Positions 1 to 64,000 of a stretch of DNA of 64,000 nt are shown here, piece after piece. Source of the stretch: Candidatus Kapaibacterium sp. (GTDB lineage: Bacteria; Bacteroidota; Ignavibacteria; Kapaibacteriales; UBA2268). The notes under the pieces are model-generated. The model was not told where the DNA came from. It saw only the letters and a list, made by a program, of their open reading frames with translations, and searched no databases. The first letter of the stretch is position 1; every line of letters starts with the position of its first letter. The stretch covers positions 1-64,000 of the forward strand of contig JAOABA010000058.1 of assembly GCA_026418625.1 (NCBI GenBank). Reading direction: 5' to 3'. Made by a program: the position numbers and the translations under genes.

Positions 1-28
1 TGGGCTCGGAGATGTGTATAAGAGACAG
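1..28. other. Illumina Nextera adapter remnant at contig end
   Basis: These bases are the 3' part of the Nextera read-2 transposase adapter. They contain the 19-base mosaic end AGATGTGTATAAGAGACAG (10-28), preceded by TGGGCTCGG. This is untrimmed library sequence, not genomic DNA, and biology starts at about base 29. It marks the window's left edge as a contig end, so the gene running into it is cut artificially. Confidence 0.97.
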
Positions 29-804
29 GCCCTATACCTTATCAATTGACGCTTCCACCCATTAAATGTAATCTTTCGAAGTGGATTATTTCGATTGGAA
101 CTGTCCCTGACAATCTCAGAGGAGGGATCTAATTGCCAAAGATAAATACCTATATTATTATTAAGCCACATTCTCTCATTTTTGAGGTTTATTATTTCAA
201 TATTCGTTTTAGTTGTGTCATTATAAAGATAGTAATCAAAATAGGTTTTTCTGTCCTCTTTGATAACAAAGGGTAACACCGTTATAGAATCTTTATGGAA
301 TTGCATCTTTTCGAAACCTAATTTGGTTCCATTAATTGTTATATGCTTATTGACTATCACTTTTTTGTTTTCAAAAACAAAATTGCTGTCAATAGCTATA
401 TCTGCAAATATGTTCCAACTATTCAAATCCATATCTCCAATTTTGAACCAAGCCAGTCCCAGGCTCTGAATTGAGTCAGTTAATCCATTGTTTAACCTGA
501 ATAGCTGATTCTTATCTTTTGATAAATAAAATGTATCAATCAATTTGTTGTTGTTATATCTTAGGATTATAAAAGCTGTCTTATCAATAAATGTTTGCTT
601 TGTAACTACAACAAATGAATCTATAGATTCAGATCCCGGAACAGTTTTTAAACCTTCATCAATAAGATTAAATTCATAAACCCAGTAATTACCGACCTTT
701 AATGGAAAAAATTTAATTATTTCAGGTGGATTATATATTGGTGCATTGTTGTCGCAACCGAATTGGAAAATAGTGAGTATTAATAGTATATATTTAATTT
801 TCAT
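29..804 (-). CDS. Putative lipoprotein, 3' end cut by contig edge
   Basis: An open frame runs leftward from ATG at 804 (an in-frame ATG also lies at 816) to the adapter junction without a stop, giving about 258 residues. The N-terminus is Lys-rich, then hydrophobic, and ends in FQFGC followed by DNN. This looks like a type II (lipoprotein) signal peptide with the lipidated Cys at about residue 17. The mature part has no domain I recognise. It begins with a 'KVGNYWVYEF' segment, a pattern often seen at the start of beta-rich Bacteroidota lipoproteins, and is rich in Asn, Ile and Tyr. The C-terminus is missing because the contig ends here. It is divergent from the phosphatase gene at 902. Function unknown. 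Confidence 0.75.
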
Positions 805-901
805 CTTGTTAATCATTAGTGCCCTCTAAGTTAGTTAAAAAATTATTAATTTCCTATTCTTGAAATATCATTTTACTAATTAATTTTTGTAATCCGTTTT
901 T

Positions 902-2590
902 ATGCTGCAAATAAATCTTGAGTCCTTGATTGATTTTAGTGCAAAACTGAACGAAATTAATGACGAGAAGCTTATTTTAAATTCTGCTCTTCTTGCTATA
1001 ATGGGAAAACTTAAAATTGTTAAGGCTTGTGTTTTCCAGAAAAATGATAAAAACGAATATGAAACAAGTATTATAAAAGGTTTTAACCCCAAAACCGAAA
1101 ATTTTACTATCAACGAAAAAGATCTGTTTGAAAAAGATTTTTCATCAAATAAAATCTTGAAAAAAACAGGCTATCAATATTGTATTCCTATAAATTATAA
1201 TGACATAAATTTTGCGGTGATTTGCCTTGGAAAAAAAATTGATGGAAAAAAAATTACAAAAATTGAAAGATTCTATTGCAAATTGATTTCCAACATTACA
1301 GCCATTTCGCTACAAAATGTCAAACATTATCAAGAAATCATTGTCGCAAATAAAAAGCTACAATTACGCAACCAATTGTTAGACACTTTATTCGAAATGA
1401 GCAAAGATTTTAATTTAATTTTATCGAAGAACGAAATTGTTAAAATCCTTTCCTTCAGATTAATGGGGCAATTGCTCATTTCAAGATTTGCAATAATCCT
1501 TTTTGACCCCAACGAAAATTTCGATTTCATTAATAATCGTCTTGAATTAAAAATCAATAACCAATTAATTAAATCATTAAAGTATATTAAAAAAACGCAA
1601 TTAACCAATCAAGTCAATCTTAGTAAATCGATTTTAAAAAAATTAACTGATTCTGGTGTCAGTGTCATTTCTCCATTAATTGTTCAGGGAAATTTGAAAG
1701 GAATTTTATTAATTGGAAAAAAACTGAATAATGAGGATTACACTCAAGAAAACTTGGATTTTATTGACTCATTGGGTAACTTGGCTATTCTTGCACTGGA
1801 AAATGCTCGATTATTTAATGAAGAAATTGAAAAGAAAAGACTCGAAAGTGAACTTAACCTCGCTTATGAAATTCAATTGAATTTATTTCCAAGATCAATT
1901 CCTGAACCTGATGGTTATGAGCTTTTTGGTTATTCCATTCCATCGAGGCAAATTGGTGGTGATTATTATGACTTCATACAAATTCAGGAATCGAAATTTT
2001 TAGTTGCAATTGCAGATATTTCCGGTAAAGGTATTCCTGCTGCCCTCCTTATGTCAAATTTACAAGCTTCTTTGAGAACATTAGCACCAATGAACCTTCC
2101 ATTAAAAGATTTATTAAAAAGATTAAACAAAGTTATTTATGATAATACCACACCTGACAAGTTTGTTACTTTATTCTGTGGTATTCTTGATACAAATAAT
2201 CATACTTTTGACTATATAAATGCCGGTCATAATCCACCCTTATGTTATGACAAATCAGGAATAAAAAAAGAATTGACTGAAGGTGGTATAATATTGGGGA
2301 TATTCGACGATTATGATAATTATGCTCAAGGACATCTCGATTTGCTTCAGGGTGATACCATTTTCTTCTACACTGATGGTATAACTGAGGCAAGAAACGA
2401 GAATGAAGAATTTTCTGAAAATAACTTAAAGAAAATTCTAACCAAAAATTCAAAAGCTTCTGTAAAGAAATTAAAAGAAATAATCTTGGAAAACTTAAAG
2501 AATTTCCAAGGTAACGCTCCTCAATCTGATGATATCACTATGGCTATTATTAGAAGAAAAACAAATCTGTATCAAAATGATAATCATTAG
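902..2590 (+). CDS. GAF-domain PP2C/SpoIIE-type serine phosphatase
   Basis: A 562-residue soluble protein. Residues of about 10-140 and 165-310 look like two GAF-type sensor domains, the second ending in LAILALENARLFNE, a typical GAF C-terminal helix. A short coiled linker (EKKRLESELNLAYEIQLNLFP) follows, then an RsbU/SpoIIE PP2C domain to the C-terminus. Phosphatase metal-binding motifs are visible: GGDYYDF, ADISGKG, YTDGITEA and QSDDITMAI. Members of this family dephosphorylate anti-anti-sigma or other Ser/Thr-phosphorylated regulators in response to a GAF-sensed signal. The specific partner is not in this window. It is first in an apparent operon, with the next gene starting 15 bases after its stop. 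A second SpoIIE-type phosphatase lies at 42932-44080. Confidence 0.85.
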   Translation: MLQINLESLIDFSAKLNEINDEKLILNSALLAIMGKLKIVKACVFQKNDKNEYETSIIKGFNPKTENFTINEKDLFEKDFSSNKILKKTGYQYCIPINYNDINFAVICLGKKIDGKKITKIERFYCKLISNITAISLQNVKHYQEIIVANKKLQLRNQLLDTLFEMSKDFNLILSKNEIVKILSFRLMGQLLISRFAIILFDPNENFDFINNRLELKINNQLIKSLKYIKKTQLTNQVNLSKSILKKLTDSGVSVISPLIVQGNLKGILLIGKKLNNEDYTQENLDFIDSLGNLAILALENARLFNEEIEKKRLESELNLAYEIQLNLFPRSIPEPDGYELFGYSIPSRQIGGDYYDFIQIQESKFLVAIADISGKGIPAALLMSNLQASLRTLAPMNLPLKDLLKRLNKVIYDNTTPDKFVTLFCGILDTNNHTFDYINAGHNPPLCYDKSGIKKELTEGGIILGIFDDYDNYAQGHLDLLQGDTIFFYTDGITEARNENEEFSENNLKKILTKNSKASVKKLKEIILENLKNFQGNAPQSDDITMAIIRRKTNLYQNDNH

Positions 2591-2605
2591 TCCATAATTT
2601 GAAAA

Positions 2606-4138
2606 ATGATAAACCGAAATCTAATATTGTCATTACTTGTTTGCTCATTAATTTTAGCACCAATACTATTCTTTCCACTTTCCAACGATCTTTCGATTTT
2701 CTATCACGCAGCAAAAACAATTTTAAGTGGTGGCAAACTATACGTTGACTTTATTGACATTAAGCCTCCTTTGGGTTATATACTTTTCATTCCAATAATT
2801 TTATTTTCCGGGCATAGTGAGTTTATGCTGAGGTTCGCTGATTTCATTATACAATTAACCATCCTGATACTTTTATTCAGACTAATTCAAAAAAAGACAA
2901 GTAATGATATAATACCTTTTGTTGCGTGTATTTTCTATTCTTTAAGCTATGTTGCCTTTAACTTCAATCAAACGATGCAGCTTGAATCATTTATGGGACT
3001 AATTGTTCTTTTACTAATCAAAATTCAGGTTTCAGACAATAAAAAAACTTATATCTGGCTGCTGCGGGGCTTTTTGCTTGCTCTTTTAATTTCTATTAAA
3101 TTCACATCAATTATTGTCTATTTAGTATTAATTATTGATGATTTTTTCACTGAAAAAAACTCAAAACCATTTATAAAACAGGTTTTGACTTTAATAAGCT
3201 TTTTAATAGCAATCATTTTAATTCATATCATTCTACTTGATTTAGAAATTTATAACGGGTTTTCTAATGCTCTCAAATATCTTATGATTTATGGCTCTCA
3301 GCCACCAATTAACTTTGAATACCTAAAATTTTCTTTGAAACAAATTTCAGAATTTTTTGCTGATAATCTATCTTTATCATTAACAATTTTATTTTTAATC
3401 GGTATAATTTACAACCTTAAAAATCAAGGAAAGCATATATACAATTTTTCAATCCTGATATTTATTTTCCTTTTTGCTTCAATTATCTTGGAAAGGAAAT
3501 ATTTTGAATATCATTTCCTGAGGTTTTACATTCCTCTCTCAATAGTTGCATCTTATGGTTTAGTTACCTTTTTTACAGAAATCAAATCATTTAACACATA
3601 CAAAAATATACAGGCAAAGTTTATTTCGATTGCAATTTTAATTTTTTTCTTGCTCTTCAGCCCTTTGCCCAGATGGATTCAAACTTGGATTCCAACTTAT
3701 TATTACTTTGTATCAAAGGAAAAATACAATCAATATTATGAAAGAAAATGGACTTCCGCTGTTCTGAGAAAAAGCTCTTTGGATGTAGCTTCTTTTATTA
3801 ATCAAAGGACAGAAAAGAATGATAAAGTCCTTGTTATTAGTAATATCAATAATCAGCTAAATTTCTTCATAGAAAAGGGCGTAAAATCTCGTTTTGCTCT
3901 TTCCTGCTTTTATTTAAGCAATTTCAATATTGAACACTTTGAAAAGTTATTTTTTGATGAACTCAAGAATGCAAATTGGCTCATCGTTCAGACAAATGAC
4001 GGTAATTTATACGCTATGGGTCACTTATTTTCAAGTTATGATGCCCTTTTACAAAATAAACATTTCAGTCATTTGTTAATAGAAAATTTTCAGGAAGTAA
4101 AAGATTTCAAATTTTTTAAGGTTTTTTCAAGGAAATGA
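2606..4138 (+). CDS. GT39/ArnT-like membrane glycosyltransferase
   Basis: A 510-residue polytopic membrane protein with about ten hydrophobic segments and a C-terminal soluble tail from about residue 390. The N-terminal pattern (an Asp-containing loop after TM1, 'AAKTILSGGKLYVDF', then 'DIKPPLGY') matches the first periplasmic loop of GT-C enzymes of the PMT/ArnT class. These use polyprenyl-phosphate sugars to glycosylate lipids or proteins on the outer face of the inner membrane. Acceptor and sugar cannot be told from sequence. The stop codon overlaps the start of bshC (ATGA), so the two are translationally coupled. That coupling need not mean a shared pathway. Confidence 0.72.
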   Translation: MINRNLILSLLVCSLILAPILFFPLSNDLSIFYHAAKTILSGGKLYVDFIDIKPPLGYILFIPIILFSGHSEFMLRFADFIIQLTILILLFRLIQKKTSNDIIPFVACIFYSLSYVAFNFNQTMQLESFMGLIVLLLIKIQVSDNKKTYIWLLRGFLLALLISIKFTSIIVYLVLIIDDFFTEKNSKPFIKQVLTLISFLIAIILIHIILLDLEIYNGFSNALKYLMIYGSQPPINFEYLKFSLKQISEFFADNLSLSLTILFLIGIIYNLKNQGKHIYNFSILIFIFLFASIILERKYFEYHFLRFYIPLSIVASYGLVTFFTEIKSFNTYKNIQAKFISIAILIFFLLFSPLPRWIQTWIPTYYYFVSKEKYNQYYERKWTSAVLRKSSLDVASFINQRTEKNDKVLVISNINNQLNFFIEKGVKSRFALSCFYLSNFNIEHFEKLFFDELKNANWLIVQTNDGNLYAMGHLFSSYDALLQNKHFSHLLIENFQEVKDFKFFKVFSRK

Positions 4139-5769
4139 CATTCAACACAATTAAATACGACAATTTACCCGGTTTCTCTAAGCTCTTTTTAGATTTTATT
4201 AATGATCACAAATTCTTTGATGATAGGTTTCCAAACAATAAAAAATTATACGATGACAAATCATTTCTTGATAAAATCTCACAATCCAACACAAAAAGAG
4301 ATCTGATAGTTGAAACTATTTTAAATACAATGAGGGATATAGATCTCAACCCAACACAAATTGAAAATCTAAACTTACTAAAATCATCAAAAACACTTAC
4401 AGTAGTAACCGGTCAACAAGTAGGTTTTCTTGGCGGACCGCTTTATACTTTGATAAAAGGCTTGAGTGCTGTCGCTCTTTCTAATAAACTTAAAAATTAT
4501 CATAAAGATTTTTCATTCGTTCCTATTTTCTGGATAGAAGATAACGACCACGATAACCTTGAATCATCACAAATAACATTTTTTGACAAAGACTATAATC
4601 CTATTATCTATAACTGCGATGAACACCCTGATAAAAGCGACCGAAGAACCGTTTCAAGCAGATTCTTTGACAGCTATATTGATGATGTCATCAACAATAT
4701 TTGTATTAAACTCTCAGAAATAAATACTAATGAGAACTTTTTTAATCTTTTAAAGCAAATTTACATCCCTTCAAAAAATTGGTCTTATGCTTTCGTTGAG
4801 CTAATGAATCACTTAATTGGAAGCACAGGGATTCTCTTCATAAGCGCTTCAAAACTTCAAAAAACTGGAATATTTGTGGAGTTTGTCCAAAAAGAATTAG
4901 AAAATTTAGGAAGGTCTGATGAATTAATTCAATTTGCAAATTCCCAAATTGAAAAAAACGGTTATCACATACAAGCAAAAACTAATAAGATTAACCTTTT
5001 CTATCATAAAGATGATTATAGATACAAAATTGAACCCATAAACAAAGAAACAGAAAATTTCAGAATAAATAATGAAATTCATAATGAAAAAGAATTATTA
5101 GCTAAACTTTCTAAGGATAATGCTGCTTTTTCGCCGAATGTTTTGCTCAGACCTGTATTTCAAGATTTTGTTCTGCCAACAATTGCCTATGTAGCTGGTC
5201 CGAGTGAAATAGGTTATTGCTCTCAACTAAAAGAAGTTTATGAATATTTCAATGTAACAATGCCGGCTTTCATTCCAAGACATTCAATAACTTTTGTGGA
5301 TAGAAAAATTTCTCGTTTTTTGGAGAAAAATCAACTAAATCCAGAATTTTTCTTCTCAAAAAAAGAAATCTTAATGAATTTTATAAAAGAAAAATTTACT
5401 GATAAGAATACTGAGCTTATTTTTAATCAATCTATAGTTGAAATTCGAAAAATATTCGAAAATCTCAAAACCTATGCAAAATCAATTGAACCCACACTTG
5501 AAGCAACTGTTGATTCTGCTGCACATAAAACGAAAGAAATGATAGAAACAATAGAAAAAAAGATTAAATCCGCCGAATTAAAAAAATATGATTTTTTAAT
5601 GAAAAAATATATCGAAACCAACCTTTTTTTATACCCATTTGAAACCTTTCAGGAAAGAATCTACTCACCTATCAACTTTATACTAACCATAGAAAAAGAA
5701 GACTTAATTGAAAACATTCTTAATATGTTTCAAAATGACCCTGTCAAGCACTTTATCATTTATTTATAA
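4135..5769 (+). CDS. bshC: Bacillithiol biosynthesis cysteine-adding enzyme BshC
   Basis: A 544-residue protein, the usual length for BshC. It has the family hallmarks 'VVTGQQVGFLGGPLYTLIKG' at about residue 90, 'FVPIFWIEDNDHD' at about 130, and 'GPSEIGYCSQLKEVY' near 360. It also has the C-terminal coiled-coil region rich in Lys and Glu (about 440-510) that mediates dimerisation in known structures. BshC joins Cys to glucosaminyl-malate, the last step of bacillithiol synthesis. Its presence implies bacillithiol as a cytosolic low-molecular-weight thiol. bshA and bshB are not in this window. The start overlaps the upstream glycosyltransferase stop by 4 bases. Confidence 0.93.
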   Translation: MTFNTIKYDNLPGFSKLFLDFINDHKFFDDRFPNNKKLYDDKSFLDKISQSNTKRDLIVETILNTMRDIDLNPTQIENLNLLKSSKTLTVVTGQQVGFLGGPLYTLIKGLSAVALSNKLKNYHKDFSFVPIFWIEDNDHDNLESSQITFFDKDYNPIIYNCDEHPDKSDRRTVSSRFFDSYIDDVINNICIKLSEINTNENFFNLLKQIYIPSKNWSYAFVELMNHLIGSTGILFISASKLQKTGIFVEFVQKELENLGRSDELIQFANSQIEKNGYHIQAKTNKINLFYHKDDYRYKIEPINKETENFRINNEIHNEKELLAKLSKDNAAFSPNVLLRPVFQDFVLPTIAYVAGPSEIGYCSQLKEVYEYFNVTMPAFIPRHSITFVDRKISRFLEKNQLNPEFFFSKKEILMNFIKEKFTDKNTELIFNQSIVEIRKIFENLKTYAKSIEPTLEATVDSAAHKTKEMIETIEKKIKSAELKKYDFLMKKYIETNLFLYPFETFQERIYSPINFILTIEKEDLIENILNMFQNDPVKHFIIYL

Positions 5770-6000
5770 GAAAGCAGATTATTATACACTTTGATTACAG
5801 ATTTTTTCTTTTAGGTAGTAAAAAGTTTGTTTAATTTGCAATTCCATATTTTTTTTTATAAGTTATTTTGTTAAAAAAATTCTTTATCATAGAATTTAGA
5901 GGTATTGAATTTCACAATGAAAAATAGATTGAAAGCTCACTCCGCATTAATAAATATTAAAAACAAATTAAAATTTTCTAACATTTATGAGGTATAAGAT

Positions 6001-7284
6001 ATGTCAATGCTCAAAGAAAAACTCGCACAAATTTTTCCTCCACTCAAAGCAGAAATTGGAAATTTTGTCAAACAATATGGCGACAAAGTAGTCTCCCAAG
6101 TTACTTTAGCTCAAGCTTACGGTGGATTGAGAGGCGTTAAATGCTTGGTTTGCGATACTTCTGAAGTTCCCCCCGACAAAGGATTAATTATTCGTGGTAT
6201 TGAATTAAAAGAACTTTTCGACAAATGGCCCGAAGAAATTCTTTATTTACTCTTAACCGGCGAATTACCCAATGAAACTGAATTAAAAGACCTTCAAGCT
6301 GAGCTAAAGGCTGCCGAAGATGTTCCTGATTATGTTTGGGCAGTTCTTGACGCTATGCCGGCAGACTCCCACCCAATGGCTATGTTTAACACAGCCATTC
6401 TTGTTATGCAAAAAGAGTCAGTCTTTGCAAAACGTTATGCAGAAGGAATGAAAAAAGATGATTACTGGGCTGCAACTTATGATGATGCTATAAACATTAT
6501 TGCAAAATTACCGGCTATTGGTGCTGGAATTTATCGAAAGAGATTCAATAAAGGTCCCAGAATTCCTTCAGACAAAAATGCAGACTGGGGTAAAAATTAC
6601 GCTATTATGCTTGGATTACCCGATCCAAATGAAGAATTAACAAAACTAATGAGATTGTATTTAACACTACACTGCGACCACGAAAGCGGAAACGTCAGTG
6701 CATATTCAGCCTCAGTTATTAATTCTGCACTTTCAGATTTATACTATTCACTTTCTGGCGGATTAAATGGTTTGGCTGGTCCTCTCCACGGTTTAGCAAA
6801 TCAAGAATGCCTCGGCTGGATCCTCGAAACAATGGAAAAATTCGGCGGAGCTCCAACAAAAGAGCAGCTCGAAAAATTTGCTTGGGATACTCTAAATGCC
6901 GGAAAAGTAATTCCCGGTTATGGTCACGCTGTTCTTAGAATTACAGATCCACGCTTTGACGCTTTCTTAGCATTTGGCAAAAAATATATGCCCGACGATC
7001 CAGTATTCCTAACTGTTCAAAGAGTATTTGAAACTGTGCCAGAAGTTTTGAAACAAGTTCAAAAGATTAAAGATCCATGGCCCAATGTTGATGCTGGCTC
7101 CGGTGCTTTGTTATATCATTATGGTATGACTGAATTCAGCTACTACACCGTTCTCTTTAGTATTTCACGTGCTATGGGTATTTGCTCTCAAGCTGTTGTT
7201 AATAGAGCTATGGGCTATCCAATTACAAGACCGAAATCCTTGCCAACTGCAGGCTACAAGAAAATTGTCGAAGCTCAAGGATAA
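6001..7284 (+). CDS. gltA: Citrate synthase, eukaryotic/mitochondrial type
   Basis: A 427-residue type I citrate synthase that condenses oxaloacetate and acetyl-CoA. Catalytic residues are in place: His263 in PLHGLANQE, His309 in PGYGHAVLR and Asp364 in NVDAGSGALL. The sequence around these motifs (GGLNGLAGPLHGLANQE; YGMTEFSYYTVLFSISRAMG) resembles the mitochondrial subfamily more than the E. coli or Bacillus types. The start is supported by a GAGGT element about 8 bases upstream. A 231-base leader region precedes the gene, and malate dehydrogenase follows after 106 bases, so this is a TCA-cycle pair. Whether the enzyme also runs in the cleavage direction cannot be told from sequence. Confidence 0.95.
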   Translation: MSMLKEKLAQIFPPLKAEIGNFVKQYGDKVVSQVTLAQAYGGLRGVKCLVCDTSEVPPDKGLIIRGIELKELFDKWPEEILYLLLTGELPNETELKDLQAELKAAEDVPDYVWAVLDAMPADSHPMAMFNTAILVMQKESVFAKRYAEGMKKDDYWAATYDDAINIIAKLPAIGAGIYRKRFNKGPRIPSDKNADWGKNYAIMLGLPDPNEELTKLMRLYLTLHCDHESGNVSAYSASVINSALSDLYYSLSGGLNGLAGPLHGLANQECLGWILETMEKFGGAPTKEQLEKFAWDTLNAGKVIPGYGHAVLRITDPRFDAFLAFGKKYMPDDPVFLTVQRVFETVPEVLKQVQKIKDPWPNVDAGSGALLYHYGMTEFSYYTVLFSISRAMGICSQAVVNRAMGYPITRPKSLPTAGYKKIVEAQG

Positions 7285-7307
7285 TTATTAATGACTTTGT
7301 CTTTTTT

Positions 7308-8326
<1,019 letters not shown>

Positions 8327-8346
8327 TTTTCATCAAAAACATTATC

Positions 8347-8382
8347 AAAGCCATATCTGACTCTCAGGTATGGCTTTTTTTT
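8347..8382 (+). terminator. Rho-independent terminator of gltA-mdh
   Basis: AAAGCCATA-T-CTGA / CTC / TCAG-G-TATGGCTTT forms a 14-bp stem with one G-U pair and a 3-base loop, followed by a run of T. It lies 20 bases after the mdh stop. Confidence 0.9.
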
Positions 8383-8541
8383 GTTTATTGGATGAGATTT
8401 TTTCCTCAATATAAATTTAATCACTCTGAAAGATAGAGATTTAAATAATCAGGTGAAAAAATTTATTTAACTGTCAGTTTGATAATCGAAGTTTGTAAGA
8501 GTAAATAATGTTTTAAAATTGTTCTTTATCTAATTCTTAAA

Positions 8542-8602
8542 CTGAACCTCAGCAAGAATTTCATTTATTTTTCAACTAAAACTTATTCTCACTGAGGTTC
8601 AG
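8542..8602. repeat. Spaced 11-bp inverted repeat
   Basis: CTGAACCTCAG (8542-8552) is mirrored exactly by CTGAGGTTCAG (8592-8602) across a 39-base AT-rich spacer, with partial extra pairing just inside (AAGAAT with ATTCT). It lies between convergent genes, beyond the end of the minus-strand gene at 8655. No U-run follows on either side, so it is not a typical terminator. It may be the ends of a tiny non-autonomous element or a long-loop RNA hairpin. Confidence 0.5.
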
Positions 8603-8654
8603 ATTTATAAAACTTTTTTATGGTTGCTTAATAGTCTTAACAATAAAGTTAATA

Positions 8655-11450
8655 CTATTTTAAAATAATTAATTTCTTGACAGAAATACCAATTCCACTT
8701 CTCATTTCAAGAACATAAAGTCCATTATTAAAGTTTTTAATATCAAATTCGAGAAGGTTCAAGCCCTCTGAAACATTATGCAAAGCTTTGGTAAGTAAAA
8801 TTGCTCCTTTTATGTCATAAATATTGAATGTAATATTCGATTTTCCATTTGAATTAAAATCAATAATAATTTTTTCATCTAATTGATGTGCTGTAAGAAT
8901 TCCAAAGTTATTGCTGTTGTTTTCGGAAACAAAATTAGGATCTTGCTTAGCTTTACCTTTTCCAGTTAATTTAACTGAAAAGTCCCCATTCTCGGCATCA
9001 CTTTTAATAGTTATATCCTGCTCAAATTTAATGGTATCATTTGGAATAAAGCAGATTGATTTCAAATAGACTTTTTCGCCGGGCATAACACTAAAAGGAA
9101 AACTCGGAACCGGCGGTGTAGTAATCATAAACGGTGGTTTAATATTTTCAATACCACTTACTATTAATTCATAGTTTCCTGTGTTCTCAATTTTGAAACC
9201 TTTATCGTTCTGCTCATCAATGCATAAACGATTGTTCAACAATACTTCACCGAAATTATGACCATCAGCGGTAATAGCTGGAAGAACACCACGACCTACC
9301 AATGGAATCTTATAGGTTAAGCATTCTGAATTAAATATCAGGGTATCTGTATTCGGGGCATTCGGAGCAGTCCTTGTTTTAGGCAAATAAACAACTATTA
9401 ATTCTTTCGATTCTCCGTTTTCAAGAGTAAATGGGAAAGGATTATCTTTTAATTGAAAGAAGCTTGTCTTAATTGAGCTATTTGTGAAATTAATCGGTCT
9501 TCCTGATCTATTAGTCAATTTGACAGGTAATTCCTTAGTTCTTTGGGCTCTTACTTCACCAAAATGTAGAATACCAAGCTCACCCAAATTTTCTTTATAA
9601 TCAACAACTTCAGGTAGATAAGTAAGTGTGTCAAGTATGTAATTACCTACACGGTCCATCACTCCTACAATTGCAAATGCTGGTTTTGTTAAGTCAACCA
9701 CGTTCAAAAAGAATTTTTGCCTTGATATTTTCATCTGAGGTTTGAAATTTGCTGGATTTTCCATTGAGAAATTGACATTATATGATTTCTCCGAGAAGAA
9801 AGCAATTCTTTTCAGCCCCTGATCCATTTGACGAGGATTGTCAGTTACTTTTCCAACCTTGATTTCAGTTGCTTCATAAGTATAGCTTCCACATTTGCCA
9901 GTTTTTGTTAAAACAGGTGGTTCAACGTCATATTCGTCTAATTTATTGGTCCCCATTCCAACAGGATAGCCATAAGCATTATAGCTACTAAAACCATTTA
10001 AATAGGCTCCAACTTTGGTATTGGAAGTTATTGTGTGTGTTCCTAATTCCACTTTAAATCTTATCCAATAAATATCAGTTGCCTCAATTCTATTACCGAA
10101 AAGCTGAGGATATTTTTTCCATATCTCAGTCCCATCATAGGTTATTGACTTTAGTAGTTTGTTATCGGGGTCATTAGGATCACCAATTGCAAATAGAGTA
10201 ATTTCATTATCATTGAAATCCGTTTTGTCTGGTGTCTGAAATACAAATCCCGGCACGTATTGTTCAACCGGTGGAACAACAACACTCAATGGTGACCATT
10301 TTGAATCCCCGTCCCAAGGTTGTGAAAAAGCATTTTGAACTAACAAAAATGGTTTGTCGCTTTGCCAATAAGATATTCCTCTTACAGATTTTTTTGTATT
10401 ATTAGTTCCAATATCCCCAATTGGGTCAACCTCGTTCCATCCTCCAGCATTTTGAATAAGAACATCTCTGTGTCCGATAAGCTTCAAAGTTGACTTGTCA
10501 TAAAAATCACACTTCACATCAGTCTGTTTTTGAGTTGCAAGAACTCTAAATAAATCTCCTTCACCTTTGGTGCTACCTCTGGGTGTTCTATTAAAAGCAA
10601 CAGTTGCATATTTTTTCCCAAGACTTGATATTGGTGGTATCATCTCATTTATATGGTCTCTGTCTTCTGGGCATTGATATGGAATCATTGTTCTTAAATG
10701 AAATGACACAACCCCAATTGGTTTATTGGCAGAAATAAAAGTTCCGCTTAAATCAAACTGTCCCTTTGTTTTACCATCTCCACGAACCATATATGTTTGT
10801 CCTTCGCTCAAACTAACGTTAATGGTTTCACCAATATCGAGTCCACCCACAGTTTTTGCAAAACCTTTTCCTACCCCATCGAGTTTAATAGTAACATTAG
10901 TTCCGTTTTCTGAAGCTATAACAATGAAACCAGCACCCCTATACTTGTTTCTATCATCACTTGTATTTTGATACCAGTCGTAATATGCACAATGATAATA
11001 TTCTTTGTCCCATCCTTCAACAGGAATTGCAGCATAACCATCAGAAGAATATTGTTTTGAATTGATTACATAAACCGAAAAAGGTTGATCTGCATACAAA
11101 TGAATACCTTTCTTCGTAATAACCTCACTTTCGGTAACTTCCATTGTCCAACCAAAATCATTATTGTTTGTGGAAAATGAAGTAACCTTGAAAGCTTCGG
11201 CAGATTTTGATTTAATAACTCCCAATTCGGGAACTTCCATAAAGATTGTTGTATTCCTTATTGGTGTGCATACTATTTCAATTCCTTCCTGTCTGAGACC
11301 ACTATTTGCAACATCATTCTGTGGAATTGCAACCCAGAAATTTTTTCCCAGATTTGAATTGCTCATCTCGAGTGTAATCAAATCTGGCTGTGAATAAATA
11401 TTTGATAGGCTAAGGAATATTGTAGTAATGAGTATTAAAATTTTTTTCAT
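8655..11450 (-). CDS. T9SS-exported IgGFc-binding-like surface protein
   Basis: A 931-residue protein with a clear Sec signal peptide (residues 1-20, ending NIYSQ). After it, 'NLGKNFWVAIPQND' and the following 350 residues resemble the IgGFc-binding N-terminal domain found in many secreted Bacteroidota proteins. A central beta-rich part follows. Residues of about 640-860 contain Ig-like 'choice-of-anchor'/ASH-type repeats ('LGILHFGEVRAQ', 'NFGEVLLNNRLC'). The last 75 residues are a type A T9SS sorting domain ('NIYDIKGAILL ... FNNGLYVLEM ... KKLIILK'). A GGAGG ribosome-binding site lies upstream of the ATG. Expected fate: export across the outer membrane by T9SS with cleavage of the C-terminal signal. 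The binding partner is unknown; IgG binding should not be assumed. Confidence 0.8.
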   Translation of the reverse strand: MKKILILITTIFLSLSNIYSQPDLITLEMSNSNLGKNFWVAIPQNDVANSGLRQEGIEIVCTPIRNTTIFMEVPELGVIKSKSAEAFKVTSFSTNNNDFGWTMEVTESEVITKKGIHLYADQPFSVYVINSKQYSSDGYAAIPVEGWDKEYYHCAYYDWYQNTSDDRNKYRGAGFIVIASENGTNVTIKLDGVGKGFAKTVGGLDIGETINVSLSEGQTYMVRGDGKTKGQFDLSGTFISANKPIGVVSFHLRTMIPYQCPEDRDHINEMIPPISSLGKKYATVAFNRTPRGSTKGEGDLFRVLATQKQTDVKCDFYDKSTLKLIGHRDVLIQNAGGWNEVDPIGDIGTNNTKKSVRGISYWQSDKPFLLVQNAFSQPWDGDSKWSPLSVVVPPVEQYVPGFVFQTPDKTDFNDNEITLFAIGDPNDPDNKLLKSITYDGTEIWKKYPQLFGNRIEATDIYWIRFKVELGTHTITSNTKVGAYLNGFSSYNAYGYPVGMGTNKLDEYDVEPPVLTKTGKCGSYTYEATEIKVGKVTDNPRQMDQGLKRIAFFSEKSYNVNFSMENPANFKPQMKISRQKFFLNVVDLTKPAFAIVGVMDRVGNYILDTLTYLPEVVDYKENLGELGILHFGEVRAQRTKELPVKLTNRSGRPINFTNSSIKTSFFQLKDNPFPFTLENGESKELIVVYLPKTRTAPNAPNTDTLIFNSECLTYKIPLVGRGVLPAITADGHNFGEVLLNNRLCIDEQNDKGFKIENTGNYELIVSGIENIKPPFMITTPPVPSFPFSVMPGEKVYLKSICFIPNDTIKFEQDITIKSDAENGDFSVKLTGKGKAKQDPNFVSENNSNNFGILTAHQLDEKIIIDFNSNGKSNITFNIYDIKGAILLTKALHNVSEGLNLLEFDIKNFNNGLYVLEMRSGIGISVKKLIILK

Positions 11451-11569
11451 AATAATTTTCCTCCAAATTTATTTTTTCTTAAAGTTTGTTAACTTTTAAT
11501 AATGTCAATATAATAAACTATTAATCAATAAAAATAATAGTTTTTATTATTTTTTTGTAATATTTTTAA

Positions 11570-12979
11570 CTACAAATTATTCGTGTTGTTTTGCCTAACT
11601 AAAATCAACAATCCCAAAGCCGAAATTAATCCAATCACGAGAAAAGGTAACCAGATTAATTGAGGGTTATAATTGTTCCATAACAAGTTCGTAAGTTCCG
11701 ATGAATTTAAATTAGAAATGATTCTAAGTTTCTCAAAACTCTGTGACAAATTGGTTTCTTTAATATTATAATACTCTCCCAAGTATTTCGAGGCTAGATA
11801 GGCTTTTTCACCAAAATGTTTATAAATATATCCTCCTGACAAAGCACCAATTGACAATCCAATAGCATAAGAAAGATTAAGATAGCCCATATATAATGCT
11901 TTCTGAACTGACTCAGCCTTTTTGGAAAGATGCTCCAAAAATTTAGGATTGACTATTATTTCGCCCAATGTATAAATTATCACACCTCCAATAAGATAAT
12001 AGCCCTCTCTCGATAAACCACACAATTGCAATCCAAATGAAGCAAGAATTATCCCAAATGATATTGTTTTTAATCTATTATTATTTTTTGTTGCAGATGT
12101 AATAATCACTACCAAAAGAATAACAAGAATTGAATTTAGATTATAAATCCATTCATAAGAAATCATCTTTCCATTTGGAGAATTTATCAGCATAAACTCT
12201 GGAAGTTTCAAGCTATTTGCTAAATCTGATGTATCAACCCAATCAATAATAAAATTGGGGAGTGTCTCGTAAAATTGCATATAGATAATTATAAATCCTG
12301 ACATACATATTAAAAACCAAATTATATCCTTTTTAAAAAGGTTTCTGAAAATGTTTTTTAAAATTTCTTTAATTTTTTGAGCAGAGTTTGATTTGTTAGT
12401 AGGTAAATTTTTAAAAAGTATGACTATAAGTAAGTTAAGAAATGTTAGTCCTGCACTCGCAAAAAAAACCGTTGTCCAAGAAATGTCCTTTAAATATTTA
12501 GACAAAGGAGGAGTTAGCATAACCGCCACATTAATCAGCATCACATAAATGCCCCAAGCTTTTGTTTCTTTCTCAGAAGGTATAGATAGCGATAGGCTGG
12601 CTTGAAGAGTAGGGCGAAATATACCAGAGCCAATTCCAAGAATTATCGTTCCTAAAATGAATGGATAAATCTCACGCTGGGTTCCTAATAATAAATATCC
12701 ACAAAAAATTAAAGCTATTGCTAAAAAAAATGACTTTTTATAACCATATCTGTCAGTAAATCCACCTGAAAAAATAGGAACTATATTCTGAAACAAAGCC
12801 CAAACAAAGAATATTATACCTTTTAATGCCTGATCCCAATGAAGCCCTCCTGAAACGTCTTTCTGAGCAACATAAACCGGCATCTGGAGCAATACATTCC
12901 AGTATGCAAGTTTCTCAATCATTTGTAAGAGATTGATAACCCAAAAGTTAATAGGATATTTAACTGAATTAGTTTTCAG
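11570..12979 (-). CDS. MFS transporter, apparent CTG start
   Basis: A major-facilitator membrane protein with about 12 hydrophobic segments and the MFS loop signature 'GGFTDRYGYKKSFF' between TM2 and TM3. The first ATG (12922) falls in the middle of TM1. In the same frame, 19 further codons lead up to a CTG at 12979, adding 'YPINFWVINLLQ' and completing a normal TM1 ('FWVINLLQMIEKLAYWN'). A TAGGAG Shine-Dalgarno overlaps the stop of the upstream gene and is spaced 5 bases from that CTG; there is an in-frame TAA between them. No ATG, GTG or TTG exists in the extension. I therefore choose the CTG start (469 residues), translationally coupled to the DUF3078 gene. The substrate is unknown; the large central loop and fold suggest an oligopeptide- or drug-type exchanger. 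Confidence 0.72.
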   Translation of the reverse strand: MKTNSVKYPINFWVINLLQMIEKLAYWNVLLQMPVYVAQKDVSGGLHWDQALKGIIFFVWALFQNIVPIFSGGFTDRYGYKKSFFLAIALIFCGYLLLGTQREIYPFILGTIILGIGSGIFRPTLQASLSLSIPSEKETKAWGIYVMLINVAVMLTPPLSKYLKDISWTTVFFASAGLTFLNLLIVILFKNLPTNKSNSAQKIKEILKNIFRNLFKKDIIWFLICMSGFIIIYMQFYETLPNFIIDWVDTSDLANSLKLPEFMLINSPNGKMISYEWIYNLNSILVILLVVIITSATKNNNRLKTISFGIILASFGLQLCGLSREGYYLIGGVIIYTLGEIIVNPKFLEHLSKKAESVQKALYMGYLNLSYAIGLSIGALSGGYIYKHFGEKAYLASKYLGEYYNIKETNLSQSFEKLRIISNLNSSELTNLLWNNYNPQLIWLPFLVIGLISALGLLILVRQNNTNNL

Positions 12980-12987
12980 TTAATCTC

Positions 12988-13941
12988 CTAAAATTTATAG
13001 GAAAAACCAAGTCCAAATACTTGTTTAATCTGTAAGCGAGAGCCTTCACCCACTTTGGTTTTTACACCATTAATTTTTTCAAATATCGGCACCTTTATAT
13101 TCTCATCGTAGATTAAATGAAGAATTACGTTAGCGGTGATAAATTTATTTATCTTCATTACTATATTTGTTTCCCAATCAACATCAATATTTTTTCGATT
13201 TCCCGGATCCTTATCAGTATAATTATTGAATAAAGCGAGCTTTGATTCTAAGTTCACATTTTGGAAAATATCTTTTTTGAAAAATGCTTTCAAATAAGCA
13301 CCAAATTCAGGTTTAAGTGTCTTACCGCTTTCAATAAGGTTACCATTATTATCATAAACAGCTTTGTCAACACCATAAGCTCCTTGATCGGCAAGTTTTT
13401 GGTCAAGAACAAAAATGAACCTGCCAGTTGCTGGAGATAGATAAACTGAAAAATAATCAACTGGTTTGTAATCCAAACCAAGCGAAACAATTAAATATGC
13501 AGGAGCAAAAAACTTCGATACAACATCTGTATCATTAGGATAGTTGTAACCATAAGCAAACTGAGTCTTAAGGTTTAGCAAGGCAGTATAAAAGAATTGA
13601 TTGAAAGCATTCAGACCGACTTTGGAATTTAAATCAATCTTATCTTCATTCTTTCTTAATCCTAATTCTTCGCCACTTTGAATTCCATAAGCCATATCGA
13701 GGCTATTATCCCATTGAAGTCCATCTTTTTTATAATTAGCAAAAAGATTCAAAAAAGCAGCACTCGAAAGACTGCTCTCCCCTCCCTTTGCCCAATTTGT
13801 GAGACTTATTTGATTAAAAACAATTGAAGCAAAACCACCATTTGTCCAATATGTTATTGAATCTGAACCTTGGGATTTTAATTTAAATGAATTAAAAGTG
13901 AAAAAAATTATAACAACCCAGAATAATCCTTTTTTTAACAT
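12988..13941 (-). CDS. DUF3078 outer-membrane protein
   Basis: A 317-residue protein with a signal peptide (first ~23 residues, ending LKSQG). The family signature 'ISLTNWAKGGESSLSS' is followed by alternating beta-strand segments ('NLFANYKKDGLQWDNSLDMAYGIQ') and a C-terminal 'FGLGFSYKF' ending in Phe, as in outer-membrane barrels. DUF3078 proteins are common in Bacteroidota and have no established function. The next gene downstream begins 8 bases after its stop, using a ribosome-binding site that overlaps that stop. Confidence 0.82.
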   Translation of the reverse strand: MLKKGLFWVVIIFFTFNSFKLKSQGSDSITYWTNGGFASIVFNQISLTNWAKGGESSLSSAAFLNLFANYKKDGLQWDNSLDMAYGIQSGEELGLRKNEDKIDLNSKVGLNAFNQFFYTALLNLKTQFAYGYNYPNDTDVVSKFFAPAYLIVSLGLDYKPVDYFSVYLSPATGRFIFVLDQKLADQGAYGVDKAVYDNNGNLIESGKTLKPEFGAYLKAFFKKDIFQNVNLESKLALFNNYTDKDPGNRKNIDVDWETNIVMKINKFITANVILHLIYDENIKVPIFEKINGVKTKVGEGSRLQIKQVFGLGFSYKF

Positions 13942-13979
13942 AATATTATTCCTATTTATTTAACAATTTTTAATAATTT

Positions 13980-14801
13980 CTAATCCTTCAGATGAACATA
14001 AACACTTGCCTCGCCGGCTGTAAAAAATAAAACTTTTCTTTTTCCTATTCCGAAATCTTTAACCCTTTTTGTAAATCTATACAGTTTAAAAGTTAATTTT
14101 CCTATAGGCTTCACTCCAAGTTTTTCTAAATCCCCCGGATTTATGATATAACTGCCATTGTCATCAATCTTAAAACCAGCAATTTTTTTCATAGTATCTG
14201 CTCCCAATCCATTATATATCATACTTAACCACAAATTGGTCTGTTCGCTTGGTTTTGTCCATCTTAAATTAATCGGGCTACTCAGAGAAACAACAGTATC
14301 TTTTATGTTAACATAAAACTTTTGCAAATCATCTGTTGCCTTGATAGTGTCTTTGTAAACATCCTCGCCGTGCATCGAGAGTTCCCATAAGTATTTTCTT
14401 CCGAACTGATATTTGAACCTATTCCAGTTAACAGGCATCTCGAATTTAGTTGGAAATACCAATGGAGTCAGATTTTCCATTTCAATTTCATCAAATTTCA
14501 AATACTTTAATTTACTTGGGTAATCAAGATAAGAAAGAGCATAGGCTAAACATTCTGATGGAGGTAGATCGCCTGTTTTCACAGTGCTGTGAGTTAAAGA
14601 TAAATAAAAAAAAGTTTGAAAATCATCATCCTTCACTAAATCCATTATGTAATTAGCGGGTAAACCTTGAGTTAAAAAAAATATTCCAATTCCTTGCCTA
14701 ATATCTATTGGCTCAGAACTTGAAAGCCCACTATCGCCACAGCTTAGTTGAATTAAACCAACTGCAGCGATAATAACCAATATGAATTTATTTCCCCTCA
14801 T
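13980..14801 (-). CDS. Putative lipoprotein of unknown function
   Basis: 273 residues. The N-terminus MRGNKFILVIIAAVGLIQLSC is a lipoprotein signal with lipobox LQ/LSC and Cys21 as the likely lipid anchor. No other domain is recognised. The mature part is mixed alpha/beta, with a beta-rich C-terminal third ('GKLTFKLYRFTKRVKDFGIGKRKVLFF'). It lies 38 bases upstream of the DUF3078 gene in the same direction, so the two may act together at the outer membrane. This is inference from context only. Confidence 0.68.
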   Translation of the reverse strand: MRGNKFILVIIAAVGLIQLSCGDSGLSSSEPIDIRQGIGIFFLTQGLPANYIMDLVKDDDFQTFFYLSLTHSTVKTGDLPPSECLAYALSYLDYPSKLKYLKFDEIEMENLTPLVFPTKFEMPVNWNRFKYQFGRKYLWELSMHGEDVYKDTIKATDDLQKFYVNIKDTVVSLSSPINLRWTKPSEQTNLWLSMIYNGLGADTMKKIAGFKIDDNGSYIINPGDLEKLGVKPIGKLTFKLYRFTKRVKDFGIGKRKVLFFTAGEASVYVHLKD

Positions 14802-14849
14802 ATTTTTTATTATTTTTTTTGTTAAAATTTGTTAAGACAAAATAATAAA

Positions 14850-16118
14850 TCATAGAGAAATTTTTAACTTATTTTCAAAAAAGGATTTAAAATTTATTAG
14901 AAAAGCTATAAAAAGAAGTAAAGATGAAATGATAAAACACCATTCAATATTCAATGTTGATGAAACAAAACCACAAAGCAAAAAACTAATTAACGCACCG
15001 AATAAATTAGCACTCGAAGCTAAACCCATTAATCCACCTGCATTTTCTCTGTCGGTTCTTTTACTCAGTGCTGTGAATAGTGATGGTAATATCCCTGCAA
15101 AAAAAACACCTAACATTATTCTTAATGGAAATAAATAATAATAAGCTGGAACAAATAAATGACATAAAATCACTACCCCTGAAACCAATAAACTGACAGA
15201 TAATGTTTTTTTATAATCCTTGCGGTCATTTCGCCTTCCCCAAATTGGAGCAAAAATAATGGTGAATATTCCAACAATTCCAACAAGCAAGCCTGTTATA
15301 GTGGAAAGATATTTTATTGGAGCACCAAGATTTTCAACAAAGTATGGAAATATTGGTTGAGTAAAAAGTATCCCTGCCTGTGAAATTATTATTAATAATA
15401 ATATAGTTGTCAGGCCCTTTGTATTTTTAACAATTTTTAAATTCTTTAACAATCCATCACTTTTCTTGATAGTTCTATTCTCACTTTCTTCCTCAACAAA
15501 TTTAATAATCAGGAAGCTACTTACCAGACACAAAGCCCCAACAAGAAAAAACACAATCCTTAGTCCAAATAAATCAGATATAATTCCGCCGATAAAAGGT
15601 CCTACGATTGTTCCCGCTGATTGAGAGCTTTGTAAAATTCCAATAGCATATCCTGAACGCTCTTTTGGAGTATTGGCTGTAACAAAAGCTAATGAAGCAG
15701 CAACATAGCCACTTAATGCACCTTGAAGAACCCTAAAGAAAAATAGCTGATAGACATTTTGCGAAAATCCCATCAATACCATAGAAATTGCCAGACCAAG
15801 AATAGCCCTGACAACCATTAGCTTTCGACCATATTTATCGCCTAATGTTCCCCATATCGGAACAGTAATGATTGAAAAAAAGTATGGACCTGAAAAAATT
15901 ATTCCGCTCCAAAACTTTGCTTCAGTCATATCAGTAATTCCTAAATCCCTAATGAACAAAGGCAGAAATGGGACACAAGAACTCATTCCTGCCATTGCTA
16001 TAAATTGGGCTAAGGATAAATAAATTAGGTTCTTTTTCCAGTTGGTATTTTTAGAATTGATTATTTCTATTAATTGGTTGAATCTTTTGAAAGCCGGATT
16101 AAACGTTATTTCTTCCAT
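14850..16118 (-). CDS. MFS multidrug-type efflux transporter
   Basis: A 422-residue, 12-TM major facilitator. The TM2-3 loop motif GTLGDKYGRKLMVV and the TM5 antiporter motif region 'GILQSSQSAGTIVGPFIGG' are those of drug:proton antiporters (DHA1 group, TetA/MdtG-like). An N-terminal cytoplasmic extension of ~30 residues precedes TM1. The ATG directly follows the TAG stop of the upstream glycosyltransferase gene, so translation is coupled. The substrate is not predictable. Being next to a polyisoprenyl-glycosyltransferase-like gene leaves a glycolipid or polymer export role open. Confidence 0.82.
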   Translation of the reverse strand: MEEITFNPAFKRFNQLIEIINSKNTNWKKNLIYLSLAQFIAMAGMSSCVPFLPLFIRDLGITDMTEAKFWSGIIFSGPYFFSIITVPIWGTLGDKYGRKLMVVRAILGLAISMVLMGFSQNVYQLFFFRVLQGALSGYVAASLAFVTANTPKERSGYAIGILQSSQSAGTIVGPFIGGIISDLFGLRIVFFLVGALCLVSSFLIIKFVEEESENRTIKKSDGLLKNLKIVKNTKGLTTILLLIIISQAGILFTQPIFPYFVENLGAPIKYLSTITGLLVGIVGIFTIIFAPIWGRRNDRKDYKKTLSVSLLVSGVVILCHLFVPAYYYLFPLRIMLGVFFAGILPSLFTALSKRTDRENAGGLMGLASSANLFGALISFLLCGFVSSTLNIEWCFIISSLLLFIAFLINFKSFFENKLKISL

Positions 16119-16820
16119 CTACTTATGGAGTCGTCTTATCTCAAAGAGTTCTAAAAATGCTTTAAGTCCTTTAACTGGGCTTACAGTTGTCCGGTCGTCA
16201 TTATACCATTCGACTGGAACCTGTCTAATTTTAAAACCTTCTTTTTTTGCTATGTATAAAATTTCGACATCAAACCCGAAACCATCTATTTTTGCTTTCT
16301 TAAAAACCTTCTCAGCCGCATAATCCTTGAAACCTTTAAATCAACATTGAGTATCCTTTATTCCAGAAAAACGAATTGTTCTAACAAATAAATTGAAAGT
16401 TTTCCCAAGAAATTCCCTGAAAAAAGGTTGATGAACTCTTATTAATTCTGGTTGAATTGCACGGCTGCCAATACAAATATCAGCATCACTTTTTAATTCA
16501 TTCATTATTTTTTGTAGCTCATAAATCGGAGTTGAAAAATCTGCATCAGAAAATACTCTTATCACTCCCTTTGACTCAAGCATTCCTTTCCTAACGGCTG
16601 CACCCTTTCCACTATTCCTTTCGAGCTTGAATACTTTAACGGAGTCCCCGAAATTTTTTGCTACTTCAGCAGTTTTATCAACTGAGCCATCATCAACAAC
16701 TATAATTTCGTATTCGTTAAAATTTTCTGATAAATATTCTTTGGCTGAGAGGAGTGATTTTCCAATCCTCTCAGCCTCGTTATATGCTGGTATAATCAAT
16801 GAAATTTCGGGTTTGGACAT
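16119..16820 (-). pseudogene. GT2 glycosyltransferase interrupted by one in-frame TGA
   Basis: A family 2 glycosyltransferase of the dolichyl-phosphate-glucose/mannose synthase type. It has a GT-A fold with 'LIIPAYNEAERI', 'VVDDGS', and 'FSDADFSTP' carrying the DxD metal site. Codon 160 is TGA (16343-16341) exactly where the family motif DTQCGFK has Gly ('DTQC*FKGF'). The same frame then continues intact for 73 more codons ('GFGFDVEILYIAKKEGF', 'VPVEWYND') to a TAG at 16121-16119 that abuts the next ATG. The full protein would be 233 residues, normal for the family. A GGA-to-TGA change explains it. TGA is used as a normal stop elsewhere here (e.g. 4138, 38720), so recoding is unlikely. This is either a recent nonsense mutation or a sequencing error. 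Confidence 0.85.
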
Positions 16821-16834
16821 TATGCTAACAGTTT

Positions 16835-19800
16835 TTATTGATTCTTTGCGGTGTCGTTCCTTGCATTACCACCTAATCTCTTTAATTGTTCATCCATATA
16901 TCTCGCCATAGACTGTATTAGCGGATCCTGATCAGACATATATTTTTTGTATAAAGAATCAGCTTTCTCAATAGCTTCTTTTTTCTTGCCCTGACTTTCG
17001 AGCAATTCTATTTCCGTTTCGTCTATTCCAACAAGATTCCCAAGAATGTCATAAATATTTTTCTGAACTTGACTTGCCTCGTTCTGATATTGAGGATTTC
17101 CTTGAATGCTCGAAAGGGCTTGACGGCTTAAAGTGTAAAGAGCCATTAGCTTTTCTCTGGCAGCATTATAATCTCCCAAGATTTTATATGCCTCGGCAGC
17201 TGATTTATGAACGCCGTGTCTGCCTTTCATTTCATCGGCAATACTTTCTACTCTGTCTCTCCGTAATTTATTGTTCGAGAGAATTTCATTACAACTCTTG
17301 ATTGTTCTTCTTGCCCATTCTCTTGCTTTTTCTTTGTCTCCTGCCTCATTGTATAGCATAGCTATCTGTGATTCTTCGTCGTGATATAATGGGAAATAAA
17401 CAGGTGAGATATATTTATTCATTAAATCAATAATTTTTATGCATTTGGCTGAATCTTGCTTGGTCTCAAGCTGATAAGTTGCATAATTTAGATATAATAT
17501 TCGATAATTTGTCATCAGTCTTCTATGAACTTCATCATAGTAGTAATAGCTACTGCCATCAAGGTTCCTAAGTTTAAATCCAAATTTTGGTTCTCTCGAA
17601 AAGTTATTTGAATTGTCAACATTCATCAAACAAGCATCCATAACCTTCTCATAGATTTTTCCAGTTTTCAAACTATTAACTGGCACTGGACAAACCCTCA
17701 TTGCCATTCCTTCATATCTCAAATGCCTTCCTAATCCCGAGAAAACATCCGGACCAACTGATGATGAAAAGTAAACAGGTCTTTCAAATTTTGTTTGCTG
17801 CAAAATATCAAGAATTAGTTTGTTGTTTACATAAAAAACATAATATGTTTTTCCATCACGTTCGCCGAGCCTTTGTCCAACAAAAGTAAAATTCATTTGA
17901 CCTGAGTTTATAATATTTTGATCATCGGTATATTCTGCAAGAATTTCCTTTTTTACAGGTATTGTAATATTCTTTGCCTCTCCAAAATCATAGGTCAAAG
18001 CCCTGTCATCTGTCTCATCTACACGCAAACTCTCGTCTGAAAATGACAAAGGAATCTTCTTAGCTCCCCAAGGCTCTCTGTTCTTTAATTGGTCAATATA
18101 CCATAAAGTCTGTCCTAAGCTCAGATTTACGACTCTCACATCTCTTCTGACGCCTTCTACATCCTGTAAAAACCATAATGGGAATGTATCATTATCCCCA
18201 TTTGTAAATAATATAGCATCTTTTTCGCAGCTTTGAAGAATGTTGTATGAATAGTCAAACGGTATATAATTTCCTGCTCTTGTATGTATATTCCAACCGC
18301 CTATTGCCATATTCACCGGAACTAAAATTAAACTTAAAGCAACTATCAAGGACGCAAATGCAGTTGATTTTTTCTTTTTAAATACCCACTCTACCAATGC
18401 ATAGGTTCCTAAACCAATCCACATACAAAATACCATAAATGAGCCAGTATAGAAATAATCACGCTCCCTTGGCTGTGGATTTTGTTGATTCTGGGCAATT
18501 GCAGCCAGAACACCCATTAATAAGAACATAACAAGATAGACCCACGCCATCTTTTTATCCTTGGTAAAATGAAAATAGAGCCCTATTAACCCAAGAAGTA
18601 AAGGCAGCGCAAAAAATCTTACAGGAAATTGTGATGCATATCCCGATTTGTAATTCAAAATATCAGATTCTCCCTTGTCAATGAAAGCAAAATCAGCGTC
18701 TTGAACATCACTTTGCCGACCCACGAAATTCCAGAAGAAATATCTTAAATACATATGCAAAATCTGATATTTCCATAAATAATTCAGCTCACCTTGAGTA
18801 TTGACATTGCTCCAATCCGGAACAGATATAGCCTGACCATCTTTTCTTACAACTCTTTTAGTTTCTGGCTCATTCCATTCACCATAGACATAGTTTCCAT
18901 TTTCATCACGTTGATTGTAATAAAATTTCTTCTGCTCATCATTATAATCAGTTCTGCGAGGCCACATTCTTTGTTCGCCATATTGCTCACGACCGAGATA
19001 GGAAACCAATTTGGGGAAATTTTTCGGCTCATTCTCGTTCATTGGTGGATTGGCGTTTGAGCGTAACAAAACCTGAGTATATGTAGTAAAACCAAAAAGA
19101 ATCAATAAAAAGAATGTTGTTGCGAGCTTGAGCATATGATATTTCTTCTTAATACCATACCAAAGAAGTGCAATGGCTCCAGCGATTATTCCTATAGCAA
19201 ATAAAGTCATAACTGGGCTATCTTCTATAATTCTCTCTCTTGCTTCATTTTTGAATGGTGAATCGCCAGCAAGCATCGTAGGCATCCACATTATCACAAA
19301 CTGATAAGCTATGAAAAACACAACCAATGCTATAATACCCATTAAAATAAAGGATTTAGTATTTATTTCATATTTTCTGAAATAGATTACCATTACAATC
19401 GAAAATATAGTTAATATAGCAAGTAAGTGAACGCCCGTTGAAAGTCCAAGTATATAAGCGATAAGCAATAAATATCTTTCGTGCCCCGGATTATCTGCAA
19501 CTTCATTCCATTTCATCATCAGATAAACAACCAATGCTGTAAATAATGAGGAAGTAGCATAAACTTCGGATTCAACTCCATTAAACCAAAGTGTGTCGCT
19601 GAAGCAAAACGCCAAGGCTCCAACAAAAGCAGAACCATAAACCATTAATCTGTCTGCTAAGTCAGAAATTTCCTCTTTCCTGAAATTTAATATAACCTTT
19701 ACTGTAATTATATAAAGAAGTAAAATTGTAAAGGATGTAGCGACAACAGATACCATATTAATCCGCCATCCAAGATCCCCAAATGGAATTAAAAACTGAA

Positions 19801-19990
19801 ATAAACTACCTATCATCAAAAATAATGGTGCCCCCGGTGGATGTGGAACCTGCTGCCATATTGCTGCTGCAGAGAATTCACCGCAGTCCCAGAAAGGAAC
19901 CGAAGGCTGCACAGTTAATGAATATACTATGAATGTAATAAGGAAGGAAAGAATTCCAAATCCCCAGTAAAATTTCTTATTTTGGTTCAT
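16835..19990 (-). CDS. DUF2723 membrane protein with C-terminal helical repeats
   Basis: 1051 residues. The N-terminal half (to about residue 560) is polytopic, with the DUF2723 signature 'FWDCGEFSAAAIWQQVPHPP' in the first periplasmic loop, a GT-C-like feature. The C-terminal half is soluble, contains 'ILFTNGDNDTFPLWFLQDVE' and ends in TPR-like helices (about 900-1040). The family is widespread in Bacteroidota and is thought to be a membrane glycosyltransferase, though this is unproven. It is 14 bases upstream of the GT2 gene, which would supply a polyprenyl-linked sugar donor, so the two plausibly form one glycosylation unit. With that GT2 gene broken, the unit may be inactive in this strain. 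Confidence 0.8.
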   Translation of the reverse strand: MNQNKKFYWGFGILSFLITFIVYSLTVQPSVPFWDCGEFSAAAIWQQVPHPPGAPLFLMIGSLFQFLIPFGDLGWRINMVSVVATSFTILLLYIITVKVILNFRKEEISDLADRLMVYGSAFVGALAFCFSDTLWFNGVESEVYATSSLFTALVVYLMMKWNEVADNPGHERYLLLIAYILGLSTGVHLLAILTIFSIVMVIYFRKYEINTKSFILMGIIALVVFFIAYQFVIMWMPTMLAGDSPFKNEARERIIEDSPVMTLFAIGIIAGAIALLWYGIKKKYHMLKLATTFFLLILFGFTTYTQVLLRSNANPPMNENEPKNFPKLVSYLGREQYGEQRMWPRRTDYNDEQKKFYYNQRDENGNYVYGEWNEPETKRVVRKDGQAISVPDWSNVNTQGELNYLWKYQILHMYLRYFFWNFVGRQSDVQDADFAFIDKGESDILNYKSGYASQFPVRFFALPLLLGLIGLYFHFTKDKKMAWVYLVMFLLMGVLAAIAQNQQNPQPRERDYFYTGSFMVFCMWIGLGTYALVEWVFKKKKSTAFASLIVALSLILVPVNMAIGGWNIHTRAGNYIPFDYSYNILQSCEKDAILFTNGDNDTFPLWFLQDVEGVRRDVRVVNLSLGQTLWYIDQLKNREPWGAKKIPLSFSDESLRVDETDDRALTYDFGEAKNITIPVKKEILAEYTDDQNIINSGQMNFTFVGQRLGERDGKTYYVFYVNNKLILDILQQTKFERPVYFSSSVGPDVFSGLGRHLRYEGMAMRVCPVPVNSLKTGKIYEKVMDACLMNVDNSNNFSREPKFGFKLRNLDGSSYYYYDEVHRRLMTNYRILYLNYATYQLETKQDSAKCIKIIDLMNKYISPVYFPLYHDEESQIAMLYNEAGDKEKAREWARRTIKSCNEILSNNKLRRDRVESIADEMKGRHGVHKSAAEAYKILGDYNAAREKLMALYTLSRQALSSIQGNPQYQNEASQVQKNIYDILGNLVGIDETEIELLESQGKKKEAIEKADSLYKKYMSDQDPLIQSMARYMDEQLKRLGGNARNDTAKNQ

Positions 19991-20329
19991 TTATTTACCA
20001 TTTATTAATTCAACAATTTCGATATTATAAAAAGCTAAATTTGAATAAAATACAAATTTAGCTATAATCTTTGAATTTTTTCACTGATTTTGAATTATCA
20101 TAGCTTATTCATTCTTAATTTGTTATACAACTTAACTTAGCTCTATTAAAATTATTTAAGAAAACAAATAGTTCAAAAAAAATAACTATTATCTTTCGAC
20201 CAACTTTCAGCTGATTGTTCTATTTTTCAAAAAAATTAAAATAAATAAACTTTTTTTGAGACTTTTTCTGATTTGAAGTGTCTTATTAATTTTAATTTAA
20301 CATTTTCATAAAAGTTATTAGGTGATAAT
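19991..20329. other. Divergent intergenic region, no gene seen
   Basis: 339 bases of AT-rich DNA between divergent genes, so promoters for both directions must lie here. I see no convincing open frame, RNA gene or long inverted repeat. An AGGTGAT ribosome-binding site close to position 20320 serves the plus-strand gene. Confidence 0.6.
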
Positions 20330-23101
20330 TTGAAAAAAGGATTTATATTTTTATCTATTTTATTTGTAATACTTCTGATAAATAATAATTACTCAGTCAG
20401 TCAGCCTTTAATGCATCCATATAATCTTGATTTTGAGGAAGGAGAAGTTGGAAAAATTCCAAGAGGCTGGTCTGTCCCAATGTATGCAGAAAAATTAGGT
20501 TATTTCTGTATGTTAACAGATGAAATGCCGGCTCAGGGTAAATACTCACTAAAATTAATTCATAATGGTGAATACAAAGAAGGCATCTATGGCTCTGTTA
20601 TGCAAAGCATTGACGCAAAACCCTATGCAGGACGTAATTTTAAATTAAGAGCTGCAATAAGAGCCGAAATTACTTCTCCACTTGGCTCTGCTCATCTATG
20701 GATTAGAGTTCATAGACCTAATAAAGAAACTGGATTTGCTGATATAATGGACGATAGACCTATTGTTTTAAATTCTTGGGCTTATTATGAAATTGAAGGC
20801 ACAATTGACCCTGATGCTGAAATGATAAACTATGGCTTATTGCTAAAAGGCTCAGGCAGAGCTTGGATTGATGATGTATCATTCACTTTAACAGATGTTG
20901 ATAATAATGAAAATTCACCTCCTAAAGAACTAAGCACGAAAGCTATCGAAAACCTATCTGCTTTTGCAAGATTATTTGGCTATGTAAGATATTTTTATCC
21001 AAGTAGTGAAGCACAAATGACTAATTGGCAGGACTTAGCTTTGGCAGGCGTTGAAATGGTGGAAACAGCCAAAAATTCAAACGAACTTTTAAATACTCTT
21101 AACAACCTTTTTAATCCAATTGCTCCACTTTTACAAATAAAACAAGGAACTAAACCAAATGATATTCAAAAAAACTATGAATCACCACCAACCGCTCTAA
21201 AAAATTTAGCTCTTGTTTGGAAGCACATCGGACCAAGCACCCAACTGGAATCTCAATATTTACGAAGTGAAATAACAAACGTTTTTACTCCTCAAAGAGA
21301 ATTTGAAGGTGCTGTTATACAGGTAATTTCAGCTAAACCACTTTTAGGGAAAAAAATAATATTTAGTTCCTCAGTTAAAACAGATCTTGTCCTTCCTGCC
21401 GGTCATGCTCAACTTTGGCTTGTAATCGAAGGATACGATGGAAAACCAATGAAAACAATCACTATGAACCAATCACCTATTAGATCTACTGAATGGAAAG
21501 AGTTTTCTTTAGAAGCCGATGTCCCAGAAGATGCTAATACTATCAGACTTGGTTTGATTCTTATCGGAGATGGAAAAGCCTTTTTTGACAATACAAAACT
21601 CTATTCAATTGATGATAGAAATATTAATTTTTTAAACAATCCCGGTTTTGAAGAAGGCGATAAGGGAAAATTATTCAGAGGTTGGAGGCTCTCTCAACAG
21701 TCAGAAAAAATTAAATACAATGCTCAAATCATCGAAGGAAATGCTTTCGAAGGCAAAAAATATCTTGAACTATCCTCTGATAAAAAATCAACTATTAATT
21801 TCCCTGAAATTGGACAAATATATTCTGATAATCTCGACGGTGGTCTATATTTTTCAATGCCTTTAACCCTTTTTGCTGACTCTTCACGAACATTGCCACA
21901 TCCAGATAAAGAATATATTCCGATTAAACCTTCAAAATCAGAAAATTTCATTATTAATGGCAACGATAGAACTTCGAGGCTCGCTATTACAATCATTTTA
22001 TGGAACATTTATAAGCATTTTTCAACTTTTAATAATAACAACAAAAGATGGGACAGCGTTTTAAAAGTTACTTTGAACAAAGCAGCAATCGATAAAAACG
22101 AAAATCAATTTCTTGAAACTCTTAGAATGTTGTCTGCTCATCTTGATGATGGTCAGGCTCGTGTGTGGCTTTCTGACGAGGTTATACGTTTCGGCACACC
22201 TTTTTTATGGAAATGGACGGAAAATAAATTAATCATCACTAAAGTTGCTCCAAATTTTTACGCTTTGAAAGTTGGTGATGAAGTTATCTCAATCGATGGA
22301 AAACCATCTCTAAAATACATTGAGGAAGTGGAGAAAAAAATTTCCGGCTCCACAACCCAATGGAAAAGAGTAAGAGCATTAGCCGAAATTCGAGCCGGCG
22401 ATGAAGACTCTGAATTGAAAATAAAAGTCAAAGATGTTTCTGGTAAGGAAAAAGATTTAATCGTTCTGAGAAATACCTTCCTTAGTGACTTAAATGAAAA
22501 TAGACCCCCAACATTTCAAGAAATCAGACCTTCTGTTTTCTACGTAGACTTAACCAGAATTTCAGACAAACAATTTAGGGAAATCATTGAAACATTGAAA
22601 TCAGCTAAAGGTCTTATTCTTGATTTGAGAGGCTTAATTCAGATTTCAGAGCATATACTTGGCTTATTTATTAAAGAGAAAATTAGTTCCCTTGATTGGT
22701 CGATTCCCGTATATACAATGCCAGACAAATTAAAAGTTTCTTACCAAATTATTAGCAATGAAATAATTCCCAGAAATATTCTCAATCCTGACAAAATTGT
22801 TTTCCTGATGGACGAAAGGTCAATTGGCTATTCTGAAGGTTTGCTGACTCTTGTAAGAAACAATAAAATAGGTGAAATTGTAGGTAAAACAAGCGCTGGA
22901 ACGCCGGGAGAAGCAATAGCATTCAGATTGCCCGGTAAATACAATGCTTCAATGACAGCCATCAAGGTTAATTTACCAGATGGTTTAACTTTATTCGGGA
23001 ATTTTCTCGAACCTACAATACCTGTGACTATCACAAGAAAAGGCATTATTGAAGGTAAAGATGAAATTTTAGAAAGAGCTTTAAAACTTTTTGAAAAATA
23101 A
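20330..23101 (+). CDS. Secreted S41-like protein with two carbohydrate-binding-like domains
   Basis: 923 residues. It starts at TTG (20330) preceded by AGGTGAT at good spacing; there is no ATG at this end. A signal peptide (residues 1-25) is followed by two jelly-roll-like segments that echo each other ('LDFEEGEVGKIPRGWSVP' at ~35 and 'PGFEEGDKGKLFRGWRLS' at ~440). The C-terminal third resembles S41 peptidases: a PDZ-like part ('LKVGDEVISIDGKPSLKYIEE'), 'KGLILDLRG', then the active-site region at 824-860. The usual nucleophile position appears to be Gly833 and the general-base Lys is Thr in 'GKTSAGTPGE', so catalysis is doubtful. It is predicted periplasmic or surface-located, without a recognisable T9SS domain. 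Confidence 0.75.
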   Translation: MKKGFIFLSILFVILLINNNYSVSQPLMHPYNLDFEEGEVGKIPRGWSVPMYAEKLGYFCMLTDEMPAQGKYSLKLIHNGEYKEGIYGSVMQSIDAKPYAGRNFKLRAAIRAEITSPLGSAHLWIRVHRPNKETGFADIMDDRPIVLNSWAYYEIEGTIDPDAEMINYGLLLKGSGRAWIDDVSFTLTDVDNNENSPPKELSTKAIENLSAFARLFGYVRYFYPSSEAQMTNWQDLALAGVEMVETAKNSNELLNTLNNLFNPIAPLLQIKQGTKPNDIQKNYESPPTALKNLALVWKHIGPSTQLESQYLRSEITNVFTPQREFEGAVIQVISAKPLLGKKIIFSSSVKTDLVLPAGHAQLWLVIEGYDGKPMKTITMNQSPIRSTEWKEFSLEADVPEDANTIRLGLILIGDGKAFFDNTKLYSIDDRNINFLNNPGFEEGDKGKLFRGWRLSQQSEKIKYNAQIIEGNAFEGKKYLELSSDKKSTINFPEIGQIYSDNLDGGLYFSMPLTLFADSSRTLPHPDKEYIPIKPSKSENFIINGNDRTSRLAITIILWNIYKHFSTFNNNNKRWDSVLKVTLNKAAIDKNENQFLETLRMLSAHLDDGQARVWLSDEVIRFGTPFLWKWTENKLIITKVAPNFYALKVGDEVISIDGKPSLKYIEEVEKKISGSTTQWKRVRALAEIRAGDEDSELKIKVKDVSGKEKDLIVLRNTFLSDLNENRPPTFQEIRPSVFYVDLTRISDKQFREIIETLKSAKGLILDLRGLIQISEHILGLFIKEKISSLDWSIPVYTMPDKLKVSYQIISNEIIPRNILNPDKIVFLMDERSIGYSEGLLTLVRNNKIGEIVGKTSAGTPGEAIAFRLPGKYNASMTAIKVNLPDGLTLFGNFLEPTIPVTITRKGIIEGKDEILERALKLFEK

Positions 23102-23198
23102 ATTATGTTAAAAATATTGTTAATATTTCGTAAAATTTTCAATATTAAATTTTTTTATACGTGTAATCAATAATATTTTTAATTTTTTAGGAGAAATT

Positions 23199-23603
23199 AT
23201 GATAAGAAAAAACGTTTTAGCTATATTTTTGATGGCTTTCTTTTTGTTCAGTATGAATTCTTTCGCTGAAACAAAGCTCGAAGAGTGCAATATTAAGACA
23301 AATGCTCATTGCGGTGATTGCAAATCTAAAATCGAAAAAGCTCTAAAAAAACAGGGTGGAGTTATGAGCACAAATCTTAATCTTGATAACAAAATTGTTT
23401 CAGTTAAATATGACCCAAATAAGACTAATACAGATAAATTAATTTCTGCCATTACAACTGCCGGCTACACAGCTGAATTGGTTTCTAATAAGGATGAAAT
23501 AAAATCTGAAACTTCAACGAAGGCAAAATCTTCTAAGGGTGATTGCTGCAAATCAGGAGTTAAAGCATCTACTGAAGATTGCTGCAAAACAAAGAAAAAG
23601 TAA
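23199..23603 (+). CDS. Periplasmic heavy-metal-associated (HMA) protein
   Basis: 134 residues: signal peptide (1-23, ending SFA), one HMA ferredoxin-like domain (about 28-96) and a Lys/Ser/Cys-rich tail. The metal site is AHCGDC (Cys38, Cys41), a variant of GMTCxxC, with an extra Cys30 just before it. The tail has two Cys-Cys pairs (GDCCKSG and EDCCKTK). Family knowledge suggests Cu(I) or Hg(II) binding and delivery. The signal peptide places it outside the cytoplasm, unlike CopZ. A strong AGGAG ribosome-binding site precedes the ATG, and a perfect-palindrome terminator follows. Confidence 0.85.
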   Translation: MIRKNVLAIFLMAFFLFSMNSFAETKLEECNIKTNAHCGDCKSKIEKALKKQGGVMSTNLNLDNKIVSVKYDPNKTNTDKLISAITTAGYTAELVSNKDEIKSETSTKAKSSKGDCCKSGVKASTEDCCKTKKK

Positions 23604-23629
23604 AAATCATAAGATAAATTTATTTTATT

Positions 23630-23660
23630 AAGGGGTGATTTAAATCACCCCTTTTTTTTC
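23630..23660 (+). terminator. Intrinsic terminator after HMA gene
   Basis: A 24-base perfect palindrome (AAGGGGTGATTT and its reverse complement) is followed by eight T. It lies 27 bases after the HMA gene stop and just before the stop of the convergent gene, so it may work in both directions. Confidence 0.9.
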
Positions 23661-23662
23661 AG

Positions 23663-24544
23663 TTAACGGTTATAAACATACGCAAAAATTGAACTAAATT
23701 CTTCAAGTGTTGTAGAAGTTGTAGACCAATCATCTCTTTCTTCGGTATTAAATAACCCCTCATTCATTGACACCATAAGCGTAACCATTGATTTAGCAAC
23801 ATTCTCAGATATACCCATACTTGTCATCGAAATAGTAACTTCCTGAGGTTTAAATTGAACATATTGTAAATCAGGTTTCCCAATTGCTGACCCAAGAATT
23901 GAAGTAGCTTCCCTCATAGTATAGTTTCTTGGTCCTAACAAAGCCCTAACAGAGACTCCTCGAAAGGTTGGATTAAGAAGATAAGTTGATGCTATTTCTG
24001 CAATATCCTTTGTTGCAATTATTGGGAAAGCTATATCAGGAGAAAGCACACCACCATTAATGTTCATTGATTTGATTAAGGGGATGTTGCCAAAAAAATT
24101 CTCCATAAAATAGGTAGGTCTCAATATTACTACATCAATTCCATCGAGTTGGTTTAGTAGTTTTTCATGACGAGCTAAACCGGCAACTACACCAGTCCTT
24201 TCTTCTGTATGACCACCAACGCTACTTATAAATACAATTTTCTTCACACCCGAAGTTTTGATAGCATTTATTATTGAATTACTAATATCATCTTGATGCT
24301 GAGCAAAGTTTGTGCTTTGCCAATCTCCGGGTATCATCGTCATAACAACGTCTGAATTTTTAAATGCGGAAGCAAGAAAGCTAGAATTTTTAGCATCACC
24401 AACCATAATCTCAGCACCTTTTTCGGCAAAATGAGATAATTTTTCTTGATGACGGGCTATTAACCTAAGCTTAGCTCCTGAATTGAGAATATTTTCAGCT
24501 GTTTTGCTTCCAACATTTCCACTACCGCCGAGTATAGTAATCAT
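23663..24544 (-). CDS. NmrA-like NAD(P)-binding oxidoreductase/epimerase-like protein
   Basis: A 293-residue atypical short-chain-dehydrogenase fold. It opens with the dinucleotide motif ITILGGSGNVGSKTAENI, then 'LRLIARHQEKL', 'VGDAKN' and 'VVMTMIPGD', the pattern of NmrA/QOR2-type proteins. The catalytic Tyr-x-x-x-Lys of classical SDRs is not evident. Homologues are NAD(P)H:quinone reductases or redox sensors; the substrate here is unknown. Its ATG overlaps the stop of the ankyrin gene by 4 bases, so the two are co-translated. Confidence 0.8.
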   Translation of the reverse strand: MITILGGSGNVGSKTAENILNSGAKLRLIARHQEKLSHFAEKGAEIMVGDAKNSSFLASAFKNSDVVMTMIPGDWQSTNFAQHQDDISNSIINAIKTSGVKKIVFISSVGGHTEERTGVVAGLARHEKLLNQLDGIDVVILRPTYFMENFFGNIPLIKSMNINGGVLSPDIAFPIIATKDIAEIASTYLLNPTFRGVSVRALLGPRNYTMREATSILGSAIGKPDLQYVQFKPQEVTISMTSMGISENVAKSMVTLMVSMNEGLFNTEERDDWSTTSTTLEEFSSIFAYVYNR

Positions 24545-25014
24545 AATTTTTCCTCAATAAGTTTAACAATTTCGCTTCGATTTAGATTTCTTGCCATCTC
24601 GAGAGGGGTCTGTCCATTTTTTGATTTGATGTTTAAATCGGCTCCTGCATCTATAATCACTTTTGCAGTTTCAATATTATTTTGCCATATAGCATCATGC
24701 AAAGCAGTATATCCATTGTATGGTCCTTGTTTATTGATATCAATATTGAATTCTATTAATAGTTTTGCTGCTTCAGTTCTACCTGCATAAGCTGCAGCAT
24801 GAAGGGCAGTGGCTTTCATCCCCGGATCTAAAACCGTAACATCAGCACTTGCTTCCAGTAGTAGTTTTAGTATTTCATTTTTTCCTTCGTAAGCTGCTAA
24901 TATCAGTGCTGTATCTCCATTTGAATCTGGTTTGTTAATGTCATAACCCTGCTGAATTAGCTCTCTAACTTGTTTAATATTATTTTTTCTTACTGCACGG
25001 ACAATATCACTCAT
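24541..25014 (-). CDS. Small ankyrin-repeat protein
   Basis: 157 residues with no signal peptide, made almost wholly of about four ankyrin repeats ('NGDTALILAAYEGKNEILKLLLEA', here cited from 'DSNGDTALILAAYEGK', then 'ATALHAAAYAGRTEAAKLL', 'GYTALHDAIWQNNIETAKV' and 'NGQTPLEMARNLNRSEIVK'). It is predicted to be a cytosolic protein-protein interaction module. It overlaps the following NmrA-like gene by 4 bases, suggesting the ankyrin protein partners or regulates it. That pairing is inference. Confidence 0.88.
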   Translation of the reverse strand: MSDIVRAVRKNNIKQVRELIQQGYDINKPDSNGDTALILAAYEGKNEILKLLLEASADVTVLDPGMKATALHAAAYAGRTEAAKLLIEFNIDINKQGPYNGYTALHDAIWQNNIETAKVIIDAGADLNIKSKNGQTPLEMARNLNRSEIVKLIEEKL

Positions 25015-25365
25015 AATATTTTAGCTTGAAATTAAGAAAATGACAAAGACTTTTAATTTAGTTTAATATTATTTTTAACTGACATAAATAAATTAAAATT
25101 TATTATCCCACCAATATAAATTTATGTGAAAAAACGGGATTAATCATAATTAAAAAGCTCTTTGTTCTTTATTAGTAATCAATTATTTAATATTCAAGAG
25201 ATTATTCACTGTGTTATGAGGGTGAAATAAATAATGTTTGTTAAATCGAAATATCCATTGTAAAATATAATAGTCTATTTCAAAATTCACTTATCCGAAC
25301 GACTAATAATTAGTGAATTTTTCTAATTTTTTCTATTAAATCTTTCAGGTAAAAAGTTTTTTTAA
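25015..25365. other. Intergenic region with one weak hairpin
   Basis: 351 bases without a credible gene. AAATTCACT (25283-25291) pairs with AGTGAATTT (25312-25320) across a 20-base loop. On the minus strand this lies about 45 bases after the sppA stop and may be a weak terminator. The right part must hold the promoter of the ankyrin gene; I see no clear motif. Confidence 0.5.
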
Positions 25366-27804
25366 TTAATCACCCGGAATTTCCTCAAAGAAATCAAAAG
25401 GCATCAAAGGAATTATTTTTCCGTTATTTTGAGTTAAAAATTTAAGAAATCTTGTGTGTTTATCTTCTTTCTTAGTTTCAAAATTTAAAAGCCTCGAAAG
25501 CAAAGCCGAGAAATCCATAAAACCCGGTTTAGGCAATTCCATAATATCATATTCATCTTTTTTTAAGCCAGCTCTTTCTGCAGCAATTTTTATTGATTTA
25601 TCCAAATTACCAAGTGAATCAACAAGACCGATTTTTATTGCTTCCAGCCCGCTCCAAACACGACCTTGGGCAACCTTTTCAATATTATTAGTGTCTGCTT
25701 TTCGACCGTCAGCTACTTTTTTAATAAACTCAGAATAACCATCTTTAATTACATCTTCATATTGCTTTCTCTCGTCTTCAGTCAAATTTCTAATTGGCAT
25801 ACCTAAACCAAGCAAAGGCAAAGAGTATGAGAAACCCAAATCAGCATATTTACCAACTTTCACAAAATCTGTAGTAACTCCAATACTATCCTTTAATCCT
25901 TTATCATAAAGCCAACCTGCAATAACACCGATTGACCCGGTGATAGTCATCGGAGTTGCAACAATTGTTGAGCCATACATCGAAAGCCAATATCCACCTG
26001 AACCAGCCACCCCCCCCTGAGACACAATTATTGGTTTCTTGTCTTTATATTCTTTCATTACTTCAGAAATATAATCCGATGCCATTGCATCCCCACCGGG
26101 AGAATCCACTCTTAAAACAACAGCTTTAACATTTGGATTTTTTAGTGCAGATTTAAGAGTATTGACAAGAGAGCGAGCTTTGATACCAGTCTCCATTGCA
26201 CACTCTCCAATAGCGTAAACAACGGCTACATAATTTTTTTGAAGGCTCCATTTATCATCAAATGGTTTCTTTACTTCTGTCAAAGAAGTTGATGAAATAA
26301 CATTTTTTATTTCTGGATATATTTTCTTTACAATTGAATCAGCCTCAGTCCATCTACCAGTAGCATCTGCAAGATTATTTTGCATAATGGAACTTGAAAA
26401 ATAAATCATTTTCTCATCCATTAACTTTTTCAAGTTAGCTGCTGAAATTTTTCTGTTTCTTTCTATGTCATTACTTGCAATTTCGAACCAATCATCAACA
26501 ATTTTTTGCCTTTGCTCTCTATCAGCATCTGACATTTTATCTCTTGCAAAGTTTTCATAAGCAGATTTATATTTAAACAGCCTTATCTCTTCGAAACCAA
26601 TACCGGCTTTAGCAAAAAGGTCTTTATAAAAGCTTCTGCCCATTATGTAACCTTCGAGCGAAATCATCCCAAGGGGGTCTATGATTATTTTATCAGCCAC
26701 TGAAGCAAAATGATAAAGATTGATATCAGCATTTTCAAGAAAAATTATTACTTTTTTCCCTGTATTCCTGAATTCTTCGAGTTTATCCCTTATTTCCCAT
26801 AAAATTGCTCTATTAGCAGCAAGAGTTGTGGCATTGATTACCAAACCTGAAACGTTTTCATTATTTTTAGCTAACTCTATTGTATTTAAAATTTTTAACA
26901 AAGTCAGTGAATTATCAAGAAATGCAAATTTCTGATACTTAATCGGTCCGCTTAAGTCTAATTTAACAAATTGTTTATCGGGTATGAAAATATCTTTAAT
27001 TAAAGTTCTATCCTCAGCTCCAAATCTTAAAGCAAAGGTATATTTTGAATAATCATTGTCTTGATTTCTCAAACCTGACGAAGCAACCCCAAATTTTCCA
27101 AAACTCAAATCTAATCCCAAGGCGATTGTTTTGTCTTTGAAGTATCTTCCGTTTAATCTTATTCCATCAACAACTTCAAATGAGACACCAGCGCTCCATT
27201 GAGCAGCTTCAAGATTTTGATTATTGAACAAAGCCATATCTCCATAAAAAGTCAATGGATAATTTTTTATGGGTCTAAAAGCTAATTCATAAACAGTCTC
27301 ATATTCATTTTTGTCTAAGGCGAAAGTTCCTGAAATCCCAATGGATAAATAAGGATTTGAACGTGATAGAATTCCAGCGTGAATAGTATTACTACGTCCA
27401 AATTTACTCTTATCACCTCCAACGAAACCATACCCAAGTCCTATAGCCAAATTCCTGTCACCAAAAGCAAATGATGTTCTGTAATCTACTACAGAGGCAT
27501 CACCTAAACGAGTATATAACAACCCACCACCTCCAAATGGGGATCCTGAGAAAAAACCCCAATTATAGTCATCAATGCTCGAATTAAAATTACGTGAATA
27601 AAGTAATAAATAATCGTCATCGTGCAGATATGAAGTGATAGCAGGATTATCGAAACCATAAAGACCGAATTTAAAAGCAGTAGGAGCTGATTGAGAAATA
27701 TCTCTCAGCTGATAATAATGTAAAAATGAGCGTTGTGTTGTTTGGGAATATAAAACAAAAGCTGAAATTACAAAAAATACCAAAAAGCTCAGGATTCTTT
27801 TCAT
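25366..27804 (-). CDS. sppA: SppA-type signal peptide peptidase with N-terminal barrel-like domain
   Basis: 812 residues. A signal peptide (1-20) is followed by about 245 residues of alternating beta strands, e.g. 'AFGDRNLAIGLGYGFVGG', that look like part of an outer-membrane-type barrel and are not in E. coli SppA. The tandem S49 domains of a 67K-type SppA follow (about 275-790). The catalytic pair is visible: Lys413 in LFKYKSAYE and Ser602 in GGVAGSGGYW, plus 'VDSPGGDAMASDYI' at the oxyanion region. SppA degrades cleaved signal peptides in the inner membrane. The extra beta-rich domain suggests a different location or partner. It has its own ATG 30 bases downstream of gatD. Confidence 0.85.
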   Translation of the reverse strand: MKRILSFLVFFVISAFVLYSQTTQRSFLHYYQLRDISQSAPTAFKFGLYGFDNPAITSYLHDDDYLLLYSRNFNSSIDDYNWGFFSGSPFGGGGLLYTRLGDASVVDYRTSFAFGDRNLAIGLGYGFVGGDKSKFGRSNTIHAGILSRSNPYLSIGISGTFALDKNEYETVYELAFRPIKNYPLTFYGDMALFNNQNLEAAQWSAGVSFEVVDGIRLNGRYFKDKTIALGLDLSFGKFGVASSGLRNQDNDYSKYTFALRFGAEDRTLIKDIFIPDKQFVKLDLSGPIKYQKFAFLDNSLTLLKILNTIELAKNNENVSGLVINATTLAANRAILWEIRDKLEEFRNTGKKVIIFLENADINLYHFASVADKIIIDPLGMISLEGYIMGRSFYKDLFAKAGIGFEEIRLFKYKSAYENFARDKMSDADREQRQKIVDDWFEIASNDIERNRKISAANLKKLMDEKMIYFSSSIMQNNLADATGRWTEADSIVKKIYPEIKNVISSTSLTEVKKPFDDKWSLQKNYVAVVYAIGECAMETGIKARSLVNTLKSALKNPNVKAVVLRVDSPGGDAMASDYISEVMKEYKDKKPIIVSQGGVAGSGGYWLSMYGSTIVATPMTITGSIGVIAGWLYDKGLKDSIGVTTDFVKVGKYADLGFSYSLPLLGLGMPIRNLTEDERKQYEDVIKDGYSEFIKKVADGRKADTNNIEKVAQGRVWSGLEAIKIGLVDSLGNLDKSIKIAAERAGLKKDEYDIMELPKPGFMDFSALLSRLLNFETKKEDKHTRFLKFLTQNNGKIIPLMPFDFFEEIPGD

Positions 27805-27834
27805 AATTTATCCTTTAGAATATTTATTTATTTT

Positions 27835-29223
27835 TTATTTTCTATAACGGGAAATAAACTCCTCTACTTCAGGTATGCCACCCTGAAATATTAAATAACC
27901 ATTGCTTGGTTCTCTATCTGTAATGTCATTAGCTATTGGTGTCAACATTATTTCTTTGACCTTATCAAGATCATTTGTTTGACCTAGCGCCCAGCATAGT
28001 TTCATATAAGCAACTTCAGGGAGCATATTAGCGGTAGGAACAACTCCAAGTTCCATCATATCCCGCCCTGTGTCATAGACATACATTTGAACATAACCCC
28101 AAAGCGTTTGAACGGTCATATAAACTGCTATGTTTTTATCCTGAGCTTTTTTCAAAGCAGGATAGAGTGGTTTATTAACGTGACCTAAGCCTGTTCCAGC
28201 TATTACAATACCTTTATAATCGTTATCAATTAAAGATTCTATAATATCAGGTTTCATATTTGGGTAATAATAAACAATTGAAACCTTCTCCTCGAAAGCT
28301 GTATTAATTATTACATTTTTATCACTTCTTCTTCTTTTATAATCAGTTCTTAATGGGGTAATTTTATTTCTGTCCACCATAGCTATTGGTATGTCGCCAA
28401 TAGTCCTAAATGTAGAGCGATAACTTGAATGCATTTTTCTTACTCGTGTTCCCTGATGCAATAATCCATACATATCTGATGTAGGACCGAACATACAAAC
28501 CATTACTTCGGCTATGTCGCTATCAGCAGCCGTTTTGACACTGTGCATTAAATTCAAGGCTGCATCCGATGAAGGTCTGTCACTTGACCTCTGTGAGCCT
28601 ACCATCACAATAGGGACTGGAGAGTTCTGAACCATAAATGACAGAATTGCTGCAGTATGGTGCATAGTATCAGTGCCGTGACCAATTACAATTCCTTGAA
28701 CTCCTTTTTCTATCTCTTTCCCTATAGCATTTGCAGTTCCAATCCATTGTTCAGGTCCCATATTTTCACTAAATACGCCATATAATTTTTCTGTTTCAAG
28801 ATTGCAGATATCAGCAAGTTCAGGAACTGAGCCATATAATTCTCCCGGCGAAAAAGCAGGGATAACTGCACCCGTTCGGTAATCAAGGCGTGAAGCAATA
28901 GTCCCACCCGTTCCAAAAAGCTTTACCCTTGGTTTTTTAGGATCATAGGGAAACTCTTTTTCAGGGATTTTATAATGTGCTTCTTTACGCCCGGTTATCT
29001 CGATATTAGTAATTTTCTTTGCCTCCAAACCAATGTTATAACCCGTTCTAAGTTTTAGAACGATATGATATTGATCTGCAGTTTCTGAGCGTGGTAGAAT
29101 CAACCCTGTAAATTTACCTTTATCTGTATAGATATTTACATCACTCCACACCATTGCATTAAAATTTTTAAGGGTGCTTAATGCTTCACCCTTATATCCT
29201 TTATATGCTTCATTTTCACTCAT
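27835..29223 (-). CDS. gatD: Archaeal-type Glu-tRNA(Gln) amidotransferase subunit D
   Basis: A 462-residue protein matching GatD across its length. The N-terminal small beta-barrel (about 1-95) is characteristic of GatD rather than plain asparaginase. The L-asparaginase domain follows, with both catalytic Thr motifs: GTGGTIAS (Thr105/Thr108) and GHGTDTMHHTA (Thr184, Asp185), and 'GSQRSSDRPSSDAALNLMH'. GatD releases ammonia from Gln or Asn and passes it to GatE, which amidates Glu-tRNA(Gln). Its ATG is separated by one base from the gatE stop (TGA-A-ATG), an obligate-complex arrangement. The family is normally archaeal. Confidence 0.93.
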   Translation of the reverse strand: MSENEAYKGYKGEALSTLKNFNAMVWSDVNIYTDKGKFTGLILPRSETADQYHIVLKLRTGYNIGLEAKKITNIEITGRKEAHYKIPEKEFPYDPKKPRVKLFGTGGTIASRLDYRTGAVIPAFSPGELYGSVPELADICNLETEKLYGVFSENMGPEQWIGTANAIGKEIEKGVQGIVIGHGTDTMHHTAAILSFMVQNSPVPIVMVGSQRSSDRPSSDAALNLMHSVKTAADSDIAEVMVCMFGPTSDMYGLLHQGTRVRKMHSSYRSTFRTIGDIPIAMVDRNKITPLRTDYKRRRSDKNVIINTAFEEKVSIVYYYPNMKPDIIESLIDNDYKGIVIAGTGLGHVNKPLYPALKKAQDKNIAVYMTVQTLWGYVQMYVYDTGRDMMELGVVPTANMLPEVAYMKLCWALGQTNDLDKVKEIMLTPIANDITDREPSNGYLIFQGGIPEVEEFISRYRK

Positions 29224-29224
29224 T

Positions 29225-31147
29225 TCAGTTTCCCTTTGTCATTAAGTCGTTAATATATTTAGCTATATAAGAACCATCCACTCTGCCTCTTAACTTATTC
29301 ATAACAAGACCAATCAAAATCTCAGTGGCTTTTTCCGGATGTAAGAGCTTGACTTTGTTCATTTGTAATTTACAATTCAAAAGAGTATCCATTATTTCAA
29401 TATCCGTGGCAGGTGTTGGCAGAATATCAAGGGTAAATTGCCCTTGCAATATTGTTCTTTCCATTGCTAAAATAATACCATCTTTTTCTATCATCTTGTT
29501 TTTATATGCTTCAAGAATACTTCGCAAAGACTGCTCGGTTAATAGATTAATATTTAATCTTTTTTTCTTCAATTTTTTAGGGTAATTAATTAATACTACT
29601 GCAACCAAAGCAGGATCTAATTCATATTCTTTGACAGCCTTCTCGAATAAATTGGCAAATTTAGAAATTGCTAAGTCAGGAATGATATCCTCTGGAACAT
29701 TTAGTTCTTTATACCAGCTTTCTCTTTCCCACAGTTTTGCAGGCATACTTAATTTTATTTTTTCTATCCTTTGGGAAGTAATTTTCATAGGTGGCAAGTC
29801 TGTATCAGGATACATTCTATCCGGACCGGGCAGAATCCTCTCAAATCCGTTAGTGCCATCCCGAAGAGCCTGTCTTGTTTCCGAAGGAACTCCTTCTGTT
29901 GCTTCTCTTGCCCTTATTATTATTTCATTTGCACCTGTTTTGGCATCTGTTTCATTACCCCAAACCAAAACAAGTGAATCATCTTCGGTTGCACCGACTG
30001 TCTTCTTGATTTTTTGCCACTCGGAGGAAGTTATGGTATCACCAAGACTATCTGAATGAATTATATTTGGAATATTTGACAAACAGGCTATAACCCTGAC
30101 TCTATCAGATATTTCTTTTGAGAAATAAGTGTCAGTTTGAGTCTGCCACCTTAAAAGACCTTTGAAACCACGCAAGACAACGCAGTTAACAATCTTCCCT
30201 TCAGCAATAGCATTTGCAATTGGCTGATAACTTGTTTTCTGAAGTAGTTTTGTTATTTCTTCAAATTTCGCTTCGAATGAGTCTTTTGTTATGCCCCTTC
30301 GATGTAGTTCCTCCCTCAAGCGAAGAAGATTCCATTGCCTCATTGCCTCGTTATATGTTAACAAAGGTATATTTTTTATCTTTGGAACCCCCTTGATTTC
30401 AATTCTTGTTCCCCCAGTAACACTAACATTCACATCTTCCCTTGCTGCTCCAATACCAGTTCTAACCTTTCCGGTGCTTCTCGCAATTCTGCGAATGATG
30501 TTATTAACTTCTGCTACTTCAAAGGGTGTGAACATTTCTGGAAAAGTGACCGTTTCGGTTAATGGCATTCCCAATCTATCTGTAATGTATATTCTTGTGT
30601 GTCCAAAGTCATAAGTCTCTCGACAGGAGTCTTCTTCTATAGACATTTGGATTAAATTTATCTCTCTATTTTTATAGGGAATGAATCCACCCACACTAAC
30701 GATAGCAGTTCTTTGAAAGCCTGTTGGAATACTTCCATCCAAATATTGCTTTCTTGCTATATGAAGCTCATCAACTATATGACAATTCATTAGCAGCCCT
30801 AATTCAATTGCTATGTCTAAAGCTTCTTCATTCATCGGGAAGGGTGGTGTGTCGTCCATTTCATAGGTGCAAACACTTGTTCTATTAATTCTATAAATAA
30901 TGTCTTTTTTGGTTTTGAATTCCATTAATGCCGTTCCGTCGTATTCACCAAGCTCTGAAAGAGTTGGTCTCATATGCCTGAGAATTTCAGCATGATATTC
31001 ATCGCTATATAATCCCGCAGGACAACGACAAAAAAGCTTTTTCTTTGTTAACAATTGTTGATGAACTTCCAATCCGGATTTAAAACCAACTCTGGCATAA
31101 TCCTCTTCGGTCATCTCCTCAAAAGGTTTGAAAATAAAGTCATACAT
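29225..31147 (-). CDS. gatE: Archaeal-type Glu-tRNA(Gln) amidotransferase subunit E
   Basis: 640 residues, the length of archaeal GatE and far longer than bacterial GatB. The N-terminal GatB/GatE kinase-like core shows 'GLEVHQQLLTKKKLFCRCP', 'TSVCTYEMDDTPPFPMNEEA', 'SIEEDSCRE' and 'GRVRTGIGAAREDVNVSV' type motifs (here STGKVRTGIGAAREDVNVSV). A middle insert (about 290-420) has the look of the AspRS-like GatE-specific domain ('FKGLLRWQTQTDTYFSKEIS'). The YqeY-like tRNA-binding tail ends the protein. GatE phosphorylates and amidates Glu on tRNA(Gln). It leads the gatE-gatD operon. A GGAG ribosome-binding site lies just upstream of the ATG. Confidence 0.93.
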   Translation of the reverse strand: MYDFIFKPFEEMTEEDYARVGFKSGLEVHQQLLTKKKLFCRCPAGLYSDEYHAEILRHMRPTLSELGEYDGTALMEFKTKKDIIYRINRTSVCTYEMDDTPPFPMNEEALDIAIELGLLMNCHIVDELHIARKQYLDGSIPTGFQRTAIVSVGGFIPYKNREINLIQMSIEEDSCRETYDFGHTRIYITDRLGMPLTETVTFPEMFTPFEVAEVNNIIRRIARSTGKVRTGIGAAREDVNVSVTGGTRIEIKGVPKIKNIPLLTYNEAMRQWNLLRLREELHRRGITKDSFEAKFEEITKLLQKTSYQPIANAIAEGKIVNCVVLRGFKGLLRWQTQTDTYFSKEISDRVRVIACLSNIPNIIHSDSLGDTITSSEWQKIKKTVGATEDDSLVLVWGNETDAKTGANEIIIRAREATEGVPSETRQALRDGTNGFERILPGPDRMYPDTDLPPMKITSQRIEKIKLSMPAKLWERESWYKELNVPEDIIPDLAISKFANLFEKAVKEYELDPALVAVVLINYPKKLKKKRLNINLLTEQSLRSILEAYKNKMIEKDGIILAMERTILQGQFTLDILPTPATDIEIMDTLLNCKLQMNKVKLLHPEKATEILIGLVMNKLRGRVDGSYIAKYINDLMTKGN

Positions 31148-31560
31148 ATTTATCTCCGATTCGTCTCCTAATCCTTGTTAATTAGAATTTTAACTTAAAA
31201 GCTCATATTAACAAGCCATAAAATTATTTTAAAGTTTGAAATCTCAAAAATAAGAAAACTTAATCGAATATTTATTATGATATAATTATATTTACTTAAC
31301 TTATATAAAGCTAAAAAATGATTTCTATTTGTTTAAAAATATTTTTTTTCTTTTAACAAAAAAAATATATATTAATACCCGGACTGAAAAAAAAAGACAA
31401 TCATTTAGTTATTTTTGGGTATTATTTTTTATTATTGCTTTGTAATCAATCATTTTTACTGATTGACAAAGCATTGAGAGAAAAAGTAATTCTGGTTTAT
31501 TTTACTTTTAACTTTTTTCAGCCGATAAAACAAAAGGATTATTGACATAAGGAAATGCAA
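31148..31560. other. AT-rich divergent intergenic region
   Basis: About 410 bases between divergent gatE and the large T9SS gene, with no credible open frame. A possible plus-strand -7 element TATTTTTG is at 31410-31417. A bulged hairpin follows at 31438-31471 (CTTTGT plus CAATCA pairing with TGATTG plus ACAAAG), which would lie in the 5' leader of the T9SS transcript. Confidence 0.45.
31245..31252 (-). promoter_or_regulatory. Possible Bacteroidota -7 promoter element for gatE
   Basis: On the minus strand this reads TATTTTTG, fitting the Bacteroidota -7 consensus TAnnTTTG, about 98 bases upstream of the gatE ATG. No matching -33 TTG is seen at the usual distance, and such 8-mers arise by chance in AT-rich DNA. 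Confidence 0.25.
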
Positions 31561-34500
31561 ATGATAAAAAATTACAGCTTAGTAATTTTAATATATATTC
31601 TATTATCATGCTTTAACGTTTATAGTCAAAAGGAAGAATATAACTGGTATTTTGGTTTTAATGCTGGTTTAGACTTTTCAACCACACCACCCACAGCAAC
31701 AACAAATAGTGCTATGTCTCAATATGAGGGATGTGCAGTAGCTTCCGACCGTGATGGTAACCTTATGTTTTATACTAATGGAATTAATGTTTATAATAAA
31801 AACCATCAGATAATGTTAAATGGCAGCGGACTACTTGGTGATAATTCATCTACTCATTCTGCTTTAATTGTCAGTCATCCCGGCAACAAAAATCTTATTT
31901 ATATATTTACATCACCCTCGCAGGGCAGCAGCAACGGTTTACGCTATAATATTGTTGATATGAGAGGAGACGGAGGATTAGGCGAAGTCATTTCTAAAAA
32001 TAATCTACTTTATACACCTGCTTCTGAAAAGCTCTTATGTGTTAGACATTCAAATGGTAAAGAATTCTGGGTTTTAACTCACGAATTGAATACCAACCGT
32101 TTCAGAATTTATAATATTGACAAGGATGGATTAAACACAACACCGACAATTCAAGGGATTGGGAGAGCTCATACAACCACATCCTCTAATACTAATGCTA
32201 TTAGCTATATACGAGCAAACAACGCAGGTTCAAAAGTAGCACTTGCTGTTTACTCACTAAGTTTTGTCGAAATATTTGATTTTGACAATTCAACCGGAGT
32301 TTTATCAAATCCCATAACTTTATCAACTTCTGAATTTTCTCAGGTTTATGGTCTTGAATTTTCTCCTGATGACACAAAACTATACGTTACGAAGCTTTAT
32401 CCCCCTTCAAAGATTTTTCAGATTGATTTAAGTTCAAATGACCCTGCACAAATGCTTTCTACAATGTTTGTTGTTGACTCATCTGCCTCTAATTATGAGT
32501 GGGGTGCTTTAAAAAAAGCTCCAGACGGAAAAATTTATGTTACCAGATACAATAAAACCAATTTATCAATAATTAACAACCCCAATCAATCAGGCTCTGC
32601 TTGTAATTTTGTGTTAAATGGTATTTCCCTTAACAACAAAAGGTCTGGATTAGGATTTCCATCTTTTTTGATTTGGTCTGATGGTTACCCTCTTGAATTC
32701 AGTATTTCATCTAATTCACAAATTTGCGAGGGTGACACTCTTAAATTATTTTCCACATTTGTTTCTGGTGGCAGTTATAATTGGACAGGTCCTAATGGTT
32801 TCACTTCAAATAATCAAAATCCGGTTATTCCTAACGCAAAAGTAATGCATTCTGGTGATTATATCCTCAATGTTTCTGATTATCTTGGGAATTATGGTTC
32901 AAAAAGCATCAAAGTTGTTGTTAATCCTAAACCTGAAATAACATTGACAAGAAATCTAGAAATTTGCTTGGGTGATGCTGTAAAAATCGGGTCAAAACCC
33001 ACAGGTGGGGGTTCAAATTTTCGCTATTTCTGGCAGCCAACAATTGATATTGATAACCCTAATGTAGCTGAACCCATTGTCAAACCTTCTAAAACAACTA
33101 AATACAAATTGCTTCTTGAAAATGAATTCGGTTGCCAAACGATTGATTCAGTTCAAGTTTCAGTTTTACCAAAACCTGAAATTGAATTAGGAAAAGACTT
33201 AATCATTTGCTCTGGTGATAGTATTGGTATTGGCTCCTTTGCTAAAAACGGTGTGGAACCATATTATTATAAATGGTTGCCTGAAGATGGACTTTCTTCA
33301 GCTTATACTGCACAGCCATTAGCCTCGCCTAAACAGACCACACTCTACGTTCTAACTGTTGTTGATAAAAATGGATGCACAACTAATGATTCCATTCTTA
33401 TTAAAGTAAACGATAAGCCAACTGTCAATGCTGGAAATGACATTAATTTATGTTATGGTGAGTCAATCAAAATCCCAACATATACTATCGGTGGTTCCCA
33501 ACCATATACTTATAAATGGTCAAATGCTTCCACACTTGATAAAGATAATGTCGAACAACCAATTGCCTCACCAAAGCAAACAACTACTTATTATCTTAAA
33601 GTTATTGATGCTAATGGATGCATAAATTTCGATACAATTACAATCAAAGTTAATCCCCAAATTGTTGTCTCTGCTGGAAAAGATACTGCAATCTGTCCTA
33701 ATGTTCCTTTAGAGTTAAACGGTTTGGCTTCTGGGGGTATAAAACCTTATCAATTTGTCGAATGGTTCCCAAAAGAGAATTTAATCAATCCATATTCACT
33801 TAATCCAACTTTCAAATCAGATAAAATTGGCAATTATAAATATTTACTCAAAGTTACAGATTCCGCTGGTTGTTCTGCTCAAAGTGAGATTCTTATTACC
33901 GTCAAACCGAAAGCAAAACTGAGCATTAATAAAAATTCTTTAAATTTCGGATTGCTTGATGCTTGTCAGTCCCAAAAAGTTGATTCTGTCCTAATAACCA
34001 ATGAAGATTCAGAAGATATTTCTTTAGAAAAAATTGATATTTCAGGTGATTTTAAAATTTTATCATCTAATGTAAATATAAAGCTAAAACCTAAGGAAAA
34101 AATTTACATCAAAATAATTTTCTCCCCAAATAAAGTTGGTGATCATCAGGGGAAATTAATAATCATTACTGGAGGTTGTGAAAATACCTTTACGATTGAT
34201 TTATTTGGCAGTAAATCTGAATTACTTCTTGCATTAGACAAAAACAACTTGGATTTCGGAAGGCATTTATCTTGCGAGGATATCCAAATAAATAAAGCAT
34301 TAATTCTAACTAATAATGGATCTACTCCTATAACGATTGATACAAGGCAGATCTTTGTTAAAGCTCCTTTCTTTACAAAAACTGAAAACAAAGTATTTAC
34401 ATTATCAAGCAAGCAAAGCATTTCTATTGAGTTCGAGTTCAGACCTGATTTAGTTGGAAATTATTCTGAAACTATAACTATTCCATTCCAAAGCAAAGAT

Positions 34501-36141
34501 TGCTCTGATAGTTTGAAAGTTGACTTAATCGGTTCATCTTTTATGATAAAACCTGAAATTAATTTATCATCTATGAGATTTCCTGATTTAATAGCCTGTG
34601 AAAATAAATATGACAGCTTAATAACTATTAAAAACGAGTCAGAAGTTGATATTGAATTGATAAGTTTCCGAAATTTAGATAATTTCAAATACAATATCAG
34701 TTTACCAGTTAAGATTAGTGCTGGTCAAACCATCAGTTTACCTGTAAGTTTCATCCCAAAAAATAATGGTCAATTTCATGAAACTGCTGAATTAATTTTT
34801 GAACCCTGTCATATAACTCAAAATATCAATCTTATTGGAAATAAATCCGGTGTTTCAATTTCAAGTCCGAATCTTGTTGATTTTGGAAATATAATTACTT
34901 GCAACACCAAACAATCAGTTCAGAAAATAAAGATTAAGAACACAAGTGACTCAAAAATAACAATAAGCTTGGATAGCTTTAAACTGAGCATTCCTTTTAG
35001 TTTAAGAATTAATAATGAAATTACTATTGAAGAAGGAGAAGAAAAGGAAATTGAAATCCTTTTAGATTTATCCAACATTAATCAAATCGGAACTATTTCA
35101 GATTTTCTTAAACTTCATTTCTCACCTTGTGATATAGTAAAAACAATTGATTTGAAAGCGAACCTTTTAACTGCTAAACTGGAATCCGACGGCTTTAAGG
35201 ATTTAGGCTTTATCAAAAATCCTACTTATGAAAATGTTGAATTTTATAACAAAAGCAATTTACCAATCTTTATTTATAGAATTGAATTAGATAACCCAGA
35301 TTTTAAGCTTCAGGACTTAAATTATCCAATTTTGCTCAATGGAAATGAAACTTTAAAAATCAAAATTGAACTTCCCAAAAGTAAAGGTATACATAACGTA
35401 AAAATAACTGCTAAATCAACAGATCCCTGTGATCTTTTTGCAATAAGTGAAAGAACATTTGAAGTTACCTCTGTTAATGCAAGAACTTATGTGTCTCTTC
35501 CCGATATTTGGGCTAAATCAGGTGAAACTATTGATATTCCTTTAACACTCGATTCAGTTAAAAACTCGAACGATGTTGTATTGCAAAATTATTCTGCTGT
35601 AATTTCCTTTAGTAAATACTTATTGGAACCTCTCAACAAGAATTATGAGATTTTTGGTGATAGTTGCTATATCAAGATTAATGGAATCAAGAATAGTGAT
35701 GTAACTAAAATTCTGGATAATATAAAATTCCTTGTTTTGCTTGGTGATACTGATTTAACAAAATTAACTATTAATGAATTTCTCTGGGAGCAGGAGGGGG
35801 TTGAAGTTATTAAGAAAAATGGCTCAGTAAGAATTATTAATGAATGCTATAATACTACAAGATTTGTCAAAAATGGTGAATCCCTTGAGTCAATTATTAT
35901 CAAGCCAAATCCAGTTAGTGATTATCTTGAAATTGAGTTTAAAATTTTAAACGATGCTTACTATTTTATCTATTTATCTGATATAAACGGAAAAATTGTT
36001 AAATATCTATTAAATTCATCTCTTGAAAAGGGAGTTTATAGCGATAAGTTTTCTGTTAATGACTTACCAAGTGGAATTTATAACATAGTGTTCATATCCA
36101 ATGATGGTATCAGCACCCAAAAAGTATTAGTAATTAAATAA
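31561..36141 (+). CDS. Large T9SS-exported adhesin-like protein
   Basis: About 1526 residues. I choose the second ATG (31561) because AAGGA is 7 bases from it but only 1 base from the ATG at 31555. Order: signal peptide; a beta-propeller-like region (about 25-385; 'YNWYFGFNAGLDF', 'GDNSSTHSALIVSHPG'); about four PKD/Ig-like repeats of ~85 residues recognised by 'YKW' and 'ASPKQTT' cores; then about six ASH/HYDIN-like repeats of ~100 residues ('LNFGLLDACQ', 'LDFGRHLSCE', 'VDFGNIITCN'), each with a Cys near its start and another near its end. It ends in a cohesin-like segment and a C-terminal type A T9SS domain. It is predicted to be surface-attached or released. The stop overlaps the next gene by one base. 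Confidence 0.83.
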   Translation: MIKNYSLVILIYILLSCFNVYSQKEEYNWYFGFNAGLDFSTTPPTATTNSAMSQYEGCAVASDRDGNLMFYTNGINVYNKNHQIMLNGSGLLGDNSSTHSALIVSHPGNKNLIYIFTSPSQGSSNGLRYNIVDMRGDGGLGEVISKNNLLYTPASEKLLCVRHSNGKEFWVLTHELNTNRFRIYNIDKDGLNTTPTIQGIGRAHTTTSSNTNAISYIRANNAGSKVALAVYSLSFVEIFDFDNSTGVLSNPITLSTSEFSQVYGLEFSPDDTKLYVTKLYPPSKIFQIDLSSNDPAQMLSTMFVVDSSASNYEWGALKKAPDGKIYVTRYNKTNLSIINNPNQSGSACNFVLNGISLNNKRSGLGFPSFLIWSDGYPLEFSISSNSQICEGDTLKLFSTFVSGGSYNWTGPNGFTSNNQNPVIPNAKVMHSGDYILNVSDYLGNYGSKSIKVVVNPKPEITLTRNLEICLGDAVKIGSKPTGGGSNFRYFWQPTIDIDNPNVAEPIVKPSKTTKYKLLLENEFGCQTIDSVQVSVLPKPEIELGKDLIICSGDSIGIGSFAKNGVEPYYYKWLPEDGLSSAYTAQPLASPKQTTLYVLTVVDKNGCTTNDSILIKVNDKPTVNAGNDINLCYGESIKIPTYTIGGSQPYTYKWSNASTLDKDNVEQPIASPKQTTTYYLKVIDANGCINFDTITIKVNPQIVVSAGKDTAICPNVPLELNGLASGGIKPYQFVEWFPKENLINPYSLNPTFKSDKIGNYKYLLKVTDSAGCSAQSEILITVKPKAKLSINKNSLNFGLLDACQSQKVDSVLITNEDSEDISLEKIDISGDFKILSSNVNIKLKPKEKIYIKIIFSPNKVGDHQGKLIIITGGCENTFTIDLFGSKSELLLALDKNNLDFGRHLSCEDIQINKALILTNNGSTPITIDTRQIFVKAPFFTKTENKVFTLSSKQSISIEFEFRPDLVGNYSETITIPFQSKDCSDSLKVDLIGSSFMIKPEINLSSMRFPDLIACENKYDSLITIKNESEVDIELISFRNLDNFKYNISLPVKISAGQTISLPVSFIPKNNGQFHETAELIFEPCHITQNINLIGNKSGVSISSPNLVDFGNIITCNTKQSVQKIKIKNTSDSKITISLDSFKLSIPFSLRINNEITIEEGEEKEIEILLDLSNINQIGTISDFLKLHFSPCDIVKTIDLKANLLTAKLESDGFKDLGFIKNPTYENVEFYNKSNLPIFIYRIELDNPDFKLQDLNYPILLNGNETLKIKIELPKSKGIHNVKITAKSTDPCDLFAISERTFEVTSVNARTYVSLPDIWAKSGETIDIPLTLDSVKNSNDVVLQNYSAVISFSKYLLEPLNKNYEIFGDSCYIKINGIKNSDVTKILDNIKFLVLLGDTDLTKLTINEFLWEQEGVEVIKKNGSVRIINECYNTTRFVKNGESLESIIIKPNPVSDYLEIEFKILNDAYYFIYLSDINGKIVKYLLNSSLEKGVYSDKFSVNDLPSGIYNIVFISNDGISTQKVLVIK

Positions 36142-38291
36142 TGTTTTTCTTGATGACTGACTTGAAGCTCAATTTGATTGATATTTTCAGGTTAAGGAAT
36201 AATTTTGTTTTGTTATTTTTATTCTTCCTTTTCTCCTTTAATTACTTATTTTCTGAGGATAAATATGGCATAACGCTTGGAGGCTCTTATAACAAACATT
36301 TAGTAGATTTTTCTCATTTACCCGAAATTCCATCCTGTTGCCCAAAATACAGTTCCGGAGATGGCTTAGGTTTTTTTGTTTCAGTTTTTTACTCTTATCA
36401 CATAGCAGATTTTTTTAACATTCAATCTGATCTTGGTTTTCAAACTTCAAGCTCTAAATTTTTATATGAAGAAATAAAACCAGTCAGAGTAGGAAACGAA
36501 GTAAAAGATGGTTCTTTCGAACATTCAATTGATTTAGGGATGAATTCAGCATATTTCGCTCCTACTGCATATCTAAGTTTAATTGATAATTTCCGATTTG
36601 GGACAGGCTTGTGGTTAGCTTATACTTTTTCCGAAAAAGTAATTCAAAAAGAACAAATTTTAAAACCCGATGGTATTATCTACGAGAACGGGAAAAGGAT
36701 CAGAGATGAATATAGCGGCTCACTACCTGATTTTATTCCATTTAGACTAGCTTTTACGATTAATCTCGATTATGAATTGCCTTTTTCCATTGCTAAAAAT
36801 TTTCATCTTATACCCCGTTTCTCTTACTATTATGATGTTATTCCTCTTGTTAAAAATTATGATTGGAGCACACATTATTTGAACTTTTCAGTCAGCATTT
36901 ACTACAAGCCCGAAAAAATTGAACCTGAAATACGAAAAGAATCAATCATAGAAATAGATACATTAATTTTTAAGAATAGAAACATAAAAGACTCTTTATT
37001 TGTCTTTGGTAAAACAATTACTAATATTGAAACTATTGAAGGAAAAAATTTTAAAACAACAATTGAACGCATCAAAAGAACTGACACTTTGTTTTTACCA
37101 GAAAAGACTGAATTAATTGCTAAAATTCAAACTTTTGCTTTATATCCTGATGAAACAAGGAAAAAAGTTTTTTCAATCAGGATAATAGAAAATTTCGCCA
37201 GAAGTGTAGTCCCACTTTTGCCTTTCATATTTTTTGACAAATACTCCTCAGAAATTGATGATAAATATAAAGCCTATGACAATCAAAGCCAAAGTGTAGA
37301 ATTTTTTGACCCTGTTTTTCTAAATAGACATATTTTTAACATTTTGGCTGACAGAATAAAGCAACAACCAAATTCAAAAATTAAATTGTTTGGCTATTCC
37401 GATAAAACTTCAGAAAAAGCCGATTGTCAAATAGCAAAAGAAAGAGCTGTTGCAGTCAGAAATTATTTTGTATCTAATTTTAATCTTGATAGTTCATTAT
37501 TTGAGATAGTTACATCAAAAATAAATTGCGAACCCAAATATCCTACTTTATCACAAAATGAAGATGGTTTTTACGAAAATCGAAGAGTCGAAATCGAACC
37601 TGATAATCCTGAATTATTGAAACCAATTTCAATAATAACCAAACTTAACTCCCCTCAAACAGATCCACCAGCTTTAGAGTTTGATCCTGAAGGAACTTCT
37701 ACTGAAAATGTTAAAGATTGGAAACTCGAAGTATTTCAGAAAAACAAAATATTATTAAGTTATAGTGGTAAGGGAATTCCAAAGAAAATTGTTCAACCTG
37801 TTGACTCTAATCTCGCTGAAATAATTACTGGAGATGCTTCACTGCAAGTTAAACTGACAGTTTGGAATGATTTAGGTGACTCTGCAATTAGTTATGACAG
37901 CCAAAAGGTTGAAAAAGATACTTCTGATAAAATTCTCGAAAGATATTCTGTTGCTTTATTTAAAGTATCCAAAGATATTTTAAGAGATGTTGATAAAATC
38001 GGTATCAGAGAATTTGCCAATAAAATTAATAACGGTGATACAATTTCTATTACAGGTTTTACTGATTATCTCGGTTTTCCTTCTGATAACATTAAGCTTT
38101 CACAAAACAGAGCTGATGCTGTCTATCAGTATCTCGAAAAAATTTTAAAAGAGAAAAAGATTAGTGTTATTATTGAAAAATGTCAAGGGGTAGCTGACAA
38201 TTTTTACCCTTCTAATATACATTCCTATTCTACGCCCGAAGAAAGATATCTTAGCAGGACTGTTCAAATCGAGATAAAAAAAGCAAAATAG
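36141..38291 (+). CDS. Outer-membrane protein with two OmpA-like domains
   Basis: 716 residues. A signal/anchor segment lies at about 20-38, then a beta-barrel-like region (about 45-265; 'YGITLGGSYNKHLVDF'). A first OmpA-like peptidoglycan-binding domain covers ~375-500 ('IKLFGYSDKTSEKADCQIAK', ending 'FYENRRVEIEPDN'). A 'cargo-linker' Ig-like stretch precedes a second OmpA domain (~610-716; 'ISITGFTDYLGFPSDNIKLS', ending 'YLSRTVQIEIKK'). Its ATG overlaps the TAA of the T9SS cargo gene, so both are made together. The protein could anchor or assemble that cargo at the outer membrane. The protein at 54863 shares the paired OmpA layout. Confidence 0.8.
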   Translation: MFFLMTDLKLNLIDIFRLRNNFVLLFLFFLFSFNYLFSEDKYGITLGGSYNKHLVDFSHLPEIPSCCPKYSSGDGLGFFVSVFYSYHIADFFNIQSDLGFQTSSSKFLYEEIKPVRVGNEVKDGSFEHSIDLGMNSAYFAPTAYLSLIDNFRFGTGLWLAYTFSEKVIQKEQILKPDGIIYENGKRIRDEYSGSLPDFIPFRLAFTINLDYELPFSIAKNFHLIPRFSYYYDVIPLVKNYDWSTHYLNFSVSIYYKPEKIEPEIRKESIIEIDTLIFKNRNIKDSLFVFGKTITNIETIEGKNFKTTIERIKRTDTLFLPEKTELIAKIQTFALYPDETRKKVFSIRIIENFARSVVPLLPFIFFDKYSSEIDDKYKAYDNQSQSVEFFDPVFLNRHIFNILADRIKQQPNSKIKLFGYSDKTSEKADCQIAKERAVAVRNYFVSNFNLDSSLFEIVTSKINCEPKYPTLSQNEDGFYENRRVEIEPDNPELLKPISIITKLNSPQTDPPALEFDPEGTSTENVKDWKLEVFQKNKILLSYSGKGIPKKIVQPVDSNLAEIITGDASLQVKLTVWNDLGDSAISYDSQKVEKDTSDKILERYSVALFKVSKDILRDVDKIGIREFANKINNGDTISITGFTDYLGFPSDNIKLSQNRADAVYQYLEKILKEKKISVIIEKCQGVADNFYPSNIHSYSTPEERYLSRTVQIEIKKAK

Positions 38292-38311
38292 CTCAAACAA
38301 ATGATTCAAAT

Positions 38312-38518
38312 ATTCATTTTTCTGATTTAATTTATATTCTTAAATTTCTCGGCTTTGATGAAAGAATTAAAGGAAGTCATCATATTTTCTCAAAAACAGG
38401 TGTAATAGAAATTATTAATTTACAATCAAAAGAAAACAATAAAAGTAAAACTTATCAAGTCAAACAAGTTAGAAACATTTTGTTGAAATACAAATTAGTA
38501 GAGTTAGAAAATGTATAA
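38312..38518 (+). CDS. hicA: HicA-like toxin without an ordinary start codon
   Basis: The frame encodes a HicA mRNA-interferase-type double-stranded-RNA-binding fold: 'SDLIYILKFLGFDERIKGSH', then HIF, with the catalytic His in the GSHHIF motif, and a C-terminal 'YQVKQVRNILLKYKL'. It is open from 38255 to TAA at 38518, but contains no ATG, GTG or TTG before the conserved core. ATT at 38312 is where other HicA proteins place Met. Either a rare ATT start is used, or an ATG was lost by a single G-to-T change (real or a sequencing error). The 3' end overlaps hicB by 8 bases, the usual hicAB order. Confidence 0.7.
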   Translation: MHFSDLIYILKFLGFDERIKGSHHIFSKTGVIEIINLQSKENNKSKTYQVKQVRNILLKYKLVELENV

Positions 38519-38720
38519 ATATGAGATAATAATATACTGGAGCGAAGAAGACAATTGCTATGTTACCGAAGTTCCAGATCTTCCCGGATGTATGTCCGAT
38601 GGAAAAACCTATTTGGAGGCTCTTAAAAACACTGAAATTGTTATTCAAGAATGGATTGATACTGCAAAAAAGCTTGGTCGCGAAATCCCTAAACCAAAAG
38701 GTAGGTTAGTTTATTCTTGA
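38511..38720 (+). CDS. hicB: HicB-family antitoxin
   Basis: 69 residues with the HicB partial RNase-H fold: 'YEIIIYWSEEDNCYVTEVPD', then 'LPGCMSDGKTYLEALKN' and 'IQEWIDTAKKLGREIPKPKG'. This short form lacks an added helix-turn-helix or ribbon-helix-helix DNA-binding tail, so self-repression of the operon is not evident. It would neutralise the HicA product encoded immediately upstream. Confidence 0.88.
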   Translation: MYKYEIIIYWSEEDNCYVTEVPDLPGCMSDGKTYLEALKNTEIVIQEWIDTAKKLGREIPKPKGRLVYS

Positions 38721-39247
38721 CTTTATCACAATAGCTAAATAAGTTCTAAAATTCATTACAATCTTATCTAATTATTTCATTAAAAGAAAATTTTTAAATA
38801 TTCAAACATTAAAATGAGCTGAAGATATAGTATTCATTAAACTACTTAATGGATTCTTTAAAATTATATATGTCAGAATGACATTTCAATTTTATAAATT
38901 AGAGTTGTCTCCGAATTCGATTTCTGTTGACATATTTTTTCTCACAGAGACCCCAGAGTTTGAGCAGATTCCACAGAATTTTTTCAAGAAATTTGACCAT
39001 TTTTTACTAAAATTTAAACAGCTCTTCGTTCTTTGCGGTGAATCGAGTTTTTAATTTTCAGGTAATTATTCTCTGCGTCCTCTGCGAGAAATAATTAGAC
39101 TTGAGTTAAGTCAAGTCGTCCATTAGAAAATAATATGATTTCTTACAAACATGGTTTGTCAGAAAAACATAATAATTATTACCCTGTTACTTTTATCTTT
39201 TGTGTGTAATTAGGATTTTAGTTATATAAAATTAGCTATTTATAGCA
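38721..39247. repeat. Gene-free region with decayed repeat fragments
   Basis: 527 bases without a credible gene. The middle holds GC-richer pieces unlike the flanks: CTCACAGAGACCCCAGAG (38941), TTCTTTGCGGTGAA (39029) and CTCTGCGTCCTCTGCGAG (39071). The last is framed by AATTATT and AATAATT, an imperfect hairpin at about 39064-39097. It is followed by GACTTGA-GTTAAG-TCAAGTC (39098-39117), a perfect small hairpin. These read like relics of a dispersed 'TCTGCGTCCTCTGCG' repeat family. I see no transposase. Confidence 0.45.
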
Positions 39248-41806
39248 TTATACACTTGCCCAAGTGCATAAATATATTTCAGAAGGATTAACCATCAGTT
39301 CGTGAGTTGGCAGAACTCTAACTGTAAATCCCTGCTGTCCTGTATCAGGGCATTCATAATAACCCTCGTAGTAATGGACTTTATCCTCCGAGCGGATATA
39401 CTCAAGATTATTATGATTTGTATTTTCTAATTCTCCGTGAGGATTAACTCTTCCATAGTAGACTTGAACGACCACATCCGATGGTTTCAATTTACCTAAA
39501 TTTACAACAGCTGATAATTTTACTGGTTTACCAACATAATACTCACCATCCTCCAGAATCTTTACCTCATTGATTTGCACCGAACTCCATTCAGCTCTAA
39601 CAGCATCTTTCCACTTCTTCAACTTAACAGCATTGGAACCGTTATCCTCAATTAACCTTTTATAATTATTCAATGAAGGAATATAAAAATTATTTGTATA
39701 ATCCTTAACCATCCTTGTCGTTGAAAACCTTCCAGCGATAGTTTTAATACTATTCTTCATCAAGTTTAGCCAATTTTCAGGAATTCTACTTACTGGATTT
39801 CTGTCATAAAATAGTGGAACAATAGACTGCTCAAGAGTATTATATAATGCACCAGATTCAATAATATCCTGTTCTTCCTGATTATTATATTCCTCTCCGT
39901 GACCAATAGAAAATCCATTACTTCCATCAAAAGCCTCATCCCACCAACCGTCAAGAATACTGAAATTCAAAGTTCCATTGATAGCAGCTTTCATACCGCT
40001 TGTTCCACTTGCTTCCATTGGTCTTATTGGAGTATTTAACCAAACATCGCAACCCTTGATAAGCAATCTGGCAATAACCATATCATAATCTTCGAGAAAT
40101 ACGATATGCTTTTCAAGTCCATAAGCTTTCACTTGTTGAATAATATTTTGAATTACTTCTTTGCCCGCTGTGTCGTGCGGATGTGCCTTTCCTGCTATTA
40201 GCATTTGAACTGGTCTTGCTGGATCAGTAAATATTTTCTTTAATCTTTCCATATCTCTGAAGATAAGCAAAGCCCTTTTGTATGTTGCAAATCTTCTTGC
40301 AAATCCTATCGTAAGCGTATCAGGATTTAAGTATTCATTAATCTTGTTAATTTGATCAGGAGTTAAAAATGCTTTTTGTTTTTTCTGTAAATACCTTCTT
40401 GCAAAAAGAACCAACCGAACTCTTCTCCTTTGCTTTTCTCTCCAAATCTCTTCCGACGGAATTACATCTAATCTATCCCAAACTTCTTGACTATCAGTAT
40501 CTGTTCTCCATCTGGGTGTCAGGTAACGGTCGAAAAGCTCTGAAAACTCACGAGCCACCCAAGTGAGAGTATGCACTCCATTGGTAATATGTCTTATAGG
40601 AACTTCGTCAACTGGAAAGCAACTCCAGATATTGTGCCACATTTTTCGTGCTACTACTCCGTGTAATTTACTAACCGCATTATAATAACTTGATAATCTA
40701 AGTCCAAGGACAGTCATCGAAAAATCCTCTTGTGGGTTAAATTGCCCAACCTGACCCAGTGCTAAGAAATCTTCTCTGGAAATTTTAAGTGCTTTTATAT
40801 AATTATGAAAATAGGAATCCATTCTGTCAAGCCTAAAAACTTCGTTACCCGCTGGAACTGGAGTGTGAGTTGTAAATATTGATGAAGCTTTGGTTATTTG
40901 CTTTGCTGATCTGAAATCAATATTATACTTCTCCATAAACTGCTTTGTTCTTTCTATCAGAGCAAATGCTGCGTGACCCTCGTTAATATGAACTACTTCT
41001 GGCGTATATCCCAATGCTTTCAAAGCCTTCATCCCACCAATACCAAGAACAATTTCTTGTTGAATTCGGGTTTCACGTGTCCCACCATAGAGTTGGTCAG
41101 TTATGTCCCGATATTCAATAATTCCGTTTTGCTCAATATTAGTATCAAGTAGATACAAAGGCACTTTTCCTATTTGTAATTTCCAAATTTGGAAAAATGC
41201 TTTGCCAAGCGGTAGATCAACATCTAAGATAATAGGATTTCCACTTTGATCTTTCATCAAAATTAATGGCATCGAAAAGAAATCATTATAAAGGTATAGC
41301 TCATTTTGCCAACCATTCTGTGTCAGATGCTGCCTGAAATAGCCCTGTTGATATAAAAGTCCCACACCAATCAGAGGCAAGCCCAAATCACTCGCTGATT
41401 TTAAATGATCGCCCGAAAGAACACCTAAGCCACCCGAGTAATTAGGAAAGCTTTCGTTAATCCCATATTCAGTTGAAAAATATGCAAAACATCCGTTATT
41501 GTTATTTCCAAGTGTTTCATACCACGTTTTTTGTTCTAAGTATTTTTGAAATTTTTCATAAACGTAGTCAAGAAAACTTGTAAAATCTGTTTGTTCTGCA
41601 AGCTCCTGTAGTTTATGCTGTGGTGTCCTATTTATAAGCAAAACAGGATTATGGCTTACTTCTTCCCACAAATCCTTATTGATTCTCATAAATAGTTCTT
41701 TTGCGTCTGAATTCCAGCACCACCAATAATTATATGCCAGTTCTTTTAAATGTAATATGCGTTCCGGTAAATTAGCCGATACTATAAAACTATGAACAGG
41801 TTTCAT
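39248..41806 (-). CDS. glgP: Alpha-glucan (glycogen/maltodextrin) phosphorylase
   Basis: 852 residues, GT35 family of the shorter bacterial/archaeal GlgP type with an N-terminal DUF3417 segment ('HLKELAYNYWWCWNSDAKEL'). Key motifs: 'YFSTEYGINESFPNYSGGLG' (about 110), 'TTHTPVPAGNEVF', and the PLP-lysine motif 'MEASGTSGMKAAINGTLN' near residue 600. It phosphorolyses alpha-1,4-glucans to glucose-1-phosphate, so the cell stores or uses glycogen-like polymer. No other glycogen gene is nearby. It is transcribed alone, divergent from tsaC. Confidence 0.93.
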   Translation of the reverse strand: MKPVHSFIVSANLPERILHLKELAYNYWWCWNSDAKELFMRINKDLWEEVSHNPVLLINRTPQHKLQELAEQTDFTSFLDYVYEKFQKYLEQKTWYETLGNNNNGCFAYFSTEYGINESFPNYSGGLGVLSGDHLKSASDLGLPLIGVGLLYQQGYFRQHLTQNGWQNELYLYNDFFSMPLILMKDQSGNPIILDVDLPLGKAFFQIWKLQIGKVPLYLLDTNIEQNGIIEYRDITDQLYGGTRETRIQQEIVLGIGGMKALKALGYTPEVVHINEGHAAFALIERTKQFMEKYNIDFRSAKQITKASSIFTTHTPVPAGNEVFRLDRMDSYFHNYIKALKISREDFLALGQVGQFNPQEDFSMTVLGLRLSSYYNAVSKLHGVVARKMWHNIWSCFPVDEVPIRHITNGVHTLTWVAREFSELFDRYLTPRWRTDTDSQEVWDRLDVIPSEEIWREKQRRRVRLVLFARRYLQKKQKAFLTPDQINKINEYLNPDTLTIGFARRFATYKRALLIFRDMERLKKIFTDPARPVQMLIAGKAHPHDTAGKEVIQNIIQQVKAYGLEKHIVFLEDYDMVIARLLIKGCDVWLNTPIRPMEASGTSGMKAAINGTLNFSILDGWWDEAFDGSNGFSIGHGEEYNNQEEQDIIESGALYNTLEQSIVPLFYDRNPVSRIPENWLNLMKNSIKTIAGRFSTTRMVKDYTNNFYIPSLNNYKRLIEDNGSNAVKLKKWKDAVRAEWSSVQINEVKILEDGEYYVGKPVKLSAVVNLGKLKPSDVVVQVYYGRVNPHGELENTNHNNLEYIRSEDKVHYYEGYYECPDTGQQGFTVRVLPTHELMVNPSEIYLCTWASV

Positions 41807-41890
41807 TCAAAATAACTCCTTTTATTTTTAAATCCTTTTCGATATAAAATCGTCAAAATAACAAAAAACTTTGAATTTTTTAAAAAAATT

Positions 41891-42538
41891 ATGAAAACAA
41901 TAATACTCGATGAATATAATTATATTAGCAATTTAAATTTAAGTTCCGATTTTCTGAATAAGGGTGAAGTAATCGCTTTTCCCACAGAAACTGTTTATGG
42001 TTTGGGATGTGATTTTTTTAATGAATCAGCTGTAAAAAAGATTTTTGAATTGAAGGGTAGGGAGCTTCATAAACCTTTGACTGCTCATATTTCGGATTTA
42101 AAATTTGTTGATCAATTGGCTGAAAATATTCCTGATGAGTTTTTCTTACTCGCTGAAAAATTTTTGCCGGGACCACTGACAATCATTTTGAGAAAAAACA
42201 AGTCTGTGCCTGATGTTGTTACTGAAGGAACCAATACAATAGGTTTCCGTTTTCCTGATAATCTAATAGCTCTTGATGTAATAAAACATTTTGGTAAGCC
42301 CTTGGCTGCAACATCAGCAAATCTGTCGGGACAATCACCTGCTATAGAGATAAAAGACATTATCAATAACTTTAATAATAAAATTCCATTAATTATTGAT
42401 GGTGGTTTAACAATTCATCAAATTGCTTCAACTGTAATAGATTTATCAAATAATAAATTTTATATATTAAGAGAAGGAGCAATATCTAAATCCGTAATCG
42501 AAACAGTCCTTAAAACTGAATTGCTGACAATTAAATAA
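41891..42538 (+). CDS. tsaC: L-threonylcarbamoyladenylate synthase (TsaC/YrdC)
   Basis: 215 residues, YrdC/Sua5 fold without the extra C-terminal Sua5 domain. Motifs: 'GEVIAFPTETVYGLGCDF', 'KGRELHKPLTAHIS', 'LLAEKFLPGPLTIIL' and 'AATSANLSGQSPA'. It makes threonylcarbamoyl-AMP from Thr, bicarbonate and ATP, the first step of the universal t6A37 tRNA modification. It starts 84 bases from the divergent glgP start. No clear terminator separates it from the ptsH region. Confidence 0.92.
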   Translation: MKTIILDEYNYISNLNLSSDFLNKGEVIAFPTETVYGLGCDFFNESAVKKIFELKGRELHKPLTAHISDLKFVDQLAENIPDEFFLLAEKFLPGPLTIILRKNKSVPDVVTEGTNTIGFRFPDNLIALDVIKHFGKPLAATSANLSGQSPAIEIKDIINNFNNKIPLIIDGGLTIHQIASTVIDLSNNKFYILREGAISKSVIETVLKTELLTIK

Positions 42539-42604
42539 TTTTTTTCTATTGCATTTTTAGATAATACATTGATTAAAATTAGTTTAATTTAAATCTATTT
42601 TTCT

Positions 42605-42612
42605 TATTTTTG
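42605..42612 (+). promoter_or_regulatory. Possible -7 promoter element for ptsH
   Basis: TATTTTTG fits the Bacteroidota -7 consensus TAnnTTTG and lies 31 bases upstream of the ptsH ATG, a reasonable leader length. No -33 TTG sits at the usual spacing, so this is a weak call. Confidence 0.3.
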
Positions 42613-42642
42613 TATTAAATAAAGCGTATTTTTTAATTAAAG

Positions 42643-42909
42643 ATGGTTGAAACTAACGTTACTGTTAAAAATAGGGCTGGAATACACACAAGACCCGCAG
42701 CTTCGATTGTGAAGTTGTCATCGAAGTTTTCATCAGATATTTATCTGATTAGAGATGGTTTTGCTATTAATGCAAAAAGTATAATCGGTGTTATGACTCT
42801 GGCTGCTGAGCAAGGTGCTAATCTAACTATAAGAGCTGACGGTGAAGATGAAGAATTAGCCTCCAAGGAGATGAAGGAACTATTTGATTCCGGGTTTGGG
42901 GAACCATAA
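42643..42909 (+). CDS. ptsH: HPr-family phosphocarrier protein
   Basis: 88 residues, full-length HPr. The phosphorylatable His15 lies in NRAGIHTRPAA, and the regulatory serine Ser46 in NAKSIIGVMTLAA. Both sites are kept, so it could take phosphate from PEP via Enzyme I or be a target of HPr kinase. No Enzyme I, Enzyme II or HprK gene is in the window. The next gene starts 22 bases after its stop, suggesting co-transcription with a response-regulator phosphatase and therefore a possible regulatory rather than sugar-transport role (inference). Confidence 0.9.
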   Translation: MVETNVTVKNRAGIHTRPAASIVKLSSKFSSDIYLIRDGFAINAKSIIGVMTLAAEQGANLTIRADGEDEELASKEMKELFDSGFGEP

Positions 42910-42931
42910 AATCATTTATTTCAACATTTTA

Positions 42932-44080
42932 ATGAAAATAAACAAACAAAACGAAGTTATCCTCATTATTGATGACAGTCCAAATAATCTTGAACTTGCT
43001 GGTAGTATTCTCGAATCAGTAGGCTATGATGTTGTTCCTGTATCCAGTGGAGCTGAAGCTTTACAAATCCTTGCATATATTAGACCAGATTTAATTCTTC
43101 TTGATATTATGATGCCTGAGATGGATGGCATTGAAGTTTGCAAAAGAATTAAACAGATTGAAAATATTAAAGATATTCCTATCATTTTTCTCACAGCACT
43201 CTCTGAAACTGAAGATATTATAAAAGCTTTCAAAACTGGCGGTGTTGATTATATCACGAAACCTTTTTTCAAGGAAGAATTCATAGCAAGGATCAAAAAT
43301 CATATTGATCTCTATCATTCCAAGAAAAAGGTTACAGAATATATGAAAAGAATTGATTCCGAATTAAATAGAGCTGCTGAGTATATCTCATCGTTATTAC
43401 CCAAACCATTAAGACAAAATAATATTTCTGCTGATTATTATTTCAAGCCCTCTATCGCACTTGGGGGCGATGTTTTAGGTTATCACTTTGTTGATGAAGA
43501 CAATCTCGCCTTATATCTTCTTGATGTTTCTGGTCACGGGGTTGGCGCTGCCCTTCATTCAGTTTCTATCATCAATTCTATCAGATTTCAGAATCTTTCC
43601 GGAACTGACTTTAAAAGTCCAAAAGAGGTTCTCGCCGGATTAAATAAAATTTATCAAATGACCAAACACAATAACCATTTTTTCACACTTTGGTATGGTT
43701 GTCTTAATCTAAATAACTATGAATTAAAATATTCCTCTGCAGGGCATCCTCCTGCTATTTTGATAAACAAAAACAATGTATCAAATTTTCTTTCCGTTGA
43801 TAATTTCATTATTGGCGGGATTAATGATTATTGTTACGAAGATAAAACACTTCAATTATTTCCCGGTGATTCCCTTTATATTTTTTCAGATGGTGCATTT
43901 GAAATAAAAAACGAAATCTCCGGTTACAGAGATATCGAGGATCTCAGGCATTTCTTGATTACAAATCGTGATGATAACGCATCTGAACTTTCGTTGCTTT
44001 ACAATTACCAGATATCATATATCAATGATAAAATTTTGCCAGATGATTTTTCAATTTTAAAAATTAATATATATGATTAA
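42932..44080 (+). CDS. Response regulator with PP2C/SpoIIE phosphatase output
   Basis: 382 residues from ATG 42932; the frame is open further upstream into ptsH, but this ATG directly precedes the receiver domain. The receiver (about 8-125) has the acidic pair IIDDS, phospho-Asp in LILLDIMMPEMDG, and Lys in ITKPFF. A helical linker is followed by the phosphatase domain (~170-382) with 'GGDVLGYHFVDE', 'LLDVSGHGVGAAL', 'SSAGHPPAIL', 'FSDGAFEI' and 'LPDDFSILKI'. The RsbU/RssB-like architecture implies phosphorylation-controlled dephosphorylation of a partner protein. Its stop lies one base from the stop of the convergent KefC gene, with no terminator between. Confidence 0.9.
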   Translation: MKINKQNEVILIIDDSPNNLELAGSILESVGYDVVPVSSGAEALQILAYIRPDLILLDIMMPEMDGIEVCKRIKQIENIKDIPIIFLTALSETEDIIKAFKTGGVDYITKPFFKEEFIARIKNHIDLYHSKKKVTEYMKRIDSELNRAAEYISSLLPKPLRQNNISADYYFKPSIALGGDVLGYHFVDEDNLALYLLDVSGHGVGAALHSVSIINSIRFQNLSGTDFKSPKEVLAGLNKIYQMTKHNNHFFTLWYGCLNLNNYELKYSSAGHPPAILINKNNVSNFLSVDNFIIGGINDYCYEDKTLQLFPGDSLYIFSDGAFEIKNEISGYRDIEDLRHFLITNRDDNASELSLLYNYQISYINDKILPDDFSILKINIYD

Positions 44081-44081
44081 T

Positions 44082-45968
44082 TTACTCTTTAATAGTATTA
44101 TATTTTCTTACTTCTTCAACTAAACTCGCACTATCCCAGCCTTCCTCCTTGATATCTCCGAACATTGCGTCATTTTTCATTGATTCTTCCATATCTTCGA
44201 TTCTTTGTTTTGCGTAGCTGATATAAATTTTTTGATCTTTCCTAACTTTACTTAAATCCTTCAAATGATGTTCATCTAACTTGAAAAATGTCTTTGCCAT
44301 CCGGTGAAGCTTGTGTGAGCGGAACCCAAGCATTTTTAGTGCATCAACCCCTAATCTTATGGAAGTATCCAAAGATTCTCTATAAATATGATTAACACCT
44401 TCATCCATCAACTCATAAGCATCATACCTATTCCTTGCTCTGCTTAGTATTTTTAAGTGAGGAAAGTGCTTTTTGATAGTATGTATTATTTCCAAATTCT
44501 TTTCGGGATCGTCAATAGCAAGAATAATTAGTTTTGCTTCTTCTGCTCCAGCTGATTTAAGTAAGTCATATCTTGAAGCATCTCCATAAAAAACTTTCAA
44601 TCCCATCTTTCTGAGAGTGTCAACACGGTCAGAATCTATATCAAGGATAGTAGCTTGAACTCCATTTGCCCTCAGGAATCTGCCAATTGTGCTTCCAAAA
44701 TGTCCAAATCCAGCTATTATAATAGGATTATTTTCCTCGATTGTATCGTGTTCCTTGGTTACCTCAATTTCTTTTGTTCCGATTCGTGGTAGAATGAGTT
44801 TTTCAATAATTAACATAACCAGCGGAGTGAGAGCCATTGTGATTGCAACTACTGCCATCAATAGACTTACTGTCTCTCCAGCTAAAACTCCTTCCTGAAG
44901 TGAAAACGAAAGCAGAACAAAAGCAAATTCACCAACCTGTGACAATCCGAAAGCAAAAATAAAATTCTGGTCAGTTTTTAATTTAAATACAATACCAAGA
45001 ACGAGCAAAATAATTGTTTTAATTACCATTAATGCTGCAACAATGCCAAAAACCATATATGGCTCTCTTGCTATCATTCCGAAATCAATTGATGCTCCAA
45101 CTGCTATAAAAAACAACCCAAGCAATAATCCTTTGAATGGCTCTATGTCGCTTTCTAACTCGTGTTTATATTCACTATTAGCAAGAATAACTCCAGCCAA
45201 AAATGTTCCTAATGCAGGGCTTAAACCAACTCCAACCATCAATACAGTAATACTTACTACAATTAAAAGAGCAGTCGCTGTAAATAACTCTCTTAATCTT
45301 GTTTTTGCCACATATCTGAGAACTGGTTTCACAATATACATACCCGCAACAATGACCAAGGCAACAGCACCAATGACAATTAATGGTTGAGCCCAGCTTG
45401 GAAAAGAAGAGATGAAGGTGTTATGATGATCGGCTCCCCCAACTGCTGTTTTGGTTGCAAGTAATGGCAAAAAAGCAAGAATAGGAATTACAGCTATATC
45501 CTGAAATAATAAAACTGCAAAAGAACTTTGTCCTGCTGAGGTTTTCATTAAACCTTTTTCGTTGAGAGTCTGTAATACAATAGCTGTGGAGGACATAGCA
45601 ACTATAAAACCGATTGCTAATCCTTCTTTCCAAGGCAACCCTATTATCGTTGAAATTAAAAAAACTACAATGGCAGTGATAATAACTTGTAAGCCACCTA
45701 ATCCCAAAATTGGTCCACGTAATCGCCATAAAAGTGCCGGTTCAAGTTCTAAACCAACCAGAAAAAGCATCATAACAACCCCAAATTCAGCAAAGTGCAT
45801 TATGTCTTGCCCTTCTTGACCAATAAAACCCAACAGAAAAGGTCCGATTACAATCCCCGCAATCAAATATCCAAGGACAGAACCTAAACCCAGCTTCTTG
45901 GCAATTGGAACCATTATTACAGCAGCAAGTAAATATATTGTTGCCTGAAAGAAAAAATTACCTTCCAT
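44082..45968 (-). CDS. KefB/KefC-type CPA2 K+/H+ antiporter with TrkA-N domain
   Basis: 628 residues. About 12-13 TM segments (1-390) form a CPA2 exchanger with 'GYLIAGIVIGPFLLG', 'FAVLLFQDIAVIP' and 'LSPALGTFLAGVILANSEY'. The cytoplasmic TrkA-N/RCK domain (~415-535) has 'IIIAGFGHFGSTIGRFL' and 'KVFYGDASRYDLLKSAGAEE'. E. coli KefC releases K+ and acidifies the cytosol when glutathione adducts form. This cell has a bacillithiol gene (bshC at 4135), so gating by bacillithiol adducts is a testable inference. The KefF-like gene lies 12 bases upstream on the same strand. Confidence 0.88.
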   Translation of the reverse strand: MEGNFFFQATIYLLAAVIMVPIAKKLGLGSVLGYLIAGIVIGPFLLGFIGQEGQDIMHFAEFGVVMMLFLVGLELEPALLWRLRGPILGLGGLQVIITAIVVFLISTIIGLPWKEGLAIGFIVAMSSTAIVLQTLNEKGLMKTSAGQSSFAVLLFQDIAVIPILAFLPLLATKTAVGGADHHNTFISSFPSWAQPLIVIGAVALVIVAGMYIVKPVLRYVAKTRLRELFTATALLIVVSITVLMVGVGLSPALGTFLAGVILANSEYKHELESDIEPFKGLLLGLFFIAVGASIDFGMIAREPYMVFGIVAALMVIKTIILLVLGIVFKLKTDQNFIFAFGLSQVGEFAFVLLSFSLQEGVLAGETVSLLMAVVAITMALTPLVMLIIEKLILPRIGTKEIEVTKEHDTIEENNPIIIAGFGHFGSTIGRFLRANGVQATILDIDSDRVDTLRKMGLKVFYGDASRYDLLKSAGAEEAKLIILAIDDPEKNLEIIHTIKKHFPHLKILSRARNRYDAYELMDEGVNHIYRESLDTSIRLGVDALKMLGFRSHKLHRMAKTFFKLDEHHLKDLSKVRKDQKIYISYAKQRIEDMEESMKNDAMFGDIKEEGWDSASLVEEVRKYNTIKE

Positions 45969-45980
45969 ACTATTCTATCT

Positions 45981-46568
45981 TTATTTTAAAATATCATTTA
46001 AATATTCATTTTTCAGAATTTCTTCTTCTTTGATTGAATCATTTGCTAAAAGTTCGAGAACTTTTATATAGTCCTTGTTATATTTAGCTATCTCTTGATG
46101 AGTTAGCAAATGGGTTTTGTGAACGACAAAGGGTGGGTAATATGTCATACCGCAAAGCCTTGCTGTTTGGTTAAAAGGATAAAGGAACTCACCAATAGTC
46201 CTTTTGTGCATTCCTTCTTTTTGATAGGCTTCGTGTCTTCCACCGGTTGTAATAACATTAAAAGCTTTCTTTCCAACTAAAGCTTTGCCGTTTCTACCGT
46301 AAGCCCAATTATGTTCGAGGACTAAATCAATCCACTGTTTGGTTAGAGCAGGACAGCTATACCAATAAAAAGGGTGATGCCAAACAATAATATCATTTTT
46401 TGAGACTAATTCTTGCTCATATTTAACATTAACATCGTAATCAGGATATGCTTCATAAAGGTCGTGAAAGGTAATACCCGGTATACTACTAATTCCCTTG
46501 ATTAATCCGGAATTTATCCTTGAACTTTCAAGCCTTGGGTGAGCAAATAATATTAAAATTTTTGACAT
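45981..46568 (-). CDS. KefF-like NAD(P)H-dependent flavin oxidoreductase
   Basis: 195 residues, NQO1/MdaB flavodoxin fold: 'ILILFAHPRLESSRINSGLI', 'DIIVWHHPFYWYSCPALTKQ', 'KALVGKKAFNVITTGG' and 'GMTYYPPFVVH'. KefF is both a quinone reductase and the ancillary subunit needed for full KefC activity. The gene order here (this gene, then the antiporter, 12 bases apart) matches that partnership. The gene symbol is not assigned because soluble KefF and KefG are hard to separate by eye. Confidence 0.85.
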   Translation of the reverse strand: MSKILILFAHPRLESSRINSGLIKGISSIPGITFHDLYEAYPDYDVNVKYEQELVSKNDIIVWHHPFYWYSCPALTKQWIDLVLEHNWAYGRNGKALVGKKAFNVITTGGRHEAYQKEGMHKRTIGEFLYPFNQTARLCGMTYYPPFVVHKTHLLTHQEIAKYNKDYIKVLELLANDSIKEEEILKNEYLNDILK

Positions 46569-46613
46569 TTTATATTCTTAATGAATTATATTAAAACAAG
46601 GATTATCAAAATA

Positions 46614-46621
46614 CAAATATA
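46614..46621 (-). promoter_or_regulatory. Possible -7 promoter element for kefF-kefC operon
   Basis: On the minus strand this reads TATATTTG, a match to TAnnTTTG, 45 bases upstream of the kefF-like ATG. No -33 TTG is clear. Position fits, but the motif is short. Confidence 0.3.
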
Positions 46622-46850
46622 ATATTTTAATTTAAATTAATAATTATTTTAGGTTAATATAATTTTTTAACAACTAATTCTTTAAAAAAATAGATAATCC
46701 TTATGATTTTCATTTTGAAAGCCAGAAATTGAGTCCCCTAAGCTGGTAACAAACATAACTGCTTGTTATTTTCACCATTTGAAGGCATTTTCTTTTCAAT
46801 TTCTCACTGCTGAGGAGGATTAAGTGTAAAAAGTATGAAAATTTTAATTA

Positions 46851-46887
46851 GTCACTCTGAACGAAGTGAAGAGTCTATCATTTATCA
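46851..46887. repeat. Dispersed repeat copy A
   Basis: The first 28 bases (46851-46878, beginning GTCACTCTGAACGAAG) are found exactly, in reverse orientation, at 59697-59724 inside the MITE-like element. The match continues imperfectly for about 9 more bases. It sits in a gene-free, repeat-rich stretch (46569-47165) that otherwise holds two palindromes and a relic sorting-domain sequence. Confidence 0.85.
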
Positions 46888-46910
46888 GTGTTTCCACAAC
46901 TTCCCTTGTC

Positions 46911-46930
46911 ATTCCTGTGCATACAGGAAT
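46911..46930. repeat. Short palindromic repeat
   Basis: ATTCCTGT-GCAT-ACAGGAAT is an 8-bp inverted repeat with a 4-base loop. It lies immediately before the relic T9SS sorting-domain sequence and 23 bases after dispersed repeat A. It resembles the ATTCC...GGAAT class of small dispersed palindromes known from many bacterial genomes. Confidence 0.6.
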
Positions 46931-46932
46931 CT

Positions 46933-47079
46933 GAAATCAAGATTTATAATATTCTTGGAAAGTGGGCTTTAACCGTAGAGACACAGAATTCTGTGTCTCT
47001 ACAAAGGAGTGATATTTCATTTTTGTCCTCAGATATCTACTATGTCCGCCTTGGTGATTGGAGGGGGGTGGTCTTGTAA
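46933..47079 (+). pseudogene. Relic of a T9SS C-terminal sorting domain
   Basis: The frame reads 'EIKIYNILGKWALTV', then a palindrome-encoded stretch, then 'DISFLSSDIYYVRLGDW' and 'RGVVL'. This is the C-terminal half of a type A T9SS sorting domain, with no cargo protein in front and a garbled end. Its 3' part (47034-47061) matches 49708-49735 at 26 of 28 bases, the same part of the sorting domain of the gene at 48539. It may be a decayed gene end or a stray copy of a sorting-domain cassette. It should not be annotated as a gene. Confidence 0.7.
46975..47002. repeat. 28-bp perfect palindrome inside relic sorting domain
   Basis: GTAGAGACACAGAA followed directly by its exact reverse complement. 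Read in the sorting-domain frame it gives 'VETQNSVSL' with no stop, and it falls in the variable stretch between the 'NILG' and 'IYYVR' strands. The GTAGAGAC...GTCTCTAC type of palindrome is a known small repeat family in several bacterial groups. Confidence 0.85.
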
Positions 47080-47165
47080 ATAAGCGAAATAAATTTGGAA
47101 ATTAAAAAATATTTTATTACATTTAAAAAGATTAATGCATCTAAAATTAATTAAAAGGTGCAAAT

Positions 47166-48532
47166 ATGAAAATAAAAATTTTAAGTTTTTTTTTACTCAA
47201 CTTTTTTTTTATCAATCAGAATCTTTTATCAAAAGTTATATATTACTGGGAGAGAATATTTGGAGATACTTACATAATGTCATCTCCTTGCTCTATTCCG
47301 GCAGGTATTCAATGTATTGATTCTAATAATTGTTTAATAGTTCTTGATTGTGATGGTTCTTACCAAAAAGTACTAAAATCAACAGACAAAGGCAAGAGTT
47401 GGATAATTCTAAGTGCTGATTCTTTAAGTAGATCTTTTTTTGCCATGGTGATGAGTTATCCTTCAAATAATTATATTTATGTAGGTGCTACACGGACTGG
47501 TCAGATAGATAATAAATATTTTATGCAGGCGGTTATTTGGCGAACTTATGATGGTGGGAAACTTATGATGAAACACCACTAAAAGGAGCGTCTATAGTTC
47601 GTTCAATCAGTATGTCCGACTCTTTGAACGGAATGGCAACTACAAGTCCTCCATATAAAATTTACATTACAAATGATGGATGGAGATCATATAAAATGTT
47701 AGAACATCCATGGTATTCAGTTGGTTTAGAGGCACCGGGTAAATATTGTTTTTTCTTCGACTCACTAAACTTTTTAGTATATTTTTATGTTCGCCGTGAA
47801 GGTTATAGAGTAACTGGTATTGCACGAACAACTGATGGTGGTGCTACTTGGAATGAATTTTTAATTCCTGAACCCAATGGCATAAGCTTTAATTTTGAAA
47901 ACCGAAACTTAGGATGGGCAGTAGGAGGCAGAAGTAATGGCAAAGGGAATCAGTCAGCGGATATAATCTATAAAACCATAGATGGTGGATTCACTTGGGA
48001 AAAGATTTATGATAAAGAAAACGAACCGGTTTTTGGACTTCAAAACATCGCTTTTCGTGACAGTTTATATAAAATAGCCGTAGGTCAATTTGGTAAAGTT
48101 CTTAAATCCTCAGATGGAGGAAAAAGTTGGGAGTCAATTTTTGCAAAATATGTTGAAGATGCTCCAGTTCTTCATATCACATTTGCTGGTCATATAGCCT
48201 TAATAGGGAGCTATGCTTTAGGGCTTTGGCGTATGTGGGAATATGAAAGATCTTCCTCCATTGATGAAAAAATTGATATTCATTCTGAGGCACTACTTTA
48301 TCCAAATCCTGTAATAGATGTTTTAAATATTAGGTTTAATGATTATCTGGTTAATCAAATTGAATTTGAGATTTATAATTCAATCGGCGAAAGAGTGAAA
48401 AAACTATATTTTGATTACACAAGCGATGAAATAAAAATCAAGCACCCTGATTTATTGGATGGTGTTTACTTTTATCGAATAAAATCAGGTGATAAAATAT
48501 TTTCTGGTAGTTTTGTTAAATTTAATCAATAA
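47166..48532 (+). pseudogene. Frameshifted T9SS protein with Ycf48/BNR-like repeats
   Basis: Two consecutive frames form one gene. The first (47166-47582) carries the signal peptide and repeats up to 'WRTYDGGK'. Adding one base to the A run at 47559-47561 (GGGAAACTT to GGGAAAACTT) restores 'GGKTYDETPLKGASIVRSIS' and joins the second frame, which runs to 48532. The restored ~455-residue protein has repeated 'TTDGGATW', 'KTIDGGFTW' and 'KSSDGGKSW' motifs (BNR/Ycf48-like propeller). A type A T9SS domain follows ('YPNPVIDVLNI ... YNSIGERV ... DGVYFYRI'). A single missing A in a homopolymer suggests either a real frameshift or a consensus error. The stop is 6 bases before the next T9SS gene, likely an operon. 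Confidence 0.82.
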
Positions 48533-48538
48533 ATTACT

Positions 48539-49762
48539 ATGAAAAAGAATATTTTTTCTTTAGCAATAATATTTTATGCTTTATCAATAGTAGTTATAAG
48601 CAGACCATCGGATAGCACAATCTTAAAAGTAGTCACTCTTATTAATAATTCAAATATTGATAATATCATAAAAGAAATATCAGGTCAAAAGCCTGTCGTC
48701 ATTGAAGGTAATGAATATATTATATTGAGTAGGAGTAACTTTGGTTCTTTATCCTATCTAAATCCAATAGCGGCAAAATATGTTCATCAAAAATTCATTG
48801 AATATGGATATAATTCATATTATTCTCCATTCCGGCTTTATCCTGAAATGAAATATGATTTGGAAACCGTATATGCAGTCAAAACAGGTAGAGTAAATCC
48901 TAATAACATTATTTTATTCTCATCTTCACACGATTCAGAGTCTAAAAGTGATACACTCGCTCCCGGTGCTAATATAAATGCTTCTGGTTTAGCAATAGTG
49001 CTTGAAGCTGCAAGGCTTTTCACAAATATCGAGACTGAAAACACAATAATTTTTGCATCTTTTGACGATATGATGCAAACAGGATATGGATCTTACCAAT
49101 TATGCGATTCATTAATAAAATTAAAACCAAATTTATTAAGAGGTATATATTTAGAAGCTTTGGGCTGGTCAGGAGGAGTTGGACCGGTTATTGGAAGTAA
49201 TGATACTATCAAAAATAATATTTTGTTACACGAAGCTCTGTATGTTTCCAATTTATTAAATTTTGAGACAAAGATTACTAGCATTGTTAAGGATAAAATT
49301 ACTCCAATTTATTATTTTTCTAATAAAGCCAATAACTATGAGCAAGTATATTTCCATCAGGATTTTTCTAAGCCTTATCCATATATGAGGACTACATATG
49401 ATATTTTTGATAATCTCGAACCTAAATATTTACATGATAACGCTGGTATAGCCATTGGATTATTAGCCTTGATAGCTGGTGTAATTGATAATAGTTTAAA
49501 TATAATAGATTATCCAGAAAAATCCTCTTCAATAGTTTGCCCCAACCACGCTCAGGAATATATTGAAATTAAACTATCTTCCGCAAGTTTGAATCCTTCA
49601 GAAGGATATGTAAGACTATTCAATGTATTAGGAGAGTGTGTTTTATCAGAGAAAATTCATCCGATAACTCTGAGTTATCGGATGAATATCGAATATTTGC
49701 CTTTAGGTATCTACTATGTCCGTTTTGGTGATTGGGTGGGGAGTTTTGTGAAGATTAAATAG
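48539..49762 (+). CDS. Degenerate M28-peptidase-like T9SS protein
   Basis: 407 residues: signal peptide (1-21), an M28 aminopeptidase-like fold (~100-310) and a C-terminal T9SS sorting domain ('YVRLFNVLGECVL ... LPLGIYYVRFGDW', ending FVKIK). The zinc sites are eroded. His131 of SSSHDS is kept, but the bridging Asp of the family motif APGADDNASG is Ile146 (APGANINASG). The catalytic Glu pair of FxGEEQGLLGS is Met178-Met179 (FDDMMQTGYGS). It is therefore unlikely to be an active peptidase and may be a binding protein. A 33-bp palindrome encodes 11 residues of its sorting domain. Confidence 0.8.
   Translation: MKKNIFSLAIIFYALSIVVISRPSDSTILKVVTLINNSNIDNIIKEISGQKPVVIEGNEYIILSRSNFGSLSYLNPIAAKYVHQKFIEYGYNSYYSPFRLYPEMKYDLETVYAVKTGRVNPNNIILFSSSHDSESKSDTLAPGANINASGLAIVLEAARLFTNIETENTIIFASFDDMMQTGYGSYQLCDSLIKLKPNLLRGIYLEALGWSGGVGPVIGSNDTIKNNILLHEALYVSNLLNFETKITSIVKDKITPIYYFSNKANNYEQVYFHQDFSKPYPYMRTTYDIFDNLEPKYLHDNAGIAIGLLALIAGVIDNSLNIIDYPEKSSSIVCPNHAQEYIEIKLSSASLNPSEGYVRLFNVLGECVLSEKIHPITLSYRMNIEYLPLGIYYVRFGDWVGSFVKIK
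49655..49687. repeat. 33-bp palindrome within T9SS sorting-domain code
   Basis: ATTCATCCGATAACTC, one T, then the exact reverse complement. It is 33 bases, exactly 11 codons, in frame, giving 'IHPITLSYRMN'. It occupies the variable hairpin stretch of the sorting domain of the 48539 gene, the same place as the unrelated palindrome in the relic at 46975. Confidence 0.9.
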
Positions 49763-49763
49763 C

Positions 49764-49781
49764 CACTACTTTCAAGTAGTG
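49764..49781. repeat. Small palindrome just after stop codon
   Basis: CACTACTT-TC-AAGTAGTG forms an 8-bp stem one base after the TAG stop at 49762. It is followed by A, not T, so it is not a plus-strand terminator. It is probably another dispersed palindrome or an mRNA 3'-end stabilising hairpin. Confidence 0.6.
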
Positions 49782-49857
49782 AAAAAAAATCATTTCTAAT
49801 AGTGCTTCCTCGTAGAGCAGACAAAACCTGTCTATTAATTTCATTAGGTGCAAAAAA

Positions 49858-49883
49858 AAAGCCGGAAGTTGAAGATCCGGCTT
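49858..49883. terminator. Bidirectional intrinsic terminator
   Basis: AAAGCCGGA and TCCGGCTTT pair across an 8-base loop, with a poly-A run before and a T-rich tail (TTTCTTTTTT) after. It lies between the convergent M28-like gene and the Lys/Glu-rich gene, so it can serve both. Confidence 0.9.
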
Positions 49884-49903
49884 TCTTTTTTCTCTAAGGA
49901 TGC

Positions 49904-50242
49904 TTATTTCATTTCTTTTTTCTCGGTTTCTTTCTTCTGTTTCTTTACTTTCTTAACCGGCTTGGTTAAGTTTTTGTCTTCTTTCTTTTCATCCTTGATA
50001 TCTTTTTTCACAGTCTCTTTTTTCTCTTTTAAATCTGTTTTGAGTGTTTCCTTCTTTTCTTTATCCCCCTTCTTCTCCTCTTTTATTTCTTTCTTCTCTT
50101 TTTCAACCTTCTTCTCTTCTTTTGTGGCTTTCATTTCTGTTTTCACCTTTGGTTTCTTTTCAGTTTGAGCAGGTTGAGCAAAAAGATTAACTCCAACAAA
50201 AGCAAAAAGGACGAGAACTGCTACAACAATGCGTGATTTCAT
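49904..50242 (-). CDS. Secreted Lys/Glu-rich low-complexity protein
   Basis: 112 residues: a clean signal peptide (about 1-22, ending LFAQ), then almost entirely Lys, Glu and a few Thr and Asp, in runs such as KEEKKVEKEKKEIKEEKK. It is probably disordered or a single charged helix. Coding status is supported by the signal peptide, a CCTCC/GGAGG ribosome-binding site just upstream, and a good terminator downstream. No function can be assigned; small charged periplasmic proteins of this kind are seen near envelope-stress systems, and a two-component operon lies just upstream. Confidence 0.68.
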   Translation of the reverse strand: MKSRIVVAVLVLFAFVGVNLFAQPAQTEKKPKVKTEMKATKEEKKVEKEKKEIKEEKKGDKEKKETLKTDLKEKKETVKKDIKDEKKEDKNLTKPVKKVKKQKKETEKKEMK

Positions 50243-50325
50243 AAAACCTCCTAAAAAATATTAATAATTAACAAAAAACGCATTGCAAAATTATCTTACT
50301 AAGATGAAAAGAAAATGAAAGGAAA

Positions 50326-51741
50326 TTATTTCGGCAAAAAAAGATAAAAAGTTGTCCCATTTTCTAAATTTGATTCAAATGAAATTTTGCCATCGTGTGC
50401 TTCTGCAATTGTTTTAACTATTGATAAGCCAAGCCCAGAGCCTTTCTGAGTAGTTCTCGCAATTTCTGCTTTTGTAAATCTGTTAAATATCGTATTTTTT
50501 TGTGAATCGGGTATTGGGTTTCCTTTATTATTAATACGAAAAACAGCTAAATCATTATCGTAATAAACAGAAACGGTTATCATTTCATTCGCAGGTGAGA
50601 ACTTAATAGCATTATCAAGTAAGTTGATTACAGATCTTGTTATTAATTCGTAATCTGCATTAATTTCTATTGGGTTACTAATGTCAATTTTGAATGTAAT
50701 CCCCTTTGCTCTTGCCAAATTATTAATTTTACTGACACAATCAATTGCCAATTCATCCAGTCTAACTAAAGTTTTATTAATTATTAATTGATGAGCATCG
50801 GCTCTTGCTAAAATCATTAAATCACTTGTTATTTGGTTTAACCTGTTAATTTCATTTAAACATTTTTCCAAAGAAAACTTAATTTCATCACTTAAAGTTG
50901 AATTCTTTAAAAGAAGCTCCAATTCGATTTGTATGACTGTCAGAGGAGTACGAATATCATGGGAGGCATCAGCTATGAAACGCTGCTGAGCCATAAAAGT
51001 TTGATTAAGCCGGTTAATCATATCATTAAAAGTTTTTGCAAGTCGAGAAAGCTCATCGTCGATTTTCCCAACCGGAACTCTTCTGTCAAGATTTTTCGAG
51101 GATATTTCTTTGGCTGTTTTGGTTATTTCAGATATTGGTTTTAATGATTTTCTTGCAATAACAAAACCTATTAATCCTGAAATCAATACTGACATTGGAC
51201 TTAACCAAAAAAGGATGCTTCTTAAATGAGATAATGATTCATAAAGCTTATCAAGCGATGTTACAACTATTAAATTGAAATCCTTCTTAAAATTCTTTTT
51301 TATCTCTTTCTTTTTTGTAGTGATGCTAATTGGAAGGGAATACGCTCTATATTCTGTATTTTCAAATTTAAATGTATGGAAAGTTGGTTTTATCGAAGCA
51401 ATACTTTTCTGTTCAAAGAAATTTACCAAAGAATCAATATTAATGTTTGGTAAAGATTCAAAGAAAACAGAATCAGAAGTTGAAATTATTATCTGGCTGG
51501 TTTTCCTTTGTTTATTATGCTTCATTCTATTTTCTATCATTTCATTGTAGATTTCGGATATCTCAAGCGAAGGATTTTCAATACCATTGACAAGTAATTC
51601 AGCATAATTTCTTAAATCTTCATCAATTGAGGCTCTTCTTTGATTCTCAAACAGAAAATATATAATGAAAGCCATTGTTACAATAACTATACCAGTAGCT
51701 AATGAATACCAAAGGGTTAATCTGGTTGAAATTTTTAACAT
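50326..51741 (-). CDS. Sensor histidine kinase, HAMP type
   Basis: 471 residues. Topology: TM1 (~13-33), a periplasmic sensor region (~34-165) without a recognised domain, TM2 (~175-195), HAMP linker (~195-250), then the HisKA domain with the phospho-acceptor His in ASHDIRTPLTV (~260). The ATPase domain has NLLDNAIKFSP, GSGLGLSIVK and 'NGTTFYLFLPK' at the end. It resembles the CusS/heavy-metal group in layout. Its start is 12 bases downstream of the response regulator stop, so they form a two-component operon. The signal is unknown. Confidence 0.9.
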   Translation of the reverse strand: MLKISTRLTLWYSLATGIVIVTMAFIIYFLFENQRRASIDEDLRNYAELLVNGIENPSLEISEIYNEMIENRMKHNKQRKTSQIIISTSDSVFFESLPNINIDSLVNFFEQKSIASIKPTFHTFKFENTEYRAYSLPISITTKKKEIKKNFKKDFNLIVVTSLDKLYESLSHLRSILFWLSPMSVLISGLIGFVIARKSLKPISEITKTAKEISSKNLDRRVPVGKIDDELSRLAKTFNDMINRLNQTFMAQQRFIADASHDIRTPLTVIQIELELLLKNSTLSDEIKFSLEKCLNEINRLNQITSDLMILARADAHQLIINKTLVRLDELAIDCVSKINNLARAKGITFKIDISNPIEINADYELITRSVINLLDNAIKFSPANEMITVSVYYDNDLAVFRINNKGNPIPDSQKNTIFNRFTKAEIARTTQKGSGLGLSIVKTIAEAHDGKISFESNLENGTTFYLFLPK

Positions 51742-51753
51742 TTTTTTCTGGGT

Positions 51754-52422
51754 TTATATTTCAAATTTATATCCGACTCCTCTCAAGGTAACAATATATT
51801 GCTTTTCGAATCCCTTATCAATTTTTTGCCTTAAAAACCTTACAAAGGAATCTATTACATTTGACTGTGGATCGAAATTCATATCCCAAACGTGCTCAGA
51901 AATCATTTGACGTGTTAATACTTTGTTTTTATTCATTACAAAGTATTCAAGGAGTGCGAATTCCTTGGCAGAAAGCTCAATCTGTTTGCCATTCCTTTTT
52001 ACTATTCGAGTCGATCTATCAATTTCAATTTCACCTGCAACGATTTTTGAGGTCTTTTCATCGGTATGGCGACGAACAAGAGATCTTGTCCTTGCTAATA
52101 GTTCGCCAATATGAAATGGTTTTGTTAGGTAGTCATCCGCTCCGCTATCCAAACCTTGAATCTTGTCTTCAACAGAATCAAGTGCGGTTAGCATAAGAAT
52201 TGGTGTAGTTATCTTTTCGTCTCTTATTTCTTTGCAAACCTTCCAACCATCCTTTATAGGAAGCATTATATCAAGAATAATCAGGTCATAATCATTTGTT
52301 TTGGCTAAGAATACACCCTCTTCGCCATCAGTGGCTATATCAACAGAATAATATTGTTCTTTTAAGCTTTTTTGTATTGCTTCTCCAACTTGCTCATCAT
52401 CTTCAATTACAAGTATTCTCAT
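51754..52422 (-). CDS. OmpR/PhoB-family response regulator
   Basis: 222 residues. The receiver domain has the acidic pair EDDE (8-10), phospho-acceptor Asp51 in LIILDIMLP and Lys in YLTKPF. The C-terminal winged helix (~125-222) has 'ELSAKEFALLEYFVMNKNKV' and 'VDSFVRFLRQKIDKG' type motifs and ends 'TLRGVGYKFEI', the classic OmpR signature. It is first gene of the pair with the histidine kinase. Targets are not evident; nearby candidates are the Lys/Glu-rich secreted protein downstream and the OsmC gene upstream. Confidence 0.93.
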   Translation of the reverse strand: MRILVIEDDEQVGEAIQKSLKEQYYSVDIATDGEEGVFLAKTNDYDLIILDIMLPIKDGWKVCKEIRDEKITTPILMLTALDSVEDKIQGLDSGADDYLTKPFHIGELLARTRSLVRRHTDEKTSKIVAGEIEIDRSTRIVKRNGKQIELSAKEFALLEYFVMNKNKVLTRQMISEHVWDMNFDPQSNVIDSFVRFLRQKIDKGFEKQYIVTLRGVGYKFEI

Positions 52423-52536
52423 ATTAGTAAAAGTTAATTGGGATGCAAAAAATTAAAAAATCAAACTTAATTAATTTCTAAAAAATCAAGGTAATAATAA
52501 TATATTTTATTTAAGAATAAAAATAAATTTAAAATT

Positions 52537-52563
52537 CCTCCGAAAGCTCCAAACTTTCGGAGG
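52537..52563 (-). terminator. Intrinsic terminator after osmC-like gene
   Basis: CCTCCGAAAG pairs perfectly with CTTTCGGAGG across a 7-base loop. On the minus strand it follows the OsmC-like stop by 11 bases and is followed by AATTTT. Confidence 0.85.
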
Positions 52564-52574
52564 TTTAAATCTAA

Positions 52575-52988
52575 CTATACCATTTTTGCTTCCCAAGTTA
52601 AATTACAGCCTGATCTCTTTATCATTGCTGAGATGCTGCAATAAGTCCCTTCGGATAATTCAATTGATCTTTCCAAATCTTTTAATTCAGCATCAGGGCT
52701 TTTAAGTTCGTAAACTAAATGAATATCGGTGAATACTTTGGGATGGCTGTCTGCTCTTTTCCCTTCAATATTCAAAGTGATACCTTCGACAGTTTTTCTC
52801 TTTTTTCTTAAAATGCTTACTACGTCCATCAATGTGCAGGCACCAAGAGCTTGAAGCAGAACTTCCATTGGTGTTGGAGCAGAATCATCACCACCAACCT
52901 TATCAGTTGTATCAAAATATGTTATATGATTACGGCTGTCTTTTCCCATAAATCGCAAGTTCTTGTCTAATTCGAGAGTAACTTTCAT
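52575..52988 (-). CDS. OsmC-family protein
   Basis: 137 residues with the OsmC/YhfA pattern: 'GGDDSAPTPMEVLLQALGAC', then TLMDVVSILRKKR, and a second Cys in SEGTYCSISAMIKRS. OsmC and Ohr use a Cys pair to reduce organic hydroperoxides; this one is nearer to the YhfA-like subgroup, whose activity is less certain. It is cytosolic and monocistronic, with a CCTCC/GGAGG ribosome-binding site upstream and its own terminator downstream. Confidence 0.88.
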   Translation of the reverse strand: MKVTLELDKNLRFMGKDSRNHITYFDTTDKVGGDDSAPTPMEVLLQALGACTLMDVVSILRKKRKTVEGITLNIEGKRADSHPKVFTDIHLVYELKSPDAELKDLERSIELSEGTYCSISAMIKRSGCNLTWEAKMV

Positions 52989-53086
52989 TTTTCCTCCATT
53001 TCTAAAAAGATTTTTTTTAAATGATAAAATTAATTAATTTTTAAAAATAATAATGACGAATTTGTTTAATTTTTTTGGGAGCGATA

Positions 53087-53485
53087 ATGGATGATTTTAC
53101 TACTTCCGCTGTAAGTTATGATAATAGCGATCCAAGGTTTATTGAAATGGTGAAGAAAATGGCTAGCGATATGAAATTTAATGGCATTTTTTGTATTATC
53201 TATGGAGCATTAACTTGTTTATCAATAGTTGGCGCAGTTATTGGTGTTCCGCTAATATTTGCAGGTTTAAGATTGAATGAATCTTCTGATTTATTCAAAG
53301 CATATCTTAATACAGGTGATTTTATATCGCTTTCTAATGCATTAGAGCGTCAGGGAAGATATTTCTTTATCAACAAAGTACTTATTATTATTGCTTTAGT
53401 TTTATTAGCACTTTATATAGTTTTGATAATTGTATTAATTTCATCGGGTTTGTTTTTAGGAAGTAGAGGTTTTGATTTTAATTAA
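53087..53485 (+). CDS. Small two-TM membrane protein (DUF5362-like)
   Basis: About 132 residues from ATG 53087, preceded by GGGAG at 6 bases; a TTG 12 bases earlier is less likely. A soluble N-terminal segment contains '[20 protein letters not shown]'. Two hydrophobic stretches follow (~30-60 and ~100-130), separated by a soluble loop '[18 protein letters not shown]'. It resembles small DUF5362-type proteins of Bacteroidota, which have no known function. The stop overlaps the purE start (TAATG), so they are co-translated. Confidence 0.75.
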
Positions 53486-53985
53486 TGAAAAGTAAGAGTT
53501 CAATAGTTGGAATCATAATGGGTAGCGACTCCGATTTACCCACTATGAAACAGGCAGCCGAAATATGCCAAGAGTTCGGAGTTCCTTATGAAATGAAAGT
53601 TGTTTCTGCCCATAGAACCCCTCTCGATATGACAGAATATGGGCAGACCGCTCATAAAAGGGGTTTAAAGGTCATTATTGCCGGCGCTGGAGGTTCAGCC
53701 CATCTACCCGGTATGATAGCAGCAAATACTCCATTGCCGGTTATCGGTGTTCCAATTCAATCAAAGGCTCTGAATGGTCTCGATTCATTGCTGTCAATTG
53801 TCCAGATGCCGCCGGGCGTTCCCGTAGCCACTGTGGCAATTGGAGCAGGGAAAAACGCTGGACTTCTTGCAATAGAAATCCTTTCCGTTTCAGATGAGAG
53901 CTTATTGAAAAAAATGACCGAATATAAAGAAAAAATGGCTGAGGAGTCCCGGGCAAAGAATAATAATCCAGAGTTCAAGTTTTAA
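53485..53985 (+). CDS. purE: N5-carboxyaminoimidazole ribonucleotide mutase PurE
   Basis: 166 residues, class I PurE. Motifs: '[17 protein letters not shown]', '[11 protein letters not shown]', and '[20 protein letters not shown]' with the mobile active-site His loop. It converts N5-CAIR to CAIR in purine synthesis; class I PurE normally works with PurK, which is not in this window. The start overlaps the preceding stop, and a strong terminator follows 16 bases after its stop. Confidence 0.95.
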
Positions 53986-54001
53986 ATAATTTGTTTTTTA
54001 T

Positions 54002-54027
54002 AGGGGTGGTTTTGTATTTCCACCCCT
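54002..54027. terminator. Terminator between purE and convergent T9SS gene
   Basis: AGGGGTGG pairs with CCACCCCT across a 10-base loop and is followed by GTTTTT on the plus strand. The upstream TTTTTTAT gives a usable A/T tail on the other strand, so it may be bidirectional. Confidence 0.85.
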
Positions 54028-54034
54028 GTTTTTA

Positions 54035-54709
54035 CTATCTCTCATATAAAAATTTCTTTATAGCCACTGTTTCAGATGTTGATAATCTTAAAAAATATAC
54101 CCCATTAGGTATTGTAGCACCAGTTTCATCTCTCCCATCCCAATTATTTGTGTGTCTTCCTGCAAATTTTTCTCCATTTTCTAAAAATCTTACAGTGATA
54201 CCATTTATGTCAATAATTTCCAAGCTAATTGTTGTATTTTTATTTAAGCTATAACTGATAATTATTTCAGAAAAATTTATGTTCTGTGTTATATTGATTT
54301 CATATTGATCATTTATAGAATTAACTGCATCGATAATTCCATTAACATTTGGTTTACTTCTTTCATCACCCGGATTTGTTACCAGATCAGGATTTCCGGG
54401 TGCAGAATTACCCGATTTCCATTCTCCATTTGGATCTTGAAGCTCTTCTCCATTTGTAAAACCATCGCCGTCAGAATCCAGTTTAGCAAGTTCTGAACCC
54501 CACTGAACAATATCTTTATTTAAAAAATTTTTTTCAATTTCTTTTCCGAATGGATTTCTGGCTCCTCCAGTTTCGGATGTGTGACAAGATAAACAAGAAA
54601 ACTTAGCACCATTCGGAATCTGCCCTACTCTTGGTGGTTTTGAAAAACTTGTCTGGAAAACAAATGCTACCAGAAAAAAAGCTATTATAATTGTTAGAAA
54701 TATTTTCAT
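54035..54709 (-). CDS. Mono-haem (CxxCH) T9SS-exported protein
   Basis: 224 residues: signal peptide (1-23, ending SFS); a short haem-binding segment with CLSCH (Cys39, Cys42, His43), followed by 'SETGGARNPFGKEIEKNF'; a Ca-binding-like repeat 'LDSDGDGFTNGEEL' (~76-90); then a FlgD-Ig/T9SS C-terminal domain (~150-224; 'WDGRDETGATIPNGVYFLRL', ending KKFLYER). A haem would be attached in the periplasm before T9SS export. This is far smaller than usual cytochromes, so it could be a minimal surface electron carrier or an eroded one. The axial sixth ligand is not obvious. Confidence 0.8.
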   Translation of the reverse strand: MKIFLTIIIAFFLVAFVFQTSFSKPPRVGQIPNGAKFSCLSCHTSETGGARNPFGKEIEKNFLNKDIVQWGSELAKLDSDGDGFTNGEELQDPNGEWKSGNSAPGNPDLVTNPGDERSKPNVNGIIDAVNSINDQYEINITQNINFSEIIISYSLNKNTTISLEIIDINGITVRFLENGEKFAGRHTNNWDGRDETGATIPNGVYFLRLSTSETVAIKKFLYER

Positions 54710-54804
54710 ATAAACTCTCTAAAATTAATTTAAACAAAAAACAATATTAATAAATCATAATAAAGTATTTTGTTACAAATAATTTTAATACTTAATAAAA
54801 AAAA

Positions 54805-54828
54805 CACCCTCAAAAATTTCTGAGGGTG
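54805..54828 (-). terminator. Terminator of the PD40-OmpA gene
   Basis: CACCCTCA and TGAGGGTG pair across an 8-base loop. Read on the minus strand, it lies 35 bases after the gene's stop and is followed by eight T. Confidence 0.9.
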
Positions 54829-54862
54829 CTTTTATATCTAAATATATAAGTTTTTAATAGTC

Positions 54863-57508
54863 TTATTCTTCGCCCAAAATCGGTGTTTTTATCAAAACCT
54901 GAACTGTTCTGTTGTAAAACCTTCCTTCTGGTAATTCATTTGAATAAAGAGGTTCATCTTCGCCAACCCCTCTTCGATTAATAACACCAACTTTACCGCC
55001 GGTCTTTTTCATTATTCCATCATAGACAGTTTTTGATCTGTTTTCTGATAATTTTTGATTATGCTCATACAAACCAACTATATCTGTGTGCCCGATTACT
55101 TCAACGAAAGAATTGGGTTTAACTCTTTCATAAACATAATCATTCATAATTTTGTCATTTATGGGACCAGCAATAAACTTATCGAATGGGAAAAGAATTA
55201 AACTGTATCTTTCAATCGTGCTGTCATTTTGTTTCTGAACAAGTTTCTCGAGAGTTGTTACTTGCATAACAGGAATTGTAATTGGATCTGATTCGCATTC
55301 CCTACCTGAACCAGTTGTTACAACAAGCTTTGCAACGTAGGGTTTGTCATCTTTTGGATATCCACCGTCAGGGTTAGTCCAGTCCCAAATATGAGTTTCT
55401 TTTGTAGTTCCAACGTTTGTTAATGTATTCCAATTTTTTCCATCCCTATTTATCACAATTCTTCTCTTGGTTACTAATGCATCTTCAATTCCATTTTTCA
55501 TCTTGAATGTCATCTCTTCGGGTTGGGGGAATGTCTTTGGATCTTTGTCAAATACAGGTTTCATAATATTCCAATCATTCGACCTGATTTCAACACGGCG
55601 ATTTTCAACTATACCCAATGAATCTTTCAAATTGGATATTACTTCTGGTTTATCTCTGAAAGTTAGTTTCATCCTGCTTTCATCAATTTTCCAGACATTT
55701 TTTAAGTAGTTAAACACATTTGTTGCTCTTTCTTTGGAGAGGTTTGGTCTTTTTTCTTCGGGGGTAGTTCCATCATTGCAACCGACAATTTCAATTTTTG
55801 CATCTGGGAATTTTGTTAATCTATAGCCATAGATATTCAAAATATGATAATATTTATCCAATGTTCCACCCGCAATTGTAGTATCAGTAAATCCTGCAGT
55901 TCTATCACTCGAGGGGAATAAGATATATCTTTTTGGTATTTCAGATGAACCAAGATCGAAAAAGACATAATTCAGTAATGGATAAAGATCCCAAGTCTGA
56001 AATTGCTCCATAACCAACCCTCTGAAATTGGCTATTTTCGGATTTGTTGCTTTGTTTCTTGCAACATAGGTTGCTTCATCCATAGTTGCAGATAAAACCG
56101 GCTTTTGCCCAAGCATCAATGTATCATAGATAATATCTGCAAAAACTTCGGTCTCTTCTACTTTCTTTGTAACAGAAGGCTTATTTACTCTTTGTATCTT
56201 TGTAACTTTTCCATATTTTGGATTTTCTGCGGTAATTTCTAAATCAACATATTTATTATTAGCTTTTGGATCGCCATAGTCAGTGTTAGAAACAACCATT
56301 TGTAGTTCGATTTTGTCCAAAGTTAATTCTTCGCTCACCACTCTGTTTGTAATTGGATTTTTAACAGTTACCAAAGAAGGTATATTTTGCCCAGAGCATT
56401 CATCAATAACATAAATCTTTAAATTGATAGCTCTGAAAAATGTGGGAACAAAAGCCATAAATATGTCAAGATCTCCCTGATAACCGGGTAGGTCTTTTCT
56501 ATTAGATGAAAAATATAGAATATCACCAGCTGCTGGTAGAGTGATGAAATATTCATCTTGTTTGGTGTTAATTGGTTCTTGCAAATTTACTGGTTTGGAC
56601 CATTTGCCATCCTCAAATCTTGAATAGTAAAAATCTAAACCACCGATTTTGTCAGGATAACCATTAGAAGCAAAGAAAAGTGTGGTATTATCGGCTGCAA
56701 TAAATGGAGATGCTTCTTGACCCTTTGTATTCAAACCTTCGAGATTTTTTGCAGGTAACCACTCATCTTTATCAAAATCATAATCACTATACCAAATATC
56801 GAAATTCTCTTTTTTACCTTCTCCATTACTATTAGGTCCTTTCCTTGTAGAAACAAAATAAATTCTTGATTTGTCCGGTGCTATCGAAGGTTGAGAATCA
56901 AAAGACGGTGAATTGACATTTGGACCTAAATTAACGGGTCTCCCCCATTTATCACCCTCGATGGTTGTCATATAAATATCGCAATCTCCAAAACCATCAG
57001 GTCTATTGCAAGCTGTGAAATAAAGAGATTGACGGTCAGCGGCTATTGATGCTGCACCTTCGTTTAATCTTGTGTTAACTCCCAAATCACCTAAATTTAT
57101 GGTAGTATCGATATTAAATGGTTGAAAGAAAATCGTATCTAAACGGTCATTTTTCTTTGCAGCCCAAAAATCGTGAGAAGGCTCCCCTTTTTCATTAAGT
57201 TTGCTTCCCGGTCTATTAGAGACATAGTATAATGTCCTACCGTCAGCACTAATTGTCGGAGCATAATCTAACCCTTTCCAGTTGACAACAGGACCAAGAT
57301 TAATAATCCTGATTCTTTTCCTTTCGGTCAAAAGAATGTTTTCATCATCCTGCTGAATTGCTGCATTCATAGCGATATCCTCTATCGAAGCGGCATAAAG
57401 ATAAAACTCCTCTTGATTATTACTGCTTGTTTGTTCGCCCGATTTAAGGGCTAAAGAAGCGAAAATGAAAAGAAAAAATAACGACAGAATTGTAAAACAT
57501 CTTTGCAT
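54863..57508 (-). CDS. PD40 beta-propeller / OmpA-family outer-membrane protein
   Basis: 881 residues: signal peptide (1-22); WD40-like PD40 (TolB-type) repeats (~65-355; 'APTISADGRTLYYVSNRPGS', 'ASIAADRQSLYFTACNRPDG', 'PSIAPDKSRIYFVSTRKGP'). A carboxypeptidase-regulatory-like segment (~365-470) and a first OmpA-like domain (~515-650; 'KIEIVGCNDGTTPEEKRPNL', 'VENRRVEI') follow. Next is an Ig-like linker ('HIWDWTNPDGGYPKDDKPYV'), then a second OmpA-like domain to the end ('FVEVIGHTDIVGLYEHNQKL', 'FYNRTVQVLI'). Family members are peptidoglycan-linked outer-membrane proteins, including T9SS PorE-type components, but PorE has a single OmpA domain, so identity is not claimed. Monocistronic. Confidence 0.85.
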   Translation of the reverse strand: MQRCFTILSLFFLFIFASLALKSGEQTSSNNQEEFYLYAASIEDIAMNAAIQQDDENILLTERKRIRIINLGPVVNWKGLDYAPTISADGRTLYYVSNRPGSKLNEKGEPSHDFWAAKKNDRLDTIFFQPFNIDTTINLGDLGVNTRLNEGAASIAADRQSLYFTACNRPDGFGDCDIYMTTIEGDKWGRPVNLGPNVNSPSFDSQPSIAPDKSRIYFVSTRKGPNSNGEGKKENFDIWYSDYDFDKDEWLPAKNLEGLNTKGQEASPFIAADNTTLFFASNGYPDKIGGLDFYYSRFEDGKWSKPVNLQEPINTKQDEYFITLPAAGDILYFSSNRKDLPGYQGDLDIFMAFVPTFFRAINLKIYVIDECSGQNIPSLVTVKNPITNRVVSEELTLDKIELQMVVSNTDYGDPKANNKYVDLEITAENPKYGKVTKIQRVNKPSVTKKVEETEVFADIIYDTLMLGQKPVLSATMDEATYVARNKATNPKIANFRGLVMEQFQTWDLYPLLNYVFFDLGSSEIPKRYILFPSSDRTAGFTDTTIAGGTLDKYYHILNIYGYRLTKFPDAKIEIVGCNDGTTPEEKRPNLSKERATNVFNYLKNVWKIDESRMKLTFRDKPEVISNLKDSLGIVENRRVEIRSNDWNIMKPVFDKDPKTFPQPEEMTFKMKNGIEDALVTKRRIVINRDGKNWNTLTNVGTTKETHIWDWTNPDGGYPKDDKPYVAKLVVTTGSGRECESDPITIPVMQVTTLEKLVQKQNDSTIERYSLILFPFDKFIAGPINDKIMNDYVYERVKPNSFVEVIGHTDIVGLYEHNQKLSENRSKTVYDGIMKKTGGKVGVINRRGVGEDEPLYSNELPEGRFYNRTVQVLIKTPILGEE

Positions 57509-57757
57509 AAGCTCTAACCTAGTATTAATACTTAAAAAAATTTATGATTTTTTAAATTTTTCAAAAATTTTTTTCTATCAACTGATAGAAATATCTCCAT
57601 TTTAATAATCAAAAAAAATGATTATTAATTTATCTTACCTTCGAAGTTTTAATTTAATTGAAAAACAAATAATTCACAAATATTTTGCAATTTTTTTTCT
57701 AAAAATATTAAGAAATTGTTAAAAATATGTGTTTTAAATTGCTTTAAAGCTAAATAA

Positions 57758-58324
57758 TCAGATGCTCAATTTTTTTGAAACATCCTGCAAAAGCCATTCA
57801 TCTAATGTTTGAGCATTTTTATCCTTTTCTGACAAGATCGGATCATTTATACCCCAATCAATACCTATTTTAGGGTCGTTCCAGTTAATAGCACCCTCGC
57901 CTGTTTTATTCCATAAAGCAGTGCATTTATATTGCATCTCACAAAAGTCAGATGTAGCAAGGAAACCGTTGGCAAATCCGGGTGGAACCCATATTATATT
58001 TCTATTTTCAGCTGATAATTCAAACCCAATCCATTGCCCTAAAGTTGGAGAGTTATGACGAATATCAACTTCGACTACAAATGCACTTCCATAGGTTACT
58101 CTTATTAATTTACCCATTGGCGGATCGAACTGGAAATGCATACCCCTTATTACATTTTTTATAGAGCCTGAATGATTGTCCTGCAAAAATATCGTTGGCA
58201 ATCCCAATTCTTCAAATTGATTGCTTTTCCAAGACTCCATAAAAAAACCCCTTTCATCTTCAAATACTTGGGGTTTAAACAATATTACTCCATTTAAATG
58301 TTCAGATACTTTTATCAATCCCAA
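57758..58324 (-). CDS. rfbC: dTDP-4-dehydrorhamnose 3,5-epimerase
   Basis: 188 residues, RmlC cupin: 'GVILFKPQVFEDERGFFMES', the catalytic His63 in RGMHFQFDPPMGKLIRV, 'VEVDIRHNSPTLGQWIG' and 'IWVPPGFANGFLATSDFCEM'. It epimerises C3 and C5 of dTDP-4-keto-6-deoxyglucose in dTDP-L-rhamnose synthesis for surface polysaccharide. RfbA, RfbB and RfbD are not in this window. It follows the unknown membrane gene by 13 bases on the same strand. Confidence 0.94.
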   Translation of the reverse strand: MGLIKVSEHLNGVILFKPQVFEDERGFFMESWKSNQFEELGLPTIFLQDNHSGSIKNVIRGMHFQFDPPMGKLIRVTYGSAFVVEVDIRHNSPTLGQWIGFELSAENRNIIWVPPGFANGFLATSDFCEMQYKCTALWNKTGEGAINWNDPKIGIDWGINDPILSEKDKNAQTLDEWLLQDVSKKLSI

Positions 58325-58337
58325 TTTTTTACCCTAT

Positions 58338-59318
58338 TTATTTTTTTGAACTCTTTTTATTACTTTTAATAAAAACTTTAAGTAAACTTTCTATCTCTTT
58401 CGATGACCCAAATTCATCTCCCAATAGCTGTTTTGAAGAATTTTTTGAAAGAATATCTTTAAGACCCTCCTCTTCACTTTTTGTATACATTAACGTAAAT
58501 GCGTATGCTATTAGTAATGAAAATTCAAGACCAAGGGCAAACAAAACAAGAGATGGCTGCGTGGGTGGTATGAATTTTAAACCTCTCAAACCAATTATTA
58601 TAATCAATACTGCTGCACCTATATAAACCAGTCCCAAAACTGTGTTTCCATATTTAACACTAAAATGATAACGCATATACATTATTAACCCATCGTTCAA
58701 ATGGAATAGTTTATACATAAAATTTGATTCCATCCATTTTATTGCTTTGTAGAGAGCTTTTAAATCCTCGAGTGGAATTTTCCATTCATCTACATAAAGA
58801 TGCATATTTCTTATATCAGCTTGACTTATTTCTTGTAAAATTATCTGGTGTTCTTTTTCAGTATAAAAGCCAAACTTTTCTGAAGCTATCTGATTAATGA
58901 AATTTGCTATTTCCCGTTCGATTTTTTGACTAATATAACCATATTTTCCGGGTAGAAGAGCTGAAACAATGACTGATAACCCAACACCAAAAGTTAAACT
59001 CAAAAATGAAATTGATAACAATGGGTTGAACCAATACCTCGACTCCTCCGGTGTTTTATGAAAAATATCTACCGCCCAAGATAAAAAATAGGATGTCCTT
59101 ACCAATGGTTCCTTCGATGTTATATAATATGAAACTAATTCACCACTATTATAAACCTTGCCCATCAAAGTTACTTCCAATATCATCTGTAAAAATGGAA
59201 GCATTAATAAAAAGATTAAGATTACAAATGAAATCGTAAGAAAAATAAAAAGAAAAATCTGGGCTGTGTTATGCTCTGTTAATTCAAAATAAGTAATATT
59301 TTTTTTACTATTTGGCAT
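58338..59318 (-). CDS. Membrane protein of unknown function
   Basis: 326 residues, not recognised. A long hydrophobic stretch is at ~20-50, another at ~95-122, then a soluble helical domain (~125-215; 'QKIEREIANFINQIASEKFG', 'HLYVDEWKIPLEDLKALYKA'). Two adjacent TM segments follow (~225-247 and ~258-280), and a charged C-terminus with Ser/Lys repeats (KKSSKK). The layout suggests a four-TM inner-membrane protein with a cytosolic helical domain. It is co-directional with rfbC (13-base gap), so a role linked to surface polysaccharide is possible but unproven. Confidence 0.65.
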   Translation of the reverse strand: MPNSKKNITYFELTEHNTAQIFLFIFLTISFVILIFLLMLPFLQMILEVTLMGKVYNSGELVSYYITSKEPLVRTSYFLSWAVDIFHKTPEESRYWFNPLLSISFLSLTFGVGLSVIVSALLPGKYGYISQKIEREIANFINQIASEKFGFYTEKEHQIILQEISQADIRNMHLYVDEWKIPLEDLKALYKAIKWMESNFMYKLFHLNDGLIMYMRYHFSVKYGNTVLGLVYIGAAVLIIIIGLRGLKFIPPTQPSLVLFALGLEFSLLIAYAFTLMYTKSEEEGLKDILSKNSSKQLLGDEFGSSKEIESLLKVFIKSNKKSSKK

Positions 59319-59626
59319 TTATTTATTCTTTTCGATTTTTTTCTTTTTTTCCATTGCTAAAATAGTAATTTAAGGATATTTTTTCTTATTACATTTTTTC
59401 TGTTGCATTTATTGTAAAAGCTATACTTTTGATCTTTTTAACAAAAAAGTTCAAATCACTAAAAACAAAAATCGTTCCAATGTAAAGATTAATAATTTAA
59501 AAACTTATCTTATGCTGATAATTTTCGTTTTTTTTTGCTTGCTCTGTGGAAAAAAATTTTTTAAATAAAAATGTTTGATACTCTCTTTGACCTTTCGGGA
59601 AATCCTTTTTGTCCTTTTTATTACTG

Positions 59627-59757
59627 AGGCTGTGTAAAAACCAGTCAATCTGAGGCGAAGGCGAAGAAGCCACATCATTTAAATCATTTATAAATAATAG
59701 ACTCTTCACTTCGTTCAGAGTGACCAATAACAATTACTGCACTTTTTTACACAGCCT
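59627..59757. mobile_element. MITE-like element with 14-bp terminal inverted repeats
   Basis: AGGCTGTGTAAAAA (59627-59640) and its exact reverse complement (59744-59757) bound a 131-bp segment without transposase. Inside lies copy B of the dispersed 28-base repeat (59697-59724). GGCTGTGTAAAA-type ends are typical of some IS families, so a parent transposase elsewhere in the genome is expected. No clear target duplication flanks it. It sits in the 566-base gene-free gap 59319-59884. The minus-strand open frame 59497-59733 crosses the element and looks spurious. The rest of the gap shows nothing else. Confidence 0.7.
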
Positions 59758-59884
59758 TTTCCGCAAGGTTAAATCACTAATTTTTTAATCCCTGAGAACA
59801 TTTAATCAATTAAATTATTTGAAAAATTATACTATTGTATTATATTTAGATTTGTCCATTCATAAATTGTTTAGCCTTAAGATT

Positions 59885-60505
59885 TCAAAAATCAATGAAT
59901 GGAGCAAGATGTTCAGCATCTTTGAGATGAACAAGAGCATTATCCTGAACTAAGTCATCTACAGCTTTTTTTGCTTCATTAAGGTCAATATTGAAATTAT
60001 AAGCGAAATGCCATATATCTGTCGGAGAGACGGAAATCTGAAGGATTAAAAGTTGAGCAATGGTCAGCTCCTCATTATTCATAAATCTTGTTTTGGCAGA
60101 CTCAAGAAGAATATCCGACTCCTTGTCCACTATATGCGAAGAAGTAAAATAGTAATTCTCATTATTCATAAGATCGCAGATTGGATAGCCACGCATCTTG
60201 TCCAAAAGAACCGGAAGAAATGACATTCCTACGATATATGGCTCTTCATCAGTATTTCCCCATAAATCCTTCCAAATTTCAATGTCATTTTCATAAAGCC
60301 ATTCAAAAAATTTTATTTCCCGCAAGGGTAATTTTATAAGATGAGAGGCACCATACCTTTTTGCTAGTGCCTCTGCCATCTCTATATTAAGAGCCTGAAA
60401 AACTTCATCACTCAATTCAATGAAATGATTTTCTGCTGATTGACCATCAATTATTTCAATCAGACTGTTTAACGTCAACTGTTCCTTTTTTCTTTCTGTT
60501 TTCAT
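59885..60505 (-). CDS. Unknown soluble protein overlapping yfhO-like gene
   Basis: 206 residues, no signal peptide or TM segment, acidic and mostly helical ('ELSDEVFQALNIEMAEALAK', 'LDKMRGYPICDLMNNENYYF'). The C-terminal part (~150-206; 'TIAQLLILQISVSPTDIWHF', 'AKKAVDDLVQDNALVHLKD') could be a winged-helix-like domain. I do not recognise a family. The first 50 bases overlap the 3' end of the YfhO-like gene in another frame; no later Met gives a sensible start, so translational coupling is likely. Confidence 0.65.
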   Translation of the reverse strand: MKTERKKEQLTLNSLIEIIDGQSAENHFIELSDEVFQALNIEMAEALAKRYGASHLIKLPLREIKFFEWLYENDIEIWKDLWGNTDEEPYIVGMSFLPVLLDKMRGYPICDLMNNENYYFTSSHIVDKESDILLESAKTRFMNNEELTIAQLLILQISVSPTDIWHFAYNFNIDLNEAKKAVDDLVQDNALVHLKDAEHLAPFIDF

Positions 60506-62990
60506 AAATGAAACCGAAAACTAAAAGTGCTAAGACGAATATATTCAGAATAATGCTAAAAGTTTTGCCCAATTCAAAGTTTTTCGATTCAAATTTCATC
60601 TCTATGGTATGCTTTCCCTTTGGAACTATAATAGACCTGAAAGCATAATTAGTTTTGTAAATTTCTGTTTCCTTTCTGTCAATGAAAGCTTTCCACGAAA
60701 CAGGATAGAATATTTCTCCTATAAACAACAAATTATTGCCTGAAGCATTTGCTTCTATTTTTATATATTCATTTTTCTTCTCCAAAATCTTTGCATAAGC
60801 TGTTGAATCAGGTGCTTCAATTGCTGTTGGCAGTGCTTTCTCAATAAAGGCTGTATCCAATGGATTGAAATTACCTAATTCAAGATTTGTCAGTATCTGC
60901 CTTGGTTTTTCAATAACTGCATTTTTAACAAAGAAGAGTCTGTCCAGAGCAGTATTATTGAGATACACTAAAGCTCTGTTCTTCTGTGATTGATAAATCG
61001 GTTGAATTCCTTCACCCAGTGATTGAGAAGTTATTACATACTTAACATTCATTAAATTCCATAAAAAAGGATTAAAAAGCTGAGAAGTAGATTTCTTAAA
61101 TTGAGGTGCATTTGCAAAATCCATCAAATCCTGATAAACTCTGAGTTTTGCAGCGTGATATCCATTTATGTTTTCAGCAAGAAACCAAGCCGGAAGATTT
61201 GCTATATTTGTTGAATAATCGGCAACTCTATATATTGACTTATCCTGCTTGATGAAATCATAAATATCCTTTCTGTCAGTAAAAACCGTTGTCAAATCTG
61301 TTTCAGAAACCTGCATTCTTCGGGCATCAACTCTCCATAAATCTATAAATAATATAGTTATTAATATCAAATAAAATAAAAATCTTTTTATTTTTCCTGT
61401 AATAAACAGATAGATTGAAATTGCTCCAGCAAGAAGAAGGAACCCTCCAAAATACCAATCCTCAACCATAAAATTCCATACAGCATCATAAAATTCACCC
61501 GGTAAATTTGTTCCGTATAATTTTGATAATGATTGTGTCGCAGCGTTCAAATAACTTGTTTTAAATGTTGCCGAAAAAATAAATCCTATGACCAAAAAAG
61601 CAAGAGCTATAATGATTATCAGATTGAGTTTTGATTTATCCTTTGCCTGAAAATTTTTCTGCCAGTTGATTAACCCTGCTATACCAAATCCAGAAAGAAT
61701 TGGAACTGCAAAGTGAGTCAATACTAATGACATACTTGGCGCCCTAAACTTATTAAAGCTTGGAACAAAGTAATAAAATAAATCATAAAGAAATGAAAGA
61801 TTTTTCCCAAATGATAAAAATATACTAAATACACTTATTACCACCAAAGCCCAGATAAATGGATCTTTCCTGAAAAAGATTATTCCAAGAATTGCAAGAA
61901 ATAGGACAAGAATACCCATATAAGGTGGGGAATCCTCGCTTTCCTTTTGTCCCCAATACGTGCTGAGCATTACCGGCTCATTTCCTGTCGCCATAAGCTT
62001 GACTTCTCTTTGCCCGAAACCGAAATAGCTTGGATTAACAAAGGTCATTAATTCCTGAGGGCTATATGACCACGCAGTCGCATAGCTGTATTCGTTTCCT
62101 CCACTTGCATCTACTTTTTTCCCCTCAGGTTGTTCAATTGGCGCTGATCCACGTGTTGAATAAGGTGTATACTCGACGGTGCTTAAATATCTATCCGATG
62201 ACATTCCGAAAGCAATCAATCCAGCAACCACTAGCAATCCTGCGGAGCGAACAACATTCAATGGCTCTGCTTTGGTTATGGCTCTATGGACAAACTCAAA
62301 AATCAAGAAAATACCAAAGGCACACACTCCGTAAAAAATTAGCTGCAAGTGACCGGCTTCCATCATAAAATGAACAGCAAGTATTAGTAACGCAATATAA
62401 ATAATGGAAAATTTAACCCTCAATTTTTCAATAAACATTAAAATAAACGGAAACATCGAAAGGACAACTGGTTTTGTGTTGTGCCCAATCATAACCCAAG
62501 TAATAACCCAAGTTGAAAATATTGCAGCTATCGCAGCAAAAAAGGATTGAAACCTATCCAAATCTTTAGAGCGAAGTAGATAATAAACACCTATTCCATA
62601 AATTGAATAATGGGCTGCCATTCTAGCTACATCACTGCTAAAAAGATTACCGATGAATTCAGTTATTCCAAAAAATATTTGTGGAAAGAAATCCCATAAC
62701 CTTTGCCCTTGAGTAAGCAAAGAAGCAAAACTTGGCATACCACCAAAAATATAAGGTATCCATAATGGGAATGTTCCTGCGTTACTTGCCTCCTTTTTGA
62801 AATTATCAAAGCTCATTGATGACAAAGAATCAGCTTCACTAAAACCTCCTCCTTGGATAGCTTCCCAAAGAAAAACAAAAACAGCGAGAATGATGAAAAA
62901 AACAAAAATGTAGTCCTGATATTTCTCCGGTATTAAATTTTTTTGCTTCTTTGACTCAACAGAAACTTTCTTTTTAACAGTTTTAACCAT
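60456..62990 (-). CDS. YfhO-family membrane protein
   Basis: 844 residues, polytopic: about 12-13 TM segments, one at ~25-45, the rest to ~580, then a large periplasmic C-terminal domain, and a last TM at ~810-830. YfhO/GT-C features are present: a large first loop with 'EADSLSSMSFDNFKKEASNA' and 'GTFPLWIPYIFGGMPSFASL', and the C-terminal 'VSWKAFIDRKETEIYKTNY' segment. B. subtilis YfhO is a glycosyltransferase-like protein acting on lipoteichoic acid; in Bacteroidota its acceptor is unknown. It is transcribed with the downstream small protein (50-base overlap). Confidence 0.85.
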   Translation of the reverse strand: MVKTVKKKVSVESKKQKNLIPEKYQDYIFVFFIILAVFVFLWEAIQGGGFSEADSLSSMSFDNFKKEASNAGTFPLWIPYIFGGMPSFASLLTQGQRLWDFFPQIFFGITEFIGNLFSSDVARMAAHYSIYGIGVYYLLRSKDLDRFQSFFAAIAAIFSTWVITWVMIGHNTKPVVLSMFPFILMFIEKLRVKFSIIYIALLILAVHFMMEAGHLQLIFYGVCAFGIFLIFEFVHRAITKAEPLNVVRSAGLLVVAGLIAFGMSSDRYLSTVEYTPYSTRGSAPIEQPEGKKVDASGGNEYSYATAWSYSPQELMTFVNPSYFGFGQREVKLMATGNEPVMLSTYWGQKESEDSPPYMGILVLFLAILGIIFFRKDPFIWALVVISVFSIFLSFGKNLSFLYDLFYYFVPSFNKFRAPSMSLVLTHFAVPILSGFGIAGLINWQKNFQAKDKSKLNLIIIIALAFLVIGFIFSATFKTSYLNAATQSLSKLYGTNLPGEFYDAVWNFMVEDWYFGGFLLLAGAISIYLFITGKIKRFLFYLILITILFIDLWRVDARRMQVSETDLTTVFTDRKDIYDFIKQDKSIYRVADYSTNIANLPAWFLAENINGYHAAKLRVYQDLMDFANAPQFKKSTSQLFNPFLWNLMNVKYVITSQSLGEGIQPIYQSQKNRALVYLNNTALDRLFFVKNAVIEKPRQILTNLELGNFNPLDTAFIEKALPTAIEAPDSTAYAKILEKKNEYIKIEANASGNNLLFIGEIFYPVSWKAFIDRKETEIYKTNYAFRSIIVPKGKHTIEMKFESKNFELGKTFSIILNIFVLALLVFGFIYENRKKKGTVDVKQSD

Positions 62991-63185
62991 AATTCAGCCT
63001 TAAAATAATCAAAATCATTAATTATGAAAATAAAATGAAAATTCTTTAATCTTTAAAAAACTCAAATTAATAAAAAGGTTATAAATAGCACAATTAAAAT
63101 GAAAATTTTATTATTACTTTATATCTAAAATAAACAATGATTTATTCCCGTTGAATAATAGATTAATTTAAAAGAACAAGAAATA

Positions 63186-64000
63186 ATGAAGAAATACATA
63201 TATATAATAATTATAATATTTTGGGGGTTAAATCCACTTTTTTCCCAAAAGATACTTATTCCAATGGATTTGACTCAGACTGACCACCTGAAAGCTTATG
63301 GTTTAACTTACTGGGTCTTGGAAAACGGTCAAACTGCTGATTGGCTTCTTAATTATCGTGGCGGCTCTTTTATGACTGACTATTCAAACAAAATTGCAGC
63401 TGAATGTCGCATCAGGGGTGTTTTTTTCGAAGTAATTGATGGCGCAGTAGCCGCTTCGATTTATGCAGAAGTTCAAAGCGAAAACGTAAATATGGACCTT
63501 GTCAGACTCGAAAAACCTCCAAGAATTGCTGTATATGCCCCACCCGGTGCACAACCTTGGGACGATGCAGTCAGATTAGCCCTCGATTATGCAGAGATTA
63601 AACACGATATTATTTGGGATGAAGAAGTTTTGACAAATAAATTGCAGGATTATGACTGGCTTCATCTCCATCACGAAGATTTCACCGGTCAATACGGCAA
63701 ATTCTGGGCAAGCTACGCAAATGCACCTTGGTATATTGAACAAGTTGCTTTGTATGAAGCTTCTGCTAAAAGATTAGGTTTTAAAAAAGTCTCCGATTTG
63801 AAAAAAGCTATTGTACTTAAAATCAGAGAATATGTTGCCGGAGGTGGTTTTCTTTTTGCTATGTGCAGCGCTACAGATACTTATGATATTGCTCTATCAG
63901 CAATGAAAATTGATATTTGCGAAACAATGTTCGATGGTGACCCTGCTGACCAAAATGCAAATTCAAAACTGGAATTCTCAGAGACATTCGCATTCGAAAA
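63186..64000 (+). CDS. Secreted protein, cut at window end
   Basis: An open frame from ATG 63186 runs off the window (271 codons seen). A signal peptide (~1-21, ending LFSQ) precedes 'KILIPMDLTQTDHLKAYGLT', 'ENGQTADWLLNYRGGSFMTD', 'PRIAVYAPPGAQPWDDAVRL' and 'HHEDFTGQYGKFW'. I recall this as a conserved Bacteroidota/Chlorobi family often labelled 'asparagine synthetase B' in databases. Nothing seen here (no N-terminal Cys or amidotransferase motif, and a signal peptide is present) supports that label. The 'IAVYAPPG...DDAVRLALDYA' part looks like a glutamine-amidotransferase-like or DUF-type flavodoxin fold. Function unknown. Confidence 0.75.
   Translation, partial: MKKYIYIIIIIFWGLNPLFSQKILIPMDLTQTDHLKAYGLTYWVLENGQTADWLLNYRGGSFMTDYSNKIAAECRIRGVFFEVIDGAVAASIYAEVQSENVNMDLVRLEKPPRIAVYAPPGAQPWDDAVRLALDYAEIKHDIIWDEEVLTNKLQDYDWLHLHHEDFTGQYGKFWASYANAPWYIEQVALYEASAKRLGFKKVSDLKKAIVLKIREYVAGGGFLFAMCSATDTYDIALSAMKIDICETMFDGDPADQNANSKLEFSETFAFE

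Follow-up and report, generated by a model that had tools for sequence, protein, structure and literature searches.

The family-2 glycosyltransferase (GT2) gene of this Candidatus Kapaibacterium sp. is interrupted by a TGA at a position where all other aligned homologues have glycine. Overall, this TGA looks like an ordinary premature stop produced by the change of one base and not a sign of a changed genetic code, and it would go back either to a true mutation or to an error in the consensus. The evidence consists of the intact and constrained reading frame around the stop, the conservation of the glycine in homologues, the regular use of TGA as a stop codon in the sampled part of the genome, and the tRNAs and release factors of the assembly.

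An in-frame TGA in the GT2 gene

In the window (the whole 64,000-nucleotide stretch of DNA that was analysed), the coding part of the GT2 frame without its final TAG extends from 16122 to 16820 on the minus strand, and its 233 codons contain one in-frame stop at codon 160 when translated (Table 1). The plus strand reads TCA at the site, corresponding to TGA on the minus strand, and the translation around it is DTQC-stop-FKGF. The premature stop is thereby confirmed as a real feature of the sequence. A reading of the sequence alone (hereafter the sequence-only reading) had described a frame that resumes after the TGA and continues for 73 codons to a TAG abutting the next ATG. The translation agrees with this in full, as the TAG lies at 16119-16121 and directly adjoins the ATG of the downstream MFS gene, whose ORF runs from 16118 to 14850.

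The read-through product belongs to the family according to the PF00535 profile (99.6 bits at a cut-off of 23.3), and the 159-aa part by itself reached 98.8 bits. A restart codon (ATG, GTG or TTG) was sought in the 73-codon extension after the TGA and none was found, which rules out an internal restart. A spare GT2 copy was not evident elsewhere in the organism's own genome, where the other 18 matches are at most 40% identical and the best-scoring one is 30% identical.

Table 1. Position of the interrupted GT2 gene, its parts and its neighbours in the window.
Feature	Position	Strand	Evidence
GT2 frame, interrupted at codon 160	16119..16820	-	233 codons + TAG; translation, PF00535
Premature stop TGA at the conserved Gly of DTQC-G-FK	16341..16343	-	Sequence; Gly in 46/46 other aligned homologues
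Truncated 159-aa GT2 product + stop, nucleotide-binding half with DAD motif	16341..16820	-	ORF list, PF00535, DAD in translation
73 codons past the TGA, protein-level constraint kept, no restart codon	16122..16340	-	Codon-position changes vs G001
DUF2723 / TMEM260-like protein gene upstream of GT2, free of internal stops	16835..19990	-	PF11028, 201.8 bits
MFS transporter gene downstream of GT2, free of internal stops, ATG abuts the TAG of GT2	14850..16118	-	PF07690, 204.4 bits

Conservation of the frame and age of the stop

For the glycine column, 47 sequences were aligned, namely the GT2 and 46 others, the latter comprising the loci of 29 relatives (fetched for 29 of the 59 matched relatives) and 17 of the 80 named contigs. 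Glycine occupies the TGA column in every one of these 46 homologues, encoded by four different codons, and none has a stop there, with the restriction that the 46 are not all independent, as some named contigs probably duplicate genome records that were also counted. The expectation of a glycine at this place of a DTQCGFK motif is thus borne out. In the nearest relative, the glycine codon at the site is one substitution away from TGA. The sequence-only reading had also pointed to related genomes as a check, and the same-genus relative, designated G001, indeed carries an uninterrupted GT2 copy (83% identity) with a glycine codon at the site.

The closest named matches to the GT2 protein stem from draft genomes labelled Ignavibacteriae, Ignavibacteriota and Kapabacteria, with identities of no more than 59%. 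Matches at E <= 1e-45 were obtained in 75 of the 123 genomes of the order, 79 matches in total with a few partial ones, and internal stops occurred in two of them, the TGA described here and one TAA. The latter interrupts a GT2 homologue of G007 (L012, G007:C39:21531-22220; same family) whose frame is intact elsewhere; it lies at codon 30 of the matched stretch, a different site from that of the TGA.

In the comparison with G001, the protein identity was 80.5% for the part before the TGA (159 codons) and 87.5% for the part after it (72 codons). By this homology, a chance adjacent ORF was ruled out as the explanation of the extension. The changes at the first, second and third codon position numbered 24, 11 and 80 before the TGA and 6, 5 and 36 after it, and dS of the part before the TGA was 1.75. 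Judged by these substitutions, the stretch after the TGA is no less constrained than the stretch before it. Since both parts are equally conserved, the stop would be either very recent or an artefact, and the combination by which these two cases are recognized, a constrained downstream frame and an intact copy in near relatives, is present. The sequence comparison speaks against a long-standing pseudogene; the candidate explanations left are a stop that arose very recently, an artefact and readthrough.

TGA as a stop codon in the genome

To describe stop codon usage, 24 stretches of the genome amounting to 523,814 bases (window included, approximately one sixth of the genome) were sampled, and genes were called with a simple codon-usage caller. 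Within the window, 40 ORFs were considered (49 ORFs of at least 100 aa minus nine shorter ones overlapping other ORFs), eight of which end in TGA, GT2 included. The 294 genes called in the sample end in TAA (206), TGA (48) or TAG (40), which is in line with the earlier remark that TGA terminates other genes. With the caller set slightly differently, TGA stood at the end of 52 of 309 genes in the present genome and of 18 of 86 genes in G001 (181,522 bases).

A coding-scored extension (score >5) follows the TGA in two of the 48 cases. GT2 is one of them, and in the second the extension is the following gene, which has an ATG of its own. Past TAA and TAG, 16 of 246 extensions scored >5; each of the 16 contains a Met codon among its first 20 and resembles a following gene in the same frame. 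In a further TAG case (window 52575-52988), the extension of 35 codons scored lower, at 3.4, contains no Met and is apparently non-coding. The test covers extensions past a stop in the same frame that are long enough to score as coding, and for such extensions of the 294 sampled genes no internal TGA was seen other than that of GT2. The search for further in-frame TGA codons, named by the sequence-only reading as a way to detect a code change, therefore gives no indication of one in the sample, where TGA is otherwise terminal. In the sampled genes of this genome, TGA is an ordinary stop.

tRNAs and release factors

The 42 tRNAs found include none with a UCA anticodon, an absence that is strong but not absolute given the incomplete assembly. 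The anticodon stem of tRNA-Trp is ordinary, with 5 bp. Wobble reading of TGA by a tRNA-Trp whose anticodon stem has only 4 bp, an idea taken from excerpts of PMC13092985, was rejected on account of this 5-bp stem. The in-frame TGA adjoins a Cys codon, which would suit selenocysteine; however, no tRNA-Sec exceeded the family cut-off of 47 (best hit 42.2 bits), the 11 hits listed coincide with ordinary tRNAs, and the 46 other aligned homologues have glycine and never cysteine at the site. Selenocysteine was rejected for the want of a tRNA-Sec over the cut-off, and we regard it as extremely improbable.

Release factor 2 (RF2) is the factor that recognizes TGA, and searches of the assembly by profile and with the DNA of the partial gene of G001 did not find it. 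The prfB profile matched the RF1 gene alone, with 310.9 bits and under its cut-off of 370, and the same gene was claimed by the prfA profile with 511.5 bits. The RF-1 domain profile likewise matched the RF1 gene only, and in the DNA search that included the partial RF2 gene of G001, the RF2 part matched only the conserved stretch of RF1. In the control, the prfB search was over the cut-off in 10 of 14 named genomes. Among 60 neighbourhood genomes (the present one counted), RF2 was over the cut-off in 53 and missing in seven, and a match at the level of RF1 (280-322 bits) was present in 54 and missing in six, the latter being a count of rows with the identity of RF1 checked for the present genome alone.

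Both release factors are needed for life under the standard code, so their drop-outs were taken as a measure of the gaps in draft genomes. The genome itself is a draft of 3.30 Mb in 58 contigs with a completeness of 96.4%. Among the 42 tRNAs of the assembly, tRNA-Cys was not present either, and since the cell cannot dispense with it, the assembly seems to lack essential genes. With tRNA-Cys missing and RF1 and RF2 dropping out about equally often in related drafts, the absence of RF2 was read as a gap, and gaps most likely explain it better than true loss, with a small doubt left.

In G001, a rho-GT2-RF2 order ('rho' being named by eye) ends with the contig, the end of which cuts the RF2 gene. 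What comes after the rho-GT2 block in the present genome is a type IIG-like restriction-modification gene, beyond which the sequence matches other contigs of G001. This low-GC gene (L201:5640-8630; PF07669 Eco57I with 139.8 bits, TaqI_C) sits where G001 has RF2. At the RF2 loci of 30 relatives (flanks up to approximately 1.5 kb), rho and the neighbouring GT2 of either genome were sought with no clear match, and two loci (L167 and L188) gave weak matches to rho of approximately 24% identity. Given the lack of a clear match within these flanks, the rho-GT2-RF2 order is no family rule, and the locus in the present genome proves no deletion. Near its start, the RF2 gene of G001 contains a CTT-TGA site (L195:15060-15080), with one TGA inside the match. 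We take this site to resemble the known +1 programmed frameshift of prfB, and by this analogy it suggests normal RF2 autoregulation in the genus.

With regards to the meaning of TGA, the missing RF2 is the one observation that would favour a genome-wide reading as glycine or some other amino acid, of the kind seen in Gracilibacteria and Absconditabacteria (NCBI table 25), all the more as the prfB search detected its target in most controls and neighbourhood genomes. The likeness to that code consists of the TGA at a glycine position and of RF2 not being found in the assembly. In contrast to it, TGA ends many genes here, the sampled extensions past it except that of GT2 either not scoring as coding or being a neighbouring gene; the sample holds one internal TGA instead of many; neither a UCA tRNA nor a tRNA-Trp with an unusual stem was found; G001 of the same genus has a similar use of TGA stops together with an RF2 gene; and the lack of tRNA-Cys speaks for an assembly short of essential genes. 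TGA stop usage, the tRNAs and the fact that the site is unique in the sample led to the rejection of a code change, whose probability is minimal. The sequence-only reading had likewise leaned away from a code change and named a nonsense mutation of recent origin and an error in the assembly as its two options. Excerpts of PMC8629427 name UGA to Gly or Trp as the bacterial changes known before the Codetta screen, and state that UGA was considered still a stop in species that have RF2 and lack a tRNA with a UCA anticodon. The present genome likewise uses TGA as a stop with no UCA tRNA found, and differs from these species in that an RF2 gene was not seen. A literature search on Kapabacteria and the genetic code gave nothing on the subject among the matches listed.

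Two further readings concern termination itself. Readthrough of the TGA at this site, by which some full-length GT2 would still be made, would be consistent with the fully constrained downstream frame and with the missing RF2; however, the stop is not conserved in any other aligned homologue, and neither a UCA-anticodon tRNA nor a tRNA-Sec was found, so that we consider it unlikely. A recent true loss of RF2, with TGA poorly terminated across the genome and the nonsense codon tolerated by readthrough, would amount to an early code change and is barely conceivable.

Consequence for the enzyme and its neighbours

Residues 5-231 of the read-through product align with a similar GT2, the dolichyl-phosphate mannose synthase of Pyrococcus furiosus (PfDPMS, PDB 5mlz; phmmer, E 1.9e-20). 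For this enzyme, excerpts of PMC5526996 describe an acceptor loop of residues 202-210 and a gating Phe177. With an inferred numbering offset of 22, the loop aligns near residues 208-217 of the query by phmmer, and both the loop and Phe177 align past codon 160. Compared with 5mlz, the GT2 is shorter (233 aa vs a chain of 374 residues), and its TGA comes ahead of the part that aligns with the acceptor loop. No uninterrupted full catalytic domain including this loop is left, as the stop removes the last 74 residues. Because the aligned loop region and Phe177 both lie past the stop, the 159-aa product is most likely inactive.

Relatives of the DUF2723 gene were present in 27 and relatives of the MFS gene in 15 of the 46 fetched homologous loci, counted within limited flanks, and the order DUF2723, GT2, MFS is kept in G001. 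The earlier suggestion that the stop would silence a DUF2723-GT2 unit holds for the GT2 product, which is directly truncated, but is too strong for the unit, as the upstream DUF2723 gene has no internal stop. The stop may affect the abutting MFS gene through translational coupling.

Origin of the stop

Our preferred reading, to which we give about an even chance, is that a single-base substitution made a true, recent nonsense TGA in the GT2 gene. One base change would have turned the glycine codon of a conserved DPMS-related GT2 into TGA, and translation would cease after residue 159, with TGA acting as an ordinary stop. The product would retain the nucleotide-binding half and lose the C-terminal rest, and the event would be so recent that the remaining frame shows no decay. 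Two observations weigh against a nonsense mutation, since the lack of decay past the TGA fits a consensus error at least as well, and the absence of RF2, taken alone, would favour a changed meaning of TGA.

The rival with a probability somewhat short of one half is that the gene is intact in the organism and the TGA arose in the assembly, either through a wrong base in the consensus or because the assembler picked the allele of a minority strain. The draft state of the genome, the undecayed downstream frame and the wide occurrence of GT2 matches in the order argue for it, and excerpts of PMC11017572 report assembly errors as the source of many pseudogenes with internal stops in bacterial assemblies. 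However, no other gene among the 294 sampled had a coding-scored extension past an in-frame stop that was not a neighbouring gene, and the consensus is thus not visibly error-rich within the scope of that test.

For comparison, recent nonsense or spurious internal-stop pseudogenes in bacterial drafts have the same form, i.e., a one-base stop in an intact, constrained frame with an uninterrupted copy in a close relative. The comparison showed no difference from them and leaves a real stop and an artefact as the two candidates. The finding matters little beyond annotation, in which the GT2 gene is to be marked as interrupted and should not serve as evidence of a code change. Only a true loss of RF2 would make the TGA of this GT2 gene interesting.
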